Position numbers and translations under genes: made by a program. A stretch of DNA of 64,000 nt. Source: Dehalococcoidia bacterium (GTDB taxonomy: Bacteria > Chloroflexota > Dehalococcoidia > DSTF01 > JACRBR01). A model generated the notes under the pieces. That model ran no database searches. It saw nothing but the letters and a program-made list of their open reading frames with translations, and was not told the DNA's origin. Every line of letters begins with the position of its first letter. Within the stretch, counting starts at the first letter, position 1. Location: positions 186,001 to 250,000 of the forward strand of contig JBBDXD010000018.1 of assembly GCA_040902535.1 (NCBI GenBank). Direction: 5' to 3'. Shown here piece by piece: positions 1 to 64,000 of this stretch.

Positions 1-98
1 AACGTCTCGACGTCGTTGCCGACGGGCGTGATGGCGCCGACGCCCGTGATGACGACGCGCCGCATCTGCCTGCTGGTATCGGTCACGGGGTCTCCCAT
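1..98 (-). CDS. fabF: Beta-ketoacyl-ACP synthase II, N-terminal fragment
   Basis: The minus strand from position 98 runs open to the window edge. It contains the sequence MRRVVITGVGAITPVGNDV, the conserved opening of FabF/KAS II condensing enzymes, which elongate acyl-ACP with malonyl-ACP in fatty-acid synthesis. Two starts are possible: ATG at 98, giving an 11-residue leader, or ATG at 65 directly before MRRVVITG; most FabF proteins begin close to the latter. The catalytic Cys-His-His residues lie outside the window, so only family membership can be judged. The gene is divergent from the sigma factor at 258. Confidence 0.85.
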   Translation of the reverse strand, partial: MGDPVTDTSRQMRRVVITGVGAITPVGNDVET

Positions 99-257
99 TG
101 CGGTAGCTATGTCGATTGTGCCTACACAGTACCGCGAACCGGCCGTCGAGCGCCGGACGAAGGCAACCTGGGCAGTGGGAGGCGGTGCTTCGGCAAACGA
201 GGAGCGCCTGCCACGACCAGGCGACGGTGGGGCAGACCGCGCGTAAACTGCAGCGGA

Positions 258-887
258 GTGCGATGCCTGCAAGGAACCTTGCCGCACAGGGAGCGTGATC
301 TGGAACGGCAGCGCGAGCGAAACACTACTGAAGAACGGGACGATGCCGCCCTCTTGCGTTGCGTCCAATCGGGCGACGACGGTGCGCTGGCGGCCCTGTA
401 CGACCGCTACGGAGGCATCGCGTACGGGCTGGCGTACCGGATCGCCGGTGACGCGGGTATGGCGGAAGACGCCGTGCAAGAAGCGTTCGTCTCGATGTGG
501 AGGCAGGCGCCCCGGTTCGATCCGGAGCGCGGGCAAGTACGTTCCTGGCTGCTTACGATCGTCCATCACAAGGCGATCGACCTCGTGCGGCGACGCAGTA
601 ACCGTCCGGAGCGCCAGATGCCCGAAGGCGCCGAAGAGTTCATGATCGGCACAGAGGGACAGCCAGAAGCGCTGGCGGAGTGGGCATTGGAGGCAGAAGC
701 AGTGCGTGAGGCGGTGCGTCAGATCCCGGAGGACCAGCGCCTGACCGTCGAAGCGGCGTACTTTCGCGGGCTGACGCACGTCGAGATCGCGGAGGAGATG
801 GGCGTCCCGCTGGGCACGGTGAAGAGCAGGCTGCGCATCGCGATGGAGAAGATGCGCGACCACCTGCGACCGAGGGTGTTGGATTGA
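258..887 (+). CDS. ECF-type RNA polymerase sigma factor (SigK-like)
   Basis: This is a 209-residue sigma-70 family extracytoplasmic-function factor. Region 2 covers about residues 40-105: LYDRYGGIAYGLAYRI, then AEDAVQEAFVSMW and the promoter-melting stretch RSWLLTIVHHKAIDLVRRR. Region 4 covers about residues 140-205, with the helix-turn-helix THVEIAEEMGVPLGTVKSR. The start is uncertain: the frame opens with GTG at 258 and the first 25 residues are charged and unlike the family, so a later start is possible. The stop overlaps the next start (TTGA), so it is translationally coupled to a membrane anti-sigma factor at 884. The pair should answer an envelope or redox signal; the regulon cannot be seen here. 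Confidence 0.9.
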   Translation: MRCLQGTLPHRERDLERQRERNTTEERDDAALLRCVQSGDDGALAALYDRYGGIAYGLAYRIAGDAGMAEDAVQEAFVSMWRQAPRFDPERGQVRSWLLTIVHHKAIDLVRRRSNRPERQMPEGAEEFMIGTEGQPEALAEWALEAEAVREAVRQIPEDQRLTVEAAYFRGLTHVEIAEEMGVPLGTVKSRLRIAMEKMRDHLRPRVLD

Positions 888-1639
888 ACTGCCAGCAGGC
901 CGACGAGCTGATCGGCGCGTACGCGCTGGACGCGCTTCCCGATGCGGAGGCGGCGGAGTTGCGCGCGCACATCGCGACGTGTGCGAATCACGCGGCGCAA
1001 GCCGTCGAGATGCGGGCGCTCGCGGCGCGCATGCCGGCGCTCGTCGAACCGATGCAGCCGCCTGAGGGCTTGCGTGCGCGCATCCTCGAGGCGGTGCGCG
1101 AAGCACCGCAAGCACAAACGAGGAACGCAGCGGCGCCGCGGTCGATCGTGCGCGGACCGCGTCGTGCCGTGCGCGCGGCACGGGATACGTCGCGCGGCTG
1201 GCGCTATGCCTGGGGCGCGGTGGCTGCGGTGCTGGTGGCGGCGATCGGAGGGCTGCTCGCCTGGAACGTCGTGCTGATGAACAGGTTGGACGACGACGGC
1301 GTTAGCGAGTTCGCCTCGGCGATCACGACGTGGGCGCCGTTGCAGTCGGCCAACGGCGAGAACTCCGGCATGGTCGTCTACTTCGGCGAGACGGACGAAG
1401 CCGTTGTGATAGCGCACGGCATCAGCCCGCTCGACGCGTCGCGGCAGGCGTATCAACTGTGGTCCATGCGCGATGGGCAAGCGGTGAGCCTGGGGCTGAT
1501 GAACATCGACGAGTCCGGCCGCGCATCGATGGCGATCCCGTACGACGCACTGGCTGCCGATGCGCTCGCGATCACGATCGAGCCACGCGACGGCAGCGCG
1601 CAACCGACGAGCGACCCGGTGTTTATCGCGGAACTCTAG
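884..1639 (+). CDS. RskA-type membrane anti-sigma factor
   Basis: This is a 251-residue protein starting at a TTG that overlaps the sigma-factor stop. The N-terminal 70 residues form the cytoplasmic sigma-binding domain (DELIGAYALDALPDAEA). A single transmembrane helix lies near residues 107-132 (WRYAWGAVAAVLVAAIGG). The outer part has the RskA C-terminal signature, including AYQLWSMRDGQAVSLG and ITIEPRDGSAQPTS. The family's zinc motif is normally HxxxCxxC; here it reads HIATCANH, with His replacing the last Cys, so metal or redox behaviour may differ. By family analogy it holds the ECF factor at the membrane until proteolysis. About 290 bp follow with no convincing gene. Confidence 0.88.
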   Translation: MNCQQADELIGAYALDALPDAEAAELRAHIATCANHAAQAVEMRALAARMPALVEPMQPPEGLRARILEAVREAPQAQTRNAAAPRSIVRGPRRAVRAARDTSRGWRYAWGAVAAVLVAAIGGLLAWNVVLMNRLDDDGVSEFASAITTWAPLQSANGENSGMVVYFGETDEAVVIAHGISPLDASRQAYQLWSMRDGQAVSLGLMNIDESGRASMAIPYDALAADALAITIEPRDGSAQPTSDPVFIAEL

Positions 1640-1931
1640 CCGTCGATCCTTGATGTCCGCTGCCGTGCTCCGACGCCACAGCTCCTTGATGTTGGTGGTT
1701 TTGATCGTCGCACTCGTCCGGCGTTGCCATTTCCTTCCTGTTTCGCACTCCGCTTGAACGTGAACGTAGGGTGATCACGTACGCAGATCCTCCCGCCTCA
1801 ATGCTCCTGCGTACCGCCAGCGCCTGAGGGTTTCGTTCGATTACCGAGCCCGCGCCACGAAGTCATGATCAGCACGTTGCCGCTCCGGTCTGCGAGGCCG
1901 TTCGTTGGGACCGTGTTGTTAGGAGAAGCGG

Positions 1932-2945
1932 GTGCCGGGCGCAAACAACATCACCTCGATCTGGAAGCTTGCGATCCTCATGTCGATCTCGGCGATGTGC
2001 GCGGTGGGCGCGGTCGCCGCGACGTTCGCGTTGGTCTTTGGCGGATCTGACGACTGCTGCGAAGCGATCGTCGTTCCCGCGGGTACGGATGCGACCGTCG
2101 TGCTGGCGCGTCCGCTCGGCGGCACGTACCAGGAACAAGAACCGCCGACGCTCATCGAGACGATCTGGGCGACGAGTTCATCGATCATGGTGCGGCCCGA
2201 AGTGCCGACGATGCGTGACATCCTGCTCGCGGCCGACGCGCTGGTGCAGGCAGGCGTCATCGAGGCGCCCGAGCCTTCCATGCGTGAGATCCTGCTGGCG
2301 GCGGACGCGCTGCAGCGCGCCGGCGCACTGCCACCGCCGGAGCCGGCGCTGGGCGAAGTGCTGCAAGCCGTATCGATGCTGATCGACGCGGGGCAGTTGG
2401 AACCGGCGGCGCCACCCGCGGCGCCGATCGAGCAGCCCGCCGTGCGCGCTGCGGAGCCGCCTCCCCCGCCACCGCCTCCACCTCCGGCGCCGACATCGAC
2501 GCCTGTCCCGCCACCACCGCCGCCCCCGAGCGACGGCGGCTGGTTCGACGCCGCGTTCGATGCACGCGTCATGGAGCTGGTGAACGTCGAGCGCACGTCA
2601 CGTGGCCTGCAGCCGGTGTCATATGAGCCGCGGCTGACGCAGGCGGCACAGAGTTACGCGCACGTGATGACGCTGCAAGACTGGTTCTCGCACGTCGGCC
2701 CTGACGGCTCGACGATCGTCGACCGGGTGACCGCGGCCGGCTTCCCGTTCGAGTCGCAACTCGGCGAAGTGCTCGCCTGGGGCGCGGACTGGTCGCCGGA
2801 GGGCATCGTGCAGGCCTGGATGGACAGCCCGGGGCATCGCGATCAACTGCTGGAGCCGATGTACTGGCGCGCGGGCGTCGGCTGCTACTTCCGCGTCGAA
2901 GAACCGCACACGGGCGTGCGCTGCGTGATGGACTTTTCGGGTTAG
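1932..2945 (+). CDS. Membrane-anchored CAP/SCP-domain protein
   Basis: This is a 337-residue exported protein. It starts at GTG 1932, with AGGAGA five bases upstream. Residues 11-36 form a signal-anchor helix. Residues 91-160 hold three degenerate copies of a 23-residue unit (first copy TMRDILLAADALVQAGVIE), followed by a proline-rich linker at 175-199. The CAP domain (cysteine-rich secretory protein/PR-1 superfamily, COG2340-like) spans about 206-337. It carries LVNVERTSRGLQPV, the conserved WFSHVGPDG and AWMDSPGHRDQLL. Bacterial CAP proteins are extracytoplasmic and their biochemical roles are mostly unknown, so no function is asserted. Confidence 0.88.
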   Translation: MPGANNITSIWKLAILMSISAMCAVGAVAATFALVFGGSDDCCEAIVVPAGTDATVVLARPLGGTYQEQEPPTLIETIWATSSSIMVRPEVPTMRDILLAADALVQAGVIEAPEPSMREILLAADALQRAGALPPPEPALGEVLQAVSMLIDAGQLEPAAPPAAPIEQPAVRAAEPPPPPPPPPPAPTSTPVPPPPPPPSDGGWFDAAFDARVMELVNVERTSRGLQPVSYEPRLTQAAQSYAHVMTLQDWFSHVGPDGSTIVDRVTAAGFPFESQLGEVLAWGADWSPEGIVQAWMDSPGHRDQLLEPMYWRAGVGCYFRVEEPHTGVRCVMDFSG

Positions 2946-3114
2946 CTGCTGCGACGTAGCGAGCGCGGCATCGCGTGGCTTCGCACGTGTTATGTCCCTT
3001 CCGGCTGCCCCTATCACGTCCGAAAGCGTCTACGACGATACGGCATTCGCGTCGAATCGCGTCTTAGCGGCGTTTGAGCAAACCGGTCGAACTGGAAGCG
3101 GGACGCGCGGTTGC

Positions 3115-3143
3115 TTGCCGCCCCGTAGCCTCGCTGCTATAAC
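3115..3143 (+). promoter_or_regulatory. Sigma-70-like promoter for the small membrane protein
   Basis: A TTGCCG hexamer at 3115-3120 is followed after 17 bp by TATAAC at 3138-3143. It lies 30 bp before the start at 3174, which has its own GGAGGG ribosome site. The spacing and match are good for a housekeeping promoter. Confidence 0.6.
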
Positions 3144-3173
3144 CTCAGCCGAACCCGCAGTTCGGAGGGATCC

Positions 3174-3383
3174 ATGGGAGCTGAGCGCTCGCACACCTAC
3201 GGCATGGTCATCTGCGCCATGAGCGCGTTCCTGGCGTTGATCTTCGGTATCGGCGTGATGAGGAAGTCGTATTACGCGCTTGCGCTGCCGGTCGCGGGCG
3301 GATTCTTCGGCGCGCTGTACATCGCCTTCTGGATCGGCCGCGCGCTGATCACGACGCCGATCGAGCCGCCATCCGACGACTAG
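3174..3383 (+). CDS. Small two-helix membrane protein, unknown function
   Basis: This 69-residue protein has two hydrophobic helices, about residues 9-26 (YGMVICAMSAFLALIFGI) and 34-58, and an acidic tail. GGAGGG lies five bases before the ATG and a well-formed promoter lies upstream, which argues that this short gene is real. It is followed by a strong hairpin shared with the convergent sugar dehydrogenase. No family was recognised. Confidence 0.65.
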   Translation: MGAERSHTYGMVICAMSAFLALIFGIGVMRKSYYALALPVAGGFFGALYIAFWIGRALITTPIEPPSDD

Positions 3384-3405
3384 CACCGGTTGTGCAGGAA
3401 ACGAA

Positions 3406-3433
3406 GGAAGGACGCTCTGTCGAGCGTCCTTCC
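3406..3433. terminator. Bidirectional terminator between convergent genes
   Basis: A perfect 12-bp stem (GGAAGGACGCTC at 3406-3417 pairing with 3422-3433) has a 4-nt loop. CT-rich sequence follows on the plus strand. It sits between the plus gene ending at 3383 and the minus gene ending at 3480. Confidence 0.8.
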
Positions 3434-3479
3434 TCTTCTCCGCCTCCAGCACGGCACCAGAAGATGCCGAGTCGCTCCG

Positions 3480-4997
3480 CTACTGCGCGGCGGTGATGTG
3501 GTACAGCGTGTTGCCGGCCAGCGACGAGATCCAGAGCGAGCCGTCGGGGCTGGTCTCGATGTCAGTCGCGACCATGATCCCGCGGGCGAAGATGTACGCG
3601 TCGGACAGCTCGCCGATAGGGTCGCCCTCGGCGTTGTCGTTCACACGGTCATCGAGTCCGCCCTCAAGCACCAGGTCCGTGCGGTCGTCCGTCAGGCGGA
3701 AGCGATAGATGGTGCCGGTGTTGACATCGCCGACGAGCATGTTGCCGTCGTAGTCAGCGCCAAGCGCGGTGCCCTCGACGAACTCGACATCGGTCGGCGC
3801 AACCGCATAGCGCCAGGAGAACAGTGGTTCCTTGTACTGCGCGCCGGGGAGCATGACGAGGCGAGCCTGTGCCTCCTCGGCTGTCTCCGCGAGCTTGCTC
3901 GGCGGGAACGACGGGTTGTCGAGGAGGCGTTCGGTGTCGAGCTCGATGCTCTTGTAGTCGTCGAATCGGTCGTTCGGTCCGCGGAGCTGGATCCAGCCCG
4001 AGTTGTCGCCGGCGTCGTACATGCCGATCTCGTCGTACGAAGCCTGGCCGTTCGATTGCAGCCAGAACGCGCCGGACTGCGGATCGAAGTCGAAGCCGAA
4101 GCTGTTGCGCACGCCGTACATGAAGATCTGCGATGCCAGATCTCCTTCGGCGACGAAGGGATTGTCATCGGGCACGCTGCCGTCGTCGTTGAGGCGCAGG
4201 ACGACGCCGAGCAGGCCTGACTCGTCGATGTCCGGACCCTCTTCGATGTTGGCGAGGTCGCCGCGGAAGTTCTGGTCGCCCATCACGACGTAGAGCTTGC
4301 CATCGGGGCCGAACTTGATGACGCCGGCGTTGTGGTTTCCACGCACCGTGTTCGTGGTGACAGTCGTGGTAAGCGCGGGCAGTTCGACGATATTCTGGTC
4401 GAACGTGAGTTGCTGACCGTCCCAGACGAAGCGGTCGACGCGGTTGCCGTAGCCGGCGACGAGGCGCGGGTCGTCGGTGGCCTCGCCGAACAGTCCTTCA
4501 GGGACGGCGCCCTGGCCGCTCCACGTCCAATACACGTAGACGTAGTTGTTCTGCTCGAAGTCAGGGTGCCTCGTGATGCCGAGGACGCCGCGTTCATCGT
4601 GGTAATTGGCGGCAAGTTCCGCGACCGGGCCGACGACCTGGCCATCAGTCACGCGCACGATGTTGCCGGTCTTCTCGCAGACAAGGATGTCGTTGGGCGC
4701 GAGGAAGATCATCTGTGTAGGTTGGTTGATCCCGGTGACTTCTTCGAGTCGCAGGTTTGCGTCGGTGAGGCCGGCCGCGGGTGGCTCGGTGGGCTCGGCC
4801 TCGGCGGTGGGCGTGCCTGTGTCTTCTCCACCGCCGGCCAGACCGCCGTCTGAAGTCGCGACTGCAGTTGTGCCGGCGGCGTCGTCTCCGTTGTCGTCAT
4901 CGTCGTCGCAGGCGCTGAGTGTGAGGGCCGCGACGAGCGCCAGCGATACGAATAGCGCCAGTTGCGGCCAGCGCGGCCATATGGATTCCTTCGCCAT
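3480..4997 (-). CDS. PQQ-dependent sugar dehydrogenase family lipoprotein (YliI/Gdh-B-like)
   Basis: This is a 505-residue exported protein. Its signal peptide ends in the lipobox LSAC near residue 30. An Asp-rich and then Thr/Pro/Glu-rich linker follows, and from about residue 80 a six-bladed beta-propeller of the soluble glucose/aldose sugar dehydrogenase family (COG2133). Family motifs include RGVLGITRHPDF, GNHNAGVIKFGPDGKLYVVM and YGVRNSFGFDFDP. AGGAG lies just before two adjacent ATGs; MAKESIWP at 4997 has the better spacing. Such proteins oxidise aldoses using PQQ at the cell surface; the substrate is unknown and no PQQ synthesis genes are present here. Confidence 0.88.
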   Translation of the reverse strand: MAKESIWPRWPQLALFVSLALVAALTLSACDDDDDNGDDAAGTTAVATSDGGLAGGGEDTGTPTAEAEPTEPPAAGLTDANLRLEEVTGINQPTQMIFLAPNDILVCEKTGNIVRVTDGQVVGPVAELAANYHDERGVLGITRHPDFEQNNYVYVYWTWSGQGAVPEGLFGEATDDPRLVAGYGNRVDRFVWDGQQLTFDQNIVELPALTTTVTTNTVRGNHNAGVIKFGPDGKLYVVMGDQNFRGDLANIEEGPDIDESGLLGVVLRLNDDGSVPDDNPFVAEGDLASQIFMYGVRNSFGFDFDPQSGAFWLQSNGQASYDEIGMYDAGDNSGWIQLRGPNDRFDDYKSIELDTERLLDNPSFPPSKLAETAEEAQARLVMLPGAQYKEPLFSWRYAVAPTDVEFVEGTALGADYDGNMLVGDVNTGTIYRFRLTDDRTDLVLEGGLDDRVNDNAEGDPIGELSDAYIFARGIMVATDIETSPDGSLWISSLAGNTLYHITAAQ

Positions 4998-5047
4998 CAT
5001 CCGCTCCTTTCCTTGCGCTGAGATTGTGCGCAATCGCGCCGGCATAA

Positions 5048-5073
5048 GCCGTGAAGGGGCGCCGCTTCACGGC
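5048..5073. repeat. Perfect inverted repeat (9-bp arms, 8-nt loop)
   Basis: GCCGTGAAG at 5048-5056 pairs with CTTCACGGC at 5065-5073. It lies between the glycosyltransferase stop (5204) and the start of the sugar dehydrogenase (4997), both on the minus strand. It could be a terminator for the former or an operator for the latter. No clean T-tract follows on either strand. Confidence 0.5.
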
Positions 5074-5203
5074 GACAAAACGCTATAGGTGTGGCCCCAT
5101 GACGTGACGCGCATGTAAAAACGCGTCACCGATCATGATGCTTGCGCCGTTTGCGACGCGCGCGGCGAACTGTCGTCCAATCGCGAGCGACCAGCGGGTC
5201 AGG

Positions 5204-6448
5204 TCAGCGCCGCTGGCGAAGCACGTCCTCGTACAGGTCTGCGGTACGCAATGCGCAGGCGCGCCACGAGAACTGCTCGCTGATGCGCCGGACGCCCGCC
5301 GCGCCCATTTCCGCACGCCGGACAGGGTCGCGGAGCAGCGCGGTCATCGCGTCGGCGAGGGCTGGCGCATCGCCCGGCGGCACGAGCACCCCCGTCTCGT
5401 CGTGGACGACGGTCTCCGGGAACGCGCCGGCCGTCGTGGCGATGACTGGCGTGCCGCAGGCCATCGCTTCGGCCGCCGGCAGGCCGAAGCCCTCGTACAG
5501 CGACGGCGAGACGACGATCTGCGCCTCGTTGTACAGCCGCACGAGATCGTCGACCGACTGCCTGCCGAGAAACGTCACCCGGTGCTCGAGGCCCAGCCTG
5601 CGGAGCATCGGCGGCACCATCTGCGCGTTCGTCCGGTCCTTGAACGTGAGGTGGAAGTCGACGCCGCGATCGTCGAGGATCTTCGCTGCTTCGATGAGAT
5701 AGCGCGCGCCCTTGTTCTGGTCGTCGGAGTTGCCGACGAAGAGGATCTCGTTCGGGCGCTTCGCGATCTCGAGCGGCCGGAAGATACGCGTGTCCACGCC
5801 ATCGTGGATCGTGGTGATCCGGTCGCGGCGCAGGGAGAACGCACCGGCGACGGAGGCACGCGAGTTGTGCGATCCGGTGATGATGCGGTCCATGCGGCGC
5901 GCGACGAGTTCCTGCATGAAGAACGGATAGAACATCGCCTTGCGGATCTTCATGCGGGTGCCGCGCGCCTGCTGGATCTGGTTCATGCGGTCAATCGACA
6001 GCGGGTGGTGGATGTTCGCCACCACCGGCATGCCGGAGGCGTGGATCATCAGCGAGCCGTAGCCGAGGACCTGCACGTCGTGGACGATGTCGAAGCGATG
6101 CTCGCGCTGCAACTCGCGCCATTTCATGTACGCGCGCCAGCTAAACGCCGACATGACGGAGAACTGGCCGACGCGGCTCGTCGCGAGCTCATAGAAGTTG
6201 AGCGGGTGGAAGAAGCTGCGCGGCTCGCGGCCGTAGAACCACATCTCCTCCTTCTCGAGCAGGCGGTAGACGCTGTACGACGGCACCTTGTGGAGGGTGA
6301 CCGCGGGATCGGCATCGGGCCAGGGAGGGCCGACGGCGAGATGCACGTCATGGCCGAGGGCGGCTAACTCGCGCGTGACCTCCGTCGTGTAGACGCCCTG
6401 GCCGCCGGAGTACATGTTCCCCTGGTGGAGGAGGAAGAGGATTTTCAT
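5204..6448 (-). CDS. GT4-family (GT-B fold) glycosyltransferase
   Basis: This is a 414-residue retaining glycosyltransferase. The N-terminal acceptor domain begins MKILFLLHQGNMYSGGQGVY, with the usual Gly-rich loop. The C-terminal nucleotide-sugar domain holds NEILFVGNSDDQNKGARYLI, the paired-glutamate motif YEGFGLPAAEAMACGTPV (about residues 335-352) and ETGVLVPPGD. It has no transmembrane helix, so it probably acts at the inner membrane face on a lipid-linked or small-molecule acceptor. Its neighbours give no pathway clue and the sugar donor cannot be assigned. Confidence 0.9.
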   Translation of the reverse strand: MKILFLLHQGNMYSGGQGVYTTEVTRELAALGHDVHLAVGPPWPDADPAVTLHKVPSYSVYRLLEKEEMWFYGREPRSFFHPLNFYELATSRVGQFSVMSAFSWRAYMKWRELQREHRFDIVHDVQVLGYGSLMIHASGMPVVANIHHPLSIDRMNQIQQARGTRMKIRKAMFYPFFMQELVARRMDRIITGSHNSRASVAGAFSLRRDRITTIHDGVDTRIFRPLEIAKRPNEILFVGNSDDQNKGARYLIEAAKILDDRGVDFHLTFKDRTNAQMVPPMLRRLGLEHRVTFLGRQSVDDLVRLYNEAQIVVSPSLYEGFGLPAAEAMACGTPVIATTAGAFPETVVHDETGVLVPPGDAPALADAMTALLRDPVRRAEMGAAGVRRISEQFSWRACALRTADLYEDVLRQRR

Positions 6449-6508
6449 GCGGGAGACGGACGGTTAGCTGGCGAGAGGCGTTTCATCGAAGGAGTGTAGC
6501 GGGGACGG

Positions 6509-6536
6509 AGAACTTTGAACCTCGAACCAAGAACCT
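6509..6536. repeat. 7-bp-period array (GAACC family), four units
   Basis: Four consecutive 7-mers share the core GAAC (AGAACTT, TGAACCT, CGAACCA, AGAACCT). They lie between the glycosyltransferase start and the GNAT stop. Read on the minus strand, the array ends in AAGTTCTCCGTC, the same edge as the array at 49429-49456. It belongs to the heptad-repeat class described in the findings. Confidence 0.75.
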
Positions 6537-6541
6537 GGATG

Positions 6542-7393
6542 TCAGTACAGCACGCTGGGGGCGTAGGCGCCGCGCGGCTCTTCGTAGGGGCCGGCGGACA
6601 TGAGATTCATCACCTTGACGTTGCGATGGCCGGCGGCGAGCGCCTTGCGATACAGCTCGGCATTGCGAAGCGGCGCGAAACCCTGGGAATTCGCGGCGGA
6701 CGCGCCGATGGCCGTCATGAGCGCCACGAGGTCGTCATCGGACTCGGCGACGCCGTGCCCGAGCATAGATCCGATCAGGTAGCCCCTGATGCCGCCGCGA
6801 TCGAGCACGACGGCTGGGAAGCCGTTGCCTACGAACGCCGCGGTTTCGTTGCGGCGGCTGATCCCATAGACCTCGCGGCAGATCGCATCCATCGCGTCGA
6901 CGTCTTCGGTCGTCGCCGTGCGGATGTTTGGCGCGGGGGCGGCCTCGCCGGAGAGGGCCATGACCGCCGTTGGTTCGCGCACGTCGAAGCCGACCGACGC
7001 GTAGAGCGCGAGGGACTGCATGTTGAAGGCGTCCTGCTGCAGGCGGATCATCTCGAAGCCGGCTTCGCGAGCGTTGCGCATGACATCGAGCATGAGCTGT
7101 CGGCCGATGCCTTCGCCCTGCGCCGCGACATCGACGGTGATGGGGCCGACGCCGGCCACATCGTCGAACTGCGTGATGTGGTTCGAGCCCTTGACCGCGC
7201 CGCCGTCGATCGCCGCGACGCTGTAGATGTCCTCGATCTGGACGAACAGGCCGGCGACCTGCGTCGCGAATTCGGTGGAGGGGAAGTCAGGCGGGAATCC
7301 GTGCCTCGTGGCGATGTCGTAGAAGGCTTCGTAGAGGATGCGGCCCATCTCGGGGACGTGGTCAGAAGTTGCGGGGCGGAGCTCGATCGGCAT
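6542..7393 (-). CDS. Tandem-domain GNAT N-acetyltransferase
   Basis: This is a 283-residue protein with two GNAT folds. The first covers about residues 3-150 and has the acetyl-CoA loop AAQGEGIGRQLM near residue 90. The second begins near 155 (NIRTATTEDVDAMDAICREVYG) and lacks a clear Q/RxxGxG/A loop, so it may be structural. AAGGAGG sits six bases before the ATG. It is divergent from purF. Tandem GNATs acetylate amines of unknown identity, and the substrate cannot be predicted here. Confidence 0.82.
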   Translation of the reverse strand: MPIELRPATSDHVPEMGRILYEAFYDIATRHGFPPDFPSTEFATQVAGLFVQIEDIYSVAAIDGGAVKGSNHITQFDDVAGVGPITVDVAAQGEGIGRQLMLDVMRNAREAGFEMIRLQQDAFNMQSLALYASVGFDVREPTAVMALSGEAAPAPNIRTATTEDVDAMDAICREVYGISRRNETAAFVGNGFPAVVLDRGGIRGYLIGSMLGHGVAESDDDLVALMTAIGASAANSQGFAPLRNAELYRKALAAGHRNVKVMNLMSAGPYEEPRGAYAPSVLY

Positions 7394-7607
7394 CGGGGGC
7401 CTCCTTGCTCGCGGAGTGTACTACGGCCGCATCTTCACAGGCGTTGTGCGCCGCAATCGCTGATTTTCGGTTCACTCTCGCCATCGCGGCCGGTCGCCTG
7501 TTAAGATGCCTACCCAGAGGGGCCGAGGCGAGGGGTAGCGGCGCGAGCTTCCATTCCCCTGTCCACGACCCGTCTGAGGAGCACTGTCCTTTGGGCAGGA
7601 GGTATGC

Positions 7608-9056
7608 GTGCTCCCAACCTTGCGCGAGGCCTGCGGCGTCTTCGGTGTGTATGCACCGGGTGAAGATGTCGCAAGGATCACCTTCTTCGGCCTCTACGCC
7701 CTGCAGCATCGGGGCCAAGAGAGCGCAGGTATCGCCACATCCAACTCCCGCACCCTCTATCTCAAGACCGGCATGGGTCTGGTCTCGCAGGTCTTCGACG
7801 AAGACGACCTCAGCTATCTCCCCGGTACGTTTGCCATCGGCCACACGCGATACTCGACGACGGGCGCAAGCCGGCTCGATAACGCGCAGCCATTCCGCGT
7901 CAGCGGCCAGAACGGCGAACTGGCGCTGGGCCACAACGGCAACATCGTCAACGCGGCGGTCCTGCGCGACGAACTGAAGCGCGATGGCATCGCCTGCGCG
8001 ACTGGCAGCGACTCCGAAGTGATCGCGCAGATGCTCGCCAATGCTCCCGGGCTGGACTGGAAGGAGCGCTGGGGCCACGTCATGCGCAAGCTCAACGGCG
8101 CGTACTCGCTCGCCGTGATCACGCCCGACGCGCTGATGATGGCGCGCGACCCGATGGGTAACCGGCCGCTGTGTCTCGGGAAGCTGGACAGCGGCTGGGT
8201 CGCCGCGTCCGAGAGCTGTGCCTTCGACCACCTGGGCGCGACGTTCATCCGCGAGGTCGAGCCCGGCGAGGTGATCTACATCGACGCGGAAGGGCTGCAA
8301 AGCTTCAAGCCGGTCGAAGACGTGCCGCAGCGCGAGGCGTTCTGCGTGTTCGAGTACATCTACTTCGCGCGGCCGGACAGCGTGCTCGATGGCAAGCTCC
8401 TGTACTCGGTACGGCTGAACCTGGGCCGCGAACTGGCGAAGGAGCACCCGGCGCCATCCGGTGATATCGTCATCGGCGTGCCGGACTCGGCGACCGCGGC
8501 GGCGATCGGCTATTCGCAGGCATCGGGGATCCCGTTCGTCGAAGGGTTGGTGAAGAACCGCTACGTCGGGCGTACGTTCATCAAGCCGGACCAGCGTCTG
8601 CGCGAAGTCGGCGTGCACCTGAAGTACAACCCGCTGCGAGAGATGCTTCACGACAAGCGCGTGGTGCTCGTCGATGACAGCATCGTCCGCGACACGACGT
8701 CGACGCGGGTGATCCAGATGCTGCGGAAGGCAGGCGCGCGCGAGGTACACATGCGGGTGACATCGCCGCCGATCACGCACCCATGCTTTTATGGCATCGA
8801 CATGGGCACGCGCTGGGAGCTGATCGCGGCGAAAAAGACGGTGGATGAGATCTGCGAGCACATCGGCGCGGACTCACTTGGCTATCTCAGCAAGGAAGGC
8901 CTGGAGACCGCCACGACGATGCCAAAGAGCAGGCTCTGTCTCGCGTGCTTCAGCGGCGAGTACCCGGGGCCGGTGCCGCTGCAGATGGAGAAGCTTGCGC
9001 TGGAACCCGCGCAGGGCGCCCTCGACCGGCACGAACTCGAATACTTGCCTCGATGA
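7608..9056 (+). CDS. purF: Amidophosphoribosyltransferase
   Basis: This 482-residue enzyme makes phosphoribosylamine from PRPP and glutamine, the first step of purine synthesis. It starts at GTG 7608 behind AGGAGG. The first eight residues are a propeptide, and cleavage exposes the N-terminal nucleophile Cys9 (ACGVFGVYAPGED). It is the Bacillus-type enzyme: the four [4Fe-4S] cysteines are visible in FCVFEYIYFARPD, HPCFYGIDMG and CLACFSGEYP. The PRPP loop is VVLVDDSIVRDTTS. Its stop overlaps the purM start as ATGA, so the two are coupled. The 214-bp divergent region upstream shows no clear promoter or PurR box. Confidence 0.97.
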   Translation: MLPTLREACGVFGVYAPGEDVARITFFGLYALQHRGQESAGIATSNSRTLYLKTGMGLVSQVFDEDDLSYLPGTFAIGHTRYSTTGASRLDNAQPFRVSGQNGELALGHNGNIVNAAVLRDELKRDGIACATGSDSEVIAQMLANAPGLDWKERWGHVMRKLNGAYSLAVITPDALMMARDPMGNRPLCLGKLDSGWVAASESCAFDHLGATFIREVEPGEVIYIDAEGLQSFKPVEDVPQREAFCVFEYIYFARPDSVLDGKLLYSVRLNLGRELAKEHPAPSGDIVIGVPDSATAAAIGYSQASGIPFVEGLVKNRYVGRTFIKPDQRLREVGVHLKYNPLREMLHDKRVVLVDDSIVRDTTSTRVIQMLRKAGAREVHMRVTSPPITHPCFYGIDMGTRWELIAAKKTVDEICEHIGADSLGYLSKEGLETATTMPKSRLCLACFSGEYPGPVPLQMEKLALEPAQGALDRHELEYLPR

Positions 9057-10129
9057 CGGGAAGCGTGTCCGCACAATCGGCAGGACGCAACGAACAAGTG
9101 CCCGACGCGTACGCGCGCGCCGGCGTGAATCTGTCGGCGCGAAACGACCTCGTCGAGCGGATCAAGAAGGTCACGGAGCGGGCTTCCCGGCCGGAGATAC
9201 TGAGCGGGGTCGGCGGCTTCGGTGCGGCGTTCGAGTTGGCGCGCTACCGGCAGCCAGTGCTGGTTTCAAGCACGGACGGCGTGGGGACGAAGCTACGGAT
9301 CGCCCAGATCATGGGCCGGTACGATACGGTCGGGCAGGACCTGGTGAACCACTGCGTGAACGACATCCTGACGTCGGGCGCGCACCCGTTGTTCTTTCTC
9401 GACTACATCGGATCGTCTGACCTCAGCGACGATCGCAAGCTCGAAGTGATCGACGGCATGGCGCGGGCATGCGAAGCGCACGGATGCGCGCTCATCGGCG
9501 GCGAGACGGCCGACATGCCCGGGACCTACGCGCCGGGCGACTTCGACCTGGTCGGGTTTATCGTCGGCGTGGTGGAACGCGAGCACGTCATAGATCCGGC
9601 GCGCGTGCGGGAAGGCGACGTGATGCTCGCGTTGCCTTCAAGCGGACTGCACACAAATGGTTATTCGCTCGTGCGGACAATCTTCGGCATCGGCACGGGC
9701 GGTGACATCGAGGCGGATCGCGCGGCACTTCAACGGACGTATCCGCCGCTCGAAGAGCCGCTTGGCGAGGCGCTGCTGGCGGTACACCGTTCGTACTACG
9801 GAGACCTCAAGCCGGTGCTGACGCGGCTGCACGGGATCGCGCACATTACCGGCGGCGGGATCACCGACAACGTGCCACGCGTGCTGCCCGAAGGGCTGGC
9901 GGCACGGTTCGAGCTGGGCTCGTGGCGCGTGCCGCCGTTGTTCTCGCTGATCCAGGAGAAGGGCGCCGTCTCCGACGCCGACATGTATCACACGTTCAAC
10001 ATGGGCTTGGGCATCGTGCTGATCGTCGCGCCGTCCGACGCCGACGCGATCGGCGCGCAGCTTCGCGAGGCGAAGCCCGTCGGCCGCATCGTGAAGCAGG
10101 CGGACGGACGAAGGGTGATCGTCGGCTGA
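9053..10129 (+). CDS. purM: Phosphoribosylformylglycinamidine cyclo-ligase (AIR synthetase)
   Basis: This 358-residue cytosolic enzyme closes the imidazole ring using ATP. The ATG lies within the purF stop (ATGA), and a longer open frame upstream is ignored. Family motifs include STDGVGTKLRIAQ, the catalytic loop VNHCVNDILTSGAHPLFFLDY, GGETADMPG and HITGGGITDNVPR. The length matches the family. The first ~20 residues (GSVSAQSAGRNEQVPDAY) precede the usual start DAYARAGVN and may be a non-conserved leader. It is followed four bases later by purH. Confidence 0.97.
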   Translation: MTGSVSAQSAGRNEQVPDAYARAGVNLSARNDLVERIKKVTERASRPEILSGVGGFGAAFELARYRQPVLVSSTDGVGTKLRIAQIMGRYDTVGQDLVNHCVNDILTSGAHPLFFLDYIGSSDLSDDRKLEVIDGMARACEAHGCALIGGETADMPGTYAPGDFDLVGFIVGVVEREHVIDPARVREGDVMLALPSSGLHTNGYSLVRTIFGIGTGGDIEADRAALQRTYPPLEEPLGEALLAVHRSYYGDLKPVLTRLHGIAHITGGGITDNVPRVLPEGLAARFELGSWRVPPLFSLIQEKGAVSDADMYHTFNMGLGIVLIVAPSDADAIGAQLREAKPVGRIVKQADGRRVIVG

Positions 10130-10132
10130 CCT

Positions 10133-11698
10133 ATGCCTCTTCGCGCCATCCTGGCTCCTTATGACAAGACCGGACTCGTAGAACTGGCCCGCGGCCTCGC
10201 CGGCCTGCAGGTCGAGCTGTACGCGACGGGCAACACGTTTCGCATCCTGCGCGAAGACGACGTGCCGGTGCGGCAGGTCAGCGACCTCACCGGCTTTCCG
10301 GAGATCCTGGATGGGCGCGTGAAGACGCTGCACCCGGGGGTGCATGGCGGCATCCTCGCGCGGCGCGACAAGCCGGCGCACATGGCAGAACTCGAGGAAC
10401 ACGGGCTGGCGACGATCGACATCGTCGTCGGCGGACTGTACCCGTTCCAGGAGACGGTCGCCCGCCCCGGCGTGACGCTCGATGAGGCGCTGGAGAACAT
10501 CGACATCGGCGGGCCGACGATGCTGCGCGCGGCGGCGAAGAACTTCCGGCACGTGCTGCCGATCGTCGATCCGGCGGACTACAACGACCTGCTCGACGCG
10601 TTGCGCAACGGCTCGATGCCGCTCGCGTGGCGGCGTAAGCTCGCTGTCAAGGCATTCCAGCACGTCGCGACGTACGACACGGCGATCGCGACGTGGCTGC
10701 GCGGCGCCGAAGAGCCCTTCCCTGACGCGATTACGCTGGCGTACGCGAAGACGAGCGATTTGCGGTACGGCGAGAACCCGCACCAGGGCGCGGCGCTCTA
10801 TCGCGCGGTGGACCCAAACGCGGGGCCGCCGCAGGGCGTCGTCAACGCGCGCCAGTTGCACGGCAAGGCGCTCTCGTACGTCAACATTCTCGATGCCGAC
10901 GCGGCGTGGGTCGCCGCGTGCGACTTTGCCGAGCCGACGATCGTCATCGTCAAGCACATGACTCCGTGCGGGATCGCCAGCAGGGACGATCTTTCCGCTG
11001 CGTTTGCGCTCGCGTTCGAGGCCGACCCGATCTCGGCCTTCGGCGGCATCATCGCCATCAACCGCCCGGTCGACGAGAGGCTGGCGAAAGCGATCCGCGG
11101 CACGAAGCACCCGACCAGCGGCCAGCGCCTGTTCGTCGAGATCATCGTGGCGCCTGAGTTCTCGGTCGGGGCCATCGAGCTGCTCGTGAAATCGAAGGAC
11201 CTGCGGATCCTTGAGGCGCCGCCGGTGGATATGGCGTCGCGGAGCTTCGAGCATCACGGGATCGTCGGGGGAATGCTCATACAGGAGATGGACCGGATCG
11301 CTGACGATCCACGTGAGATGCGGGTCCTGACGAAGCGGCAGCCGACCGAAGCTGAACTGACAGATATGCGGTACGCCTGGCGCTGCGTGAAGCATGTGAA
11401 GTCGAACGCCGTTGTACTGGTGAAGGACCGCGCGCTCGTCGGGATGGGGGCAGGGCAGCCGAATCGCGTCACGAGCGCCCGGCTGGCAGTCGAGTCGGCC
11501 GGGGAAAAGTCAAGAGGGGCGGTGTCCGCATCGGACGCACTGATACCATTCCCCGACACGGTCGAGACGTGCGCCCGGGCAGGCGTCACCGCCATCATCC
11601 AGACCGGCGGCTCGATTCGTGATGAAGACTCCGTTGCCGTCTGCGACCAGCACGACATGGCCATGGTCGCGACGGGTGTGCGGCACTTCAGGCATTAG
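10133..11698 (+). CDS. purH: Bifunctional AICAR transformylase/IMP cyclohydrolase
   Basis: This 521-residue two-domain enzyme carries out the last two steps to IMP. The N-terminal cyclohydrolase (about 1-195) has YDKTGLVELARGL and GRVKTLHPGVHGGILARR. The C-terminal folate-dependent transformylase has SDLRYGENPHQGAALY, KHMTPCGIASRDDL and IPFPDTVETCARAGVTAI. The KHxNPCG motif of most homologues reads KHMTPCG here, but the catalytic Lys-His pair is kept. It completes the purF-M-H cluster in the same order as the pathway; purD, purN and purL are not in view. Confidence 0.96.
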   Translation: MPLRAILAPYDKTGLVELARGLAGLQVELYATGNTFRILREDDVPVRQVSDLTGFPEILDGRVKTLHPGVHGGILARRDKPAHMAELEEHGLATIDIVVGGLYPFQETVARPGVTLDEALENIDIGGPTMLRAAAKNFRHVLPIVDPADYNDLLDALRNGSMPLAWRRKLAVKAFQHVATYDTAIATWLRGAEEPFPDAITLAYAKTSDLRYGENPHQGAALYRAVDPNAGPPQGVVNARQLHGKALSYVNILDADAAWVAACDFAEPTIVIVKHMTPCGIASRDDLSAAFALAFEADPISAFGGIIAINRPVDERLAKAIRGTKHPTSGQRLFVEIIVAPEFSVGAIELLVKSKDLRILEAPPVDMASRSFEHHGIVGGMLIQEMDRIADDPREMRVLTKRQPTEAELTDMRYAWRCVKHVKSNAVVLVKDRALVGMGAGQPNRVTSARLAVESAGEKSRGAVSASDALIPFPDTVETCARAGVTAIIQTGGSIRDEDSVAVCDQHDMAMVATGVRHFRH

Positions 11699-11742
11699 AG
11701 GAGTGGAGGAGAGCGCTTCCGCTTCGTGCGGGAGCAAGGGAT

Positions 11743-12834
11743 ATGGCAGTACAACACGACCTGAACATCGTTCAGATCGAAGACGCGATCAACGCGCTCG
11801 ATCACAAGGAGCATTCGCGCTTCCACCGCCTGTTCGAAGTGACGAGCACCTACGGGCGCATCGTGCCGCCGGATGCGATGAAGCCGTGGATCGAAAAGCA
11901 GTTCGGCAGCGTCGAGGCGACGCTGGAGCAGAAGATCATCAAGGTGACGAACGTCGTCACGCTGGAGGGCGTGCTCTTCAACTGGCTGCGTTCGAGCCGG
12001 CCGATGTGGCGCCAGGAGATAGCCCTCGACGACGAGTTGGACACGACGAACGGTGACCCGCTGGCCGACCCGTTCAACAGCACACCGGAGGACCTCTTCG
12101 GGCGGGTGCGCGGGAAGTATTGCGTCACCGCCAGCAACATCGCCAAGTTCGATGGGTTCCACGGGCTGGTCGTCTTCAACGAGCGGCACCCGCTGCGCTT
12201 CACGCGCGAGATGCTGCATGACTACATCGACACCGGCGGGCGCTGGGGCGACCTGGCCCACGCGTCCGACCCCGAAGCCAAGTACTACATGTTCCTGTGG
12301 AACTGTTTGTGGCGGGCCGGCGCATCGCTGCTTCACGGGCACGCGCAGGTGATCATGGGCCACGGGATGCACTACGCGGCGGTCGAGTACCTGCGACGCT
12401 GCGCCGCCGTCTACCAGGCCCATCATCGGACGAATTACTTCAGCGACCTGTTCCTGGCGCACGAATCGATCGGCTGCGCGTTCGAGAAAGAGGGCACGCG
12501 CGTCCTGGCGAACATTGCGCCGAAGAAGGAGAACGAAGTGCTCCTCTTCGCGCCGTTCGTCAACGATTCGTTGAAGGACCGCATCTTCGAGACGCTGGAG
12601 TGCCTGCGCGACCGCATGGGCGTCAGTTCATTCAATCTGGTGATGTACACACCGCCGTGGTCGCAGACGCCCGAGAACTGGGAGGGATTCCCGGTGATCG
12701 TGCGCATCGTCGACCGCGGCGACCCGAGCAGCCGCACGGCGGACTTCGGCGCGATGGAGCTGTACGCGGCGAGCGTCGTGTCGAGCGATCCATTCGCACT
12801 GTCGCGCGCGCTGCGGGATCACATGCAGGCGTAG
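11743..12834 (+). CDS. HIT-superfamily, GalT-like nucleotidylyltransferase/hydrolase
   Basis: This is a 363-residue protein. Near residues 199-208 the motif LLHGHAQVIMG fits the HxHxQ active site of the GalT branch of the HIT fold, where the central His forms a nucleotidyl intermediate. In true GalT the motif is HPHxQ. The N-terminal half is not typical of galactose-1-phosphate uridylyltransferase, so the sugar specificity is open. The SD-like AAGGGAT lies next to the ATG, 44 bp after purH and in the same direction, so it may be co-transcribed with the purine genes. A role in nucleotide-sugar or dinucleotide turnover is inference. Confidence 0.7.
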   Translation: MAVQHDLNIVQIEDAINALDHKEHSRFHRLFEVTSTYGRIVPPDAMKPWIEKQFGSVEATLEQKIIKVTNVVTLEGVLFNWLRSSRPMWRQEIALDDELDTTNGDPLADPFNSTPEDLFGRVRGKYCVTASNIAKFDGFHGLVVFNERHPLRFTREMLHDYIDTGGRWGDLAHASDPEAKYYMFLWNCLWRAGASLLHGHAQVIMGHGMHYAAVEYLRRCAAVYQAHHRTNYFSDLFLAHESIGCAFEKEGTRVLANIAPKKENEVLLFAPFVNDSLKDRIFETLECLRDRMGVSSFNLVMYTPPWSQTPENWEGFPVIVRIVDRGDPSSRTADFGAMELYAASVVSSDPFALSRALRDHMQA

Positions 12835-12839
12835 CTGCC

Positions 12840-12874
12840 GGAAGCGGAATGCGAGACGCGGGAAGCGGGATCTG
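12840..12874. repeat. 7-bp-period array (GGAAGCG family)
   Basis: Five 7-mers follow the stop of the GalT-like gene: GGAAGCG first and fourth, AGACGCG third, ending GGATCTG. The same order of variant units recurs at 42588, 62506 and 62641, so this is a dispersed element and not a freshly amplified repeat. Confidence 0.75.
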
Positions 12875-12880
12875 GCCGTG

Positions 12881-13252
12881 CTACTTCTTACGCTTGCTGG
12901 CCGCCGCAGCATCGATCGCGGCCATCCGCTCGCTGACCAGCGTTTTCACCAGTGACTTCGGCAACGGCTTTCCCGTCGGAAAACGTATGGTGCCCTTCGA
13001 AGTGTCGTAGCGGGCGAGTGCGTCATCCTTCCGGTCGGTCATGAGTCCGTAGAGCGCACAGTGGTTCTTGGCGGCACCAAAGTACACCAGCGGCCGACCC
13101 TTGTACTTGAACGCCGGCAGGCCGTAGGCGATGGATTCGACTGCGTCGGGTGCGACGGCCTTGATCCGCCGTCGCACCTCCTTGAGCGTTGTGCGTGCGT
13201 CTTCCGGTACGTTCGAGAGGTACGCGTCGGTGTCGGTTGGCTTCGTGGCCAT
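12881..13252 (-). CDS. DUF1801/YdhG-like protein
   Basis: This 123-residue protein belongs to the DUF1801 (YdhG/CyaY-like fold) group. It shows the typical VESIAYGLPAFKYKGRPLVYF and KGTIRFPTGKPLPKSLVKTLV segments and a Lys-rich tail. AGGAGG lies six bases before the ATG. Some relatives have been proposed as frataxin-like iron chaperones, but nothing here tests that. The gene stands alone, convergent with the GalT-like gene. Confidence 0.8.
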   Translation of the reverse strand: MATKPTDTDAYLSNVPEDARTTLKEVRRRIKAVAPDAVESIAYGLPAFKYKGRPLVYFGAAKNHCALYGLMTDRKDDALARYDTSKGTIRFPTGKPLPKSLVKTLVSERMAAIDAAAASKRKK

Positions 13253-13333
13253 GATGTCCTCCTGCTGGCGCTAGAGCGTATGGCCGGCGATTGGTCGCGA
13301 GCAATAGGCGCGATACGCGTTGATACGGTAGGC

Positions 13334-13373
13334 GCGTTGCACGACGGCATCCTCGCGTTCGCTCAGGATGACG
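13334..13373. repeat. Dispersed 40-bp repeat, copy 1
   Basis: The element runs from GCGTTGCACGACGG to TTCGCTCAGGATGACG. It recurs with one insertion and one substitution at 13406-13446. CATCCT and AGGATG can pair around an 11-nt loop. It lies between the DUF1801 start and the cobA-hemD stop. Confidence 0.75.
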
Positions 13374-13405
13374 GCAATGCGGGCGGGCGGGCCGCGAGAT
13401 GATGT

Positions 13406-13446
13406 GCGTTGCACGACGGGATCCTTCGCGTTCGCTCAGGATGACG
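13406..13446. repeat. Dispersed 40-bp repeat, copy 2
   Basis: This 41-bp copy of the preceding element has an extra T. Its last bases contain the stop codon and final Ser codons of cobA-hemD (stop at 13436-13438). The repeat therefore invades the 3' end of a coding gene. Confidence 0.75.
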
Positions 13447-14956
13447 CTTCGATGAGCGCCCGTACGAGTCCGTCGATCGTGTACGTCGCTGCGACGACCG
13501 CGGGTTCGAGGCCCGCCTCGCGGACGGCTTGCGCGGTGATGGGGCCGATCGCGGCGATCGTCGCGTCGCGGAGGGGTGATGCATCGCCGTTCAGCATCTC
13601 GATCAGGTTGCGCACGGATGAGGAACTGGCGAACGTGACGATATCGATCTCGCCGTCGCGGAGTCGGCGCAGGCCTTCGGCGCCCGAGTCGCGCGGGATG
13701 TCGGAGCGGTACAGCTTCAACTCGTCGACGCGCGCGCCCTTCGCGATGAGGCCTTCGACAAGCGTCTCACGCTCGTCGGCGGCGCGGGGCAGCAGGATGC
13801 GTTGGCCGCGCAGGTTGCGACCCGCGAGCGCCTCGAGCAGGCCCTCGTCAACGTAGCGCTTCGGCACGATGTCGGCGCGCAGGCCATGACGTTCGAGCGC
13901 CGCCGACGTGCCGGAGCCGATCGCGGCGAGTTGCACCGACGTGAACGCTCGCGCATCGAGCGATGCAGCGTGCAGCTGTCCGAAGAATGAGTCGACCGCA
14001 TTGGCGCTCGTGAAGATCGCCCAGTCGTAGCCCGCGGTGCGAAGTGTTGCGAGGGCGGCGTCGACTTCGCGCTGGTCTGCGCACGGCACGATCTCGATCG
14101 TTGGCAGTTCGACGGGCTCGGCGCCCTGCGCGGCTAGCGCGCGTGACAGTTCGCTGGCCTGCTGACGTGCGCGCGTCACCAGCACGCGCTTGCCGAACAG
14201 CGGCTTGCGGTCGAACCAGCGCAGCTCATCGCGCAGCCCGGCCACCTCGCCGACGACGGTCACGGCGGGAGCGCCAATCTCGGCCTTCGCCACTTCATCG
14301 ACGATCGTCGCGAGCGTGCCGGTCAGCGTGCGCTGGCGCGGCAGCGTGCCCCACTCGACGACGGCGACGGGCGTCGAGCGGGCGCGTCCATGTTCGACGA
14401 GGCGCGCGACGATTTCGCGCAGGCGGCCGACGCCCATCAGGAAGACGAGCGTATCGACGCCCGTCGACAGCTTCGCCCAATCGATGCTGGTGTCGTCCTT
14501 CGCCGGATCCTCGTGGCCAGTGACGACTGCGAACGACGACGCCATCGCGCGGTGCGTGAGAGGCACTCCGGCGTATGCCGCAGCGGCGATGGCCGACGTA
14601 ACGCCTGGGAGCACTTCGAACGGGATGCCGGCGGCGACGAGCGCCTCGGCTTCTTCGCCGCCGCGCCCGAACACGAACGGGTCGCCGCCCTTCAGTCGCA
14701 CGACGCGCTTGCCGGCGCGCCCGTGCTCGACGAGCAGCGCGTTGATCTCGTCCTGGGACAGCGTGTGGCGGTCGGGGAGCTTGCCGGCATAGATCAGCTC
14801 TGCATCTGCGCGCGCGTGCTGCAGCAACGCGGGATTGGCGAGCCGGTCGTAGACGATGACGTCGGCTTCAGCGATGCGCGCGGCGCCGCCGACAGTGATC
14901 AACTCGGGATCGCCGGGGCCGGCGCCGACGAGCGATACGAAGCCGCTAGAAGCCAT
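13436..14956 (-). CDS. cobA-hemD: Fused uroporphyrinogen-III methyltransferase/uroporphyrinogen-III synthase
   Basis: This is a 506-residue fusion. Residues 1-245 are the SAM-dependent uroporphyrinogen-III C-methyltransferase: VSLVGAGPGDPELITV, VRLKGGDPFVFGRGGEE and PGVTSAIAAAAYAGVPLTHR. Residues 255-506 are HemD (GKRVLVTRARQQASELSRAL, then FTSANAV and IAAIGPITAQAVREAG), which cyclises hydroxymethylbilane. One protein therefore makes uro'gen III and commits part of it to siroheme or corrinoids. It overlaps the small gene upstream by 11 bases and is last in the operon. Confidence 0.95.
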   Translation of the reverse strand: MASSGFVSLVGAGPGDPELITVGGAARIAEADVIVYDRLANPALLQHARADAELIYAGKLPDRHTLSQDEINALLVEHGRAGKRVVRLKGGDPFVFGRGGEEAEALVAAGIPFEVLPGVTSAIAAAAYAGVPLTHRAMASSFAVVTGHEDPAKDDTSIDWAKLSTGVDTLVFLMGVGRLREIVARLVEHGRARSTPVAVVEWGTLPRQRTLTGTLATIVDEVAKAEIGAPAVTVVGEVAGLRDELRWFDRKPLFGKRVLVTRARQQASELSRALAAQGAEPVELPTIEIVPCADQREVDAALATLRTAGYDWAIFTSANAVDSFFGQLHAASLDARAFTSVQLAAIGSGTSAALERHGLRADIVPKRYVDEGLLEALAGRNLRGQRILLPRAADERETLVEGLIAKGARVDELKLYRSDIPRDSGAEGLRRLRDGEIDIVTFASSSSVRNLIEMLNGDASPLRDATIAAIGPITAQAVREAGLEPAVVAATYTIDGLVRALIEASS

Positions 14957-15275
14957 CTTCTCTCCTCAGGCTGACACCAAGATGTCGCTGCTTCACACTT
15001 TCACAGAAGTCGATGGCGCTCGCCGCGGCTGCCGCCGCTGGCTCCGCGGTCACGGATGATCGCAAGGCGTCGAGATCTGCTTGCAGTTCGTGCACCTCGT
15101 CGCACGGGACGACGAGATATCGCTCCGTCGAAAGGATGTCTTGTATGCGGCCCGTCCTCGGTGCAGCCCGCCAGTCGCTCACGAGTTCCTCGGGCACGAA
15201 CAAGGGCTCGGAGGTGAAACTCACACCGCGTCTATCGTCGTGGGGGTACAGGTAGAGGCCAAGCTCGGCGCTCAT
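14946..15275 (-). CDS. Small conserved-position protein in the heme operon, unknown
   Basis: This 109-residue protein starts with an ATG inside the hemC stop (ATGA) and overlaps the cobA-hemD start by 11 bases, so it is tightly coupled on both sides. The sequence (MSAELGLYLYPHDDRRGVSF, later RIQDILSTERYLVVPCDEVH) shows no transmembrane helix or known motif apart from an Ala-rich stretch near residue 80. Its placement suggests a role in tetrapyrrole synthesis, but no family was recognised. Cys57 and the two closely placed His residues are possible ligand positions only. Confidence 0.65.
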   Translation of the reverse strand: MSAELGLYLYPHDDRRGVSFTSEPLFVPEELVSDWRAAPRTGRIQDILSTERYLVVPCDEVHELQADLDALRSSVTAEPAAAAAASAIDFCESVKQRHLGVSLRREDGF

Positions 15276-16219
15276 GCCTGCGCCTGCTCCGCCACTTGCG
15301 CGAGCATGTAGTCCGCGAAGTCGGCGCCGACCTGCGCTGCTTCGCGCAACATGACGCGCTTGTAGTCGTCGATCCGCTGCGTGGCGACGAACGACGACTG
15401 GTAGTCGGCGACGATCGGTTCGGCGCCGTCCGTCGCGAGCATGCCCTGCATGAAGAGGGATTCGCCGTCGATCCACGCGTAAGCGCCGACAGGCAGGCGA
15501 CAGCCGGCGCCAAGGCGACGCAGGAAGCCGCGTTCGGCTTCCACGGCGGCGCGCGTCTGCCAGTGATCGATCGTGCCCACGAGCGTGAGCGCATCCGCGT
15601 CGTCGGCGCGCACTTCGATCGCGAGCGCAGCCTGGCCGACGGCGGGCGTCATCTCGTCGGCCTCGAAGATCTGAGCGGCTTTCTCGAGCAGTCCGAGCCG
15701 CTCGAGGCCGGCCATCGCCAGCACGGCGGCGTCGTAGTCGCCGGACTCGACTTTACGGATACGCGTGTCGACGTTGCCGCGGATCTCGACGGGCTGCACG
15801 TCGGAGCGCAGCGCGCGCAACATGACGGCGCGGCGGCCGGAGCCGGTGCCGATGCGCGCACCGGCAGGCAGGTCAGCGAGCTTCGCACCACCGCGCGTGA
15901 CGAGCGCATCCCGCACGTCGCCACGGGGCGGCACGGCGCCGATGGTCAGGCCCTGCGGCAGATCGGGTGGCAGGTCTTTGAGGCTGTGGACGGCGATGTC
16001 GACCGTGCCTGCGAGCAGCGCGTCTTCGATCGCCTTGGTGAAGACGCCGAGGCCGCCGATCTCGCTGAGCGGGGCGTTCGACCCGTCACCTTCGGTCTTG
16101 ATCTCGCGCACCTCGATCGCAACGTCGGGGGCGGCGGCGCGCAGCACCTCGACGACCATCTCCACCTGGCGCAGCGCGAGCCGGCTGCCGCGCGTGCCGA
16201 TGACATAGGTGCGACTCAT
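15272..16219 (-). CDS. hemC: Hydroxymethylbilane synthase (porphobilinogen deaminase)
   Basis: This 315-residue cytosolic enzyme polymerises four porphobilinogens. Motifs are YVIGTRGSRLALRQVEMV, AVHSLKDLPPDLPQGLTIGA and RIGTGSGRRAVMLRALR. The dipyrromethane-cofactor cysteine is in LGAGCRLPVGAYA. The start is six bases after the hemA stop. The length is normal for the family. Confidence 0.96.
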   Translation of the reverse strand: MSRTYVIGTRGSRLALRQVEMVVEVLRAAAPDVAIEVREIKTEGDGSNAPLSEIGGLGVFTKAIEDALLAGTVDIAVHSLKDLPPDLPQGLTIGAVPPRGDVRDALVTRGGAKLADLPAGARIGTGSGRRAVMLRALRSDVQPVEIRGNVDTRIRKVESGDYDAAVLAMAGLERLGLLEKAAQIFEADEMTPAVGQAALAIEVRADDADALTLVGTIDHWQTRAAVEAERGFLRRLGAGCRLPVGAYAWIDGESLFMQGMLATDGAEPIVADYQSSFVATQRIDDYKRVMLREAAQVGADFADYMLAQVAEQAQA

Positions 16220-16225
16220 GGCGGG

Positions 16226-17500
16226 TCAGTCCGCTTCAGGCGCGTCGACGCCGTCATCGTCCAGCCCGAAGAGCGCGCGCGCGGACTCGACGTAGCGCTC
16301 GCCGCCGCCGGACGACTTGAGCTTGTTGATGGGCGCGTGCAGCAGTTTTTTCACGAGCGCCGCGCTCATCGCCTCGACGCGCTTGCGGTCGGCATCGCTC
16401 ATGTTCGTCTTTGAGAGCGTGCGCCTAAGCTCTTCGAGCCGCACGGCTTCGGCACGCGCACGCATGGCCGTGACGGTCGGCACGACTTCGAGCGAGCCGA
16501 GCCACTCGGCGAACTTGACGACGGCTTCGTCGACGATGGCGTCGGCCTGGGCCAACTCCTTGCGGCGCAGATGCATGTTCTGCTGCGCGACGGCCTGCAT
16601 CGCATCGATGTCGTACAGGTGCACGCCGGGCACGCCTGCGACGTCCGCATCAACGTCGCGCGGGACAGCGATGTCGATGACAAGCAGCCGGCGTCCATTC
16701 CGCCGCGCCATCACGCGTTCGACCATCGCGCGGTCGATGACGCAGTCGTTGGCGGCGGTCGAACTGATCACGATGTCGGCATCCTCGATCGCGCGCTCGC
16801 GGTCTTCGAACGCGACGGGCGTGCCGCCGAGGTCCGTCGCAAGCGCCGCCGCGCGTTCGGTGCGCCGGCTCGTCACGATGATGCGCGCGACGCCGATGCC
16901 GGCGAGATTGCGCGCCGTGAGTTCGCCCGCCTCACCGGCGCCGATCACGAAGACGGTCTTGTCGACCAGGTCGCCGAGCGTGTTCTTCGCGAGCGCGACG
17001 GCCGTCGAACTCACGGAGACGGCGTGCCGGCCGATCGCGGTCTGCGTGCGCACCTTGCGTCCGACGCGAATCGCGGTGTGGAAGAGGCGCGAGAGCGCCG
17101 GTGTGTGCGTGCCCGCGGCGGTCGCCAGCGTGAAGGCGTGGCGCACCTGCCCGAGAATTTCCGACTCGCCGATGACCATTGAGTCGATGCCGGCTGCGAC
17201 GCGGAACAAATGCCGCGAGGCTTCCTTCTCGGGCAGGACGAAGAACGGCGCCCCTTCGACGGCCAGCTCGCCCTTGAATTCGCTCAGCAAGGCGACGATG
17301 GGCCGCGGGTCGCTGATGCCGCGCGCACCGGCTACGTATACCTCCGTACGGTTGCACGTCGAGACGACGGCGGCACCGGCAAAGCGTTCACCGAGCCTCG
17401 ACAGCAACTCGGGCATCTCGTCGGGGACGAACGCGAAGTGCTCGCGCACCGCCACCGGCGCCGTCTTGTGCGAGATACCGACGAGCGAGATCTGCATCAC
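16226..17500 (-). CDS. hemA: Glutamyl-tRNA reductase
   Basis: This 424-residue enzyme reduces glutamyl-tRNA to glutamate-1-semialdehyde with NADPH, the entry step of the C5 tetrapyrrole pathway. The catalytic cysteine lies in AVVSTCNRTEVYV (about residue 50). The NADPH fold includes VFVIGAGEAGELTARNL, followed by IVTSRRTERA and a helical dimerisation tail. The start overlaps the precorrin-2 dehydrogenase stop as ATGA. hemL and hemB are not in this window. Confidence 0.97.
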   Translation of the reverse strand: MMQISLVGISHKTAPVAVREHFAFVPDEMPELLSRLGERFAGAAVVSTCNRTEVYVAGARGISDPRPIVALLSEFKGELAVEGAPFFVLPEKEASRHLFRVAAGIDSMVIGESEILGQVRHAFTLATAAGTHTPALSRLFHTAIRVGRKVRTQTAIGRHAVSVSSTAVALAKNTLGDLVDKTVFVIGAGEAGELTARNLAGIGVARIIVTSRRTERAAALATDLGGTPVAFEDRERAIEDADIVISSTAANDCVIDRAMVERVMARRNGRRLLVIDIAVPRDVDADVAGVPGVHLYDIDAMQAVAQQNMHLRRKELAQADAIVDEAVVKFAEWLGSLEVVPTVTAMRARAEAVRLEELRRTLSKTNMSDADRKRVEAMSAALVKKLLHAPINKLKSSGGGERYVESARALFGLDDDGVDAPEAD

Positions 17501-18153
17501 GCTTCCGCTTCCGCAACCGGCGCCAGGTCGATGCCGAGGCGCTCGACAAGCCTCGCGCGCGCCTCGTCGTATCGCCGCTGGGCGAGCAGCACGCGCAGCG
17601 GTGCATCGATGGCTTCCTGCCAGGTGTCGTTCTCGACGTTGATGCCGCGCTTCCGCACTTCCTGTCGCACCTCGGCGAGCAGGTCCGCGAGCGCCGGCAT
17701 GTCTTCGGTGAGGTACGCGTCGAGTTCCTCGCGGAGGCGACGCGCCAGCGCCGGACTCGTACCGGACGTCGATGCGGCGAGGGTGATCTTTCCCTTGCGC
17801 ACGACCGACGGAAGGATGAAGTCACAGTTCGCCGGATCGTCGGCGGCGTTCACCCAGATGCGACGGCGGTTCCCCGCCTCGCGCACCTCGCGGTTCACGG
17901 CGCCATCGTCGGTGGCGACCATGATGAAGTGCCAGTCAGCGTCCAGGTCGGACTCGCGGTACTCGCGCTCGATGTGCGCAAAGCGCCCGTCTGACTTGTA
18001 GCCCTGCATTTCCTCGTTGAGTTGCGGCGCGACCACCGTGATGTCGGCCTCGGCGTTCATCAGTCCGCGCACTTTTTCGGCGCCGACGTGCCCGCCGCCG
18101 ATAACGAGTACGCGGCGTCCCTTGCACTCCACGAAGATCGGATACAGCGCCAT
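17497..18153 (-). CDS. Precorrin-2 dehydrogenase/sirohydrochlorin ferrochelatase (Met8/CysG-N type)
   Basis: This is a 218-residue protein with the NAD-binding loop VLVIGGGHVGAEKVRG and the family segment GTSPALARRLREELDAYL. It oxidises precorrin-2 to sirohydrochlorin and often inserts iron to give siroheme. It works with the methyltransferase half of cobA-hemD, which sits in the same operon. The C-terminal ~70 residues form the helical chelatase-like part. The ATG is immediately after the stop of the small gene upstream. Confidence 0.93.
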   Translation of the reverse strand: MALYPIFVECKGRRVLVIGGGHVGAEKVRGLMNAEADITVVAPQLNEEMQGYKSDGRFAHIEREYRESDLDADWHFIMVATDDGAVNREVREAGNRRRIWVNAADDPANCDFILPSVVRKGKITLAASTSGTSPALARRLREELDAYLTEDMPALADLLAEVRQEVRKRGINVENDTWQEAIDAPLRVLLAQRRYDEARARLVERLGIDLAPVAEAEA

Positions 18154-18441
18154 CTAACCTCCGCCGTGGCTCCGCGCGCGCACAAAGCGGCGTGCACGCT
18201 CGCGCTGTACGGCCGCATCCCGTTCACTCTCGCTGATGTTGGACCCGGGTAACTCATCGCCCGGCTCGGGAATGTGCGGGGCATCGGCCGGTCCGAACTC
18301 CGGCACCGTCATGCCGCCACCCCACATCGCCCCGCGAAATGGCATCGTCGCCTGCACGATGTCGAGCAAGCGCCACGGACCGATGCGGCCGGGTTGTCTC
18401 AGGCGTTCGTCACTCACGCGGGTTTCCGTTCGGTCCGCCAC
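18154..18441 (-). CDS. Small Pro/Arg-rich protein, unknown
   Basis: This 95-residue frame runs from GTG 18441, nine bases after the HTH stop, to a stop directly abutting the precorrin-2 dehydrogenase. It has a basic N-terminus (TETRVSDERLRQPGRIGPWR), an acidic Pro-rich centre (EFGPADAPHIPEPGDELPG) and a basic tail. There is no strong ribosome site and no recognised family. The exact fit in the operon is the main reason to call it. Confidence 0.45.
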   Translation of the reverse strand: MADRTETRVSDERLRQPGRIGPWRLLDIVQATMPFRGAMWGGGMTVPEFGPADAPHIPEPGDELPGSNISESERDAAVQRERARRFVRARSHGGG

Positions 18442-18450
18442 GTCGCACTC

Positions 18451-19110
18451 TCACTTCGCGCCCGGACGTTCGTAGGCGCCGGCGATGCCGAGAAGCACCT
18501 CGTCGGCGAGCGCCATGATCTGTTCGCACACCTCGACCGCATCGCCGTGTGGTGTGCCGCTCTTCGCGAGCGCCTGCTTGGCCGACTGATCGAGACTGCG
18601 GCGAAAGAACGTGAAGGCGTGCATGGCCTGCGACAAGGACATGCCTGTCTCCATGAGTTCGAAACCGTACTCGGCGCCGGTCACGCGCGCTTCTTCGAGC
18701 AGCGAGTTCTTGCGGCGCTTCTTGCTCAGGTAGTCAGCGACGAGCGCCATGAGGCGACGTCCGAGCGGCCGCAACTTCTCGCGATGCGATTCATCGACCG
18801 TGTTGTACCAATCGGCATTGTGGCTGCGACCTAACTGCTGGCGAATGCGCCGTGTGGCGAGGTCGCCGACGTCGGAGTACGATCGCGCCGACCGGCCCTC
18901 GACGATCGACCGCACGTCGGTCTCGGCGAAGCGGCGATGGCCCCCGGGGGTGCGGAACGTGCGCACCTGGCCGGCGTCGGCCCAGCGGCGAAGCGTCGAC
19001 TCATCGACGTTCAGGAGCTTGCAGGCCTGCCCGAGCGTGAGCCAGCGGTCTTGTTCTGGAACGGCGGCGCCGTTGGGCTGGGCCTGCTTCGAGGGTACAA
19101 ACGTGGGCAA
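18451..19110 (-). CDS. MerR/BldC-type HTH regulator with C-terminal helical sensor domain
   Basis: This is a 219-residue protein. Residues 21-75 form an excisionase/MerR-like winged helix (LGQACKLLNVDESTLRRWAD, then TPGGHRRFAETDVRSI). Residues ~95-215 are all-helical and resemble the N-terminal sensor helices found in Rsb-type and two-component regulators; this is a weak, memory-based comparison. It heads the tetrapyrrole operon and so is the obvious candidate regulator. The start is a TTG without a good SD; no alternative in-frame start is better. Confidence 0.75.
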   Translation of the reverse strand: MPTFVPSKQAQPNGAAVPEQDRWLTLGQACKLLNVDESTLRRWADAGQVRTFRTPGGHRRFAETDVRSIVEGRSARSYSDVGDLATRRIRQQLGRSHNADWYNTVDESHREKLRPLGRRLMALVADYLSKKRRKNSLLEEARVTGAEYGFELMETGMSLSQAMHAFTFFRRSLDQSAKQALAKSGTPHGDAVEVCEQIMALADEVLLGIAGAYERPGAK

Positions 19111-19304
19111 ATCTTGGTAATCCCGCTAAGTGAGATGCAACCACCTAGATTCTAGAAGCCGCGGGAATGACGGTCAACCGTGGTGGGCGCGATTTGTGAA
19201 GGTTTTTGCGATCGATAGGTGGCCGCGGCGTGTTTCGGGGCGGGCGCGCGGGCGCGCGGCGGCCGGCCGCCATCCGCCGCGGCGACCAGCAGCCGTTGCG
19301 TTGC

Positions 19305-19310
19305 TACAGT
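19305..19310 (+). promoter_or_regulatory. -10 box of a probable leaderless promoter
   Basis: TACAGT lies six bases before the ATG at 19317, and no SD is present. This is the same arrangement as at 28250, 30128, 35835, 43157 and 49469, and on the minus strand at 37244. Confidence 0.5.
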
Positions 19311-19316
19311 GGTCGC

Positions 19317-19727
19317 ATGAAGTCCGACCCCTTTGCGCGCAAGACTCAGGCTGACCTGATCATCGAACGGGCGGCGCAGCAACTCGGTATCTTGCTCAAG
19401 GAGGCCGCGCTGGAGTTGCGCCCGTTTCCACCCTTCCCCGGGGCGTTCTTCACGTATGGCGTCGAGGTGAACCTCGAAGGCGTCGAGCGGCCGGACCTGG
19501 GCTGCATCGTCGTTGGCGAAGACGGCGAACTGTACGAGTTGGAACTGCAGATCGACTTCGGCGACGACTTCAGCGACGCTGTCGACATCGTCCAGGCGCG
19601 CGACGAGACGCTGAAGAAACTCGAAGACCTGCACCCGCGCGACTACATCATCCTGGCGTCCAACGCCCTTTCGCAGTTGACGGAACTTCTGCTCGAACGC
19701 GCCGACGCGGGCGGCGCCTCCGTCTGA
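19317..19727 (+). CDS. Conserved hypothetical acidic protein
   Basis: This 136-residue cytosolic protein is rich in acidic residues. The ATG at 19317 follows a TACAGT box by six bases, and a longer upstream in-frame extension is basic and unlike the rest. Segments such as LYELELQIDFGDDFSDAVDI and HPRDYIILASNALSQLTELL suggest a mixed alpha/beta fold, but no family was recognised. It is followed five bases later by a BatD-like exported protein in the same direction, which suggests an operon. Confidence 0.65.
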   Translation: MKSDPFARKTQADLIIERAAQQLGILLKEAALELRPFPPFPGAFFTYGVEVNLEGVERPDLGCIVVGEDGELYELELQIDFGDDFSDAVDIVQARDETLKKLEDLHPRDYIILASNALSQLTELLLERADAGGASV

Positions 19728-19732
19728 CCGCG

Positions 19733-20689
19733 GTGCGACTGATAGCAGCGATCCTGACAGCGCTTGCACTATCGTCCACGGTGATGCTGCCTGCCGGAGC
19801 GACGCAGGACGCGGAGCCGCGCATCACCGAAACGTCGCTGACGCCGGCGACGGCCACCGTGGGCGATCACCTGGTCCTGCGCATCGTCGTGGAGCACGCG
19901 CAGGGCATCACCATTGAAGGTCCACGGTTTGGCGACAGCTTCGGCGGATTCGAGATCGTCCACGCGCCGCCGCCGCTGCGCGCCGACACGAGCACGACGA
20001 TCGAGTACACGCTCGCGGCGTTCGAGACCGGCGAGATCGTGCTTCCGGCGCTTGAAGTGCGCTGGCGCGGCGAAGGCGGCGCCGGGTCGTTGATGACGGA
20101 GCCCCGCACCGTACAGGTGCAGTCGGTGTTGGCGCCGGGCGACGAGGACCTGCGCCCACTGAAGCCGCAGCTCTCGCTCGCCGACGAAGCGCCGCCCGCG
20201 ATCGTGCCGGTCGCGTTCATCGTGGCGTTTGTTGTGCTGACGGCATTCGGGTACTGGCTGATGCGGCGAGCGATCGGCGCGCGCCCCGCTGCACCGGCGG
20301 CCCTCGAACGCGAACTAACGCCTGCCGAGCGCGGCCGCGCAGCGCTCGACGAACTCGCCGCGTCGGGCGTCGCGGTCCGCGACGTACGTGAGCACTACGC
20401 GCGGCTGGCGGAGATCGTGCGCGCCTACCTGAGCGAGCGCTTCGGGTTTCCGGGCTACGCGATGACGCGGCGGGAGATGGAGCGCGGCATGGCACGGGCG
20501 GGCATCGACCGCTTCGTCGCGCGCGTGACGGCGAACCTGCTGGAGCAGTGCGACGCGGTACAGTTTGCGGGCTTTCGGCCGCCGCCGGAGCGCCTCGATG
20601 CAGACGTCACGGCGGCGTACGAGATCGTACAGATGACCGAATCCGAGCCCGCGGCCGAAGCTACGGAGGTGGCGGCCACGGCTTCGTAG
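19733..20689 (+). CDS. Exported BatD-like protein with one membrane helix and cytoplasmic domain
   Basis: This is a 318-residue protein. Residues 1-24 are a signal peptide, followed by an Ig-like extracytoplasmic domain typical of BatD/oxygen-tolerance proteins (TVGDHLVLRIVVEHAQG, FETGEIVLPALEVRWRG). A transmembrane helix lies near 155-182 (VPVAFIVAFVVLTAFGYWLM). A cytoplasmic helical tail resembles the DUF4381/BatD C-terminal domain (YARLAEIVRAYLSERFGFPG). The partner MoxR ATPase and von Willebrand proteins are not in this window. The start is GTG 19733. Confidence 0.7.
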   Translation: MRLIAAILTALALSSTVMLPAGATQDAEPRITETSLTPATATVGDHLVLRIVVEHAQGITIEGPRFGDSFGGFEIVHAPPPLRADTSTTIEYTLAAFETGEIVLPALEVRWRGEGGAGSLMTEPRTVQVQSVLAPGDEDLRPLKPQLSLADEAPPAIVPVAFIVAFVVLTAFGYWLMRRAIGARPAAPAALERELTPAERGRAALDELAASGVAVRDVREHYARLAEIVRAYLSERFGFPGYAMTRREMERGMARAGIDRFVARVTANLLEQCDAVQFAGFRPPPERLDADVTAAYEIVQMTESEPAAEATEVAATAS

Positions 20690-20792
20690 GCCGCGCGAAA
20701 GATAGTCCCTCCGCCGACGGGTTGTGGTACATCCGTACCTGCCCGGCTTGACGGCCATCCGACGACACTAACCCCAGACGGAGGTTGTCGCG

Positions 20793-23700
20793 ATGAGCCA
20801 GATCGACCCTATTCACTACTGCACGAACTGCGGGCGCGGTGTCCCGGTTGGCAGCCCGTACTGCAATCAGTGCGGTTGGCCGGCCGTCGCCGGGCCTAAG
20901 GAGCGCGTGCGGCAGGTCGCGACGATCCTCAACGAACTGAGCGCGCCAACGATGCGCAGCGCTATTCCTGCGGAGGCACACGCCGGCCTGGAGGCGCACT
21001 ACACGGTCGAGTTGGAGACGTTCGTCGCGCCGCGAAGTACACCGCAGCGGCAGAGCACTGCGCCTGCGCGTCGTACGGTGGCGGTGGCGGCGAAGCCACG
21101 AGAGCCGATGGACTGGAGTTGGCTCGCCGATCAGCAGGCGAACCTGCTGCTCTTCGCGGGGGCGTTCCTGACGATCGTCGCGGCGCTAATCTACGTCGGC
21201 TACTCAGAGCAGGCGGTGAGCGGCGCGCTGAAGATGACGCTGCTCGCCGGCTACACGCTGGCGTTCATCGCCGCCGGCGCCGCGTGCCTGCGTTCCCCGC
21301 GCGTCGTCATGGCGGGTCACGTCTTTTTGGGCGTCGGCGCGGTGCTCGTGCCGATGAACTTCGCCGCCGCGCGATCAATCTTCGGCGGCGGCGACCTCGG
21401 CGCGGAATCCATGTGGTTCGCCGGTTCGGTCGTTTCCGCCGCGTTCTACACGGCCATCGCGCGCATCGGCCTGGGGCGCGGCTATGCCGTCGCCGCGGGT
21501 GTCGCGCTGATCTCCGCCGCGATCGCTGCGATTGTCGCATTCGACGTGCCCAGCGAGTGGGCGCCGCTCGTCGGCATCGCGACAGCTGCGTTGCTGGTTG
21601 CGCCGCTGCTCTTCGCGGACGACGTCACCAAACGGCGTATCGGCGAGATCTGGCAGTTCCACGCGCATGCCGCGGCGATCGGCGCCGTCGCATGGGCGCT
21701 GGGCGTCGCAGGGTGGGCCGCTGACGATCCTTCGTTCGAGATCTCGACACGCTGGTTCCTGCCCGCGACGCTCGTTGCATTCACGGCATTCGCCGCCGCG
21801 CCCATGCTGCGTACACGGCGCACCGAGTTTGGCGTTGAGGCGATCGCGGGTGCCGGAGGCATAGCGCTTGCCGCGCTGTACCCGTTCGACCTGCCCGCCG
21901 AAGCCTACGCCGTCGCGTTGGCGGCGGTCGCGACGTCGTTCGGCGTGGCGCGGCTTGCCGCACGGCGCGCCGACATCGCCCGCGTGCTGCCGCGCGCGTT
22001 CGACGAAGTGCTGTACGGATTCGGCATCGGCGCGACGGTGATCGCGGCGCTGGCGGCATTCCTGGTGCTGCAGACGGCGCTGGACGAAGCTTCGACGTAC
22101 GAGTTGTCGACGCGGTGGTACCTGCCATCGGCGGCTGCGCTCGTCGCGGCGTTCTACGCGATCGATGCGTTCGCAGTGCGGTCGCGTGCGGGACTTGCCG
22201 GGACGTTCGTGAGCGTGGGCGTGCTGCTGCCGTCGCTGGCGTGGGCGCTCGACGCGCGGGCGGAGTACTACGCGTTCTTCTTCCTGGTCCCGGCGGGCGC
22301 GCTCATCGCGTTCGTGCGCTGGGCGGCTGACGGCGACGTGACCGGCAAGCTACACAACGAGTGGCGCGACGACGCGTCGTGGGCGCCGCGCGCGGCGGCG
22401 GCAGCGGGTGCTGCGATCGCGCTCGGCGCCGCGGTTGAGTCGATGTTGCCGGACACGGCGTACGAACCGCAATTCTCGACGTTCCTACCCGTCGCGCTCG
22501 CGCTCGCCGCGCTGGTCGCCGCCATCGACGCGTCGCGGCTGCCTCGCGTCGAGACGTCGATCGCGTCCTGCGCGCTGGTTGCGGCGACGATCGCGAGCGT
22601 GCCGTACGTGTACGACGCGCCGGCTACGCATTACGGGGCGGCGCTGGCGGCGGCGGCGGTCGCCCTGGCTGCGCTGCGCGCGGTAAACGTCACATGGTTA
22701 GACGCGCGCGTACGTGACGGCGTGGCCGTCGTGGCACTCGTGCTTGCGACCGTGCCGTTCGAGGTTGCGTACGCCGATGGCGACCCCCGCATCGGCGCGG
22801 CCGTGCACTTCGTAGCGGCGCTTGTGTTTGCGCTGGCGGCGATCTCCCGCGCGCCTCGCGACGGGTCGGATGCGCTGCGATTCAGCTTCACGCCCAACAG
22901 TGTGTGGCTCTACGCGTCGGGCCTGGCGTTGACCGTCGGCTACGTGTTCGCGCTGCGCAGCATGCCGGCGGCGGAAAACGCGGAGGCGGGCACGCTCGCG
23001 ATCCCGTTCGCGGTGCTCGCGGCGGGCTTCGCGTTCGCAGGCGCGGGTCTGCGACGCTGGCGGCCGGCGGTGCGGGGTCACGTGTACATCATGTCGCTGC
23101 TCGTCGCGCTGGTGTCGCTTTCCATGGCGCCCGATGCGCTGGCGCTCGCATGGCTTCTCACGACGTTCGTCGCGCTATACGCCGCGCTGGCGTTGTACGA
23201 GGATGCGCCGATCGTCGCGACGCCGACGGCGGTCCTGGGCGTGCTGGCGGTGCTGGCGTGGCGCGAGCAATTCGATGCATCGACGGAACTGCTTCCTATC
23301 GCATTCTCGGCGATCGGTGTGGCGGCGTTCGCCGCGGCGATCGCGATACGGAAGGTGCAACACGAGTGGAGCGTCGCCCTGCGGACCGGCGGCGCCACAT
23401 ACGCGCTGATCGCACCGATAGCGGGCTTCGCGGCGATGACGATCGAACAGGGCGACGCCAACGTTGGACAGACGGCGCTGTACCAGTGGACGACGCTCGC
23501 CGTCGCCGTCGCGGGGGCCCTGGCGATCGTCGAAGCGGCGCTCTCGGGGCGGCGCTGGATCGTCGTACCGGCGAGCGCGACGCTCGTCCTGTCGTTGCTG
23601 CTGCAGATCGCGCGCTTCGAGCCGGAGAACGTGCAGGCGTACACGCTGGTCATCGGCGCGTACGTGGTGCTGCTGGGGGCGGTGGGACTCAGCCGCTATC

Positions 23701-24104
23701 GCCTGGTCCCGGGCATGGAGTCATCCGGCACGTATCTCGAAGCGCTCGGCGCCGCGACGATCATGTTCCCGTCGTTCGTACAGTCGCTCGACGGCGGCTG
23801 GACGTACCAGCTGATCCTGTTCGCCGAGGCGATCGCGTTCGTCGTGTTGAGCGTCGCGTTCCGGCGCCAAGGCATGCTTGCGGCGGCGCTCGGGGCGCTG
23901 GTGCTGGTGGCGGGGCGAGCGGTCTTCGACACGGTCAACGCGCTGCCGAACTGGATCGTCGCGATGCTCGGCGGCGCGCTGCTGCTGGGCGCCGGTATGG
24001 CGGTGCTGATCGCCCGCGACCGCTGGATGCAGTGGCAGGAGACGGTGCTGGGGTGGTGGACGAGCGAGGGCGGCGGCCCACGTACAAACGACGGCGCCGC
24101 ATAG
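20793..24104 (+). CDS. Very large zinc-ribbon polytopic membrane protein
   Basis: This 1103-residue protein starts at ATG behind GGAGG. Residues 9-29 are a double-CxxC zinc ribbon (YCTNCGRG ... YCNQCGW). A ~90-residue linker follows, then about 970 residues of almost continuous hydrophobic helices, very Ala-rich and probably 25-30 transmembrane segments. Similar zinc-ribbon plus DUF2157-like giant membrane proteins are known from actinobacteria and Chloroflexota without an established function. The segment DEASTYELSTRWYLPSAAAL echoes SFEISTRWFLPATLVAFTAF earlier, which hints at internal duplication of helix blocks. Confidence 0.75.
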   Translation: MSQIDPIHYCTNCGRGVPVGSPYCNQCGWPAVAGPKERVRQVATILNELSAPTMRSAIPAEAHAGLEAHYTVELETFVAPRSTPQRQSTAPARRTVAVAAKPREPMDWSWLADQQANLLLFAGAFLTIVAALIYVGYSEQAVSGALKMTLLAGYTLAFIAAGAACLRSPRVVMAGHVFLGVGAVLVPMNFAAARSIFGGGDLGAESMWFAGSVVSAAFYTAIARIGLGRGYAVAAGVALISAAIAAIVAFDVPSEWAPLVGIATAALLVAPLLFADDVTKRRIGEIWQFHAHAAAIGAVAWALGVAGWAADDPSFEISTRWFLPATLVAFTAFAAAPMLRTRRTEFGVEAIAGAGGIALAALYPFDLPAEAYAVALAAVATSFGVARLAARRADIARVLPRAFDEVLYGFGIGATVIAALAAFLVLQTALDEASTYELSTRWYLPSAAALVAAFYAIDAFAVRSRAGLAGTFVSVGVLLPSLAWALDARAEYYAFFFLVPAGALIAFVRWAADGDVTGKLHNEWRDDASWAPRAAAAAGAAIALGAAVESMLPDTAYEPQFSTFLPVALALAALVAAIDASRLPRVETSIASCALVAATIASVPYVYDAPATHYGAALAAAAVALAALRAVNVTWLDARVRDGVAVVALVLATVPFEVAYADGDPRIGAAVHFVAALVFALAAISRAPRDGSDALRFSFTPNSVWLYASGLALTVGYVFALRSMPAAENAEAGTLAIPFAVLAAGFAFAGAGLRRWRPAVRGHVYIMSLLVALVSLSMAPDALALAWLLTTFVALYAALALYEDAPIVATPTAVLGVLAVLAWREQFDASTELLPIAFSAIGVAAFAAAIAIRKVQHEWSVALRTGGATYALIAPIAGFAAMTIEQGDANVGQTALYQWTTLAVAVAGALAIVEAALSGRRWIVVPASATLVLSLLLQIARFEPENVQAYTLVIGAYVVLLGAVGLSRYRLVPGMESSGTYLEALGAATIMFPSFVQSLDGGWTYQLILFAEAIAFVVLSVAFRRQGMLAAALGALVLVAGRAVFDTVNALPNWIVAMLGGALLLGAGMAVLIARDRWMQWQETVLGWWTSEGGGPRTNDGAA

Positions 24105-24193
24105 GCGGCGGGTGGGTTAGGATCCTCTGGGCGGCCTCCACGCGGCGGCGCCCTGCCGCGCTTGCACGCCTCGCGGCGGGCGATCTACAATTG

Positions 24194-24223
24194 TTGATGT
24201 AATCGCTTAACTTTAGGGACTAT
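24194..24223 (+). promoter_or_regulatory. Candidate promoter/operator for the cysteine cluster
   Basis: TTGATG at 24194-24199 and GACTAT at 24218-24223 are 18 bp apart in a locally AT-rich stretch just before the Rrf2 gene. An Rrf2 autoregulatory site would be expected here, but no clear palindrome is visible. Confidence 0.4.
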
Positions 24224-24242
24224 CCCCGCTCCAGATTCAATT

Positions 24243-24671
24243 ATGCGTATTTCGACCAAAGGTGACTACGGCGTCCGCGCCCTCATCGAGTTGTCTCATC
24301 ATTATGGTGAGGGGCCGATCCAGAGCGCGGAGATTGCCGCCCGCCAGCGGATCCCGGAGCCGTACCTGGACCAGCTCCTCACGACGCTGCGGAAGGCGGG
24401 ATTCATCCGGAGCGTCCGGGGGCCGCAGGGCGGCCATGCGCTGATCCACCGGCCAGAGGAGGTGCGTCTGAGCGAGGTGATCCGCACGCTCGAGGGCTCG
24501 CTCTCGCCGGTATCGCACCTGCACGACGAGGGATACCAGTGCCGCGCCGCGCACGAGGTTTGGCACACCGTCGAAACCGCAACCGAGAAGATCCTGGACG
24601 GCGTAACGATCGGCGATCTGGCCGCTCGAGAATTGGAGTACGACCGCAATGGCGGACGCTACGTCATCTAG
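24243..24671 (+). CDS. Rrf2-family transcriptional regulator (CymR-like)
   Basis: This 142-residue regulator has the winged helix MRISTKGDYGVRALIELSHH and the family hallmark VRGPQGGHALIHRPEEV. Iron-sulfur Rrf2 proteins such as IscR carry three clustered cysteines. Here only one Cys (YQCRAAHEVW, about residue 100) is present, as in CymR, the cysteine-metabolism repressor of Firmicutes, which signals through CysK. The gene overlaps cysK by 23 bases, which strongly supports control of cysteine synthesis. The CymR parallel is inference from one feature plus context. Confidence 0.85.
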   Translation: MRISTKGDYGVRALIELSHHYGEGPIQSAEIAARQRIPEPYLDQLLTTLRKAGFIRSVRGPQGGHALIHRPEEVRLSEVIRTLEGSLSPVSHLHDEGYQCRAAHEVWHTVETATEKILDGVTIGDLAARELEYDRNGGRYVI

Positions 24672-25605
24672 CCCGGCGCGGGCGATCGTCACCGGCGGCA
24701 TCGCGGACAGCGTGCTCGAGCTGATCGGCAACACGCCGATGGTGCGCCTGAAGCGCATCGCGCCGCCCGACGGGGCCGAGATCCTGGGCAAGCTGGAGTC
24801 GCTGAACCCGGCGGGCAGCGTCAAGGATCGCATCGCGCTTTCGATGATCGAGGCGGCGGAAGCAGCGGGCGAACTGAAGCCCGGCGATACGATCGTCGAA
24901 CCGACGTCGGGCAACACGGGCATCGGGCTGGCGATGGTGGCGGCGGTGAAGGGTTACAAGCTCGTGCTGACGATGCCGGAGGACATGAGCGTCGAGCGGC
25001 GGCGGCTGCTGACGCGCTTCGGGGCGCAGCTTGTGCTGACGCCGGCCATCGAGGGCATGACGGGCGCCGTGTACGCCGCGCAGGAACTGGTCGAGAAGAA
25101 CGAGTCGCACTTCATGCCGCAGCAGTTCAACAACGCCGCGAACCCGGAGATCCACCGCCGCACGACGGCGCGCGAGATCCTGCAGCAGACCGAAGGGCGC
25201 GTCGATGCGCTGGTGGCGGGGGTGGGGACGGGCGGCTCGATCACGGGCATCGGCGAAGTGCTGAAGAAGGAGCACGCGGGCCTCCTGGTCGTGGCCGTCG
25301 AGCCGCAGAAGTCGCCCGTGCTCGCGGGCGGCAAGGCGGGCATCCACGGCATCCAGGGCATCGGCGCGAGCTTCGTCCCGAGCGTGCTGAACCGCCAGAT
25401 ATACGACGAGCTGATCGCGGTGAAGGACGAAGACGCGTTTGCGATGACGTCGCGGCTGACGCGTGAGGAGGGGCTGCTCGTCGGCATCTCCTCGGGTGCG
25501 AACGTATTTGCGTCGCTGCAGGTGGCAAAGCGGCTCGGCCCGGGCAAGCGCATCGTGACGATGCTGTGCGATACCGGCGAGCGATATCTGAGTGTTAGCC
25601 TTTAA
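24649..25605 (+). CDS. cysK: Cysteine synthase (O-acetylserine sulfhydrylase)
   Basis: This 318-residue fold-II PLP enzyme carries the PLP lysine in NPAGSVKDRIALSMIE, the substrate loop EPTSGNTGIGLAMVAAVKG, the phosphate clamp GVGTGGSITGIGE and LVGISSGANVFASL. It forms cysteine from O-acetylserine and sulfide in the cytosol. It starts within the Rrf2 gene. A second, distinct cysteine synthase (cysM, 27262) lies in the same cluster, so two routes, free sulfide and carrier-bound sulfur, may coexist. Confidence 0.95.
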   Translation: MADATSSSPARAIVTGGIADSVLELIGNTPMVRLKRIAPPDGAEILGKLESLNPAGSVKDRIALSMIEAAEAAGELKPGDTIVEPTSGNTGIGLAMVAAVKGYKLVLTMPEDMSVERRRLLTRFGAQLVLTPAIEGMTGAVYAAQELVEKNESHFMPQQFNNAANPEIHRRTTAREILQQTEGRVDALVAGVGTGGSITGIGEVLKKEHAGLLVVAVEPQKSPVLAGGKAGIHGIQGIGASFVPSVLNRQIYDELIAVKDEDAFAMTSRLTREEGLLVGISSGANVFASLQVAKRLGPGKRIVTMLCDTGERYLSVSL

Positions 25606-25728
25606 GTAGACGAAACGAGAAAGCGAGAGATTCGCATGGACCACGGACATCTGCACATCGACCGCGCGACGGGCGTCGTGAGTCCGGCGTCGCATCTCCC
25701 GCAACCCGCATACCGCGGAGGAGGGCGC

Positions 25729-26916
25729 ATGCCTGTATCCGTCTACATCCCGACGCCGTTCCGCAAGCTCACCGGCAACCGGCAGAACGTCGAGGCGGAG
25801 GGCAAGGACGTCGCCGAAGTGCTGGCGAACGTCGACAAGCAGTACCCGGGCTTTCATCAGCTCGTGTTCGGCAGCGGCCAGGAAGTGCCGGCGCACATCA
25901 ACATTTACCTGAACAAGCAGGAGATCGCGTCGCTCGAAGGGATCGCGACGAAGGTGAAGGACGGCGACGAAGTGGCGGTGATCCCGGCGATGGCCGGCGG
26001 CGCAGACGCCGCGCAGCCGGCGAAGCGCACGGCAGGCGCGCTGACGCCGGACCAGGTGAACCGCTATTCACGGCACATCATCATGCCGCAGGTGGGGCCT
26101 TCCGGTCAGCGCAAGATCATGGAGTCGAGCATCCTGATCATCGGCGCCGGCGGCCTCGGCTCGCCGATCGCCGTGTACCTGGCGCTCGCGGGCATCGGGA
26201 AGATCGGCATCGTCGACTTCGACACCGTCGACCTGTCGAACCTGCAGCGGCAGATCCTGCACCAGAACGACGACATCGGCAAGTCGAAGGCCGTGTCGGC
26301 GAAGGAGACGATCAACGCGTACAACCCGGATGTCGACGTGGTGGTACACGACGTGCCGATCACGTCGGATAACGCGCTGGAGATCATCGAGCAGTACGAC
26401 TACGTGATCAACGGCGCCGACAACTTCGCGGCGCGGTACCTGGTGAACGACGCGTGCTTCTTCCTGAAGAAGCCGCTTATCGATGGCTCGATCCTGCTGT
26501 TCGACGGGCAGGTGACGGTGTACCTGCCCGACAAGGGCTGCTACCGCTGCCTCTACCCGTCGCCGCCGCCGCCCGGCATGGTGCCGAGTTGCGCTGAGGC
26601 AGGCGTGCTGGGCGCGCTCTGCGGCACCGTCGGCACGATCCAGGCGACGGAGGTGGTGAAGCTCATCCTGGGCGTCGGGGACTCGCTGCACGGACGCTTG
26701 CTGCTCTACGACGCACTCGCGATGGAGTTTCGGCAGGTGCGCATCCGCAAGGACCCCAACTGCGTGCTTTGCGGCGAGAATCCGACCGTCACGGAATTGA
26801 TCGATTACGACGCGTGGTGCGGCGGCGCGTTCGAACATACCAACGAAGAAGAGCAGAAGGCCGCCGAGGCCGCGGCGAAGCTGCGCGAGAAATCCGCCGC
26901 TTCGATGAACGCGTAG
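25729..26916 (+). CDS. Fused MoaD/ThiS-like carrier and MoeB-type E1 adenylyltransferase
   Basis: This is a 395-residue fusion starting at ATG 25729 behind a strong GGAGGAGGG. An in-frame ATG at 25636 would add 31 non-conserved residues (MDHGHLHIDRATG...). Residues 1-92 are a ubiquitin-fold sulfur-carrier domain ending AVIPAMAGGA. From residue ~105 comes the E1-like domain: LTPDQVNRYSRHIIMPQVG, the ATP loop IIGAGGLGSPIAVYLALAG and two zinc CxxC pairs (CYRC, CVLC). There is no C-terminal rhodanese domain. It should adenylate or thiolate a carrier, most likely the CysO encoded next; the built-in carrier domain is either a second substrate or a regulatory copy. Confidence 0.88.
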   Translation: MPVSVYIPTPFRKLTGNRQNVEAEGKDVAEVLANVDKQYPGFHQLVFGSGQEVPAHINIYLNKQEIASLEGIATKVKDGDEVAVIPAMAGGADAAQPAKRTAGALTPDQVNRYSRHIIMPQVGPSGQRKIMESSILIIGAGGLGSPIAVYLALAGIGKIGIVDFDTVDLSNLQRQILHQNDDIGKSKAVSAKETINAYNPDVDVVVHDVPITSDNALEIIEQYDYVINGADNFAARYLVNDACFFLKKPLIDGSILLFDGQVTVYLPDKGCYRCLYPSPPPPGMVPSCAEAGVLGALCGTVGTIQATEVVKLILGVGDSLHGRLLLYDALAMEFRQVRIRKDPNCVLCGENPTVTELIDYDAWCGGAFEHTNEEEQKAAEAAAKLREKSAASMNA

Positions 26917-26984
26917 CAGACGGCGCGGGTCGTCGCGCGCGGCCGGGCCGTCACGAATTCACAGGGGCGGGGAAGAAACGACGT

Positions 26985-27260
26985 ATGGCCGTGGAAGTGA
27001 AAGTCACATCCGTGCTGCAGAAGATCACCGGCGCGAAGGTCGTGCGGGGTGAAGGGGGCACGGTCTCGGAACTGCTCTCGAACCTCGATACGCAATATCC
27101 GGGGTTCAAGAACCAGATCATGCAGGACGGCAGCCTGCACCGATTCGTGAACATCTACCTCAACGACGAGGACATCCGGTATCTCGATCAACTCGACACG
27201 CGCGTGAAGGAAGGCGACTCGGTGTCGATCCTGCCCGCGCTTGCCGGCGGCCGGAGCTGA
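26985..27260 (+). CDS. cysO: Ubiquitin-fold sulfur carrier protein (CysO/MoaD-like), GG followed by two residues
   Basis: This 91-residue beta-grasp protein begins MAVEVKVTSVLQKITGAK and has the family block YPGFKNQIMQDGSLHRFVNI. It ends LPALAGGRS. Carriers of this type need a C-terminal Gly-Gly for thiocarboxylation; here Arg-Ser follows the GG, so maturation would require removal of two residues, probably by a JAMM peptidase (the job of Mec/QbsD in related systems). No such gene is in this window. The ATG at 26985 is chosen because the longer frame upstream is Arg-rich and overlaps moeB. The next gene, cysM, starts one base after the stop. Confidence 0.85.
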   Translation: MAVEVKVTSVLQKITGAKVVRGEGGTVSELLSNLDTQYPGFKNQIMQDGSLHRFVNIYLNDEDIRYLDQLDTRVKEGDSVSILPALAGGRS

Positions 27261-27261
27261 C

Positions 27262-28197
27262 GTGCTGTACGAAAGCATGATCGACGCCATCGGCAATACG
27301 CCGCTCGTCGAGATGCCGCGCATGAGCCCGAAGGCGTCGGTGCGGCTGTACGCGAAGCTCGAAGGTCAGAACCCGAGCGGCAGCGTCAAAGACCGCATCG
27401 CGAAGTACATGATCGAGGACGCCGAGCGTCGCGGCGTGCTGACGAAGGATCGCACCGTACTCGAGCCGACGTCGGGCAACACGGGCATCTCGCTGGCGAT
27501 GATCTGCCGGCTCAAGGGCTACAAGCTCAAGGTCGTCATCCCGGAAAGCGTTAGCTCGGAGCGGACCGAGTTGTTGCGCGCGTTCGGCGCCGAGATTGTG
27601 TACTCGGACGGCGCGCGTGGCACCAACGGGTCGATCGAAGTGGCGCAGCAGATCGCGGCCGAGGATCCGGCGTATTTCATGCCGTACCAGTACGGCAACG
27701 AGATGAACCCGCGCGCGCACTACGAGACGACGGGGCCGGAGATCCTGCGCGACCTGCCGGAGATCGACGTGTTCGTCGCGGGCATGGGCACGGGCGGCAC
27801 GCTGACGGGCGTCGGGCGCTACCTCAAGGAGCAGAAGCCCGGCGTGAAGATCGTCGCGGCGGTGCCGCATCCGGGCGACCTCGTGCAAGGGCTGCGCAGC
27901 CTCGACGAGGGATTCATCCCTCCCGTGCTGGACGAGAGTCTGCTGGATGGCAAGATCGTGATCGACTCGCACACGTCGTTCGCTTCGGCGAAGGAGTTGA
28001 CGCAGGTCGAGGGCATCTTCGCCGGCATCTCGGCCGGCGCCGTGCTGAAGACGGCGCAGCGGGTCGCCGAGCGCCTCGACGCCGGTAATATCGTCTGTCT
28101 GTTCGCGGACGCCGGCTGGAAATACCTCTCAACGCAGTTATGGACGACGAACTACGAAGACCTGCCGGAGGATATCGAAGACAAGATCTGGTGGTGA
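27262..28197 (+). CDS. cysM: CysO-dependent O-phosphoserine sulfhydrylase
   Basis: This 311-residue PLP enzyme has lysine in NPSGSVKDRIAKYMIED and loops EPTSGNTGISLAMICRLKG and GMGTGGTLTGVGRYL. It matches the mycobacterial CysM rather than CysK in its C-terminal half: LRSLDEGFIPPVLD (containing the arginine used to select phosphoserine), VEGIFAGISAGAVL and ADAGWKYLSTQ. The C-terminus ends in an aromatic DIEDKIWW tail. The family uses CysO-thiocarboxylate as the sulfur donor. The start is GTG 27262 with GGAG upstream; the gene lies directly after cysO. Confidence 0.9.
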   Translation: MLYESMIDAIGNTPLVEMPRMSPKASVRLYAKLEGQNPSGSVKDRIAKYMIEDAERRGVLTKDRTVLEPTSGNTGISLAMICRLKGYKLKVVIPESVSSERTELLRAFGAEIVYSDGARGTNGSIEVAQQIAAEDPAYFMPYQYGNEMNPRAHYETTGPEILRDLPEIDVFVAGMGTGGTLTGVGRYLKEQKPGVKIVAAVPHPGDLVQGLRSLDEGFIPPVLDESLLDGKIVIDSHTSFASAKELTQVEGIFAGISAGAVLKTAQRVAERLDAGNIVCLFADAGWKYLSTQLWTTNYEDLPEDIEDKIWW

Positions 28198-28249
28198 CCG
28201 CCGGCCGCGCACGCGGCCCCTTCGGAGTGCAGGGCGCCGGGCAATGGCC

Positions 28250-28255
28250 CATACT
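28250..28255 (+). promoter_or_regulatory. -10 box of a probable leaderless promoter
   Basis: CATACT lies seven bases before the ATG at 28263 without an SD. It is the counterpart of TATACT at 30128 before the paralogous gene. Confidence 0.5.
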
Positions 28256-28262
28256 TCGGGAC

Positions 28263-29318
28263 ATGGAACACGACGTCCGGTACTGCACGACGGAGGACGG
28301 CGTCAGCATCGCCTACGCCGTTACGGGAGAGGGCCCGCCGCTCCTCGCGTGCCCCCTGTTCATCGAGTCATTCGCGCTCGACCACATGGTGCCGGCCTTT
28401 GAACAGTTCATGCACGCACTGGGACGCAACACGCGGTTGGTCCGTTTCGACATGCGAGGCACCGGTCTCTCGGACCGCAACGTCGCAGACTTTTCCCTTG
28501 CAGGCTTGATTCGCGACCTGGACGCGGTGGTGACGGCCACGGGGATCGAGTCAATCGACGTCTGGGCGCCGTTGGGGAGCGTCATGCGGGCGATTGGGTA
28601 TGCGGCCGAGCGGCCGCAGCGTGTGCGCAAGCTCGTCCTCCACGAAGCGCATGCATCGGGTTCCGGCGTCTTTGCGCCAGAGGCCATGACCGGATTCGCC
28701 GCGCTCGCACGCTCCGACTGGCGCGCGGCGGCTCACGCGATCGCCGGCGCCGGGAGTCGCTGGCCCCGAGAGCATGTGCGTGGCCTTCACATGGCGGGCG
28801 AATGGAACCTGGAGTCAACAAACGGCGAGATGTGCGCCCGCTTCATCGAAGCTCTGAGCAAGACGAGCGTCGCCAGCTTGCTGCAACGGGTAGCAGCGCC
28901 GACGCTGATCCTTCACGCCCAGCGCGACCGTCTCGTCACGACGGATGTCGCGCGGGAGGTCGCGGCGAACATCGCCAATAGCCGCTTGCGCATCCTCGAC
29001 CGGGAAGGGCTCGTCTTCGCGACGGAGGACACTAGCCGTGAGACGATTGATGCGGTCGAAGAATTCCTGTACGAGACGCCGCGCGCGGCAGAAGCACGCA
29101 TGGTGACGCTCGGGACGGGAGCACGGGTGTCCGTGACTCCCCGCGAGTTGCAAGTGCTGCGGTTGATCGTTGCCGGCAAAAGCGGACGCGAGATCGCTGA
29201 CGAACTGGTGCTCAGCCCGCGTACGGTTGAGCGCCACGTCGCGCACCTGTTCCGCAAGACGAACACGCATGGACGAGCCGAACTCGTCGGGTTTGCCGTG
29301 CGCCGGAACCTCGTGTAG
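28263..29318 (+). CDS. Alpha/beta-hydrolase-fold sensor fused to LuxR-type HTH, paralogue 1
   Basis: This is a 351-residue protein. Residues 1-270 have an alpha/beta-hydrolase fold (RFDMRGTGLSDRN, LILHAQRDRLVTTDVA). Residues 285-351 are a GerE/LuxR DNA-binding domain (TPRELQVLRLIVAGKSGREI ... RTVERHVAHLF). The nucleophile elbow, normally GxSxG, reads DVWAPLGSVM and no Ser sits at the elbow position, so it looks like a ligand-sensing regulator and not an enzyme. It is paralogous to the gene at 30141. The region downstream leads into a secreted cupin, the likely target. The ATG follows a CATACT box by seven bases. Confidence 0.82.
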   Translation: MEHDVRYCTTEDGVSIAYAVTGEGPPLLACPLFIESFALDHMVPAFEQFMHALGRNTRLVRFDMRGTGLSDRNVADFSLAGLIRDLDAVVTATGIESIDVWAPLGSVMRAIGYAAERPQRVRKLVLHEAHASGSGVFAPEAMTGFAALARSDWRAAAHAIAGAGSRWPREHVRGLHMAGEWNLESTNGEMCARFIEALSKTSVASLLQRVAAPTLILHAQRDRLVTTDVAREVAANIANSRLRILDREGLVFATEDTSRETIDAVEEFLYETPRAAEARMVTLGTGARVSVTPRELQVLRLIVAGKSGREIADELVLSPRTVERHVAHLFRKTNTHGRAELVGFAVRRNLV

Positions 29319-29353
29319 GCATCCCGGGTGCGCACTTTATGCCACGCTCAAAA

Positions 29354-29447
29354 TCCGTAGTTTGACGGAAGCCACGCCGCACAATTTGGCTCTAGCCTCT
29401 GGGTGCCGGGTAATTCGCCGGATCCGCCAGCGAGGTCGACCCGGCGG
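29354..29447 (+). promoter_or_regulatory. Conserved control region upstream of the cupin gene, copy 1
   Basis: It is shared with 31191-31286. It contains CCGT-N6-ACGG (29355-29368), which overlaps TTGACG as a possible -35. About 45 bp downstream lies a conserved block with CGCCGG and CCGGCG arms that can form a hairpin in the leader. It is probably the operator and leader for the adjacent LuxR-type regulator. Confidence 0.5.
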
Positions 29448-29486
29448 AGCCCGGTTTCGCAGGAAACCGGAATAGGAGGCACAACC

Positions 29487-29984
29487 ATGAAGCTCAGGAT
29501 CGGCATCGCAGTACTGGCGCTCGCCGGCATCCTCGGGGTGTTCGTCACCACGGCGCTCGCTACGCCGGGCAGCCCGCTCACCGTCGAGACGGCACGCGGT
29601 GAACTCGACGGCTCGCTGAACGTGAACGCCAGGTTCGGCCACGGCGCGAGCGTGAAGATCAAGACGCGCGGACCGACCGAGGTCGTTACACAGCGGGTGG
29701 AAATCCCGCCCGGCGGTACGACGGGCTGGCACACGCATCCCGGCCCCAACGTGAACGTCATCTCGCGAGGCACGCTGACGCTCTATCACGCCGAGCACTG
29801 CGAGCACGGCATCGCTTATGGCCAGGGATCGTCGTTTCCGACGTATCCCGATCAGGTCCACCTGGCGAGGAACAATGGGACGGACACGCTGGTCTTCTTC
29901 GCAACGTACTTCATGCCGAAGACGACGCCGCCGCTCCCCATCCGTCTCGACGCACCCTCGCCGGGGCCGGAGTGCCCTCTCTGA
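29487..29984 (+). CDS. Secreted cupin-domain protein
   Basis: This 165-residue protein starts at ATG 29487 behind GGAGG. Residues 1-27 are a signal peptide (LRIGIAVLALAGILGVFVTT). A single cupin barrel follows, with metal-site residues in TTGWHTHPGPNVNVISRGTL and a later His (DQVHLARNNGTDTLVF). The extra Cys-containing loop AEHCEHG could form a disulfide with the C-terminal ECPL. It has no catalytic assignment. It is preceded by a regulatory region duplicated at 31191, so it is probably controlled by one of the flanking LuxR-fusion regulators. Confidence 0.82.
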   Translation: MKLRIGIAVLALAGILGVFVTTALATPGSPLTVETARGELDGSLNVNARFGHGASVKIKTRGPTEVVTQRVEIPPGGTTGWHTHPGPNVNVISRGTLTLYHAEHCEHGIAYGQGSSFPTYPDQVHLARNNGTDTLVFFATYFMPKTTPPLPIRLDAPSPGPECPL

Positions 29985-30007
29985 AAGCACGCGTTCAAGG
30001 GTGGGGT

Positions 30008-30040
30008 GGGGGCCCGGTTGCAGATGCCACCCGGGCCCCC
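30008..30040 (+). terminator. Rho-independent terminator after the cupin gene
   Basis: GGGGGCCCGG at 30008-30017 pairs perfectly with CCGGGCCCCC at 30031-30040. A short T-run follows. It begins about 24 bp after the cupin stop. Confidence 0.75.
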
Positions 30041-30127
30041 TTTCCGCGTCCCCGCGCCGCCAACGCTCTTCCGGGGCACGCGTGCGCCTCTGGGGCGGGC
30101 CACCCACTGTGCCCTGCCCATGGCGCC

Positions 30128-30133
30128 TATACT
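30128..30133 (+). promoter_or_regulatory. -10 box of a probable leaderless promoter
   Basis: TATACT lies seven bases before the ATG at 30141, with no SD. It is near-consensus and in the same position as CATACT before the paralogue at 28263. Confidence 0.55.
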
Positions 30134-30140
30134 CTGGGCG

Positions 30141-31154
30141 ATGGAACACGACATCCAGTACTGCACGACGGGCGACGGCGGCAGCATCGCCTATTACACG
30201 CTGGGCGAGGGCGAACCCCTCGTAGTGACTTCCACCGTGCTCTGGAGTCACCTGCAGTTGCCACCCTTCGCCGAGTATCACCCGACCGACAACCCCGAAG
30301 GGCTCGGGTGCGGTCTGGAGATCGTGCGCTATGACGCGCGTGGCACCGGGCTGTCCGGCCGGGATTCCCTCGATTTCAGCCTCGACGCGCGCGTACGCGA
30401 CCTTGAAGCCGTCGTGGAGCGGTTGAAGCTGAAGCGATTCGCGATCCTTGGGCCGTTGCATGGCGGGCCCGCGGCTATTGCATATGCGGTGCGCCACCCG
30501 GAGCGCGTATCCCACCTCATCCTGTTAGGTTCCTACGCCCGCGGAAGCGATAACCGGCACGCCTTTCGACACTTTGACTCGTGGGTAGAGAGGGCTCACG
30601 AACATTGGACGACCTACACGCTCACTATCGCCAACTCCAACACGTTCTTCACAGATAGCGAGCGGGGGAGGAAGCTTGCCGCCCTCTACCGCGAATCGAT
30701 GACACCGGATTCGGTACGCGCGTTCCTCGAATCGCAGATCACCATCGACGTGACCGCGCTCCTCCCGCTGGTCGCCGCACCGACGCTTGTGATGCAGGTT
30801 GCGCTGCCGAGCAACATGCCGCAGCTGGAATGGTCGCGCGAGCTGGCGTCGGCGATTCCAGATGCGCACTTCGTGACCATCGCGAGCCACAGATGGACAG
30901 AGGAGGAGACGCGGGTGGTGGAAGACTTCCTCGGCGTGGGTCAGCCGCATGCTTCCGGCACCGCGGGCCTTACGGCTCGCGAAATGGAAGTACTGCGGCT
31001 GATCGTGGTGGGAAAGAGCAGCCGCGAGATTGCAACTGCATTGATCCTCAGTCCGCGCACGGTTGAGCGGCACGTCGCGAACATTTACCGGAAAACGGAC
31101 ACACACGGGAGAGCCCAGCTCACGGGCTTTGCCCTGCGTCGAAGTCTCGTCTAG
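30141..31154 (+). CDS. Alpha/beta-hydrolase-fold sensor fused to LuxR-type HTH, paralogue 2
   Basis: This 337-residue paralogue of the gene at 28263 has the same opening (MEHDIQYCTT) and the same architecture: hydrolase fold to about residue 255, then a LuxR/GerE domain (TAREMEVLRLIVVGKSSREI). The elbow reads AILGPLHGGP, with Leu where the catalytic Ser of LGxSxGG would be, so activity is unlikely. The two genes share about half their residues by eye. It lies upstream of a lipoprotein esterase whose leader copies the cupin leader, pointing to a duplicated regulator-target module. Confidence 0.82.
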   Translation: MEHDIQYCTTGDGGSIAYYTLGEGEPLVVTSTVLWSHLQLPPFAEYHPTDNPEGLGCGLEIVRYDARGTGLSGRDSLDFSLDARVRDLEAVVERLKLKRFAILGPLHGGPAAIAYAVRHPERVSHLILLGSYARGSDNRHAFRHFDSWVERAHEHWTTYTLTIANSNTFFTDSERGRKLAALYRESMTPDSVRAFLESQITIDVTALLPLVAAPTLVMQVALPSNMPQLEWSRELASAIPDAHFVTIASHRWTEEETRVVEDFLGVGQPHASGTAGLTAREMEVLRLIVVGKSSREIATALILSPRTVERHVANIYRKTDTHGRAQLTGFALRRSLV

Positions 31155-31190
31155 GCGCCGCCCGCTGCGTACTTTCCGCCATCGCGAAGA

Positions 31191-31286
31191 TCCGTAGTTT
31201 GACGGAAGCCATCTCGTTCACATGGCGATAGCCTCCGCATTGCCGGGCAATTCGCCGGATCTTCCAGCGAGGTCGACCCGGCGGAA
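31191..31286 (+). promoter_or_regulatory. Conserved control region upstream of the esterase gene, copy 2
   Basis: It has the same order of elements as 29354-29447: CCGT-N6-ACGG at 31192-31205 overlapping TTGACG, a TAGCCTC block, then the CGCCGG...CCGGCG leader hairpin. Identity is high over about 95 bp, although the genes that follow are unrelated. Confidence 0.5.
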
Positions 31287-31325
31287 GCCCGGTCCGAAGA
31301 AGCGGCCCTGGCAGGAGACGCGACC

Positions 31326-32447
31326 ATGAAGCTGATGACAGTTCGCGCGGTGCCGAACGTTGCCCGCGTGCCCAGGATCCGTTCAGTGTCGTTCGCCACC
31401 GCACTCGTCTACACGATCCTTGTCATCGCCTGCAGCAGTGACGGCGACCGGACCGATCGAGGCGGGACTACCAGCAGTGCGACTGAGTCGCCGAAGGATG
31501 CGGGCGGCGCGTCAGCCGCTGTAGTCGCACCGCGACCATCGCCAGGATGCAGTCAGGCCGCTCCGCCCGCCGGCATATCACAGCAGACAATCGGGGTTGG
31601 GGCAGACGCGGGTACGTACCGTGAGATGGTTCCATCGGCGGCCGTCGAGAACGAGCCGTTGCCGCTGATCATCGACGTCCCGGGCTTCGGTGCCGCGGTT
31701 GAGAGAGTGGCGTTGGTCCACGGCTTTGAGACGTTGGGCGAGCAGCAAGGCGCGTACATCTTGACCCCCAACGGGATTGGGCCCGCCTCAGCGCCGGGTA
31801 ACAACACGAACCCGGCGTTCCTCAAGGCGGTGCTTGATGCAAGCGAGCAGCGCTTGTGTATCGACATGGCGCGCGTCTTCGCGGGAGGGATCTCGTGGGG
31901 CGGCCGAGTTGCCTCGACAGTGGGGTGTCACCTCGCCGATCGGATCGCGGCCATCGGTGCGGTGTCCGGCATTGCCTACGATGCCACCTGCCAGCTCTCG
32001 CGTCCGCTGCCGGTCATGGTCTTTCACGGGAAGCTCGATACTTCGGTGCAATACTATGGCGGCATCGGCTACAACTTCACCCACCCTGCCGAGCTCGCAC
32101 CGCCTCCGCCGACTGCTCCGCCCGCCGACACACAGGGCTTTCAGCCTGTCGAGACAGTCGTCGCCCAGTGGGCCGCGGCAGATGGCTGCACGCCCGAGCC
32201 GGAAACTACGCAGGTCTCGGAGCACGTTGAGCTGCGAACGTTCCTCGGGTGCGCCGAAGGGTCAGCCGTCGAGTTTTACGTGATTAGCGACGGGCAACAC
32301 GCGTGGCCTGGTGCAAATCTGGCGACATTCAACGAGGCGTGTCCGAACTGTAGGTCCACGGGCATCCAGCCCACACAAGAGATCGACGCCACACGCTTGC
32401 TCTGGGACTTTTGGATGCAGCACCCACTCGCAAGCCAATCACGGTGA
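31326..32447 (+). CDS. PHB-depolymerase-family esterase lipoprotein
   Basis: This 373-residue exported protein has a lipobox VIAC near residue 36 and a Ser/Thr/Gly-rich spacer. The hydrolase belongs to the LpqC/poly(3-hydroxybutyrate)-depolymerase-like esterases. The catalytic triad is visible: Ser in GGISWGGRVAS, Asp in FHGKLDTSVQY and His in DGQHAWPGANL. The four cysteines CHLAD, TCQL, CTPE and CPNC may form disulfides. AGGAGA precedes the ATG. It is the probable target of the regulator at 30141. The natural ester substrate is unknown. Confidence 0.85.
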   Translation: MKLMTVRAVPNVARVPRIRSVSFATALVYTILVIACSSDGDRTDRGGTTSSATESPKDAGGASAAVVAPRPSPGCSQAAPPAGISQQTIGVGADAGTYREMVPSAAVENEPLPLIIDVPGFGAAVERVALVHGFETLGEQQGAYILTPNGIGPASAPGNNTNPAFLKAVLDASEQRLCIDMARVFAGGISWGGRVASTVGCHLADRIAAIGAVSGIAYDATCQLSRPLPVMVFHGKLDTSVQYYGGIGYNFTHPAELAPPPPTAPPADTQGFQPVETVVAQWAAADGCTPEPETTQVSEHVELRTFLGCAEGSAVEFYVISDGQHAWPGANLATFNEACPNCRSTGIQPTQEIDATRLLWDFWMQHPLASQSR

Positions 32448-32569
32448 CTGCTTGCTGCGCAGCGCTTCCCGCGGCGTGAGTCTAGCGCCGCCGGCACCTT
32501 GCTGCTGGTAATCTTGATGACCGTAAACCTTCTGATCCAGACTGCCCTTACCGCGGAGGTTAGTCCTTC

Positions 32570-32983
32570 ATGGCCCAGAACAACGAACCGGGGATACAGG
32601 ATGACGGCGGCGTCGAGCCACAGATCGCCCGCCCGAACAGCATCACGTACATCCAGATCCCCGCGGACGATCCGAGCGCCGTCGCCAGCTTCTATGCCAG
32701 CGTCTTCGGCTGGTCAAAGCGCGGCGAAGGCGACCACGTGAGCTTCGGCGACGCCAGCGGTTACGTGATCGGCGCGTTCGTCGCCGGGCGCCGGATCTCC
32801 CGCGAGCCGGGCATCCTGCCGTTCGTGTACGTCGATAGCGTCGACGCGACACTCGCGAAGGCGACCGCCAACGGCGCCAAGATCGTCCGGCCGCGCTACG
32901 ACGAAGGCGGCCTCTGGGTGGCGACGATCCGCGACCCGGCCGGTAACGTCATCGGCGCCTGGCAGATGCAGCCGTCCGGTTGA
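32570..32983 (+). CDS. VOC/glyoxalase-fold protein
   Basis: This 137-residue protein carries one glyoxalase/bleomycin-resistance (VOC) unit: SITYIQIPADDPSAVASFYA, FGW near residue 47 and RDPAGNVIGAWQM at the end. It resembles the CFP32/hydroxylase-like class of small VOC proteins. GGAGGT lies nine bases before the ATG. Its substrate is unknown and it appears to be monocistronic. Confidence 0.85.
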   Translation: MAQNNEPGIQDDGGVEPQIARPNSITYIQIPADDPSAVASFYASVFGWSKRGEGDHVSFGDASGYVIGAFVAGRRISREPGILPFVYVDSVDATLAKATANGAKIVRPRYDEGGLWVATIRDPAGNVIGAWQMQPSG

Positions 32984-33020
32984 GGGTTAACCTTCTTCAC
33001 CTGGCGGCGTTCTTCATGTC

Positions 33021-34099
33021 GTGAACCTCGTCCGAAGCCTGACCCTGCTCGTCGCCGCGACGGTGCTGCTTGGCGGCACGTGGTGTCGAACGTGCCGCAG
33101 CGCGGCGACGAGGGGCCATGGGTCGGCGAGGTCGTCAACACCGGCGACCAGGCCGTCTATGCGGTCATCGCCGCCGCGCGCGTGTTCGACGCGCTCGACC
33201 GCGAGGTCTACCCGGGGCGCATCGGCGTGTTCTCCTGTCCTTCGAAGCTGCTGCCGGGCGAACGTGGGGCGTTCGCGCTGTTCGTCCCGACCGAGGACAT
33301 GACCCCCGATTACATCCTCAGGGACCCGATGCTGCCGCTGGGGGCGGAGTTCGACCGCATCGGCGAGCCGCCGATCGGAACGGGACAGGCGCGCGGCGAC
33401 GGCCTGTACGTCGAGGAGTTGTCGCGGGACCTCGCGGCAAAGACGGTATGCATCCGCCTCACGAACAACGGCCCGGGCGCGTACGCCGAGTACACCGTCT
33501 GCGGGATCATTCGCACGGCCGAGGGCGATGTACACGGCGTCGGGCGCGCGGACGGGCCTTCGCTGCCGTCACAGCTTGCCGTCGGAGACTCGATCGAATT
33601 GACGATGCACTTCGCATCGCTGCCGGCGGGGTCGTTTGACATTCGCTACCACGCGTTAGGACTGCTGAGCGCGCCGTACACCGAGTGCTGCCCGCTCGGC
33701 GCAACGTCGTGGAGATCGCACGACCTGGGGCAGTTTCGCGTCTTGTTGCCGCCGGACTGGCGCTACGAGCCGCTGCAGGGCATCGATTCGTTCGTCGGCA
33801 ACTTCGTCGGACCGGCGGTCTCGCTGCAGTTCGACTACGGCGCATTCTCGAGCGACATGCCGTACGACGGCGACGCGGGTTATCGGGTGCACTTCGAGAC
33901 CGTAGGCGGCCGCACGGCGAAGATCGTCGCTTCGCGGTCCGCGGGCGGCGTGACCGGCATCCACATCGACCGCATTCGGCAGGGGCGATTCTTCACGACG
34001 GCGATCACGGTCACCGGCAACGACCTGACGCCGGCGGAGCAAGCCATCGCCATGCAGATCTTCCGGTCGGTCCGCATCTGCGAGTGCATCGTGCGGTAA
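33021..34099 (+). CDS. Putative secreted protein, reading frame interrupted after the signal peptide
   Basis: A clear signal peptide (GTG 33021, NLVRSLTLLVAATVLLGG) runs in one frame. The body of 339 residues runs in another from position 33080 (VSNVPQRGDEGPWVGEVVNT...). One missing base near 33080-33085 would join them. The body has FxxT-type Ig-like features (NTGDQAVYAVIAAARVFD) and a C-terminal ~110-residue domain (QFRVLLPPDWRYEPLQGIDS) similar in style to PsbP-like lipoproteins; this is weak. Either the gene is frameshifted, there is an assembly error, or the shorter cytosolic form is made from GTG 33080. Confidence 0.55.
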
Positions 34100-34114
34100 C
34101 CGTTGGCGGATTGG

Positions 34115-35116
34115 TCAGCCGGCGATCTTCGACGTGATCAGCCGGGAGATCAGCGCCTGGCTGGGACGCTTGCGCCGATCGTTTTCGCCGTCCGACAGGT
34201 AATTGCCATCGGTCAGGACTTCCATCGCGCGGTCGCGTCCGACCATGCGCTCGAGCTTGGCGAAGAGGCGAGCGAAGGCGCCGCGCTTGGCACTGACCGT
34301 CGGGAACGCGGCGTTCTCCATGGCCGTGCGGCGTTCGTCGTAGCGGTCGACCAGGTACGCGCCGGGCATGCCGAACTCCTTGAGCGCGGCGATCGCGTCG
34401 GACATGAGTTCGGGCTGCGCATTCAGGACGTCGTGCATCTTCTGCTCGTAGAACATCTCATGGCGCGACTCGTCCTTGGCGAGGAGATGCTCGAGCTTCT
34501 TGAGCACGGGCTCGCGCGTCTGGCGAGCGTGGTTGCGATAGAACTCGGCCGTCACGAATTCCTGGAGCGTCGTGTTCGCGACGACCTGCACCGGCAGGTA
34601 GTGCAGCGGAATGCCCCAGTTCTCGGCGCTGTTCGCGCGGACGTCGTCGATCTGTTCGGCCAACGCCGCTTCGACAAGATCGCGAAGATGGAGCTGCGTC
34701 CGCGCCGGGGCGCCGTTCGTCGCGTTGCTCTCGTGCAGCGCGACGCGCGCCTTCGCCAGGTAGTCGCGGAGCGCGTAATAGTGCTTCCACTCCTCGACCG
34801 CCCACATCATTATGAAGTCGCAGGCGTGCTGGTCCGCGGCGAAGTACTCGAGCAGGTTGGCGACGTAGTCAGGGTTGTTGCTCTCGACGAGCATGGTCGA
34901 CTCGACGACGTAGACGTCGGCCTCTGTCAGCGCGTCGACTGCGATCTGCGAGGGGGAGACGTCGAGCATCTCCGTGAGGCTCCAGCTCATGCGCTCGTGC
35001 GTCTTGTAGAACTCGATGACGTCGTCGCGACTGGGGACGGTGCGGCGTTCGAGAGCGGTGAGGGCCGGCTGGTGGCCGGTAAACGGATAACTGGTCTTGA
35101 GGGGAAGCTTGGACAC
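34115..35116 (-). CDS. Acyl-ACP desaturase (ferritin-like diiron)
   Basis: This 333-residue protein belongs to the plant-type/DesA2 acyl-[ACP] desaturase family. It has two diiron ligand motifs: VEEWKHYYALRDYL (EExxH, about residue 108) and KDESRHEMFYEQ (DExRH, about 215). It introduces a double bond into soluble acyl-ACP using O2 and reduced ferredoxin. The start is GTG 35116 with AAGGAG five bases upstream. The second ligand is Asp in place of the usual Glu, also seen in bacterial members. It suggests an aerobic lifestyle. Confidence 0.88.
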   Translation of the reverse strand: MSKLPLKTSYPFTGHQPALTALERRTVPSRDDVIEFYKTHERMSWSLTEMLDVSPSQIAVDALTEADVYVVESTMLVESNNPDYVANLLEYFAADQHACDFIMMWAVEEWKHYYALRDYLAKARVALHESNATNGAPARTQLHLRDLVEAALAEQIDDVRANSAENWGIPLHYLPVQVVANTTLQEFVTAEFYRNHARQTREPVLKKLEHLLAKDESRHEMFYEQKMHDVLNAQPELMSDAIAALKEFGMPGAYLVDRYDERRTAMENAAFPTVSAKRGAFARLFAKLERMVGRDRAMEVLTDGNYLSDGENDRRKRPSQALISRLITSKIAG

Positions 35117-35300
35117 TCGGACTCCTTGGCGTCACATCGCGAACAGGCGCGCGACGGCGCGGCGTCGATGGTCGACGTTTTGGGTCGGTTGGGGCTCGGC
35201 CGCCGGATGTCCGGCGTGGAGCGGGAGTTCCCGCACGACGCACTCAGTATCGCCAATTGGGCGAAGAAATAGAAGTCACGGATTCAAGAGGGTCTCCGCG

Positions 35301-35330
35301 TTGCCTTCGGCTCCGGCGGCTCGATAGAAT
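35301..35330 (+). promoter_or_regulatory. Promoter of rpmB
   Basis: TTGCCT at 35301-35306 is followed after 18 bp by TAGAAT at 35325-35330. Transcription would start near 35337, giving a ~90-nt leader with two hairpins before L28. The rest of the 310-bp gap 35117-35426 holds no gene. Confidence 0.65.
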
Positions 35331-35364
35331 GCGGAGCCTGAAATCGGGCAGGGATTCCTGATCC

Positions 35365-35407
35365 GAAGCGCGCTCGCAGCGCGCTTCTTCGCGGGCGAGG
35401 CGCCCGC
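35365..35407 (+). promoter_or_regulatory. Double-hairpin leader of rpmB
   Basis: There are two adjacent perfect stems: GAAGCGCGCT (35365-35374) with 35378-35387 around a 3-nt loop, then GCGGGCG (35391-35397) with 35401-35407. No plus-strand gene lies upstream, so these are leader structures and not the end of another operon. An autoregulatory or attenuator role is inferred. Confidence 0.5.
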
Positions 35408-35426
35408 ACAGACGAGGAGCAAGCAC

Positions 35427-35639
35427 ATGCCGGCGATCTGCGCTGTCTGCGGCAAGGGTACCCAGTTCGGGCGCAACATCCGCCACCAGCACTCGGGGCG
35501 ATGGGTGCGGAAGGCGCCGCGCACGAACCGCACGTTCCGACCGAACCTGCACAAGCAGGTCGTGTTCGTCGATGGCGACCCGATCCGGGTGAAGATTTGC
35601 ACGCGCTGCCTGCGCACGACGTCGAAGTCCAAGGCGTAG
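35427..35639 (+). CDS. rpmB: 50S ribosomal protein L28
   Basis: This 70-residue basic protein has the L28 opening CAVCGKGTQFGRNIRHQHSG and the zinc-ribbon pairs CAVC and CTRC. GAGGAG lies eight bases before the ATG. L28 sits near the E-site on the large subunit. It has its own promoter and a structured leader. A 7-bp-period repeat follows about 65 bp after the stop. Confidence 0.95.
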   Translation: MPAICAVCGKGTQFGRNIRHQHSGRWVRKAPRTNRTFRPNLHKQVVFVDGDPIRVKICTRCLRTTSKSKA

Positions 35640-35705
35640 GGGCGCTTCGGCGGAGTCTCTTAGCTGACCCTCGGTGAATGCGCCGAGGGTTTGTCCTTCG
35701 CTACG

Positions 35706-35768
35706 GCAAACAGCAAACAGCAAACGGCAAACGGCAAACAGCAAACAGCAAACAGCAAACAGCAAAGA
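35706..35768. repeat. 7-bp-period array GCAAACA, nine units
   Basis: Nine back-to-back 7-mers: GCAAACA twice, GCAAACG twice, GCAAACA four times, GCAAAGA. It lies between rpmB and yfcE. This is the longest and most regular heptad array in the window. Confidence 0.9.
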
Positions 35769-35834
35769 AGGTAAACGACCCGCAGTCACGACGCTGTGGT
35801 TCCTTCGTGTGCGACCGTCGGTCGGCGAGCGGTC

Positions 35835-35840
35835 TAGAAT
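35835..35840 (+). promoter_or_regulatory. -10 box of a probable leaderless promoter
   Basis: TAGAAT lies six bases before the yfcE ATG at 35847. There is no SD. Confidence 0.55.
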
Positions 35841-35846
35841 TCAGGC

Positions 35847-36392
35847 ATGTACCGGATCGGGCTGATCGGCGACACGCACTACCCGGAGGCGGGACCGCTA
35901 TGGGATGAGGCGTACGACGCGCTGCGCGGCGTCGACGTCATCTTGCACGCAGGCGACCTCCACGTCGTGGCGGTGCTCGACTGGCTGGAGGAGCGCTGTG
36001 GCGCGCCGGTGATCGGCGTCCGCGGCAACGGTGATGACGGGAGCGGCGGCCGTCCCTTGTGCGCCGAGGACCCGCGTCTCAAGCCGGTGCAAACGCTGGA
36101 CATCGAGGGCGTACGCATCGGACTCGTGCACGATGCGACGTTGCCGGAGTGGCCGCCGCATCGCACGCTCGAATCGATCATGGAGCATCATTTCGGCGGC
36201 CGCGTCGACGTGCTCGTGCACGGCCATACGCATGTCACGCAGGTCGAGGACATGCGCGGCGTGCTGCTGGTGAACCCTGGCAGCCCGACCTTTCCCCGCA
36301 ACCACGCCCGGCGGCTCGGTACGGTGGGCTTCCTGGAAGTGCACGCCGGATCGGTACGGGCGTCGATCCACCAGCTTGTCGCTGGTCGCTAG
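35847..36392 (+). CDS. YfcE/MJ0936-type metallophosphoesterase
   Basis: This 181-residue calcineurin-like phosphodiesterase has metal-ligand motifs GLIGDTHYP, HAGDLHV, VRGNGDD (GNxD block), LVHDAT and HGHTHVTQ. Relatives hydrolyse phosphodiesters in vitro with unknown physiological substrates. The translation appears leaderless. The last residues, LVAGR, and the TAG stop are encoded by the first units of the heptad array that continues into the intergenic space. Confidence 0.9.
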   Translation: MYRIGLIGDTHYPEAGPLWDEAYDALRGVDVILHAGDLHVVAVLDWLEERCGAPVIGVRGNGDDGSGGRPLCAEDPRLKPVQTLDIEGVRIGLVHDATLPEWPPHRTLESIMEHHFGGRVDVLVHGHTHVTQVEDMRGVLLVNPGSPTFPRNHARRLGTVGFLEVHAGSVRASIHQLVAGR

Positions 36393-36430
36393 TTGCTTGT
36401 TGCTGGTTGCTGGTTGCTGGTTGCTTGTCA
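36375..36430. repeat. 7-bp-period array CTGGTTG, eight units, crossing the yfcE stop
   Basis: Eight 7-mers of the form CT(G/T/A)GT(T/C)G start inside yfcE at 36375, include its TAG stop (36390-36392) and run to 36430. The convergent dapB ends 14 bp further. Confidence 0.85.
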
Positions 36431-36443
36431 ACACGCCATAGCG

Positions 36444-37232
36444 TCAGTCGAGGCCGATCAGGCGGTCGAGGCCGATGACGAGATCCTGCCGCCGCATCAC
36501 TTCACGGGTGGCAAGGATGATGCCGGGCATGAAGGACTCGCGGCCGGTCGTATCGTGGCGGATCGTAAGCGTCTGCCCGAGGCCACCAAAGATCACCTCC
36601 TGGTGCGCCACCAGCCCGCGCAGCCGCACGCTATGCACCGTCACGCCTTCGACGGATGCGTCGCGGGCGCCGGCGATCGGCGTCGCATCGGGGACGTTGC
36701 GCTCGAAGGGCTTGCCGCGCGCCGCCGCCATGCCGCGCGCCGTCGCGATCGCCGTGCCGGACGGCGCATCGACCTTCTGGTCGTGGTGCAACTCGATGAT
36801 CTCCGCCGCGTCGAAGTACTTCGACGCGACGCGCGCCATATGCATCATCAGCACGGCGCCGATAGCGAAGTTCGCGGCGATGACGCCGCCGAGCCGTTGT
36901 TCGGCGCATTGCTTGGTGAGGCGCGCCACGTAGTCGTCGGCGAGCCCGGACGTGCCGATGACGGGACGCACGCCGTGGGCGAGCGCCGCGTCGGTGAGGA
37001 CGGGCGTCCAGGCGGCGTTCGTGAAGTCAATGACGACGTCGGGCTTGCTCCCGGTGCACGCGGCGTCGACGTCGGCGAAGAGCGGGATGTCGCTGCCGGA
37101 AGGAAGACGCCACGACCCGGGCGTCACGAGGCCATCGACGACGCCGACAGGATCGAGGTCGGCCTCTGCATCGACCGCGTCAACGATGGCGCGTCCCATC
37201 TTGCCACTGCCGGAGATCAGCACGCGGATCAT
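36444..37232 (-). CDS. dapB: 4-hydroxy-tetrahydrodipicolinate reductase
   Basis: This 262-residue enzyme has the NAD(P)H loop VLISGSGKMGRAIV at the N-terminus and the canonical substrate motif IELHHDQKVDAPSGTAIATA (about residues 151-170). It reduces the dapA product in the diaminopimelate/lysine pathway. The ATG at 37232 directly precedes the Rossmann strand. A longer upstream frame is rejected. TACCCT lies six bases before the ATG, so the transcript may be leaderless. Confidence 0.95.
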   Translation of the reverse strand: MIRVLISGSGKMGRAIVDAVDAEADLDPVGVVDGLVTPGSWRLPSGSDIPLFADVDAACTGSKPDVVIDFTNAAWTPVLTDAALAHGVRPVIGTSGLADDYVARLTKQCAEQRLGGVIAANFAIGAVLMMHMARVASKYFDAAEIIELHHDQKVDAPSGTAIATARGMAAARGKPFERNVPDATPIAGARDASVEGVTVHSVRLRGLVAHQEVIFGGLGQTLTIRHDTTGRESFMPGIILATREVMRRQDLVIGLDRLIGLD

Positions 37233-37238
37233 AGGCGT

Positions 37239-37244
37239 AGGGTA
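37239..37244 (-). promoter_or_regulatory. -10-like box before dapB
   Basis: On the minus strand TACCCT lies six bases before the dapB ATG, with no SD. It has the same geometry as the other leaderless candidates but is a weaker match. Confidence 0.35.
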
Positions 37245-37345
37245 ACGGGCCAAGCTCGCGTGTGGGTAGTTGTTTGATCGCGAAGAAGCGGCCGCATCCG
37301 TGCGTCCGCTCCTCCACAACCACAATCCAACGGGGCGTTGGTGTG

Positions 37346-37957
37346 TCAGGCCGCCCGGGTCACCCGTTCAGTCTCCTCGACGGGCAGGGCTTCGAGCTCG
37401 GCGCGCTTCGCCTGTGCGGCGGGCGCATGGGCGGCTTCGATGTGCTTGCGTGTGGCGCTCTGCATCTGCACGGCGGCGCCATTGACGATGATCTGCTCAC
37501 CCTCGCCGAGTTGCACGCCGTCGGTATCGAAGACGCGGGCGAATCTGAGGGCGAAGAAGGGCGGCATGGCCGTACGGAGCGCTTGCGTCGGGTCGGCGTT
37601 CGGAGGCATCTCGAGCGTCCCGGAGATCTGGAACGGGGGCGCCATCAGCAGCACCCGCACCGGCACGCAGGGCGCCTTGACGACGCCGCGCGCGAAGTGA
37701 GGGCCATCGAACGTGGCAAAGACGATGTCTTCGCGGCGCACGAGTAGTGGCGCATCGAGGTCGACGTGCAGCGTCGCGTGGTAGAGCGGGCGGACGGCGG
37801 GCCCGCGCAGTTCGACCTGGCGCGAGACAGAGGGGTTATTCAGGTTTTCGAGGAAACGGCCGAGGTCGTGGATACCCTCAGGCGTGCCGCCGGCGACGAA
37901 CAACGCCGTCACCAGTTCGACGCGGACTTCTGATTGTCGGTCATCCGGGAGTCTCAT
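37346..37957 (-). CDS. Conserved hypothetical protein
   Basis: This is a 203-residue soluble protein. The ATG at 37957 is preceded by AGGAG at ten bases; the longer frame upstream is Arg-rich and unlike the body. Segments EVRVELVTALFVAGGTPEGI and GVVKAPCVPVRVLLMAPPFQ suggest a beta-rich fold. A Glu/Ala-rich C-terminal helix follows. No family or catalytic motif was recognised. The 285 bp between it and glnII hold one small hairpin (38202-38219). Confidence 0.6.
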   Translation of the reverse strand: MRLPDDRQSEVRVELVTALFVAGGTPEGIHDLGRFLENLNNPSVSRQVELRGPAVRPLYHATLHVDLDAPLLVRREDIVFATFDGPHFARGVVKAPCVPVRVLLMAPPFQISGTLEMPPNADPTQALRTAMPPFFALRFARVFDTDGVQLGEGEQIIVNGAAVQMQSATRKHIEAAHAPAAQAKRAELEALPVEETERVTRAA

Positions 37958-38201
37958 CAGGCCGCTGCTCCTGCACCGCTTCCCTTCGATGCACCGGCAA
38001 GTTTGCGGGTTCCCACGCCCGGTGCCCATGAGGGATTCGCGGTATACGGGCGCGCGGCTCCACCTACTCACGCCGCCCGCCGCCCGTTCCACGTTCAGGC
38101 GCAGATTCAGCGGTGGGCGAGCGCAGGAAATGCTATGCCGCCGCGCAACATGGATGTAACGTAGGTTCGGTAAGCTCAAGCCCTATTGTCAGGGGAGCAG
38201 G

Positions 38202-38219
38202 GGCGTCCGGGCGGACGCC
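38202..38219 (+). promoter_or_regulatory. Hairpin in the glnII leader
   Basis: GGCGTCC at 38202-38208 pairs with GGACGCC at 38213-38219 around GGGC. It ends 23 bp before the glutamine synthetase ATG and may modulate expression. No NtrC or GlnR box was recognised. Confidence 0.4.
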
Positions 38220-38242
38220 TGCAGCCAGCGGGGTGACCACCA

Positions 38243-39262
38243 ATGGGATCGTTCTACAAGGCCGAATACATCTGGATCGACGGCACGCAACCGACGGCCA
38301 AGCTGCGGTCGAAGACGAAGATCGTGCCGTCGGGCGAAGAGCCGCCGGTGTGGGGCTTCGACGGCTCGAGCACGAACCAGGCGCCCGGGTCCAACTCCGA
38401 CTGCGTGTTACAGCCGGTCTTCGTGTGCCCAGATCCCCTGCGCGGCGGCGACCACAAGCTGGTGATGACCGAGGTGCTTCTGACCGATATGACGCCGCAC
38501 CCGACGAACACGCGCGCTGCGTTGTCGGAGATCGCCGAACGCTACAAGTCGCACGACATGTGGTTCGGCATCGAACAGGAGTACACGTTCTTCGAGGGCG
38601 CGAAGCCGCTCGGGTGGCCGGACAACGGCTTTCCCGCGCCCCAGGGTGGCTACTACTGCGGCGTCGGCGCGGACGAGGTGTTCGGGCGCGAGATCGTCGA
38701 AGCGCACACCGAGGCGTGCCTACAGGCAGGCATCGCAATCTCCGGCACCAACGGCGAGGTGATGCCGGGGCAGTGGGAGTTCCAGGTGGGCCCCGTCGGC
38801 CCGCTCGATGCGTCCGACCAGCTCTGGCTGGCGCGATGGCTCCTCTATCGGATCGCCGAGGACTTCGGCGTCAGCGCGACGCTCTACCCGAAGCCGGTGA
38901 AGGGCGACTGGAACGGCGCCGGAGCGCACACGAACTTCTCGACGAAGGAGATGCGGTCGAACTACGACTATTGCGTGAAGGCCGCCGAAGCCTTGAGCAC
39001 GCGACACGACCTGCACATCGAGAACTACGGCTACGCGATCGAAGAGCGGCTCACCGGCTTGCACGAAACGTGCTCGTACAAGGAGTTCCGCTACGGCGTC
39101 TCGGACCGGGGCGCCTCGGTGCGCATCCCGTGGCAGGTTGCACGCGACCAGAAGGGCTACATCGAGGACCGGCGCCCGAACGCGAACTGCGACCCATACG
39201 TCGTCACGCGGTTGATCACGGATACCGTGTGCAGCTCATTTGAGTCATCGAGTCCCAAGTAG
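38243..39262 (+). CDS. glnII: Glutamine synthetase type II (eukaryote-like)
   Basis: This 339-residue enzyme is about 130 residues shorter than the GlnA type I enzyme. It has the GSII blocks EEPPVWGFDGSSTNQAPG, WFGIEQEYTFFEG, EVMPGQWEFQVGPVGPLDA, GDWNGAGAHTNFSTKEM, SDRGASVRIPWQVAR and YIEDRRPNANCDPYVV. It condenses ammonia with glutamate using ATP and is normally decameric without adenylylation control. A type II enzyme is unusual in bacteria (rhizobia and actinobacteria are the best-known cases). A perfect terminator follows. Confidence 0.96.
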   Translation: MGSFYKAEYIWIDGTQPTAKLRSKTKIVPSGEEPPVWGFDGSSTNQAPGSNSDCVLQPVFVCPDPLRGGDHKLVMTEVLLTDMTPHPTNTRAALSEIAERYKSHDMWFGIEQEYTFFEGAKPLGWPDNGFPAPQGGYYCGVGADEVFGREIVEAHTEACLQAGIAISGTNGEVMPGQWEFQVGPVGPLDASDQLWLARWLLYRIAEDFGVSATLYPKPVKGDWNGAGAHTNFSTKEMRSNYDYCVKAAEALSTRHDLHIENYGYAIEERLTGLHETCSYKEFRYGVSDRGASVRIPWQVARDQKGYIEDRRPNANCDPYVVTRLITDTVCSSFESSSPK

Positions 39263-39286
39263 CGCCGCACCGAAGCACGACGCGAC

Positions 39287-39313
39287 GAAGGGCGGCCCGA
39301 ACGGCCGCCCTTC
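39287..39313 (+). terminator. Rho-independent terminator of glnII
   Basis: An 11-bp perfect stem (GAAGGGCGGCC with its complement at 39303-39313) has a 5-nt loop followed by TTGTTG. It lies 24 bp after the glnII stop. Confidence 0.85.
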
Positions 39314-39432
39314 TTGTTGCAGCCGTCGAGGGAGACGGCTTCGCGACGGATGTTCGCACGCGACGCGGGCGGCGTAGACGACATATGTAAAGCGCACGGT
39401 GCGCGGAATGCCGACGGATACTATTACTGACA

Positions 39433-41094
39433 ATGGAAAACGACACGAGCCTGCTGCTCGACCTGGTAGCGGCGATGGGCGTCGCACTGGCCGGAGGGTG
39501 GCTCGCATCGCGTATCGGGCTGTCTTCCATCGCCGGCTACGTGGCCGCCGGGATGGTGATCAGTCCCTTCACGCCCGGCTTTGTCGGCGACATCGACCGG
39601 TTGCGATTCCTGGCGGACATCGGCGTCGTGCTGATCATGTTCGGCATCGGCGTCCAGTTCTCGATTGGCGACCTGGCGAAGGTGGGGGGCAAGATCGGCA
39701 TGGCTGCGATCGCGCAGGTGCTGATCGTCGTGGGCGTCACGTGGGCGATCGCAGGGCCGATGGGCTGGGAGTGGGACGAATCGCTGTTCATCGGCGTGGC
39801 GCTGGCTTCCAGCAGCAGCACGGTGATCAGCAAGCTCCTGTCAGAACGGGGCGAGGTGAGCACGCAGCACGCGCGCGTCAGCCTGGGCTGGAGCATCGTG
39901 CAGGATTTATCGGCGCTGATCGTCGTGGCGGTGTTGATCGCCGTGACGGAAGAGGGCGATGTCGGATCGAGCGTCGCGTTTGCGACGTTGCGGGGCGTCG
40001 GATTCATCGCCGTTCTGCTCATCGTCGGCGTGCGGCTGGTGCCGTGGCTGCTCGCGCGCATCGCCGACCAGGGCTCGCGCGAGCTGTTCGTGCTGGCCGT
40101 GGCGGGGATAGCGCTGGGGACGGCGTTGGCTTCGCAGGAGGCGGGGTTGTCGCTCGCGATGGGCGCATTCCTTGCCGGCATGGTGGTCAGCGAATCGGAC
40201 CTCTCACACCGCGTGCTGGGTGAACTGCTGCCGGCGCGCGACGTGTTCGCCGTGCTGTTCTTCGTGTCCGTCGGCATGCTGATCGAGCCCGATGTGGTCG
40301 GCGAGAACATCGGCACGTTGTTGGTCGTGCTGGCGCTGATCATCGTGTTCAAAGGCGTGCTGACGGTTGGGCTATTGCGGTTGGCGGGAGAACGCCAGAA
40401 CACGGCGCTCGTGAGCGGAGCGTTCCTGGCGCAGGGTGGTGAGTTCACGTTCGTCTTCGTCGGTCTGGGCGTCGACAACGCCGTGGTGGGTGCTGACTTC
40501 TTCTCGGTCGTGGTCGCGGCCACAGCGCTGTCGATCGTCCTCTCGCCGCTGATCACCGCGGGCGCGACACGCGTGAACCGCGCCATCGAAGGGCGGCCCG
40601 CGGTCGACCTGCCGGAAGAGCGCCGGCCGCGCCGCGTTGGCCGAAAGGCGGTCGTCGCCGGGTACGGGACCGTCGGCAAGACCGTGGTGGACGCGTTGCG
40701 CGGACGGTTCGAGGTCGTCGTCGTCGATGAGGATGCACGTGCGTTGCGCGGGTTGGAGGGCGAGAACATTCGCGTGATCAACGGCGACGCGAGCAACCCG
40801 GCGATCATCGATGAGATGGGGCTGGATGACTGCCGCGTGCTCGTCGTCGCGATTCCGGATCCGTTCGCGGCGCGGCGCCTGGTGGAGCGCGCCCGCATGA
40901 TGTATCCGGACCTGGACGTGATCTCGCGCGCGATCAACGAAGAGGAGGCATCGAAGCTGCGGATTGCCGGCGCCTTCGATGCCATCGTCGCCGATCGCGA
41001 GGTGGCGCTCGAGCTGGTGCGTCACAGCCTGCATCGGTTCGGCGTCGACCAGCGGCAGGCGCTGGCGGTCGTGCAGCGGATGCGGCAGCGGTAG
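39433..41094 (+). CDS. KefB/CPA2-type cation:proton antiporter with TrkA-N domain
   Basis: This is a 553-residue protein. Residues 5-385 form about 12-13 membrane helices of the CPA2 family. They include RIGLSSIAGYVAAGMVISPF near the N-terminus and the conserved ALASSSSTVISKLLSERGE and EAGLSLAMGAFLAGMVVSES. Residues 410-530 are a nucleotide-binding TrkA-N domain (KAVVAGYGTVGKTVVDALRG, VINGDASNPAII). It probably exchanges K+ or Na+ for protons under NAD(H) or nucleotide control. It stands alone downstream of glnII. Confidence 0.93.
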   Translation: MENDTSLLLDLVAAMGVALAGGWLASRIGLSSIAGYVAAGMVISPFTPGFVGDIDRLRFLADIGVVLIMFGIGVQFSIGDLAKVGGKIGMAAIAQVLIVVGVTWAIAGPMGWEWDESLFIGVALASSSSTVISKLLSERGEVSTQHARVSLGWSIVQDLSALIVVAVLIAVTEEGDVGSSVAFATLRGVGFIAVLLIVGVRLVPWLLARIADQGSRELFVLAVAGIALGTALASQEAGLSLAMGAFLAGMVVSESDLSHRVLGELLPARDVFAVLFFVSVGMLIEPDVVGENIGTLLVVLALIIVFKGVLTVGLLRLAGERQNTALVSGAFLAQGGEFTFVFVGLGVDNAVVGADFFSVVVAATALSIVLSPLITAGATRVNRAIEGRPAVDLPEERRPRRVGRKAVVAGYGTVGKTVVDALRGRFEVVVVDEDARALRGLEGENIRVINGDASNPAIIDEMGLDDCRVLVVAIPDPFAARRLVERARMMYPDLDVISRAINEEEASKLRIAGAFDAIVADREVALELVRHSLHRFGVDQRQALAVVQRMRQR

Positions 41095-41236
41095 TCTCCG
41101 GCACGCCCAAGATGTGGAGCCTTGAGCAAGGCCCGGTGCTCCGCCCGCGCGTCGATAATGATGCGCTCCCCGTAGCCACGAGACTTCGCAAGGGGTAGGC
41201 TTACCGCACGTCACTATCGTTCAAGGAGTCACCATC

Positions 41237-42037
41237 ATGGAGTACCGCGACCTTCTCTACGACGTCAGCGACAACATCGCGACGGTCACGCTCAACCGTC
41301 CGGAGCGTCTCAACGCGATTAGCGGCGGCATGCTCGCCTCGTTCTCGGATGCATTTCGGGAAGCGGATCGTGACCGCAACGTGCGCGTGATCATCCTCAC
41401 GGGCGCGGGACGCGGCTTCTGTTCTGGGCTCGACCTGAAAGAGCAGGGCGACAGTTCGAACGGCAACACCGTCAACGGCGCGGCCGTGGGTATCTCGAAA
41501 TTCGACCTGGCCAACAGCCCGCCGATCGTGCTGCATCAGACGGACAAGCCCGTCATTTGCGCGCTGAACGGCGCGGCCGCCGGATACGGCATGGACTTGG
41601 CGCTTGGCTGCGACATCCGCATCGCGGCCGACACGGCCAAGCTCGCGGCTGTGTTCACCAGGCGCGGCGTGCTGCCCGAGAGCGGCGGGACGTGGCTGCT
41701 GCCGCGGCTCGTCGGCTGGGAGAAGGCGGCGGAGATCGCGTTTCTCGGCAAGGTGCTGTCGGCGCAGGAATCGCTGGAGTACGGACTGGTGCGCAAGGTC
41801 GTACCGGCGGATTCGCTGATGGACGAAGCGCGTTCGCTTGCCGCCGAGATGGCGAAGAACGCGCCGCTCGCCGTGCAGGCGACGAAGCGCATGATGCGCC
41901 TGAGCATGGAAGAGACGTTCGAAGCGAACGTGCACCACGTCTTCCTGCAGTTGCTGCCGCTGTTCCGGTCGAATGACTTCACGGAGGGCGTCAAGGCGTT
42001 CATCGAGCGGCGAGAGCCGCAGTTCGAAGGGCGCTAG
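41237..42037 (+). CDS. Enoyl-CoA hydratase/isomerase family protein
   Basis: This 266-residue crotonase-fold protein has NIATVTLNRPERLNAISGGM and the oxyanion-hole regions VIILTGAGRGFCSGLDLKEQ and CALNGAAAGYGMDLALGCDI. It also has GVLPESGGTWLLPRLVGWEK, where the Glu in PESGG is the usual catalytic residue. AAGGAG lies nine bases before the ATG. It likely acts in beta-oxidation of acyl-CoAs. It is separate from the acyl-CoA dehydrogenase cluster 10 kb away. Confidence 0.92.
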   Translation: MEYRDLLYDVSDNIATVTLNRPERLNAISGGMLASFSDAFREADRDRNVRVIILTGAGRGFCSGLDLKEQGDSSNGNTVNGAAVGISKFDLANSPPIVLHQTDKPVICALNGAAAGYGMDLALGCDIRIAADTAKLAAVFTRRGVLPESGGTWLLPRLVGWEKAAEIAFLGKVLSAQESLEYGLVRKVVPADSLMDEARSLAAEMAKNAPLAVQATKRMMRLSMEETFEANVHHVFLQLLPLFRSNDFTEGVKAFIERREPQFEGR

Positions 42038-42108
42038 CCCGGCGCGCGATCCTGGTCACCGCGGCGGGAGGCGCGCCGCAGGTTGGCCGATAGCGATTCA
42101 CGTCAAAG

Positions 42109-42132
42109 CGGGCGGATCAGTCGATCCGCCCG
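42109..42132. terminator. Terminator between enoyl-CoA hydratase and csrA
   Basis: CGGGCGGATC at 42109-42118 pairs perfectly with 42123-42132 around AGTC. TTCGTGTT follows on the plus strand. It lies between the convergent genes ending at 42037 and 42210. Confidence 0.75.
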
Positions 42133-42209
42133 TTCGTGTTGGATTCCGGGTATGCGCTTCAGGGCGCATGGCGCGGAGTGCAGTCCGCGAACCCGCACTC
42201 ATCGGCCCG

Positions 42210-42446
42210 CTATGAGGGCTCTTCTGCGCCGCGCATCTCCGACGGTACGTTCTCCGGATGGGATCGCCCGTTCGTGAATTCGCCGGCGTTCTCGATATCG
42301 ACGCACAACTCCTGGCGCATGACCTTCACGGTGTCCGGCGCCGTTATGCCAAGCTTGACCCGGTCCCGGTCGACGCTGAGTACCTTGACCCAGATGTCGC
42401 CTTCGATCCAGATGCCCTGCTGGACCTTCCTTACAAGAATGAGCAT
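42210..42446 (-). CDS. csrA: CsrA/RsmA-family translational regulator
   Basis: This is a 78-residue protein. The first 48 residues match the CsrA dimer core: MLILVRKVQQGIWIEGDIWV, then RDRVKLGITAPDTVKVMRQE. It includes the RNA-binding Arg of the VxxxR motif near residue 43, and Leu4/Arg6 equivalents. It binds GGA-containing mRNA leaders. The last ~27 residues (GEFTNGRSHPENVPSEMRGA) are a non-conserved tail. It is alone, without the flagellar/fliW neighbours typical of csrA, and faces an AT-rich region. A weak GAGCAGG precedes the ATG. Confidence 0.85.
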   Translation of the reverse strand: MLILVRKVQQGIWIEGDIWVKVLSVDRDRVKLGITAPDTVKVMRQELCVDIENAGEFTNGRSHPENVPSEMRGAEEPS

Positions 42447-42587
42447 CCTGCTCGCACTTTCTTTCCCACCTCGCGGCGGGGTGGCCGCCCTGACCGCTCC
42501 CCTCGGGACGCACATGGCAAGTGCGGCGTCCGGTCGTAAATTGCTCTCTATTCAGCTTGACATCTGGCGCATGTTTGAGGCTAACTA

Positions 42588-42622
42588 GGAAACCGAATAC
42601 CAGACATGGGAAGCCGGAAGTT
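42588..42622. repeat. 7-bp-period array (GGAAGCG family, diverged)
   Basis: Five 7-mers in the order GGAAACC, GAATACC, AGACATG, GGAAGCC, GGAAGTT match the unit order at 12840 and 62506 but are diverged. The array lies in the 300-bp AT-rich gap (42447-42748) between csrA and the HTH gene, which holds no other gene. Confidence 0.6.
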
Positions 42623-42662
42623 CACAACTATTATATAGATTACCGGAACTCGAAGACCACAA

Positions 42663-42693
42663 TTGAATTACCGGCATTCTATTTCTGTAAAAT
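42663..42693 (+). promoter_or_regulatory. Candidate promoter of the wHTH gene
   Basis: TTGAAT at 42663-42668 and TAAAAT at 42688-42693 are 19 bp apart. The 8-mer ATTACCGG occurs at 42639-42646 and again at 42667-42674, bracketing the -35, and could be a regulator half-site. Confidence 0.5.
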
Positions 42694-42748
42694 CCTGCCG
42701 TCAAGCTCGTTGCGTCGATTTCACCCGCACTGGAGATAGGCGACTCAT

Positions 42749-43132
42749 ATGAACCGATGGGGATTACTCACGAACCATGCCCTGGTCCTGGTCCACGTCG
42801 TCGAGAATCCCCGCTCGACGCTCCGGCAGATCGCCGACGCCGTCGGGATCACCGACCGGGCCGCGCAGTCCATCCTTCGCGCGCTGGAGGGGGACGATAT
42901 CGTCGCCCGGCGGAAGGAGGGTCGCCGGAACATCTATACGGTCGACCTGGACGCCTTGCTGGCGCACCGCCAGTACGGCAAGTACAGCATCGCCGAGATC
43001 GCGAGCGCGCTGCTCAGGCTGTCCGGGCAGGGCGGCGCCATGCCGCTGGCCGGCGAGATGGGGACCGTCTCGGACACACGGCGGACGGTGATGGAGCGGC
43101 TGCCCCCGGGAGATGAGAACGGGTCATCCTGA
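42749..43132 (+). CDS. Winged-helix transcriptional regulator
   Basis: This 127-residue protein has a MarR/ArsR-like wHTH at residues 5-75: ALVLVHVVENPRSTLRQIAD, ITDRAAQSILRALEGDDIVA and the wing RRKEGRRNIYTVD. An amphipathic helix with an unstructured tail follows. No ligand cysteines are present. The AT-rich upstream region with repeated ATTACCGG 8-mers suggests autoregulation. Its partner genes are unknown. Confidence 0.75.
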   Translation: MNRWGLLTNHALVLVHVVENPRSTLRQIADAVGITDRAAQSILRALEGDDIVARRKEGRRNIYTVDLDALLAHRQYGKYSIAEIASALLRLSGQGGAMPLAGEMGTVSDTRRTVMERLPPGDENGSS

Positions 43133-43156
43133 ACTGCCCGGCGTTCAGCGGCGTGC

Positions 43157-43162
43157 TACGGT
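43157..43162 (+). promoter_or_regulatory. -10-like box before trmO
   Basis: TACGGT lies six bases before the ATG at 43169, with no SD. It is another leaderless candidate. Confidence 0.4.
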
Positions 43163-43168
43163 TCGGCC

Positions 43169-43687
43169 ATGCGCGCGCTCTGGTTTCGCTTCCTGGATTG
43201 GTTTTCCCGCTTGCGCGGGCGCCGCTCGATACCCCGCGAACCCGTGAGCATCCGGCCGATCGGCGTCGTGCGGAATGCCGTGACGGCGCCCAGGATGGAT
43301 GGGTGGGAGAACGTACGCTCTGACATCATCGTGCGGGAGGAGCTGTCGCACGCGCTCGATGGTCTCGAGGGGTACTCGCACATCATCGTCGTCTTCGCGT
43401 TCGACAAGGTGCCGGAGTCGGAACTGAAGGAGCGCGTGCGCCCCCGGGGCGATGCGCGGATCCCGGAACAGGGCGTACTCGCGACGCGGAGCCAATTGCG
43501 CCCCTCACCGCTCGGCGTCTCCGTCGTGCGGCTGCTGCGGCGCCGCAACAACATTCTGCGCGTACAAGGGCTCGATGCGATCGACTCGACGCCGGTGCTG
43601 GACGTAAAGCCGTACTTCCCGAACTACGACGCCGTCCAGGACGCCGAGATCCCGGACTGGGCTCGTGCGCTCGAGGCCGCCGAGTAG
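43169..43687 (+). CDS. trmO: TrmO/TsaA-family tRNA methyltransferase
   Basis: This 172-residue protein has the TsaA-fold signatures IRPIGVVRNAVTAPR, LDGLEGYSHIIVVFAFDKV, ATRSQLRPSPLGVSVVRLL and VLDVKPYFPNYD. The family methylates N6-threonylcarbamoyladenosine at position 37 of certain tRNAs with SAM. The N-terminal 25 residues are basic and aromatic (ALWFRFLDWFSRLRGRR) and absent from most homologues, so a membrane-associated or alternative start is possible. Confidence 0.85.
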   Translation: MRALWFRFLDWFSRLRGRRSIPREPVSIRPIGVVRNAVTAPRMDGWENVRSDIIVREELSHALDGLEGYSHIIVVFAFDKVPESELKERVRPRGDARIPEQGVLATRSQLRPSPLGVSVVRLLRRRNNILRVQGLDAIDSTPVLDVKPYFPNYDAVQDAEIPDWARALEAAE

Positions 43688-43739
43688 CAGCTCTGGGGCG
43701 GAGACGGGCCTCGCGTTCGATCTCTCAGGTGGCGCGAGG

Positions 43740-44495
43740 CTAGCCGCGCTCGCCGGGCGCGGCGCCGGACTTCGGTGCCGCGAGGACCTTCGAACCGGTG
43801 TCACAGCATCCGGCGAGCGGGCACGTCCCGCAGCGCGGATTCGTGCGACAGACCGCTTTGCCGTGCAGGACGATGTGCGCGTGCATGCGCTGGAAGGCGC
43901 CCGCGTCGGCATCGCGCAGGCGGTCTTCGAACCAGCGCTGCCAAGCGTCGTAGCTATTCGATGCGGGGCCGCGGCCGATGCGGCGGAACACGCGCTGCGT
44001 GTAGGCGTCGATCAGAAACGTGCGATGCCCAGCGGCATAGAGCAAGATCGCGTCGGCGGTCTCGGGCCCGATCCCATGCGTATCGAGCAGCCCCCGGCGC
44101 AGGTCGTCCCGGTCGAGCGCCAGGAGCGCCTCGAGTCCGCCCGCGTCAACGATCGTCCGCGCGATGGCGCGCAGCCGTCGCGCTTTCACGTTCGGCGTGC
44201 CGCTGACGCGCACGAGTTGGATCAACGCGTCATCGGGCATGCGCGCGAGCCGCGACGGGTCGAGCGCACCCGCGGCCCTCATGTTCTCGAGCGCACGCTC
44301 GGCGTTCGTCCACGTCGTGTGCTGCACGAGCACCGCGCCCGCCACCACGTCCATGGCGCCGCGCACGTGTTCAGGGTCCCAGACCCACGTCTCGTCGCCA
44401 TAGGCATCATCGAGCAGCCGGAAGATCTGCGCCAGGGTGGCGCCGTCCGCGTCAGGGAGCGACGCCGGCATACGTCCAGAACACCGGGTCGACAT
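43740..44495 (-). CDS. HhH-GPD DNA glycosylase, endonuclease III family (MagIII-like)
   Basis: This is a 251-residue protein. The helix-hairpin-helix is LLDTHGIGPETADAILLYA, the catalytic Asp is in TFLIDAYTQRVF, and a C-terminal iron-sulfur cluster is likely from CRTNPRCGTCPLAGCC. The lysine that makes endonuclease III a lyase (GxGRKTA) is Glu here (GIGPETA). This points to a monofunctional glycosylase, as in 3-methyladenine glycosylase MagIII; substrate assignment is inference. The start at 44495 overlaps the M23 gene by 44 bases; an internal ATG at 44471 is an alternative. Confidence 0.85.
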   Translation of the reverse strand: MSTRCSGRMPASLPDADGATLAQIFRLLDDAYGDETWVWDPEHVRGAMDVVAGAVLVQHTTWTNAERALENMRAAGALDPSRLARMPDDALIQLVRVSGTPNVKARRLRAIARTIVDAGGLEALLALDRDDLRRGLLDTHGIGPETADAILLYAAGHRTFLIDAYTQRVFRRIGRGPASNSYDAWQRWFEDRLRDADAGAFQRMHAHIVLHGKAVCRTNPRCGTCPLAGCCDTGSKVLAAPKSGAAPGERG

Positions 44496-45480
44496 TGACG
44501 CCGCCGACGATCAGTTCCCAGTGCAGGTGCGGCCCCGTCGCAAGGCCGGTCGCCCCGACGCCGCCCACGACCTGACCCTGCGCGATGTCCTGTCCCTGCG
44601 TTACATCGATCCGCGAGAGGTGATGGTACGCGGTGAATACGCCGAGGCCGTGATCGAGCATGACGGAATTGCCGCGCGTCGCCAGGAAGCCTACGAAGGC
44701 GACGCGCCCGGTCGCCGCGGCCATCGCCGGCGCGCCTTCATCTGCGGCGAAGTCCGTGCCGCTATGGTGGCTGCCGACGGGCCCGCCGTTGTAGCTGCGG
44801 GCATCACCGAAGTTTCCGGTCAGCGGGCCGGTCTGCGGGAAGATGAACGGGCCGTTCCAGAATTTCTGCGGCGTGAACTGCGCGAACGTGGCGGCGCGGA
44901 TGTTCAATTCGCGCTGCACATCTTCGGCGGGGATGCCTTCGATCTGCCCTGGCGGCAGCGTGATGTACTCGACCGGCCAGTTCGTCGGCGAAACGGTCAG
45001 GGTCTGTGTGACTTCGCGAAGCAGGGCGCCGCGCTCATCGAGCATGTTCACCGTGACTGTATACGTGCCCACTTCCTGCGTGGCGCCGGCGCCGATGACG
45101 GCCCAGAACTCGCCGCCGGCTTCGACCATCTTGTGCTCGCGCCCGCGGTAGATCGCCGTCGCGCCGCTCGCATTGTCCATCGGGACGCGGATCACCATGG
45201 TGCGGCCCTGCGCGAGGCCATCGCCGGACGGTGGTGGTACGACGACCTCTGGCGCCGGCGTCGACGTCGGCTCCGGCGTGTCAGTGGGCGCCGGTGTCGG
45301 CGTCTCGGTGGGTACGGGCGTCGGTGTGCGCGTGGGCGTATGCGTCCGCGTGGCGGTAGCCGTCAGCGTCGGCGTGTCGGTCGCAGACGAACCGCCGACG
45401 ATGCCACAGCCCGTCAGCGCGGAAGCGCCGGCGAGCGAGAACAGAGCCAGGGACGCAAGGTGAAGGGACCGGCGAGGCAC
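44452..45480 (-). CDS. M23-family peptidoglycan peptidase lipoprotein
   Basis: This is a 342-residue exported protein. The lipobox LTGC lies near residue 25, followed by a ~45-residue Thr/Pro-rich linker typical of Chloroflexota surface proteins and a beta-rich middle domain. The C-terminal LytM/M23 zinc peptidase (about 215-335) has metal ligands in SHHSGTDFA and GPHLHWEL. It would cut cell-wall cross-links or serve as a LytM-type activator. It is followed by an overlapping DNA glycosylase gene. Confidence 0.92.
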   Translation of the reverse strand: MPRRSLHLASLALFSLAGASALTGCGIVGGSSATDTPTLTATATRTHTPTRTPTPVPTETPTPAPTDTPEPTSTPAPEVVVPPPSGDGLAQGRTMVIRVPMDNASGATAIYRGREHKMVEAGGEFWAVIGAGATQEVGTYTVTVNMLDERGALLREVTQTLTVSPTNWPVEYITLPPGQIEGIPAEDVQRELNIRAATFAQFTPQKFWNGPFIFPQTGPLTGNFGDARSYNGGPVGSHHSGTDFAADEGAPAMAAATGRVAFVGFLATRGNSVMLDHGLGVFTAYHHLSRIDVTQGQDIAQGQVVGGVGATGLATGPHLHWELIVGGVNVDPVFWTYAGVAP

Positions 45481-45526
45481 CCGGCCAGTATAGCGACGTG
45501 CGGCACCTTCGGTTGTTAACGAACTG

Positions 45527-46789
45527 TCAGTCGTCGATCCGCACCGGTTCGAGCGCGGGTGCGAACCGGGGCGACGCGGCTTGCCAGCGCTGGTGCGCCA
45601 CGATCAGCACGAGCGCGACGAAGAGCAGCGCCGCCGCAAACTTGAACGGCGCGAGCGGACCCCACTCGCTTCCGACCAGACCGCCCAACGCCTGACCGCC
45701 TGCCGTCCCCAGGCCCTGCACAGCAGCGAGAGCGCCAAGCCAGAGGCCGCGGCTGCCGACGTCCGTGGCGTCGAGGGCGGCGGCGCCCCAGGCCGGGACG
45801 CTGATCGCGTACGCGAGGCCCGCCAGCACGACGAGATGCACGACGATGATCGGGCTGTCCGTGAGCGTCAGCGCGAAGATGCACAGCGCCGCGACGAAGA
45901 GGCCGGCGATCAGCGGCACCTGCCGGCCGTAGCGGTCTGCGAGATGGCCGAATTTCCAGAGAATCACGCCGGCCGCGAGCGCGGGCGCCGGGAACAGCAT
46001 CGCCATATAGGACATCTTCACTTCCAGGACGTCGCGCGTGTAGGCGCCGATCATCGGCGTGTGCATGCTGGTGCCGAGCGTCAGGAAGAGGACGATGACA
46101 CCCAGGACGACGATTCCCGGCTTCCAGGCACCCGGGGCCGCGCTGTGTTGTGGCGCAACGTGCGCTGCCGGGAGCGGTTCGCTCACGTGGTCAGGCGCAT
46201 CGATGCTGCGCAGCACCATCATCAGCGCCAGCGCGTTGAAGGCGATGCACGCCCAGAACGCCGCGCCGTAGGTCACGAAGTCGACGGCGACGACGCCGGC
46301 CACGGTGCCAATGCCAATCCCGGCCATCTGAGCGAGGTTGAGAAGCGACATGGTGCGAGCGCGGCGCTCGTGCGGCGTCGTTTCGCCGACGTGCGCCATG
46401 AACGCCGGCCACATCGTCGCCGCGCCGACGCCGAGCAGCGCCGAGAGGCCGAGGAACCAGCGTTCGTCGGGGATCTGCATCATCAGCGCAAGGATCGGGA
46501 TGCTGAACGCCATGCCGGCGACCATCGTCGGGCGGCGGCCGGCGCGGTCAGCGATCCAGCCCGCGATCGGCTGCCAGAGGAACCTCGCGACGCCGTAGCA
46601 GGCCATCGCATAGCCGGGGTAGGCGGCGCCGGCATGGAGCGCTTGCGGCAGGTACTGCTGCACGAGCGAGAGGAAGTAGACGCCAACGGCGGCCTGCCAC
46701 AGGAAAACGACCGCCGCCAGTTCGATGGCGCGCGCCCGGTCATTGCTCATGGAAGACGCCAACTGGCGAACCAAGATCATCCCCGCCAC
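45527..46789 (-). CDS. Major facilitator superfamily transporter
   Basis: This 420-residue protein has 12 predicted helices. The loop 2-3 motif is GWIADRAGRRPTMVAG, and a second half-repeat is GHLADRYGRQVPLIAG. The GTG at 46789 has GAGGAG upstream; an internal ATG at 46750 (SNDRARAIEL) is possible and closer to the first helix. No feature reveals the substrate. It lies between a ROK kinase and an M23 peptidase on the same strand. Confidence 0.88.
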   Translation of the reverse strand: MAGMILVRQLASSMSNDRARAIELAAVVFLWQAAVGVYFLSLVQQYLPQALHAGAAYPGYAMACYGVARFLWQPIAGWIADRAGRRPTMVAGMAFSIPILALMMQIPDERWFLGLSALLGVGAATMWPAFMAHVGETTPHERRARTMSLLNLAQMAGIGIGTVAGVVAVDFVTYGAAFWACIAFNALALMMVLRSIDAPDHVSEPLPAAHVAPQHSAAPGAWKPGIVVLGVIVLFLTLGTSMHTPMIGAYTRDVLEVKMSYMAMLFPAPALAAGVILWKFGHLADRYGRQVPLIAGLFVAALCIFALTLTDSPIIVVHLVVLAGLAYAISVPAWGAAALDATDVGSRGLWLGALAAVQGLGTAGGQALGGLVGSEWGPLAPFKFAAALLFVALVLIVAHQRWQAASPRFAPALEPVRIDD

Positions 46790-46874
46790 CCCACTCCTCG
46801 GACCTCCGGACGACGTCCCGACGGCCTGTGTCGATTATCGGCAAAAACCCTTACGGGCTGACCGTAATCGGGCG

Positions 46875-47852
46875 TCAGTTCGTGTCCTTCCTATCTCGGC
46901 TACGCGCCAGGGCAAGAGCCCCCAGCGCCGTCCCTCGTTCCCCCAACTCCCATTCGACGATCCGCACGTCCTGGAACGGCTGCTCGAACGAGCGTGCGCG
47001 CGCCACCTCGAGCGCCGGTGCCAGGTACTCATCACCAATGTGCGTGAGGCCGCCGCCGATGACGATGATCTCCGGGTTGAAGGCGTTGATCATCGTCGCG
47101 AGGCCCATGCCGAAGTAGCGGGCGGCCCTATCGATAATCGCCTGCGCTTCGGTCTCGCCGGCCTGCGCGGCGAGGTGCACAGACTCCGCCGACAGGGGCG
47201 GTTTCTGCTCGGCGATGCGCGCTGTGCGCGGCATGCTTCCCGCATCGATCAGTTCCTGGGCGCGCTGCGCAATGCCCGCGCCGGATGCGTAGGCCTCCAT
47301 GCAGCCGACGTGCTTCGCACCGCACATCGCGCCGTCGTCGGCGACGATGATGTGGCCAAGTTCGCCCGCCGCGCCCGAGGCGCCGCGATACAACTCGTTG
47401 TCGATGATCAGGCCGCCGCCGAGGCCGGTGCTGATCGTGACGTAGATCAAGTGCCGGTAGCCGCGACCGGCGCCGAACTGATGCTCGCCCACGGCGCCGC
47501 AATTCGCGTCGTTTTCGAGCACGCTGGAAAGTCCGGAGCGCTCGCTGAACAATCGCGTGAGCGGTACGTCGTGCCAGCCCGGCAAGTTCGGCGGGTCGGT
47601 GACGACGCCGTGCTGCCAGTCGATCGGCCCCGGCGCCGAGACGCCTGCGGCCGATACGTCGGCGAGCGCAATGCCCGCTTCATCGGCCGCGGCGCGCGTC
47701 GCTTCTACCATGCGATCGATGACGTGCTCGGCGCCCTTCGACGCTTGTGTCGGCAATCGCTGGTCACCGACGATCTTGCCCTCGCCATCGGCGACGATTG
47801 CCATGATCTTCGTGCCGCCGAGGTCCACGCCGGCGTAGTACGGTCCGCTCAT
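46875..47852 (-). CDS. ROK-family sugar kinase (glucokinase-like)
   Basis: This 325-residue protein has the ATP loop AGVDLGGTKIMAIVADGEGK, the sugar-binding ENDANCGAVGEHQFGAG and the ROK signature around GELGHIIVADDGAMCGAKHV. The usual CxCGxxGC zinc motif is reduced: only two of its cysteines appear (CGAKHVGC). The start overlaps the glgA stop as ATGA. Coupled to glgA, it likely feeds glucose phosphate into glycogen or removes released glucose. It has no HTH domain, so it is an enzyme rather than a repressor. Confidence 0.9.
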   Translation of the reverse strand: MSGPYYAGVDLGGTKIMAIVADGEGKIVGDQRLPTQASKGAEHVIDRMVEATRAAADEAGIALADVSAAGVSAPGPIDWQHGVVTDPPNLPGWHDVPLTRLFSERSGLSSVLENDANCGAVGEHQFGAGRGYRHLIYVTISTGLGGGLIIDNELYRGASGAAGELGHIIVADDGAMCGAKHVGCMEAYASGAGIAQRAQELIDAGSMPRTARIAEQKPPLSAESVHLAAQAGETEAQAIIDRAARYFGMGLATMINAFNPEIIVIGGGLTHIGDEYLAPALEVARARSFEQPFQDVRIVEWELGERGTALGALALARSRDRKDTN

Positions 47853-49297
47853 GAGACGCGCGCGCCCCTGTCGGCGATCGCCGTTTCGTAGAGCGCGGCG
47901 TAGTTGTCTGCGGCAGGACCCCACGACCAGTCCTGGCGCATGCCCCGTTCCTGCATCGCACGCCAACCAGCGCGATTCGCGAACGCCGTCAGTGCGCGTT
48001 CGGCTGCTTCGCGCAGATCGCGTGCGGTCGCACCTTCGAAGATGAAGCCCGTGCCGGTGGTCAACGATGGGTCGGCGTCCTGCACGGTGTCGTTGAGGCC
48101 GCCTGTCCGGCGGACGAGCGGCACGGCGCCGTAGCGCAGCGAGATGAGCTGTCCGAGGCCGCAGGGTTCATAGCGCGACGGCATCATGAAGACGTCGCAG
48201 CCGCCGTAGATCTGCTGCCCGAGCGGCGGGTTGAAGTCGAGCCACACCTTCACGCGCTGCGGATAGCGCGCTTCGAGCGCCTGCAGCGCTTCGTGCACGG
48301 ATTGATCGCCGGTGCCCAGCACGACGAGTTGCGCCTCGCGTTCGGCGAGCAGCGCATCGAACGCGTCCGAAACGAGATCGATGCCCTTCTGTGCAAACAG
48401 TCGCGTGACGACGCCGAACAGCGGCGCCCCCGGATCGATCGGCAACCCCGCCGTCGCCTGCAGGACGTGCTTATTCTGTTCGCGACGGTCGAGCGTGTCC
48501 ACGTTGAAGTTCGTCTCCAGCGCTGCGTCCGTCTGAGTGTCGAACTCCTCGTAGTCGATGCCGTTGACGATGCCGGAGACCCATTCGCCGCGCGCGCGCA
48601 AGAGCGGATCGAGGCCGGCGCCGTACTCGGGTGTGAGGATCTCCTTCGCGTATGTCTCGCTGACGGTGTTGACCCGCTGTGCGTGCGCGATTCCCTGCGC
48701 CATGGCGCTGTACATGATGTCTTCGGGAAGTCCGTCGGGAGGCGCGAACTGCTGCGATCCCAGGCCGAAGCCGGCGGCGAAGTCGCGCGTGAACTCCCCT
48801 TTGAGCGCCAGGTTGTGGATGGTGTAGGCGCGCCCGCAGCGCGACCACGGGTGCGCGTCGTCCGCTTCGAGGCGCGTCAGCAGCAACGCGGTGTGCCAGT
48901 CCTGCGCGTGGACGGCGTCCGGCCGGAAGTCCAGACGGTCGGCGCACGCGAGGAGCGCGTCGCAGAAGAAGAGGAAGCGCTCGATGTCGTCGTCGTGCCC
49001 GTAGACCGTCGGGCGGTCGAAGTAGCGCTGGTTCTCGATGAGATACACCGGGACGCCCCGCACGTCCGCGAGCCAGACGTCGACGCTCTCGTCACCGCCT
49101 GCCCATGGCACGCGCACCTGCTCGGCGATGCGCTTCGCGGCGGCCTGCTCGCGATCGATGATCGCGTGGAACGGCATCGCGAGGCGGACGTCGAGGCCGT
49201 GCTGGCGCAGGGCTCGTGGAAGCGAGCCAGCCACGTCGCCGAGGCCGCCGACCTTGGCGAGCGGACTCATCTCGGCCGAAGCGAAGAGAACGTTCAA
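47849..49297 (-). CDS. glgA: Glycogen synthase (ADP-glucose)
   Basis: This 482-residue GT5 enzyme begins LNVLFASAEMSPLAKVGGLG, including the ADP-glucose KxGGL motif. Further motifs are AVHAQDWHTALLLTRL, TVSETYAKEILTPEYG, VSGIVNGIDYEEFD and the C-terminal PSRYEPCGLGQLISLRYG. The start is a TTG at 49297; the much longer open frame upstream is non-coding. It elongates alpha-1,4-glucan. It overlaps the ROK kinase gene by four bases. Confidence 0.95.
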   Translation of the reverse strand: MNVLFASAEMSPLAKVGGLGDVAGSLPRALRQHGLDVRLAMPFHAIIDREQAAAKRIAEQVRVPWAGGDESVDVWLADVRGVPVYLIENQRYFDRPTVYGHDDDIERFLFFCDALLACADRLDFRPDAVHAQDWHTALLLTRLEADDAHPWSRCGRAYTIHNLALKGEFTRDFAAGFGLGSQQFAPPDGLPEDIMYSAMAQGIAHAQRVNTVSETYAKEILTPEYGAGLDPLLRARGEWVSGIVNGIDYEEFDTQTDAALETNFNVDTLDRREQNKHVLQATAGLPIDPGAPLFGVVTRLFAQKGIDLVSDAFDALLAEREAQLVVLGTGDQSVHEALQALEARYPQRVKVWLDFNPPLGQQIYGGCDVFMMPSRYEPCGLGQLISLRYGAVPLVRRTGGLNDTVQDADPSLTTGTGFIFEGATARDLREAAERALTAFANRAGWRAMQERGMRQDWSWGPAADNYAALYETAIADRGARVS

Positions 49298-49370
49298 GCT
49301 ATTCCCCGGAGGAGAGATCGGTGGGTGACGGGTATGTGTACCGGATGGCGATGAGCGCGGCAACAGCCGC

Positions 49371-49456
49371 AGAACCTTGAACCCATGAGGACCTTGACTC
49401 GAACCTTGACGAATTGTTCTTGCCGCTCGGTTCCAGGTTCCAGGTTCTAAGTTCTC
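49371..49456. repeat. Inverted pair of GAACC/GGTTC heptad arrays
   Basis: AGAACCTTGAACC at 49371-49383 is the complement, with one mismatch, of a stretch in 49436-49448. The right side is a 7-bp-period array (GGTTCCA twice, GGTTCTA, AGTTCTC; 49429-49456). It lies between glgA and the divergent nucleoside hydrolase. Its right edge AAGTTCTCCGTC matches the array at 6509. Confidence 0.7.
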
Positions 49457-49468
49457 CGTCTCAACGGC

Positions 49469-49474
49469 TATGCT
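49469..49474 (+). promoter_or_regulatory. -10 box of a probable leaderless promoter
   Basis: TATGCT lies six bases before the ATG at 49481, with no SD. Confidence 0.5.
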
Positions 49475-49480
49475 CGCCTC

Positions 49481-50398
49481 ATGGCCACTACGCTCATCCT
49501 CGATACCGACATTGGCGGCGACGTCGATGATGCGCTCGCGCTGGCGTTCGCGATCCGGCACCCGGACATCGACCTGCGCGCCGTAACGACGGTCTCGGGC
49601 GATACGGTGCGACGCGCGAAGATCGCAAAGAAGCTGTTGCTGCTTGCGGGGCGTGACGACGTCGAAGTTGCGGCGGGCGTGCGCGGCGAGCATCCGGAGC
49701 GCAACGAGAGCGCCGATGGCTCGCACGAAGCGGCGATGCTCGGCGACGTGCCGGATGGCCTGGAGATCAGCGGGCGCGACGCCGTCACGCTGCTGCTCGA
49801 AGAGTGCGAGCGGGGCGGCGTGCAGGTCGCGACGGTCGGCATGCAGTCGAACGTCGCCGCGGCGCTTGACCGCGATCCGTCGTTCGCGCACGACGTCGAA
49901 TTGCTGGCAGTGATGGGCGGCGTCTTCGCGCCGGTGCGCTTCTTCGGTGAGGAGCTGCCGCCGTCGATCGACCACAACCTCAACGTCGACGCGACGGCCG
50001 CCGTGCGCGCGCTGAACGCCGGCTTCAACGCTCTGTACACGCCGATCGACGTCACGATGACGGCGTGGCTCATGGCGCCGCATCTCGAGCGGCTGCGCAG
50101 CGGCGATGCGCTGTGCCGCGAGCTGGCGCGCCAGATCGACGTCTACGGGCGCGGCAAGCACTGGCACGGTGTCATCCCGGACGATCACGTCTGCCTGGTG
50201 CACGATCCGCTGGCCGTTGCGTGCATGGTGGAGCGTCGATTCGTGACGACAGAGCGCCTCCCGGTGACGGTGGCGATGCACCAGGGCCACGTGCGCACGT
50301 TCATCGACCCGGTCGCGGGCGTCGAGGCGGAGGTGGTGCGGTCGGTGAATGCGGCGGCGGTCGCGGCGTGGTGGGTGGAGGTGGTGGTTGGTGATTAG
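49481..50398 (+). CDS. Inosine-uridine preferring nucleoside hydrolase family protein
   Basis: This 305-residue protein has the calcium/ribose motif ILDTDIGGDVDDALALAFAI at the N-terminus. It also has IDHNLNVDATAAVRALN in the position of the conserved D(H)N block and GVIPDDHVCLVHDPLAVAC near the C-terminus. It splits ribonucleosides to base and ribose in salvage. The last three codons and the TAG stop fall in a heptad array that continues downstream. The start appears leaderless. Confidence 0.9.
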   Translation: MATTLILDTDIGGDVDDALALAFAIRHPDIDLRAVTTVSGDTVRRAKIAKKLLLLAGRDDVEVAAGVRGEHPERNESADGSHEAAMLGDVPDGLEISGRDAVTLLLEECERGGVQVATVGMQSNVAAALDRDPSFAHDVELLAVMGGVFAPVRFFGEELPPSIDHNLNVDATAAVRALNAGFNALYTPIDVTMTAWLMAPHLERLRSGDALCRELARQIDVYGRGKHWHGVIPDDHVCLVHDPLAVACMVERRFVTTERLPVTVAMHQGHVRTFIDPVAGVEAEVVRSVNAAAVAAWWVEVVVGD

Positions 50399-50425
50399 TT
50401 GCTGGTGCTTGGTCTTTGGTCGTTG
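50384..50425. repeat. 7-bp-period array crossing the nucleoside hydrolase stop
   Basis: Six 7-mers of the form GT(G/C/T)NTTG or similar start in the last codons of the gene, include the TAG stop (50396-50398) and end at 50425. They lie between two convergent genes. Confidence 0.8.
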
Positions 50426-50437
50426 ATGACCTGCTCC

Positions 50438-50875
50438 CTAGCTTTGCTGAGGCGGCTGATTGAATTGGGGCAGCGCCGGCCCAGACACTACATTGAACGC
50501 AGTACGCGAGTCCTCTTGCCCCTCGATGCGCGAGACGATCTCGTAAACCCCTGGTGCGGGCACGTTTAGTCCTACGTTCAACGCCAGTTGAGCACGCTGG
50601 GCCTGACCGGGAGGTAGACCGGGGGGGCGCCCAACCTCGAACTGTCCGCCCACCTTAGCCAGAGAGGCACCATCGGCCGAAAGGACCTCGATTTCGACGT
50701 TGTGGCGCTGGTTGGTCTCGTTCCACTCAACCCTGAATGCCGCGGCGATCCCCACCATTCGCTGCGAAGGAAACGCGTTCAGGACGCTGAGCACGTCCCA
50801 ACCTCCCCCGTTCAGGTAGAGCTTGTTACCGACGATATCGGCGTGGTCTGCAAGAATGAGCCACTCGGTTCGCAT
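50438..50875 (-). CDS. Conserved hypothetical protein, DUF6941-like
   Basis: This 145-residue protein begins MRTEWLILADHADIVGNKLY, with a following GGWDVLSVL. The opening 'LADHA ... NKLYLNGGGWD' resembles the DUF6941 group (named from memory). It has a beta-rich body and a Pro/Gln tail. ATG 50875 is chosen because residues before it are Arg/Ser-rich. It is divergent from the toxin-like gene across a palindromic operator region, so it may be co-regulated with the toxin-antitoxin pair or be the next gene of a small island. Confidence 0.65.
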   Translation of the reverse strand: MRTEWLILADHADIVGNKLYLNGGGWDVLSVLNAFPSQRMVGIAAAFRVEWNETNQRHNVEIEVLSADGASLAKVGGQFEVGRPPGLPPGQAQRAQLALNVGLNVPAPGVYEIVSRIEGQEDSRTAFNVVSGPALPQFNQPPQQS

Positions 50876-50896
50876 AGCTCGGTTGACTCCTGTAGC

Positions 50897-50929
50897 GTAT
50901 TGTAGTATCAATACACTACAAATGTAGTG
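50897..50929. promoter_or_regulatory. Nested palindromic operators in a divergent promoter region
   Basis: GTATTG at 50897-50902 is the inverse of CAATAC at 50909-50914. CACTACA at 50914-50920 is the inverse of TGTAGTG at 50923-50929. The pentamer TGTAG or its complement appears four times in 40 bp. The site lies directly before the toxin-like gene at 50944, which is typical of toxin-antitoxin autoregulation. Confidence 0.65.
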
Positions 50930-50943
50930 GAAGCGCGGCGCGG

Positions 50944-51234
50944 ATGTCAAGTCTGCCGATAATGATCCTAGATCTCCTCTTTGATGATGAGAATCTCGAG
51001 AAGATGTACAAGCACGGGGTGAAGCCGACGCAGGCGCTTGAAGTGATCGACAACCTGCATCGCATCGGGCGGAACCGCAAAGAGCGCCGCGGCCTCTATC
51101 TCGTTGTGGGCCGCGATAATGGCGGGGCTTGCATTTCAATGCCAGTCGAGATGACGCATGACGCTACGCTATGGAGGCCAATCACGGCGTGGTACTGTAA
51201 GCAACACGAATGGAACCTGCTTCCCCGCGGGTGA
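50944..51234 (+). CDS. BrnT-like type II toxin
   Basis: This is a 96-residue protein. The order of features matches BrnT/DUF4258-type RNase toxins: an N-terminal DDENLEKMYKHGVKPTQALEV (heart of the helix-His-Gly-Val motif), a middle strand RRGLYLVVGRDNGGACISMP and a C-terminal WRPITAWYCKQHEWNL. The His in KHGV and the Arg/Trp residues are the likely active-site candidates. It is followed 12 bases later by a ribbon-helix-helix-like antitoxin. BrnT toxins normally cleave RNA; activity here is inference. Confidence 0.72.
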   Translation: MSSLPIMILDLLFDDENLEKMYKHGVKPTQALEVIDNLHRIGRNRKERRGLYLVVGRDNGGACISMPVEMTHDATLWRPITAWYCKQHEWNLLPRG

Positions 51235-51245
51235 GGGAGAGAATC

Positions 51246-51584
51246 ATGGCCGACAAGGATCTCGAGGAGCTTCAAGACCCTGAGTCTTGGGAGTTCGACG
51301 AGGAGGATGCCGCAGTGCCGCCTCGAAAGGCGCGCGCCGTCGTCAGCGTTGCATTCCCGAGAGAGGACTTTGACCGCGTGGAAGAGTTCGCAGAGCAGCA
51401 CGGTTTGAAGGTTTCGGCGTTGATTCGTCAGGCGGCAGTTGCTTTCGTCTCCGGGGCGCAGGGCGCAACGTCCACAATCGCCGTACTCAGCGCCGGCGGT
51501 CCGGAGCGCATGGTGGCCTACATAGCTCAGACGCCCCAGGCGACACGCGCCAGTGCATCGAGCTTCGAGCAGATTCCCGCATAA
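51246..51584 (+). CDS. BrnA/CopG-like antitoxin
   Basis: This is a 112-residue protein starting at ATG 51246 with GGGAGAG upstream. The acidic N-terminus (MADKDLEELQDPESWEFDEE) would neutralise the basic toxin. Residues 40-75 fit a ribbon-helix-helix (RAVVSVAFPREDFDRVEEFA, HGLKVSALIRQAAVAFV). The C-terminal tail is Ala/Ser-rich. In BrnT-BrnA modules the antitoxin also represses the operon, consistent with the palindromes at 50897-50929. A perfect terminator follows. Confidence 0.72.
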   Translation: MADKDLEELQDPESWEFDEEDAAVPPRKARAVVSVAFPREDFDRVEEFAEQHGLKVSALIRQAAVAFVSGAQGATSTIAVLSAGGPERMVAYIAQTPQATRASASSFEQIPA

Positions 51585-51620
51585 CTCCGAATCGAACGCG
51601 ATATGCTGATTTGAAGGCTA

Positions 51621-51645
51621 GGGCCGCGTCCTCGTGACGCGGCCC
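51621..51645. terminator. Terminator after the toxin-antitoxin operon
   Basis: GGGCCGCGTC at 51621-51630 pairs perfectly with 51636-51645 around CTCGT and is followed by TTTCC. It is shared with the convergent acyl-CoA dehydrogenase ending at 51704. Confidence 0.85.
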
Positions 51646-51703
51646 TTTCCTGCGTTTCGGCGACGTTCGCGGGTTTTGAGAGCCCACGCTCGAGCGCTAA
51701 CGT

Positions 51704-52828
51704 CTAGATGCTGAGCCCGCTGGCGACCAGTTCGCGGTGGTAGTCGGCGTCGCCCCAGGCTAGTTCGGCGGCCTTCTGGCGGCGGAAGTAGAGCTGCACC
51801 TTGTAGTCCTTGGTGAAGCCGATGCCGCCGTGGATCTGCTGGCCGTGCGCGACGACGCGGCGCGTCGCTTCGCTGACCCAGGCCTTCGCCATGTTGACGT
51901 TCATGTCGGCGTCCGGTTCGTCCTGGTCGACGGACCACGCGGCTCGGTACATGATGAAGCGCGAACCATCGACGTCGGTCACCATGTCGGCGGCCTTGTG
52001 CTGGATCGCCTGGAATGAGCCGATCGGCCGGCCGAACTGGATGCGGTCCTTCGCGTACTGGACGCTGATCTCGAAGTCCATCTGCGCCAGCCCGGTGAGG
52101 TACGCACACTCGATGACCGTGGCCTTGCGCTGGACCTTCTTGAACGTCGCCCAGCCGCCGGGGATGACGTTCGCCTTCGGCACCTTGACGTTCTCGAAGT
52201 TCACTTCCGCCTGCTTGTCGGCGGCGATCGTCTTGAGTTGCGTCTGGCTGATGCCCGCCGCCTTCGCATCGACGATGACGAGCGTGATGCCGTCTTCGCC
52301 CTTCGAGCCGGGCTTGCGGCCGACGACCGTGAAGAAGTCAGCGACGTTCGCATCGCGGACGAAGAGCTTCGTGCCGTTGAGCACGACGTCGTTGCCATCT
52401 TCCTTCACCTCGAGCGCCACGCCTTCGGCGTCGAAGCGCGCGGACGGCTCCGTGAACGCGAGCGTCCAGATCGCGTTGCCGCTGGCGATCTGCGGCAGGT
52501 ACTGCGACTTCTGCTCGTCGGTGCCGCCTTCGAGCAGCGGCAGCGTGCCGCCGACGACCGTCGAGATGAACGGTCCCGGCACGAGCGCGCGGCCGAACTC
52601 TTCGACGAGCACGACGAGGTCGAGGTAGCTGAAGCCGGCGCCGCCGTACTGGTCGGGGATCAGCAATCCCTGCCAGCCTTGCTCCGCCATCTTCTTCCAG
52701 AGGTCGGGCGAGTAGCCCTTTTCGTCCTCTTCCATCTCGCGGACGAGCGTCTCCGGGCATTCCTTCTCCAGGAAGTCCCGCGCGGTGTTCTTGAGCAGTT
52801 CTTGCTCTTCAGATAGTCCCAGGTCCAT
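51704..52828 (-). CDS. Acyl-CoA dehydrogenase paralogue 1 (short, non-canonical)
   Basis: This 374-residue ACAD-fold protein (MDLGLSEEQELLKNTARDFL, FTEPSARFDAEGVALEV, AHGQQIHGGIGFTKDYKVQL) is clearly more distant than the other five in the cluster. The C-terminal EGTS-type flavin/catalytic segment is replaced by AAELAWGDADYHRELV. It therefore lacks the usual base and resembles the partner subunits of heteromeric FadE enzymes. It is the last gene of the run, with AAGGAG nine bases before the ATG. It probably pairs with one of the longer paralogues (inference). Confidence 0.88.
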   Translation of the reverse strand: MDLGLSEEQELLKNTARDFLEKECPETLVREMEEDEKGYSPDLWKKMAEQGWQGLLIPDQYGGAGFSYLDLVVLVEEFGRALVPGPFISTVVGGTLPLLEGGTDEQKSQYLPQIASGNAIWTLAFTEPSARFDAEGVALEVKEDGNDVVLNGTKLFVRDANVADFFTVVGRKPGSKGEDGITLVIVDAKAAGISQTQLKTIAADKQAEVNFENVKVPKANVIPGGWATFKKVQRKATVIECAYLTGLAQMDFEISVQYAKDRIQFGRPIGSFQAIQHKAADMVTDVDGSRFIMYRAAWSVDQDEPDADMNVNMAKAWVSEATRRVVAHGQQIHGGIGFTKDYKVQLYFRRQKAAELAWGDADYHRELVASGLSI

Positions 52829-52917
52829 GTCCCACAGCTCCTTTCGCTGACATTCCCGTGTTATTCCGCCGCCCTCGCCCCGCGCGAGGGATAGTCGATG
52901 TGTCGATGCGGCCGCGC

Positions 52918-53334
52918 TCAGGCGCGCTCAGGTGTGTGATGCTTCCCTCCCCCTTCGCCATCGTCGTGCGCTTCCTGGTTGAGCAGAATGCGCGTCCAAA
53001 CCGGCCAGATAAGGAAGACCACCGCGCAAATCACGCCCGGCCAGATCGACCAGAACAGGTACTCGCTGCGAAAGGCTTCGTTCTCGGTCAGCACATGCCC
53101 TTCCAGGCAGGTCTCTGTGCGCTGTTTGATCTCTTCCTGCGGCACGTCCGTGCGGTCGATGCCCTGTTCGTCGGCGATCTCCCGCCGGTAGTCGGCGCAG
53201 TCGTTGTGCGTCGCGCCCGTCGGCATGTTGTCCGTCGCGTACAACGCCGAGCCGATGCCGACGGCCAGCCCGTAGATCGCGCCGGCGATTACGACGGCGA
53301 TGGCGAGGCGCTTGAGTGAGAATGCTTCACGCAC
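52918..53334 (-). CDS. Two-helix membrane protein, unknown
   Basis: This is a 138-residue protein starting at GTG 53334 with AGGAGA seven bases upstream. It has helices at about 9-31 (IAVVIAGAIYGLAVGIG) and 93-115 (WPGVICAVVFLIWPVWT). The outer loop contains two cysteines (NDCADY, TETCLEG) that may pair. The tail is His/Gly-rich. The broken IVP gene upstream ends inside its start (stop at 53327), so the cassette abuts it directly. Confidence 0.7.
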   Translation of the reverse strand: MREAFSLKRLAIAVVIAGAIYGLAVGIGSALYATDNMPTGATHNDCADYRREIADEQGIDRTDVPQEEIKQRTETCLEGHVLTENEAFRSEYLFWSIWPGVICAVVFLIWPVWTRILLNQEAHDDGEGGGKHHTPERA

Positions 53335-53774
53335 GACTGGTCTCCTGGAGGTCGGAGGTCGGAGGTCGGACGTCTAGGGACCGCCAACTCTCGATCAATC
53401 TGTACAACTGCCGCGCGACAATCTTGTACTCATTCGTGAAGCGCTGATTGTCAGCGTCGCCAATGTAATCCAGTTCCCTGGCAATTTCTAAGTGAATCTC
53501 CATCTCGGTCGCAGATCCCATCGCATTAGCGAGATAGGCTCTGAATTCCTTCGCCGAACGTCGCTTAGCGTATCCCTTCAGCAATGTTGGCGGGAATGGA
53601 CTTCGCCGCGCGGCGAACCTGGTTCGCAAGGTCGAACTTCTCATAGTCTGGGAACGTGAGCGCGAGAATGTGGACGGGCTGCAAGAGTGCCCATGAACGC
53701 TGGTACACCTCAAGATCGCGAAAGCTACGGATTGGACGACGCTCCTGTTGCGATCGTCCTCCGACCTCCGACAT
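53327..53774 (-). pseudogene. Four-helix-bundle IVP/S23 family gene, frameshifted (cassette 1)
   Basis: Two frames together give a complete ~145-residue protein of the 23S-rRNA intervening-sequence/four-helix-bundle family. The N-half (RDLEVYQRSWALLQPVH, FPDYEKFDLANQVRRA, KSIPANIAEG) stops just after GAAGGG. The C-half continues one frame over (YAKRRSAKEFRAYLANAMGS, EMEIHLEIARELDYIG). An extra G near 53574-53576 explains the break. The start ATG and an SD-like GGAGGT both lie in the right-hand heptad array, and the C-terminal codons (VRPPTSDLQE) are the left-hand array. A sequencing indel cannot be excluded for this copy. Confidence 0.8.
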
Positions 53775-53781
53775 CCGACCT
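53347..53781. mobile_element. IVP cassette 1, flanked by inverted GGAGGTC heptad arrays
   Basis: The left array (53347-53374) is GGAGGTC three times then GGACGTC. The right array (53754-53781) has the complement orientation (CCGACCT units). The 435-bp cassette lies between the stop of paralogue 2 (53792) and the ribosome site of the membrane-protein gene. Its structure is directly visible; mobility is inferred. Confidence 0.7.
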
Positions 53782-53791
53782 CCATTCCACC

Positions 53792-54964
53792 TCATCGCGG
53801 CATGCCCAGTCCGCGCTGCGCGATCACGCCGCGCTGGATCTCGCTCGTGCCGCCGGCGATCGTCGAGCCGACGGCGATGCGATACCAGGCGTCGAGGCGG
53901 CCACCGAGCGGGGCGCGCGGCGAGCCTTCGCTGAGCATGCCGTACATGCCCGCGGCCTTCACGCCGGTCCGCCCGATGCGCTGCGCCAGTTCCGAGCCAA
54001 ACAGCTTGGTGATCGACGCTTCCTGGTTGGGGATCAAACCTTTCGCCTGCATCGTCGCGACCCGATATGAGAGCACGATCGAGACCTGCGCCTCGATCAT
54101 CCGCTGCGCCAGCTCGTGGCGGAGCGCCTCGCGCCCGGCGTCGCGACGGCCGTCCGTGCGCACGAAGTCGATCAGCTCGCGCACCATGGTCTGCAAGCCG
54201 ACGCCGCTGATGATGCCGGAGCGCTCGAAGTCAAGTGTCGTCGTCGCGACGTACCACCCCTTGTTCAGCTCGCCGAGCAGATCCTTCTTAGGCACACGCA
54301 CGTTGTCGAAGAAGACCTCGTTGAAGCTCGGCGTGTCGGCAAGATTGGTCAGCGGCCGCACCGTGACGCCCGGCGTCTTCATATCGAGCAGAAAGTAACT
54401 GATGCCCTTGTGCTTCGGCACGTCGGTGTCCGTGCGCGCCAGCAGCATCATGCGCTGCGACCGGTGCGCGCCCGACGTCCAGATCTTCTGGCCGTTGATG
54501 ATGAAGTCGTCGCCGTCCTGCACCGCGCGCGTCTGCAGCGATGCGAGATCGGATCCCGAGCCCGGCTCGCTGAAGCCCTGACACCAGAACGTCTCCCCGG
54601 AGAGGATGCCAGACAGGTGCTCGCGCTTCTGTTCCTCCGTGCCGTGGACGATGATCGTCGGACCGGCAAGGCCGATCGCGAGGAAATTCGGACGTGGCGC
54701 CCGTGCGCGCGCCATCTCTTCATTGAAGATGAACTGCTGCATCACGCCGAGGCCGGCGCCGCCGTACTCCTTCGGCCACGCGGGCGCGACCCAGCCGCGC
54801 TTCGCGAGCGTCCTGAGCCAGTCGCGCTCGCGCTCGTCCTCACCGATGCCGACGCCCATGACGGCGTCATCGGCGGCGTGGAGGTCTGCGGGCAACTCCG
54901 CTCGGAGAAAGTCCTGGACTTCCCGCCTGAATGCGGCATCAGCGGGTGCGTCGGCGAAGTTCAT
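53792..54964 (-). CDS. Acyl-CoA dehydrogenase paralogue 2
   Basis: This 390-residue ACAD begins MNFADAPADAAFRREVQDFL. Substrate/FAD motifs are CQGFSEPGSGSDLASLQTRA and INGQKIWTSGAH, and the C-terminal AGGTSEIQRGVIAQRGLGMP. In medium-chain enzymes a catalytic Glu precedes GTS; here Gly occupies that site, so any base must lie elsewhere, as in the isovaleryl/long-chain type. ATG 54964 lies inside the stop of paralogue 3 (ATGA); the 47-residue upstream extension is spurious. Confidence 0.92.
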   Translation of the reverse strand: MNFADAPADAAFRREVQDFLRAELPADLHAADDAVMGVGIGEDERERDWLRTLAKRGWVAPAWPKEYGGAGLGVMQQFIFNEEMARARAPRPNFLAIGLAGPTIIVHGTEEQKREHLSGILSGETFWCQGFSEPGSGSDLASLQTRAVQDGDDFIINGQKIWTSGAHRSQRMMLLARTDTDVPKHKGISYFLLDMKTPGVTVRPLTNLADTPSFNEVFFDNVRVPKKDLLGELNKGWYVATTTLDFERSGIISGVGLQTMVRELIDFVRTDGRRDAGREALRHELAQRMIEAQVSIVLSYRVATMQAKGLIPNQEASITKLFGSELAQRIGRTGVKAAGMYGMLSEGSPRAPLGGRLDAWYRIAVGSTIAGGTSEIQRGVIAQRGLGMPR

Positions 54965-56142
54965 TGGCGGGGAAGTCCTAATCCACGCTGGGCGATGATG
55001 TTGCGCTGGATCTCCGACGTCCCGCCGGCGATCGCGCCGCCCACGCTGGTCACATATGACTTGCTGAAGCGGCCCTTGAGCTTTGCGTACGGGCTCTCCT
55101 CCCACAGCCCGCCGTACAACCCCATGATCCCCATGCCGACGCGCGCCTGCCGCTGGATGTACTCCGAGTTAAACACCTTGATGATCGAGGCTTCGTAGTT
55201 CGGCACGAGGCCCTTCGACTGCATGCTTACGACGCGGTACGACAGCAGCCGCGTCACCTCCAGCGACAACCACAGATCCGCGATGGCGTGCCGGACCAGC
55301 GGGCTCTCCCAGATCGGCGCACCGGTCGCGGCGTCTCGTTCATTTTTCGCGAAGCGCGTCAGGTCCTCGAGAGCGCGCATCGCCTGCGACGTGCCACCGA
55401 TCGACGACCGCTCGAAGTCGAGCGTCGTCGTCGCGATGTACCAGCCGCGGTTCAATTCGCCGAGCAGCCCGGACCGCGGCACCCGCACGTTCTCGAAGAA
55501 GACCTCGTTGAAGCCGGCGCCGTCCGCCATGTTGATCAACGGTCGCACGGTGATGCCCGGCGTCTTCATATCGAGCAGGAAGTAGCTGATGCCGCGATGC
55601 TTCGGCGCGTCGGGATCAGTGCGGGCGATGAGGAACATCCAGTCGGCGTAATGCGCCTGGCTGGTCCAGATCTTCTGGCCGTTGATCACGAAGTCGTCGC
55701 CGTCCTGCACGGCGCGCGTCTGCAACGACGCGAGGTCTGAGCCGGAATTTGGCTCACTATAACCCTGGCACCAGATCACGTCGCCGTTGGTAATACCGGG
55801 CAGGTGTTGCTTCTTCTGCTCATCGGTGCCGTAGAGGATGATCGTCGGGCCGAGATAGCCCACCGCCGCCGTATTGATGATCGGCGCGCGGGCGTAGCCC
55901 ATCTCCTCGTTGAAGACGACCTGGTCCCACAAGCTCATGCCGAGCCCGCCGTACTCGGCCGGCCACGCGGGAGCGATCCACTTCTTGGGCGCGAGCTGCT
56001 TCAGGAAGGTGCGTCCAACCTCGACGGATTCGTCGTCGATGGCGTTATCCGCGCCTTCCCATCCGGCGGGCAGCGCCGTATCCAGGAACGACCGTACTTC
56101 TGATCGAAAGGCGTCCTGCTCGGGGGTGAAGGTGAACCTCAT
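54961..56142 (-). CDS. Acyl-CoA dehydrogenase paralogue 3
   Basis: This 393-residue flavoenzyme (MRFTFTPEQDAFRSEVRSFL, CQGYSEPNSGSDLASLQTRA, INGQKIWTSQAHYADWMFLI, AGGTSEIQRNIIAQRGLGLP) removes two hydrogens from an acyl-CoA. It passes electrons to ETF; no etf genes are in view. It is tightly coupled to paralogue 2 by an ATGA overlap, the only junction among paralogues 2-6 without a cassette. The two may form a heteromer. Its own start overlaps the stop of the broken IVP gene of cassette 2. Confidence 0.92.
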   Translation of the reverse strand: MRFTFTPEQDAFRSEVRSFLDTALPAGWEGADNAIDDESVEVGRTFLKQLAPKKWIAPAWPAEYGGLGMSLWDQVVFNEEMGYARAPIINTAAVGYLGPTIILYGTDEQKKQHLPGITNGDVIWCQGYSEPNSGSDLASLQTRAVQDGDDFVINGQKIWTSQAHYADWMFLIARTDPDAPKHRGISYFLLDMKTPGITVRPLINMADGAGFNEVFFENVRVPRSGLLGELNRGWYIATTTLDFERSSIGGTSQAMRALEDLTRFAKNERDAATGAPIWESPLVRHAIADLWLSLEVTRLLSYRVVSMQSKGLVPNYEASIIKVFNSEYIQRQARVGMGIMGLYGGLWEESPYAKLKGRFSKSYVTSVGGAIAGGTSEIQRNIIAQRGLGLPRQ

Positions 56143-56492
56143 GACGAAGGCTCGCGGATGCTGGATGCTGGATGCTGGGCGTCGTATGCCGACCAGTGTT
56201 GTATGAGTCGCGTCAGCTGACGGGCGACGATCTGGTATTCGCCAAGCAGCACGGCGAATACTTCATCATCCACGTAACCCAGTTCCTTTGCGATCTTCAA
56301 ATGGACTTCCATCTCGTTCGCTGAGCCGAGTGCGTTGGTGAGAAACGCTCGAAACTCCTTCGGAGAACGGCGCTTTCCATATCCTTCGGCGATGTTCGTC
56401 GGAATAGACTTCGAAGCACGCTAAGCTGATTCGCCAAGTGCATCGAGGTCGTCATAGCTTCTGATCACACGCCGCGCCGGCTCTGCACACAC
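56139..56492 (-). pseudogene. IVP/S23 family gene with internal deletion and frameshift (cassette 2)
   Basis: The minus strand encodes VIRSYDDLDA, the family N-terminus, then jumps directly to a block corresponding to LANQL. About 25 residues are missing (the VYQR...PDYEKFD segment). One further base is lost before RASKSIPTNIAEGYGKRRSP. The rest is intact: EFRAFLTNALGSANEMEVHL and EYQIVARQLTRLIQHWSAYD. The C-terminal QHPASSIRE is encoded by the heptad array, and the TGA overlaps the next ATG. This is a true pseudogene, since a single indel cannot repair it. Confidence 0.8.
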
Positions 56493-56536
56493 GAACGCTC
56501 ACCTTCTCCTTGCCCAGCGTCCATCATCCATCATCC
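56156..56536. mobile_element. IVP cassette 2, flanked by inverted GGATGCT/ATCATCC heptad arrays
   Basis: On the left, GGATGCT three times then GGGCGTC (56156-56183). On the right, ATCATCC units (56516-56536), i.e. GGATGAT on the minus strand. It lies between the start of paralogue 3 and the stop of paralogue 4 (56543). At 381 bp it is shortened by the internal deletion. Confidence 0.68.
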
Positions 56537-56542
56537 GACCGC

Positions 56543-57724
56543 CTAGTCTCGCGGTAACCCGAGGCCGCGCTGCGCGATGATGTTGCGCTGGATCTCCGAC
56601 GTGCCGCCTTCGATGGTGTAGGCCTGCGAACGCAGGTACGTCGCCATCCAGCGGCCGCCGTGCGGCGCTTCGTCGCCGCGAAGCTGGCCGTAGAGCCCCA
56701 GCACATGGACGCCGGTGTGCGCGATGCGCTGGTTCAACTCGGTCGTGTAGAGCTTGAGCAGCGACGCCTCGTAGTTAGGGATGAGACCTCGCGCCTGCAT
56801 GCTCGCCACGCGATAAGACAGCATTCGCGCGACCTCAACTTCGATCATGCGGTCGGCAAGCTCGTAGCGAAGCATCGGGTTCGTGAGCAGCGTGCTCGTC
56901 GGCTCATTCTCGTGCTGCTTCGCGTAGTGCACCAACTCTTCGACGTGCTGCTTCATGCCGATCGCCGAGCCGATGCTCGAGCGCTCGAAGTCCAGCGTGG
57001 TGACGGCCGCGTACCAACCGCGGTTCTCCTCGCCGATCACGTTGTCCTTGGGGATGCGCACGTTGTCGAAGAAGACCTCGTTGAACTCGTGGCTGTTGCC
57101 CAGGTTGTACAGAGGCCGCACTTCGACTCCGGGCGTCTTCATGTCGAGGATGAAGTAGGTGATGCCGCGGTGCTTGGGCGCGTCAGGATCGGTGCGCGTG
57201 AGCAGGATCATGTACTTCGCCATGTGCGCGAGCGTCGTCCAGATCTTCTGGCCATTGATGACGTAGTCATCGCCGTCGCGGACGGCGCGCGTCTGCAACG
57301 CCGCCAGGTCGGAGCCGGCGCCGGGCTCGCTGTAGCCCTGGCACCAGATGTCCTCGCCGCGGAGCATGCCCGGCAGGTACTTCTTCTTCTGATCCTCCGT
57401 GCCATGGACGATAAGCGTCGGGCCCGCCATGCCCAGCCCGATGATCATGTGGAGCGGGCGCGGCGCCTTCGCGGTCGCCATCTCCTCGTTGAAGACGAAC
57501 TGCTGCACCGTGCTCATGCCGGCGCCGCCGTACTCCGTCGGCCATGCCGGCGCGATCCACCCCTTCCCGCCGAGGAGCTTAAACCATGCCTGGTTGCGCT
57601 CCCAGTTGCCCATCAGCGCCTCGGCGCCGGACTGGCCGGGCTTGGGCTTCGGCGCTTCCTTCTCGATGAACGCCCGCACCTCAGCGCGGAACGATGCCTC
57701 TTCTGGTGTATCCGTAAAGTCCAT
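56543..57724 (-). CDS. Acyl-CoA dehydrogenase paralogue 4
   Basis: This 393-residue ACAD opens MDFTDTPEEASFRAEVRAFI, with a Pro/Lys/Gly-rich insertion near residue 25. It has CQGYSEPGAGSDLAALQTRA, INGQKIWTTLAHMAKYMILL and EGGTSEIQRNIIAQRGLGLP. Here a Glu precedes the GG (TIEGGTSEIQ), one residue earlier than the classical position, unlike paralogues 2, 3 and 5 (AGG). AGGAGACC lies just before the ATG, adjoining the left array of cassette 3. Confidence 0.92.
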   Translation of the reverse strand: MDFTDTPEEASFRAEVRAFIEKEAPKPKPGQSGAEALMGNWERNQAWFKLLGGKGWIAPAWPTEYGGAGMSTVQQFVFNEEMATAKAPRPLHMIIGLGMAGPTLIVHGTEDQKKKYLPGMLRGEDIWCQGYSEPGAGSDLAALQTRAVRDGDDYVINGQKIWTTLAHMAKYMILLTRTDPDAPKHRGITYFILDMKTPGVEVRPLYNLGNSHEFNEVFFDNVRIPKDNVIGEENRGWYAAVTTLDFERSSIGSAIGMKQHVEELVHYAKQHENEPTSTLLTNPMLRYELADRMIEVEVARMLSYRVASMQARGLIPNYEASLLKLYTTELNQRIAHTGVHVLGLYGQLRGDEAPHGGRWMATYLRSQAYTIEGGTSEIQRNIIAQRGLGLPRD

Positions 57725-57734
57725 GGTTGGTCTC

Positions 57735-58164
57735 CTAGTGATTGGTGACTGGTGATTGGTCTCTCTTGGACCAGTACTGAATCAGCCGAGTCAACTGCTT
57801 GCCGACAATCTCATACTCCGCGCGAAGGCGTTCGAATTCCTCTGCGGTGATGTACTCCAACTCCAACTCATGCGAAGTCTTCAAGTGAACTTCCATCTCA
57901 TTTGCCGATCCAACGGCGATGGCGAGGTAGGTGCAAAACTCCTTCGCTGGACCGCCGTCCTCCATAGCCCTCAGCGATGTTGGCTGGGATGGACTTGCAG
58001 GCGCGTCGCATCTGGTTCGCAAGTCCATACTTCTCGTAGTCCGGAAAACCATGAACCAACTGGTGAATTGGTTTCTGCAACCCGAACGCGCGCCGGTACA
58101 CGTCAAGGTCTTCATAACCGCGCGACATACGAGATGTGGCTTCCACAAATTCACCAATCACCAA
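57735..58164 (-). pseudogene. Four-helix-bundle IVP/S23 family gene, frameshifted (cassette 3)
   Basis: The N-half from 58164 (or the better ATG at 58128, MSRGYEDLDVYRRAFGLQKP) reads to NIAEGYGGRRSSEG. The C-half resumes one frame over near 57945: AKEFCTYLAIAVGSANEMEV, then ITAEEFERLRAEYEIVGKQL and RLIQYWSKRDQSPVTNH. The C-terminal QSPVTNH and the TAG stop come from the heptad array. The break is about seven residues beyond that in cassette 1. The cassette-internal family match is strong on both sides of the shift. Confidence 0.8.
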
Positions 58165-58172
58165 TCCCCATC
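57738..58172. mobile_element. IVP cassette 3, flanked by inverted GTGATTG/CACCAAT heptad arrays
   Basis: On the left, GTGATTG, GTGACTG, GTGATTG (57738-57758). On the right, CACCAAT twice within 58145-58172, which is ATTGGTG on the minus strand. The 435-bp cassette lies between the ribosome site of paralogue 4 and the stop of paralogue 5 (58175). Confidence 0.7.
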
Positions 58173-58174
58173 TG

Positions 58175-59356
58175 CTAATCGCGCGGAAGCCCGAGGCCTC
58201 GCGTGGCGATGATGTTGCGCTGAATCTCGGAGGTGCCGCCGGCGATCGTCGATGACAGCGACGTCAGGTAGGAGCTTTCGTAGCGGCCCTTCATCGGCGC
58301 TTCATCGCCGTAGAGCTGGCCGTACAGCCCAAGCACCTTCATGCCTGTCCGCGCGATGCGCTGGCCGAGTTCCGACGCAAAGAGCTTGGTCATCGATGCT
58401 TCGTGGTTCGGAATCAGCCCGTTCGCCTGCATGGTGATTACGCGGTACGACATCAGCCGCGCCACCGACGATTCGATGTAGCGGTCAGCGAGTTCGGTCT
58501 TCACGCTCGAGAGACGCTGCGTGCGGCTCGTGCCGTCGTCCGCGTGCTGGTTGGCGTACTTCACCAGTCCATCGAGCTGCAACCGCAGTCCGACCGCGCT
58601 GCCAATGCTCGAGCGTTCGAAGTCGAGCGTCGTTGCGCCGACGTACCAGCCGCGGTTGACCTCGCCGACGACGTTCTTCGCCGGGACGCGCACGTCGGTG
58701 AAGAACACCTCGTTGAACATGTTCTGGTTCGCCAGATTCGTCAGCGGCCGCACCTCGACGCCTGGCGTCTTCATGTCGAGCAGGAAGTAGGAGATGCCCT
58801 TGTGCTTCGGCGCCTCGGGGTCGGTGCGGGCCATCATGAACATCCAGTGCGCGTACTGGGCGCCGGACGTCCAGATCTTCTGCCCGTTGATCACGTAGTC
58901 ATCGCCATCCTTGACGGCGCGCGTCTGCAACGACGCGAGGTCGGAGCCCGACCCTGGCTCAGAAAACCCCTGGCACCACTGCACTTCGCCGGAAAGGATT
59001 CGCCCCAGGTGTTCCTTTTTCTGGTCGTCGTTGCCGTGCGCGATGAGCGTCGGGCCGACCATGGAGACGCCCATGCCGCCGACGGGCGGGACGCGATTCT
59101 GGGCGAACTCCTCGTTCATGATGAACTGCTGCATGACGGTGAGCCCGGCGCCGCCGTACTCCTTCGGCCAGGCCGGCGCGATCCAGCCTTTCGACGAGAG
59201 CTTCTGACGCAGGCCCTTCAGCCGTTCGAAGGCGCCACGGTACATGCCGCGTTCGGCGAGTTCGCTCGCCTGCTCATCGGCCTGCACGTCATTCTTGATG
59301 AAGCTGCGCACTTCCTGGCGAAACGCGGCCTCCGTGTCGTTATCGCGAAAATCCAT
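58175..59356 (-). CDS. Acyl-CoA dehydrogenase paralogue 5
   Basis: This 393-residue ACAD has an N-terminus MDFRDNDTEAAFRQEVRSFI and a charged segment ADEQASELAERGMYRGAFER that replaces the Pro-rich insertion of paralogue 4. Motifs are CQGFSEPGSGSDLASLQTRA, INGQKIWTSGAQYAHWMFMM and AGGTSEIQRNIIATRGLGLP. AGGAGACC lies near the ATG. By eye it is closest to paralogue 2 in the central domain. The substrate chain type cannot be told from the sequence alone. Confidence 0.92.
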   Translation of the reverse strand: MDFRDNDTEAAFRQEVRSFIKNDVQADEQASELAERGMYRGAFERLKGLRQKLSSKGWIAPAWPKEYGGAGLTVMQQFIMNEEFAQNRVPPVGGMGVSMVGPTLIAHGNDDQKKEHLGRILSGEVQWCQGFSEPGSGSDLASLQTRAVKDGDDYVINGQKIWTSGAQYAHWMFMMARTDPEAPKHKGISYFLLDMKTPGVEVRPLTNLANQNMFNEVFFTDVRVPAKNVVGEVNRGWYVGATTLDFERSSIGSAVGLRLQLDGLVKYANQHADDGTSRTQRLSSVKTELADRYIESSVARLMSYRVITMQANGLIPNHEASMTKLFASELGQRIARTGMKVLGLYGQLYGDEAPMKGRYESSYLTSLSSTIAGGTSEIQRNIIATRGLGLPRD

Positions 59357-59370
59357 GTCATGGTCTCCTA

Positions 59371-59846
59371 GTCGCTAGTCTCTGGTCGCTGGTGGGAACA
59401 AAGACTCCAATCCCGTGAATCAATTGGCGCGAGTGGGGGTTTGCGAGCGCCAGTACGCAATCAAACGGTTCAGTTGCTTACCGATGATCGCGTACTCCTG
59501 ACCGGAACGCGCCTGCTCCTCCGGAGAGATATAACCAAGTTCGTGCGCTATCTGGAGGTGAACCTCCATTTCGTTGGCGGAACCCATGGCATTGGTCAGA
59601 TAGAAGGCGAACTCCTTGCCTGATCGCCGCTTCGCGTAGCCTTCCGCGATGTTGGCGGGTATCGACTTGTTGGCTCGCCGGATCTGGCTCGCCAGATCAA
59701 ATTTCTCGTAATCGGGAAACCGTAGTGCCAGCTCATGCATGGGCTTCAAAAGCGATCGCGTCCTCTGATACACCCCTAATCCCTCATACCCTTTGGCTTC
59801 TTGCATTTCACCACCAACGACCAGCAACCAGCGACCAGCGACCAAT
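59371..59846. mobile_element. IVP cassette 4, flanked by inverted GTCGCTG/GACCAGC heptad arrays
   Basis: On the left, GTCGCTA, GTCTCTG, GTCGCTG (59371-59391). On the right, five units including GACCAGC twice (59812-59846), the reverse complement pattern. This 476-bp cassette holds the only intact IVP gene. It lies between the ribosome site of paralogue 5 and the stop of paralogue 6 (59852). Confidence 0.72.
59420..59806 (-). CDS. Four-helix-bundle protein of the IVP/S23 (23S rRNA intervening sequence) family
   Basis: This 128-residue protein starts at ATG 59806 (MQEAKGYEGLGVYQRTRSLL); a longer frame through the heptad array is possible. It has the family core FPDYEKFDLASQIRRANKSI, then PANIAEGYAKRRSGKEFAFY and TNAMGSANEMEVHLQIAHEL. 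It is all-helical, and relatives form pentameric barrels. Homologues are encoded within intervening sequences of 23S rRNA and also occur as the Avd accessory protein of diversity-generating retroelements, where a related fold binds nucleic acid. No reverse transcriptase is nearby. It is the only uninterrupted copy in the window and could act in trans on the other cassettes (inference). Confidence 0.88.
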   Translation of the reverse strand: MQEAKGYEGLGVYQRTRSLLKPMHELALRFPDYEKFDLASQIRRANKSIPANIAEGYAKRRSGKEFAFYLTNAMGSANEMEVHLQIAHELGYISPEEQARSGQEYAIIGKQLNRLIAYWRSQTPTRAN

Positions 59847-59851
59847 CGGCG

Positions 59852-61069
59852 TTAGTCACGCGGCAATCCCAATCCCCTCGACGCGATGATGTTGCGCTGG
59901 ATCTCCGATGTCCCGCCGCCGACGACGCTCGTCGTCGCGTAGATGTACGTGCTCTCGATGCGGCCGTTCATCACCGCGTGCTCGCTGCCGCGCTTGAGCT
60001 GGCCGTACAGCCCGATCGCCTTCATGGCGGTCTGCGAGATGCGGACGTCCAACTCCGAAGAAAAGAGCTTGGCGATCGAAGACTCCTTGTTTGGCACCAG
60101 GCCGCGGTTCTGCATCGAGATCACCTGCGTGCAGAGCATCTGCTCGACTTCGGACTCGACGGCGCGATCGGCGATCTCGATCCGCAAGTGAGGGTTCTCG
60201 GAGATGAAGCCCTCGTCGCGGTGGTCCACGACGAACTTCGCGAGGTCGCGCACCATGTGCCCGTGCGACACGCTCGTGGCGATGCCCGAGCGTTCGAAAT
60301 CCAGCGTCGTCGTGCCGACGTACCAGCCGCGGTTCTCCTCGCCGATCAGGTTCTCCTGCGGCACCCGCACGTTATCGAAGAAGACTTCGTTGAAGTCGTG
60401 GTTGCCCGCCATGTTCACCAGCGGGCGAATATCGATACCGGGCGACTTCATGTCGAGGATGAAGTAGCTGATGCCCTTGTGCTTCGACGCCTCGGGGTTG
60501 GTGCGCGCGAGCAGGATCATGTACTGCGCGACGTGGGCGCCCGACGTCCAGATCTTCTGGCCGTTGACGACGTAGTCGTCGCCGTCCTTGACCGCCCGTG
60601 TCTGCACGGCTGCCAGGTCCGACCCGGCGCCCGGTTCGCTGAAGCCCTGGCACCAGACCACGTCGCCGCGCACGATGTCGGGCAGGTACTTCTGCTTCTG
60701 CTCTTCGTTGCCATAGAGAATGATCGTCGGGCCCGCCCAGCCGACGCCGATGCCGTAGTTGCCACCACTCGGCGCACCGGCCGTGGACATCTCCTGCTTG
60801 AAAATGAACTGCTCCATGATGGTCATGCCGGCGCCGCCATACTGCTTCGGCCATGCGGGCGCGATCCAGCCCTTCTTAGCGAGTTTCTTCGCCCAGGTCG
60901 TGTTGAGTTGGCGGTATTCGTCGGTGCTGAGGCGGTAATCATCCCAGCCGCCGCCGCCGAACATCGCGCTGAAGCCCCGCCTGCGGATGCCGGGCGGGCA
61001 CTCCTGCTGGATGAATGCGCGCACCTCCGTGCGGAAGGCGGCTTCTTGGGACGTGTCGTTAAAGTCCAT
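59852..61069 (-). CDS. Acyl-CoA dehydrogenase paralogue 6
   Basis: This 405-residue ACAD is first in the cluster. It opens MDFNDTSQEAAFRTEVRAFI, with a Gly/Asp-rich insertion (FSAMFGGGGWDDYRLSTDEY) near residue 40. Motifs are CQGFSEPGAGSDLAAVQTRA, VNGQKIWTSGAHVAQYMILL and GGGTSEIQRNIIASRGLGLP. It has no clear SD. An 18-bp palindrome lies 47-64 bp upstream (61116-61133), and the TetR gene precedes it on the same strand, so it is the promoter-proximal enzyme gene. Confidence 0.92.
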   Translation of the reverse strand: MDFNDTSQEAAFRTEVRAFIQQECPPGIRRRGFSAMFGGGGWDDYRLSTDEYRQLNTTWAKKLAKKGWIAPAWPKQYGGAGMTIMEQFIFKQEMSTAGAPSGGNYGIGVGWAGPTIILYGNEEQKQKYLPDIVRGDVVWCQGFSEPGAGSDLAAVQTRAVKDGDDYVVNGQKIWTSGAHVAQYMILLARTNPEASKHKGISYFILDMKSPGIDIRPLVNMAGNHDFNEVFFDNVRVPQENLIGEENRGWYVGTTTLDFERSGIATSVSHGHMVRDLAKFVVDHRDEGFISENPHLRIEIADRAVESEVEQMLCTQVISMQNRGLVPNKESSIAKLFSSELDVRISQTAMKAIGLYGQLKRGSEHAVMNGRIESTYIYATTSVVGGGTSEIQRNIIASRGLGLPRD

Positions 61070-61115
61070 GCGTTAACTCGTGCTGGCTAGCGCGCGCCGG
61101 GATATTCTCATGAAG

Positions 61116-61133
61116 GTTTACGTTAACGTCAAC
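61116..61133. promoter_or_regulatory. 18-bp palindromic operator before the acyl-CoA dehydrogenase cluster
   Basis: GTTTACGTTAACGTCAAC is symmetric apart from one base pair, with a perfect ACGTTAACGT core. It lies between the TetR stop and the first enzyme start. It recalls LiuR-type boxes of acyl-CoA catabolism in proteobacteria (from memory). Confidence 0.6.
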
Positions 61134-61153
61134 TGCGCAATGCATGTCAGCCC

Positions 61154-61834
61154 TCACATGCCGCCGAGCGAAGCGGCGACGCGCACAGGCTGCGCCTCCG
61201 CCGACGCGTACGGCTGAGGCGCGCCGGTCCGCGTCTTAACCGCGTCCAGGTAGACGCGCTGCCACATGTCGGCGCGGGCGCGGTCGACCTCGCCCTTAAA
61301 TCCCAGCAAGTGCATGAGGTCAAGCGTCATGCCGATGCCCAAGAACTGCCAGGCGATGATCCGCGAGTCGACCTCCGCGCGGACGGTGCCCCGCGCCTTC
61401 CCCTCCTCCAACGTATCTGCCACGAAGTCAACGAACGCCCCGAAATTGTCGTGGAGTGCATCGCGGATCTCAGGGTCGTCGGCTTCCGAGAGAGCGCGAA
61501 ACTGCAGCTTCATGTTCGCGGCATGGCTTTCGAGGTGGTCATAGTAGTAGACGCCGATGGCCCAGAGCGTCTCGATGGGGTCCTCGTAGTCGCACGCGAT
61601 CTCCTCCCAGATTTCCAGGAGGCGCGGGCCTGTGGCGCGGATCGTCGCGACGAAGAGGTCCTTCTTGCCGGAGAAGTGCCTGTAAAGCGCCGGCTCGGAG
61701 ATGCCGGCAGCCTTCGCGAGGTCGGCGGTGCCGACGCGGGCATAACTCTGGGCGGCGAAGACGCCGCGCGCGCTTTCGATGATCAGGCGGCGGCGCTTGG
61801 CGGCGGGCAGGCGACGAGCCCTCGGCTGAACCAT
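61154..61834 (-). CDS. TetR-family transcriptional regulator
   Basis: This is a 226-residue protein. The N-terminal HTH is at residues 15-62 (RRLIIESARGVFAAQSYARV, TADLAKAAGISEPALYRHFS). A helical ligand domain has aromatic clusters (AIGVYYYDHLESHAANMKLQ) that could hold an acyl-CoA. The order TetR then six acyl-CoA dehydrogenases on one strand suggests control of the cluster by an acyl-CoA. A 16-bp perfect palindrome lies just upstream, probably its own operator. The ATG is at 61834. Confidence 0.88.
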   Translation of the reverse strand: MVQPRARRLPAAKRRRLIIESARGVFAAQSYARVGTADLAKAAGISEPALYRHFSGKKDLFVATIRATGPRLLEIWEEIACDYEDPIETLWAIGVYYYDHLESHAANMKLQFRALSEADDPEIRDALHDNFGAFVDFVADTLEEGKARGTVRAEVDSRIIAWQFLGIGMTLDLMHLLGFKGEVDRARADMWQRVYLDAVKTRTGAPQPYASAEAQPVRVAASLGGM

Positions 61835-61846
61835 GCGGCCTCTTGT

Positions 61847-61862
61847 TAGTGAGCACTCACTA
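61847..61862. promoter_or_regulatory. Perfect 16-bp palindrome upstream of tetR
   Basis: TAGTGAGCACTCACTA lies 13 bp before the TetR start, a typical TetR autoregulatory site. A related but imperfect TAGTCAGTCAC follows at 61861. It differs from the 61116 palindrome, so two regulators may act here. Confidence 0.65.
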
Positions 61863-62023
61863 GTCAGTCACCACGATCCTAGGCGCCCCCGCTCCTTTGT
61901 GTCAACCCGTCTCGCGGGCGCCTATCGCGACTGTGATGCCCCCGCAATGGCGCATATCCAATGTGTGGCCGCCGCGAGACGCACCGCGGGCGATAGTGGA
62001 TGCCGGTACGAAGGGAGGAAGAC

Positions 62024-62503
62024 ATGACGGAATTTCGCACTCGCAGGGATCTGGACCCGGACGACGTCCCCGTCCGGCACGAAACCGCATCGGCAGATGA
62101 GTATGGTGCGGAGCACTACGACGATACCGGCGGCACGGTCAGGCGCTGGTGGGGCGTCGACGTGGCAGGCAAAGTGAACTCGGTGCTCTTTGCGATCCTC
62201 GTCGCGCTCGAGACGCTCCTGGCACTACGCTTCGCGCTGCTGGCGTTCGGCGCCAATCTCGCCAACGGATTCGTCGACTTCATCATGGACGTGTCGTGGC
62301 CGTTCGTGCGTCCGTTCGACGGCGCATTCGCCAACCGCACGTGGGATGAGGGCCTGATCGAGATCAACACGCTGTTGGCGATGGGCGTGTGGCTCATCGT
62401 GTTCGCTATCGCGATGATGTTGATCGCGGCGCTGCTGCCGCGCTGGCGCGAGGGATACAGCGAGCGGCCGGCCAGGCGCAGCAGGATCGAGCATCACCCT
62501 TAG
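62024..62503 (+). CDS. YggT-family membrane protein
   Basis: This 159-residue protein starts at ATG 62024 behind GGGAGGA. It has an acidic N-terminus (DPDDVPVRHETASADEYGAE), then YggT-like helices at about 55-85 (VNSVLFAILVALETLLALRF) and 110-145 (LIEINTLLAMGVWLIVFAIA). The amphipathic loop VDFIMDVSWPFVRPFDGAF between them is typical. YggT proteins are linked to membrane or division functions without a defined reaction. A heptad array and hairpin start directly after the stop. Confidence 0.8.
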   Translation: MTEFRTRRDLDPDDVPVRHETASADEYGAEHYDDTGGTVRRWWGVDVAGKVNSVLFAILVALETLLALRFALLAFGANLANGFVDFIMDVSWPFVRPFDGAFANRTWDEGLIEINTLLAMGVWLIVFAIAMMLIAALLPRWREGYSERPARRSRIEHHP

Positions 62504-62505
62504 TT

Positions 62506-62554
62506 GGAAGCGGGAAACGAGATGCGGGAAGCGGGATCAGTGTGATCCCGCTTC
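62506..62554 (+). terminator. Heptad array (GGAAGCG family) with terminator-like hairpin, copy A
   Basis: Four 7-mers (62506-62533) lead into a perfect 11-bp stem: GAAGCGGGATC at 62528-62538 with 62544-62554. It lies immediately after yggT. Copy B is 135 bp downstream. Confidence 0.75.
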
Positions 62555-62587
62555 TTGGCTCTAGACGGAGATGGCCGATGGTCGCCG

Positions 62588-62634
62588 TCAGATGCAGCGC
62601 TTGCCGTCTCCGTCGCTTGCGTTGGCCCACGACG
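62588..62634 (-). pseudogene. Duplicated C-terminal remnant of the GNAT gene
   Basis: The minus strand encodes SWANASDGDGKRCI and a stop, a diverged copy of the real GNAT tail SWANANDGNGKHRI that ends at 62742. The duplicated fragment sits between the two heptad/hairpin copies. Confidence 0.7.
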
Positions 62635-62640
62635 GCCGTT

Positions 62641-62688
62641 GGAAGCGGGAAACGAGATGAGGGAAGCGGGATCGCTCGATCCCGCTTC
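62641..62688. terminator. Heptad array with hairpin, copy B
   Basis: It has the same order of 7-mers as copy A (62641-62668) and the same 11-bp stem (62663-62673 with 62678-62688) around GCTC. It lies between the GNAT remnant and the true GNAT stop, and may terminate transcription in both directions. Confidence 0.75.
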
Positions 62689-62741
62689 TTCGTTGTCATG
62701 TTCGATGGCCAGGTGTAGGGACGAATGCGGTAGGCCGCGTG

Positions 62742-63305
62742 TCAGATACGGTGCTTGCCGTTTCCGTCGTTTGCATTGGCCCACGACGACAGGAATTCCA
62801 TGACGACGAAGACGTTCCCCCCGCGACGCGAGCGGCCGCACACCTGGAACCCGGCCTTCTCGAAGGCGCGCTGTGCGCGGACGTTCCAGTCGAGCGTTTT
62901 GAGATAGACGCGCCGAAAGCCCGTGACGCGCAGAATGTGCCGGACCAGCGCCCGCACGGCGTCGGTGCCGTAGCCGCGCCCCCAGAATTCGCGCTCGCCG
63001 ATCGTGATGCCGAGTTCCGCTTCTCGCCGCGTCGCATCGATGTTGTAGTACATGACGTTACCGATGTGGCGGCCGGAGGCATCTTCGAGGGCGAGGCTGC
63101 GCCGGTACGGGCTGGGATAGGTCAACTCATCGCGGTAGAGCGCCATGTAGTCTTCGAACGCAGCGGCGAACGGACGCGCGGCGTCGAAGCGGGCGAGTTC
63201 GTTGTCGGTGCGCCAGCGATAGTCGTCGCCTGCGTCGCTGATGCGCTTCTCGCGCAGGACGACGAGATCGCCGCGGGCGACTTCACCCTCGATCGTCGTT
63301 GTCAC
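62742..63305 (-). CDS. GNAT acetyltransferase (RimJ/RimL-like)
   Basis: This 187-residue protein opens GDLVVLREKRISDAGDDYRW and has GNVMYYNIDATRREAELGIT and IGEREFWGRGYGTDAVRALV (acetyl-CoA loop with GRGYG). It also has RVYLKTLDWNVRAQRAFEKA and GFQVCGRSRRGGNVFVVMEF. It likely acetylates a protein N-terminus or a small amine. The GTG at 63305 overlaps the NUDIX stop (GTGA). Its last 14 codons are duplicated downstream. Confidence 0.88.
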   Translation of the reverse strand: MTTTIEGEVARGDLVVLREKRISDAGDDYRWRTDNELARFDAARPFAAAFEDYMALYRDELTYPSPYRRSLALEDASGRHIGNVMYYNIDATRREAELGITIGEREFWGRGYGTDAVRALVRHILRVTGFRRVYLKTLDWNVRAQRAFEKAGFQVCGRSRRGGNVFVVMEFLSSWANANDGNGKHRI

Positions 63306-63760
63306 GCCGCCGGCTCCTGTTCGAATACGTCGCGCGCCCGTCTCACGACGGCGGCTTCGTTGCGGTGCGTCATGATGCGCAACGCCTCCTCAATCTGAAA
63401 CCACTTGACCCGATCATACTCTCGATCGTGGGCGTCAACACTCCCGGTTCCATCGGGTTTCATCAAGAAATGATGTACGGTCTTCTGAAAGCGGACTCGC
63501 TGCGCCTGTCGTGCGAACTCATATTCGATCGTCCCGAGTTCGGCGATGATCGACACGCCGAGGCCGGTCTCCTCGCGTACTTCCCGGATCGCGGTGTCAT
63601 GCAACGCTTCGCCATATTCGGGTGTGCCCTTGGGCAACGCCCAGAGCCCTTCGCGCGAGCGCCCGCAGAGGACGACCTCAGGCCCGTGCTCGGCGCGACG
63701 GATGACCACGCCACCCGCCGATATCGCCGGCTCTGCTCGAAGCTCTCGTTCAAGCGTCAC
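63302..63760 (-). CDS. NUDIX hydrolase
   Basis: This 152-residue protein has a Nudix box at about residues 44-66: GTPEYGEALHDTAIREVREE then TGL, matching GX5EX7REUXEEXGU. The N-terminus PAISAGGVVIRRAEHGPEVV and the later YDRVKWFQIEEALRIMTHRN resemble the diadenosine-polyphosphate hydrolase and MutT-like groups. It is coupled by overlaps to the GNAT gene downstream and the HEAT gene upstream (ATGA). The substrate is not determined. Confidence 0.9.
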   Translation of the reverse strand: MTLERELRAEPAISAGGVVIRRAEHGPEVVLCGRSREGLWALPKGTPEYGEALHDTAIREVREETGLGVSIIAELGTIEYEFARQAQRVRFQKTVHHFLMKPDGTGSVDAHDREYDRVKWFQIEEALRIMTHRNEAAVVRRARDVFEQEPAA

Positions 63761-64000
63761 TCGTCGTCATCCTCTTCCCTATCCTCGGCAACGCTGCGGT
63801 CGAGATACAGCTTGACGCCCAGTGGATCTTCGACGAAGTCCGCCTCACTCAGGGCATCCGTCACCGACTCGAGCACGCGTTCGTCGTTCGATTCCGACGC
63901 TACGGAAAGCAGGACGGAGCGCGCGGCAGGCCCGCCGACATGACCGAGCGCCGCGATCGCCGCTTCCTGCACCTCGGCGTCTTCATCCTGCGTGAGCGAC
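63757..64000 (-). CDS. HEAT-repeat protein, C-terminal part (runs off the window)
   Basis: An 81-residue fragment stays open to the window edge. It has HEAT-like helices (QEAAIAALGHVGGPAARSVL, then RVLESVTDALSEADFVEDPL) and an acidic tail (REEDDDE). HEAT proteins are scaffolds with varied roles. The stop overlaps the NUDIX start, so this is the upstream gene of a HEAT-NUDIX-GNAT operon. Confidence 0.7.
   Translation of the reverse strand, partial: SLTQDEDAEVQEAAIAALGHVGGPAARSVLLSVASESNDERVLESVTDALSEADFVEDPLGVKLYLDRSVAEDREEDDDE

What the first reader, a model, noticed from the sequence alone, without database searches (positions are those of the whole stretch)
26985..27260. CysO carrier ends GG-RS and needs C-terminal trimming
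Sulfur carriers act through a terminal Gly-Gly. This one ends AGGRS. In related systems (QbsE/QbsD, CysO/Mec) a JAMM peptidase removes extra residues or releases cysteine. No JAMM gene is in the window. A regulated processing step for cysteine synthesis is implied.
Basis: partly seen in the sequence, partly recalled or inferred. Interest (0 to 1): 0.55.

Follow-up and report, generated by a model that had tools for sequence, protein, structure and literature searches.

The report
Capped CysO; JAMM trimmer found elsewhere
The sulfur-carrier protein here really is made with two extra residues after its working Gly-Gly end, and the protease expected to trim them is present elsewhere in the genome; such capped carriers turn out to be common in this group of bacteria, and in this genome every sulfur carrier found has extra residues.

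Summary
CysO (26985-27260, 91 aa, ThiS family) ends LPALAGG-RS. The inference that it must be trimmed is sound. The proposed test came out positive: the genome holds one Mec-type JAMM (Prok-JAB, 80.9 bits, intact E and HxHx7SxxD), on another contig. The "regulated" step is not supported, because the cap is unconserved. Same-family relatives have S, A, C, SGIAWEQRRR or none. Caps occur on 28 of 38 CysO-type proteins read in the class, and on 54 of 80 named CysO loci. Capped carriers trimmed by a JAMM are published (PtmS2 GG-MV, QbsE), so this is a new member of a known kind. The cap codons also hold a likely ribosome site (GGAG) for cysM.

The larger result came in passing. All six carrier domains found in this genome run past GG, and it has one E1 and one Mec-type JAMM. 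Across the phylum, running past GG tracks the JAMM: 40 of 40 chosen JAMM-positive genomes have such a carrier, against 4 of 14 JAMM-negative ones (1 of 11 after dropping three 93-94% complete genomes). One JAMM may therefore mature the cysteine, thiamine and molybdenum-cofactor carriers here. That is untested, and there are exceptions.

The parts
24243..24671 (+). Rrf2-family transcription regulator, first gene of the apparent cys operon
   Evidence: Pfam Rrf2 117.6 bits; CymR model 119.7 bits, below its cut-off of 195, so not called CymR
24649..25605 (+). CysK-type cysteine synthase
   Evidence: TIGR01139 cysK 444.6 bits, over its cut-off of 350.95
25636..26916 (+). E1-like adenylyltransferase (ThiF/MoeB type) with an N-terminal ThiS-type carrier domain and no rhodanese match; the true start may be the ATG at 25729
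   Evidence: Pfam ThiF residues 144-376 and ThiS residues 36-122; the only PF00899 hit in the genome at E 0.001
25996..26001 (+). Internal Gly-Gly codons of the E1-fused carrier domain (residues 121-122), followed by a variable linker
   Evidence: GG kept in 25 of 25 loci that have the domain, 24 of them fused in frame; linkers vary
26985..27260 (+). CysO-type sulfur carrier, 91 aa, ends AGG-RS
27252..27257 (+). Cap codons CGG AGC (Arg-Ser) after Gly-Gly
   Evidence: sequence; variable in relatives
27253..27256 (+). GGAG, a plausible Shine-Dalgarno site of cysM lying inside the cap codons, 5 nt before the GTG at 27262 (inference from sequence)
27262..28197 (+). CysM-type cysteine synthase (O-phosphoserine sulfhydrylase type)
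   Evidence: best solved matches are chains of cysteine synthase B / O-phosphoserine sulfhydrylase 3dwg, 3dki (M. tuberculosis, recalled), E 5.6e-89; query Arg212 aligns with the Arg recalled as Mtb Arg220

Best explanation
CysO is made as a capped pro-carrier. A Mec-type JAMM metalloprotease, encoded on another contig, is proposed to cut after Gly-Gly and remove Arg-Ser. The E1 encoded just upstream then adenylates the freed glycine and a sulfurtransferase converts it to a thiocarboxylate. CysM, using O-phosphoserine, makes the CysO-cysteine adduct, and the same JAMM hydrolyses it to release cysteine. The cap is most likely a neutral coding by-product, tolerated because the JAMM is nearly always present. 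Here it also carries the likely ribosome site of cysM. It is not a regulatory switch. Shown here: the capped sequence, the operon, the single E1, the single Mec-type JAMM with its full motif, and the cap's hypervariability. Inferred: cleavage, its site, the order of steps, and neutrality.
For: Capped end. Mec-type JAMM in the genome with Glu24 and HSHTATEGYPSPTD, best solved match 2kks. It is 60-63% identical to JAMMs that lie beside cysO in relatives G012, G013, G014 and G017. Neighbours CysM and E1. Among 39 genomes of the class with a CysO-type protein, the JAMM lies within 6 kb of cysO in 19, on another contig in 18, and was not found in 2 that are 84% and 90% complete; contig breaks can hide linkage. 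In the window's own family the JAMM instead follows a rhodanese and two genes without a Pfam match. Literature passages: deleting the JAMM gene ptmS1 of Streptomyces platensis abolished a pathway that uses capped carriers ending GG-MV and GG-C (PMC6006322).
Against: No biochemical data. The JAMM is not linked to cysO in this family. The E1 lacks the rhodanese of mycobacterial MoeZ, so the sulfur donor is unknown; a rhodanese next to the JAMM is only suggestive. A CysK in the same operon could make cysteine without CysO. Another peptidase could do the trimming. G015 has a capped CysO (AR) and no JAMM found, though it is 90% complete.
Confidence: 0.8

Rival explanations
1. The cap is removed by a general carboxypeptidase or another protease; the JAMM only releases cysteine from CysO-cysteine.
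For: The JAMM gene is unlinked in this family. MoaX of M. tuberculosis is cut after Gly82 by a protease the authors left unidentified (PMC4326299 passages). Some genomes with no JAMM found have capped carriers.
Against: Running past GG tracks Prok-JAB presence across the phylum. A JAMM is required for MoaD-MoaE activation in Deinococcus (PMC8832034 passages) and for the capped-carrier pathway in Streptomyces.
Confidence: 0.1
2. The RS cap is a selected, regulatory pro-segment that delays CysO activation.
For: A cap does block the glycine until removed (family knowledge).
Against: Cap sequence and length differ among genomes of one family and the cap is absent in two of them. Caps also occur on ThiS and MoaD, where no such control is expected.
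Confidence: 0.05
3. Caps are kept mainly by selection at the DNA level: their codons host start signals of the downstream gene, and the JAMM makes the extra residues harmless.
For: GGAG of cysM lies in the CysO cap. The Arg caps of MoaD and ThiS come from CGATGA, whose ATG begins moaE and a ThiO-like gene. Four of 34 named CysO loci looked at (L256, L264, L265, L276) have a cap ending in a TGATG overlap with cysM.
Against: Most of the capped genes among those 34 do not overlap the cysM start, and an uncapped one (L279) does.
Confidence: 0.35
4. This CysO is not a sulfur donor for CysM but a ubiquitin-like modifier or a relic.
For: It scores 58 bits on the SAMP1 model, just under the cut-off of 60.
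Against: Strong core conservation and invariant GG. A CysM-type gene is found in 28 of 30 class loci with this carrier; one of the other two is cut by a contig end. Closest to CysO-type chains in the PDB.
Confidence: 0.06

Closest known systems
Capped sulfur carriers PtmS2/PtmS3 with JAMM PtmS1, Streptomyces platensis (PMC6006322; passages read)
   Same: Carrier with one or two residues after GG, and one JAMM in the genome needed for the pathway that uses them. Four Streptomyces CysO loci fetched here end in the same GG-MV.
   Different: There the JAMM gene clusters with ptmS2, and two of the four carriers are uncapped. Here the JAMM is unlinked and every carrier found runs past GG.
M. tuberculosis CysO / CysM / Mec / MoeZ (PMC3227635; passages read)
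   Same: CysO-type carrier, O-phosphoserine-type CysM next to it, JAMM in the genome
   Different: The solved chain of Mtb CysO ends at GG. MoeZ has a rhodanese domain and, as I recall, no fused carrier; this E1 is the reverse.
QbsE/QbsD, thioquinolobactin (QbsD cited in PMC6006322; original paper recalled, not read)
   Same: JAMM removes residues after GG before activation
   Different: Siderophore pathway, dedicated pair (recalled)
DRJAMM and the MoaD-MoaE fusion, Deinococcus radiodurans (PMC8832034; passages read)
   Same: A bacterial JAMM freeing a Gly end from a longer carrier
   Different: Full fusion partner rather than a two-residue cap
JAB + ThiS/MoaD + E1 + cysteine synthase operons, type 4c (PMC1779556; passages read)
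   Same: Same kinds of gene, reported for Chloroflexus among others
   Different: There the E1 is fused to rhodanese; here the E1 is fused to a carrier domain and the JAB gene lies elsewhere

Membership tests
CysO-type sulfur carrier | ThiS-family beta-grasp domain | tested here: met
   PF02597 60 bits, cut-off 22.5; TIGR01687 MoaD family 55.4 bits, cut-off 49.5
CysO-type sulfur carrier | C-terminal Gly-Gly | tested here: met
   GG present and invariant in 22 aligned sequences, but followed by RS
CysO-type sulfur carrier | Beside a CysM-type O-phosphoserine sulfhydrylase | tested here: met
   Adjacent gene, best solved matches are Mtb-type CysM chains
CysO-type sulfur carrier | Activated by an E1 with rhodanese (MoeZ type) | tested here: not met
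   E1 has a ThiS domain and no rhodanese match
CysO-type sulfur carrier | Forms a thiocarboxylate used by CysM | not testable with these tools
   needs biochemistry
Capped carrier trimmed by a JAMM (QbsE/PtmS2 type) | Residues after GG in the gene product | tested here: met
   RS
Capped carrier trimmed by a JAMM (QbsE/PtmS2 type) | Mec/QbsD-type JAMM in the genome | tested here: met
   PF14464 80.9 bits, full motif, 60-63% identical to cysO-linked JAMMs of relatives
Capped carrier trimmed by a JAMM (QbsE/PtmS2 type) | JAMM cleaves after GG | not testable with these tools
   needs purified proteins
SAMP1 (NF041918) | Score over the curated cut-off of 60 | tested here: not met
   58 bits
CymR regulator (for the Rrf2 gene) | Score over the curated cut-off of 195 | tested here: not met
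   119.7 bits

The most novel reading that the evidence does not exclude
In this Dehalococcoidia genome no sulfur carrier is translated in active form. CysO, ThiS, two MoaDs, a SAMP1-like carrier and the E1-fused carrier all run past Gly-Gly, and one E1 and one Mec-type JAMM were found. That JAMM would be a master maturation protease gating cysteine, thiamine and molybdenum-cofactor sulfur together. Its near-constant presence would let caps and fusions (MoaD-MoaE, ThiS-ThiO, ThiS-ThiG, carrier-E1) arise freely across Chloroflexota.
Probability: 0.5. Interest if true: 0.65.

Novelty: new member of a known kind. Interest (0 to 1): 0.42.

Why it matters
The capped CysO alone is ordinary. The wider pattern suggests that in many Chloroflexota one metalloprotease is a single point of control for every sulfur-carrier pathway, as deubiquitinases are for ubiquitin precursors. 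It also suggests how carrier fusion genes can exist without disabling the carrier. It predicts a simple phenotype: removing one JAMM gene should block several pathways at once.

Tried and rejected
Rejected: absence of a JAMM (one search finds one). Rejected: a sequencing slip (variable caps in relatives). Rejected: the idea that caps are peculiar to CysO. The ThiS and MoaD 'controls' I set up, expecting clean GG ends, were themselves capped or fused in 16 of 30 and 26 of 30 loci read (of 31 and 56 matches listed). A promoter and terminator scan of 24100-28400 gave nothing useful.

Results against the JAMM-cap link. In JAMM-positive genomes 50 of 134 carriers end at GG; in JAMM-negative genomes 9 of 26 do not (Fisher p 0.0096 on carriers). 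Eight of those nine lie in G202, G165 and G151, assemblies 93-94% complete (contamination 5, 9 and 1) from families whose other sampled members carry a JAMM (in G151's family G098 also lacks one). Dropping these three was decided after seeing the counts; it gives 1 of 15 (p 2.9e-5). The ninth, G158 (99% complete, ends GGA), stays as an exception. In the class sample, 12 of 60 relatives have no Prok-JAB at 1e-5; capped or fused carriers were read in four of them: G010 (92% complete, MoaD GG-CDV), G015 (90%, all four carriers read), G016 (77%, MoaD-MoaE) and G037 (64%, paralogue GG-R). JAMM-positive genomes also have more carriers each, which inflates the per-genome contrast. Genomes are not phylogenetically independent. 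Rows without GG near the match end (3 and 3) were dropped. The 40 JAMM-positive genomes were hand-picked for completeness of 95 or more; ThiS ends of eight had already been seen. One of the 138 listed matches was not read. Half of the 40 JAMM-negative handles were not printed; I inferred them from the gaps in its numbering, and the counts agree.

Errors corrected: the JAMM query was translated out of frame, so its JAMM identities are void; one search repeats it in frame. The first GG-junction script required a GG; one search repeats it without that. An earlier count said 76 of 80 loci with a JAMM motif; the output shows 77. Wanted but not possible: the same test in a second phylum. No structure prediction was run.

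Full report
What is there. The ORF at 26985-27260 (+) encodes a 91-residue ThiS-family protein ending LPALAGGRS. Its two nearest solved relatives, 4n6e_B and 3dwg_C, end exactly at GG. It lies in a same-strand gene set: Rrf2 regulator, CysK, an E1 with an N-terminal carrier domain, CysO, CysM. CysM begins at GTG 27262. The cap codons CGG AGC contain GGAG five bases before that start. CysM matches chains of cysteine synthase B / O-phosphoserine sulfhydrylase best (3dwg and 3dki, 5.6e-89), and its Arg212 aligns with the arginine that I recall as the O-phosphoserine-binding Arg220 of M. tuberculosis.

Where the window comes from. The class is Dehalococcoidia in Chloroflexota. This is inferred from named contigs of the same length as contigs of unnamed same-class relatives: JAIBBD010000056.1 (14894 bases, Dehalococcoidia bacterium SSF39, as G059:C110) and SHYD01000068.1 (12947 bases, Dehalococcoidia bacterium Baikal-deep-G110, as G039:C31).

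The JAMM. A search of the whole genome (28 contigs, 96% complete) found one strong Prok-JAB, G000:C28:215435-215785 (-), 80.9 bits, and one weak hit that is RadC. The protein is 136 aa with Glu24 and HSHTATEGYPSPTD, the full JAMM motif (the motif definition is recalled). It is 60-63% identical to JAMMs that lie beside cysO in G012, G013, G014 and G017, so it is probably the same gene moved away. In the window's own family it follows a rhodanese and two genes without a Pfam match; all four genes are found together in G000, G001, G004, G006 and G007, and part of the set in G003 and G005. Among 39 class genomes with a CysO-type protein it is within 6 kb of cysO in 19, on another contig in 18, and not found in 2. 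These counts leave out 7 of the 46 genomes tallied, whose best match was the SAMP1-like paralogue.

The cap is real but not conserved. Of 38 CysO-type proteins read in the class, 28 run past GG by 1-19 residues, with caps such as S, A, C, SR, AAPLG and SETPFASAPR. Within the own family caps are RS, S, A, C, SGIAWEQRRR, none and none; an eighth is cut by a contig end. The scan for named loci kept the best 80 of 570 relatives, their titles mostly Chloroflexota and Actinomycetota. Of these 80, 54 are capped, and 77 hold at least one JAMM-like motif in some frame (motif only, chance hits not excluded). Four Streptomyces loci end in GG-MV, the cap reported for PtmS2. Hypervariability next to an invariant GG argues against a regulatory signal and for a tolerated tail.

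Beyond CysO. The genome has six PF02597 domains at E 0.001 and none ends at GG. They are the SAMP1-like protein (A), MoaD (R), CysO (RS), the E1-fused domain (20-residue linker into the E1), a second MoaD (11 residues) and ThiS (AR). The Arg caps of MoaD and ThiS both arise from CGATGA, in which the ATG begins the next gene, a MoaE (137.9 bits) and a DAO-family protein, by its place ThiO-like (258.1 bits). There is one E1. In the class, ThiS runs past GG in 16 of 30 loci read (3 fused or long) and MoaD in 26 of 30 (13 fused or long), and a SAMP1-like paralogue in 12 of 30. Among 60 further ThiS loci of the phylum, from 59 genomes all Prok-JAB-positive, 29 run past GG.

Does running past GG track the JAMM? 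In a sample of 221 genomes of the phylum at least 93% complete, 181 have Prok-JAB at E 1e-6 and 40 do not. Of the 40 without, 25 have no PF02597 carrier at E 1e-5. In the remaining 15, 9 of 26 GG carriers run past GG. In 40 hand-picked JAMM-positive genomes outside the class, 84 of 134 do. By genome: 4 of 14 against 40 of 40 (Fisher p 4e-8). Leaving out three 93-94% complete assemblies from mostly JAMM-bearing families gives 1 of 11. A permissive search of 16 genomes without a strong hit, these three included, gave only weak matches; I scanned three of them (from G010, G110 and G171) and all are RadC. The link is one-way: many JAMM-positive genomes also have clean GG carriers, and there are capped carriers in a few assemblies without a JAMM, listed in Tried and rejected.

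Mechanism. E1 enzymes adenylate the terminal glycine carboxylate, so a cap must go first. Published cases are capped carriers in Streptomyces, where deletion of the JAMM gene ptmS1 abolished product (PMC6006322, passages), and MoaD-MoaE in Deinococcus (PMC8832034, passages). MoaX of M. tuberculosis is cut after Gly82 by an unidentified protease (PMC4326299, passages). In the CysO pathway Mec also hydrolyses CysO-cysteine (PMC3227635, passages). One enzyme that cuts after GG whatever follows would serve both jobs, and that would relax selection on the tail. I infer that caps are tolerated by-products, some of them shaped by start signals of the next gene. The E1-linked carrier domain keeps GG in 25 of 25 class loci that have it (23 by direct alignment; the other two, L004 and L030, read); it is fused in frame in 24 and in a different frame in L012. 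The linker varies, so this carrier may be released the same way.

Literature on novelty. Searches for sulfur carrier protein + JAMM + CysO (no paper), ThiS + MoaD + JAMM + sulfur carrier + C-terminal glycine, QbsE/QbsD and sulfur-carrier protein + JAMM + capped returned no paper whose listing described capping of all carriers of a genome or JAMM trimming of ThiS. Of the papers listed there I read passages of two only, PMC8832034 and PMC6006322. The library holds open-licence papers only, and several original papers (QbsE, CysO/Mec, HcyS) were not read.

Verdict. Observation confirmed; trimming inferred correctly; JAMM found; regulation unsupported. The CysO cap is a new member of a known kind. 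The genome-wide capping and its link to the JAMM are the part worth testing.

Noticed in passing
G000 C15, C18, C19 (loci L070, L331-L335); window 25741-26001 and 26985-27260: All six ThiS/MoaD-type carrier domains found in the genome run past Gly-Gly; none is translated in an active form.
   Followed up: yes
window 25636-26916: The only E1 found in the genome carries its own carrier domain at the N terminus, with GG followed by a variable linker, and has no rhodanese match. In L012 (G009) the same carrier domain lies in a different frame from the E1.
   Followed up: partly
L001:1459-3351: In the window's family the JAMM follows a rhodanese, a 121-aa protein and a 210-aa protein, the last two without a Pfam match; the order is kept in sister genomes.
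   Followed up: partly
L332:1734 and L070:1698: The stop of capped moaD and thiS overlaps the start of moaE and a thiO-like gene as CGATGA; in some relatives the same pairs are fused genes, so caps may be steps between separate genes and fusions.
   Followed up: partly
L016 (G017:C96, reverse strand, about 5274-5543): A CysO whose end repeats itself, LPALAGGGLPALAGGAR: two Gly-Gly sites in tandem.
   Followed up: no
G158:C37:13212-13445 (L169): MoaD-like protein ending PPMGGA in a 99% complete genome with only a weak JAB match (19.6 bits); an exception to the pattern.
   Followed up: no
window 28140-29318 and 30006-31154: Two similar proteins, apparently alpha/beta hydrolase plus C-terminal LuxR-type helix-turn-helix (by eye, no search run).
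   Followed up: no

Follow-up and report, generated by a model that had tools for sequence, protein, structure and literature searches.

Why are three of four IVP genes in one operon broken, and why do the breaks fall within the same segment of about 30 residues? IVP proteins are common and, to our knowledge, have no known function. The window analysed here is a stretch of 64,000 nucleotides on contig 18, in a draft genome of 3.18 Mb. In this window, five acyl-CoA dehydrogenase (ACAD) genes, A to E, form a conserved array on the minus strand, and IVP genes occupy three of its spacers and the region after ACAD E. Each IVP open reading frame (ORF) lies between two complementary arms of 7-nt repeats, and each of these four cassettes has its own heptamer. 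The locus is arranged as follows:

53340..53788 or about 53346-53785, minus strand: cassette 1, a heptamer-armed IVP element after ACAD E; its arms are repeat pair I3 and its ORF has a one-base insertion
53792..56142, minus strand: ACAD genes E and D, without a cassette in between
56147..56545 or about 56156-56537, minus strand: cassette 2, a heptamer-armed IVP element in the spacer between ACAD C and D, with deletions of ~24 codons and of one base
56543..57724, minus strand: ACAD gene C
57729..58168 or about 57735-58168, minus strand: cassette 3, a heptamer-armed IVP element in the spacer between ACAD B and C, with a one-base insertion in the ORF
58175..59356, minus strand: ACAD gene B
59362..59850, minus strand: cassette 4, a heptamer-armed IVP element in the spacer between ACAD A and B, with an intact ORF
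59420..59845, minus strand: intact IVP of cassette 4, a four-helix-bundle protein of 141 aa (PF05635/TIGR02436)

The lesions were located with an IVP profile of 118 columns, built on 46 intact IVPs and aligned to the DNA with frameshifts permitted:

53574..53576, minus strand: frameshift of cassette 1, one extra base at column 54 of 118, after NIAE (between EG and Y)
56418..56448, minus strand: lesions of cassette 2, a one-base loss and a deletion junction
57947..57949 (about 57948), minus strand: frameshift of cassette 3, one extra base at column 60 of 118

The original prediction had described the same three breaks. It placed the frameshift of cassette 1 between EG and Y and that of cassette 3 shortly thereafter; the alignment found the two insertions six columns apart, both just past the NIAEG core. 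Cassette 2, thought to have lost about 25 residues and one base, lacks ~24 codons from its first third (junction near 56440-56448) as well as one base near 56418-56424 (column ~41), and contains an in-frame TAG. The genome-wide count of IVP genes and mapping of their breaks that had been proposed gave eight IVP loci, of which four were intact and four were broken. The fourth broken gene lies outside the window (G000:C14:131070-131389, hereafter the C14 copy) and carries a two-base insertion at column 63. The four intact IVPs of the genome fall into three subfamilies.

Cassette 4, which lies outside the span 53327-58164 to which the original prediction referred, indeed holds the only intact IVP gene of the window. 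Its product is a full-length member of both PF05635 (E=2e-27, 95.8 bits, cut-off 33.8) and TIGR02436 (E=3e-28, 98.2 bits, cut-off 24). In the broken copies the matches to these families come in two pieces, and three of the four copies in the window encode no full protein in one frame. The closest solved relative of the cassette 4 IVP is XCC0516 (2gsc), and its predicted structure has helices at residues 24-41 (broken at 32), 51-71, 76-102 and 108-135. Avd of diversity-generating retroelements (DGRs) shows only a distant protein similarity to it; NF033474 (Avd) matched with E=1.8e-4 and 21.8 bits, where the cut-off is 80, and an identity as a DGR accessory protein was rejected on this score. 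A mobile hairpin of the REP/RAYT type was rejected as well, as cassette 4 encodes no Y1 (REP) transposase and its Pfam matches are PF05635 and a bAvd match below the cut-off.

Errors of sequencing or assembly, which the original prediction had named as a possible source of the one-base shifts in cassettes 1 and 3, are quite unlikely to be their cause. The draft assembly does comprise 28 contigs, and one gene of another family, a short-chain dehydrogenase (SDR) gene at G000:C27:23277-23842, is split into two frames too. However, this was the sole frameshift of the control families, one split in ~40 adh_short domains, and none was found in 31 full ABC_tran domains and seven full-length ACADs of the same genome. 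The three control families thus had ~1 split per roughly 14,500 codons, versus at least five lesions in ~940 IVP codons. Moreover, cassette 2 has a large deletion besides its one-base loss, and broken IVPs occur in other genomes too.

The positions of the breaks within a segment of about 30 residues were confirmed, but their clustering is weak as a signal, since three breaks inside 30 of 118 columns are expected by chance with p=0.16. Genome-wide, the frameshifts at columns 54, 60 and 63 span a range of 9 (p=0.017-0.026, post hoc), and the four small lesions at columns 41, 54, 60 and 63 gave p=0.02-0.04, also post hoc. Plain random decay leaves unexplained why the three pure frameshifts found in this genome are confined to 10 columns. 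A mutation hotspot, the second reading in the original prediction, would make the NIAEGYxxRRS stretch prone to indels, for example by slippage or by recombination between copies within the words they conserve best. The three columns named above agree with it, two of the three frameshifts resemble local duplications, and a 15-nt word common to cassette 1 and the C14 copy adjoins the break of cassette 1. Conversely, the three events are unlike in site and size.

A class-wide frameshift map bears on the same point. It was made from partial IVP hits in 393 genomes of the class, leaving out those at contig ends (G207:C102 and G263:C44). In the other genomes of the class, 6 of the 23 mapped frameshifts fell in columns 50-70 (expected 23%, p=0.42) and only one of the 23 in columns 54-63, where this genome differed from the others (Fisher p=0.0015). 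Several of the class-wide shifts, around columns 95-105, may reflect natural variation of the C-terminus misread by the aligner, which weakens the hotspot test somewhat, and without them the share of columns 50-70 goes up. Because of these possible miscalls, a family-wide hotspot is unsupported rather than contradicted. Overall, we consider a hotspot unlikely; the cluster of frameshifts is possibly private to this genome. The excess of broken IVPs in the genome is firmer than the clustering of their breaks: 4 of 8 copies are broken here versus roughly 30 of 240 class-wide, the latter being an estimated count (Fisher p=0.014).

The directions and sites of the shifts contradict programmed ribosomal frameshifting, which the original prediction had offered as a less likely reading and by which both halves would be fused into one protein. 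The downstream frame is open and conserved in cassettes 1 and 3 and in the C14 copy, as such a mechanism would demand. However, the shifts are +1, +1 and +2 at columns 54, 60 and 63 and -1 at column 41 in cassette 2, with no common shift site, and cassette 4 and most relatives are unbroken. The same spacers also differ in relatives. We rejected programmed frameshifting, which appears extremely improbable.

It is highly unlikely, too, that the breaks are functional, in the sense that splitting the bundle between helices 2 and 3 would leave two-helix fragments with a remaining activity or an inhibitory effect. On the predicted structure of the cassette 4 IVP, columns 54, 60 and 63 map to the last part of helix 2, the first part of helix 3 or the loop between them, as this idea would have it. 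Yet the downstream halves have no evident start of their own, break sites lie elsewhere in other genomes, and the lesion of cassette 2 is in helices 1-2.

The ACAD array is kept across the family, and a scan of genome contigs yielded two relatives only. In G006 the IVP of the C-D spacer is intact, in contrast to the broken cassette 2 of this genome, whereas in G004 the IVP of the A-B spacer is multiply broken, in contrast to the intact cassette 4. No IVP was found in the ACAD spacers examined in G003. Judging from position and similar heptamers, cassettes 2 and 4 may be orthologous to the relatives' copies; the protein tree gave no resolved branching at this point, nor an order among cassettes 1-4. 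When IVP-filled and empty ACAD spacers were set side by side, divergence was too high for the junctions to be defined.

Two of the arrays in these relatives showed further repeats. At L113 (G006:C44), the ACAD D-E spacer has a complementary pair of ACAACAG-type arms with the IVP absent, and a single GGATGTT-type arm follows ACAD E; these arms without an IVP are candidates for elements after loss of the ORF. The spacers of the IVP-free ACAD array at L112 (G003:C29) contain a different repeated palindrome, GAGCGCGGGCTTTCAGCCCGCG.

Taken together, the broken genes are most likely the result of recent, independent decay of a dispensable IVP ORF inside multicopy heptamer-armed elements. Decay of selfish copies was also the first reading in the original prediction, and it is the best supported of the interpretations given there. 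In its favour, the lesions (a large deletion and shifts of +1, +1, +2 and -1) all differ in site, and integrity at the same ACAD spacers differs in relatives. Compared with paralogs, pN was 0.2-0.4 and pS near saturation in both halves of the genes, in the broken copies too. Hence, the breaks are recent, and the IVP ORFs were under purifying selection before they broke.

The repeat arms outlast the IVP ORF and are kept in the broken copies. In the window, the arms are:

53340..53381, minus strand: 3′ heptamer arm of cassette 1, GGAGGTC type
53750..53788, minus strand: 5′ heptamer arm of cassette 1
56147..56186, minus strand: 3′ heptamer arm of cassette 2, GGATGCT type
56508..56545, minus strand: 5′ heptamer arm of cassette 2, GGATGAT type
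57733..57765, minus strand: 3′ heptamer arm of cassette 3, GGTGATT type
58150..58172, minus strand: 5′ heptamer arm of cassette 3
59365..59397, minus strand: 3′ heptamer arm of cassette 4, GGTCGCT type
59808..59850, minus strand: 5′ heptamer arm of cassette 4

Arms were called by a 7-nt period with at least 14 of 21 matches. Class-wide, arms were present on at least one side of 84% of the 62 intact and 89% of the 28 broken IVP loci, compared with 3% of the 373 segments used as controls, and intact copies showed no difference from broken ones in how complementary their arms are (p=0.48). The 5′ and 3′ heptamers agreed in 5.2 of 7 positions within a locus and in 3.25 of 7 between loci. Furthermore, heptamer type tracked IVP relatedness between genomes after GC content was removed (partial rho 0.23-0.27, null sd 0.044), with none of 1000 permutations as high; the relation also held among proteins with an identity below 60%, at a partial rho of 0.226 (null sd 0.044). 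This covariation implies that arms and ORF evolve as one unit, although it could stem from joint inheritance as well as from recognition.

The cassettes share several features with the intervening sequence (IVS) of the 23S rRNA of Coxiella burnetii, an insert of 428 nt with heptameric repeats upstream of an S23p ORF (PMC4990558). RNase III cuts this IVS out, its ORF is eroding, and its authors suggested that the RNA is more important than the protein (PMC4990558). Size (428 versus ~400-450 nt), an S23p-family ORF in a stem loop, heptamers and an eroding ORF are common to both. The predicted folds of cassettes 1-4 likewise have the stem by which an IVS is recognised, their ends being joined by 24-48 pairs with the ORF in the loop. 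In contrast to the Coxiella IVS, the cassettes have heptamer arrays on both sides and many different heptamers per genome, and they lie in spacers of a protein-coding operon instead of in rRNA. As they stand between ACAD genes, and a search of 52800-60000 against Rfam gave no match, they are not 23S rRNA IVSs by defining location.

Heptanucleotide repeats have been described from other bacterial spacers, such as TAACTGA of Beggiatoaceae (PMC4679880) and elements in Geobacter metallireducens (PMC2700814). These repeats are likewise 7 nt long, spacer-borne and present in many copies. Unlike them, the cassettes have a heptamer that varies per copy, complementary arms and a bracketed IVP gene; S23 or four-helix proteins are not mentioned in the passages searched. 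Within the portion of the literature covered, no paper turned up that describes IVP genes outside rRNA as part of heptamer-armed elements.

On the most likely reading, cassettes 1-4 all derive from one kind of small multicopy element, ~400-450 nt long and consisting of two complementary arms and one IVP ORF. In RNA, the arms would form a closed stem with the ORF in its loop, comparable to the intervening sequences of 23S rRNA. A single copy could do without its own ORF, and independent small indels would then break the ORFs while the arms stay. We infer that such elements can move, that they function as RNA and that their IVP protein acts on the repeat arms. A broader version is tentative and perhaps doubtful: IVP genes outside rRNA may be the cargo of widespread IVS-like elements in mRNA spacers, with each IVP recognising its own heptamer type and the broken copies being non-autonomous and served in trans. 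The broken genes themselves represent ordinary decay; their value is that the two parts of the element come apart, with the arms longer-lived than the protein. The link between heptamer type and IVP relatedness leads to a concrete question, namely whether an IVP binds its own arms.

Several further repeats and insertions were observed. The motif AGGAGACC closes cassettes 1, 3 and 4 (53340-53347, 57729-57736 and 59362-59369) directly upstream of the next gene's start codon, and could be that gene's ribosome-binding site. Two single heptamer arrays, at 6508-6539 and 49419-49461, are separated by 43 kb; over 32 nt one is the near-perfect reverse complement of the other, and neither encloses an IVP. 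Long heptamer arrays of the AAACAGC type and its near complement (35698-35775 and 36372-36433) surround a metallophosphoesterase gene (35847-36392, PF12850), with no IVP. The IVP genes at L063 (G173:C2) and L060 (G031:C62) are interrupted near columns 65-69, by additional DNA of ~470 nt and ~130 nt, respectively. Finally, the arms at L026, L028, L031 and L036 have a period of 8 nt instead of 7 nt.
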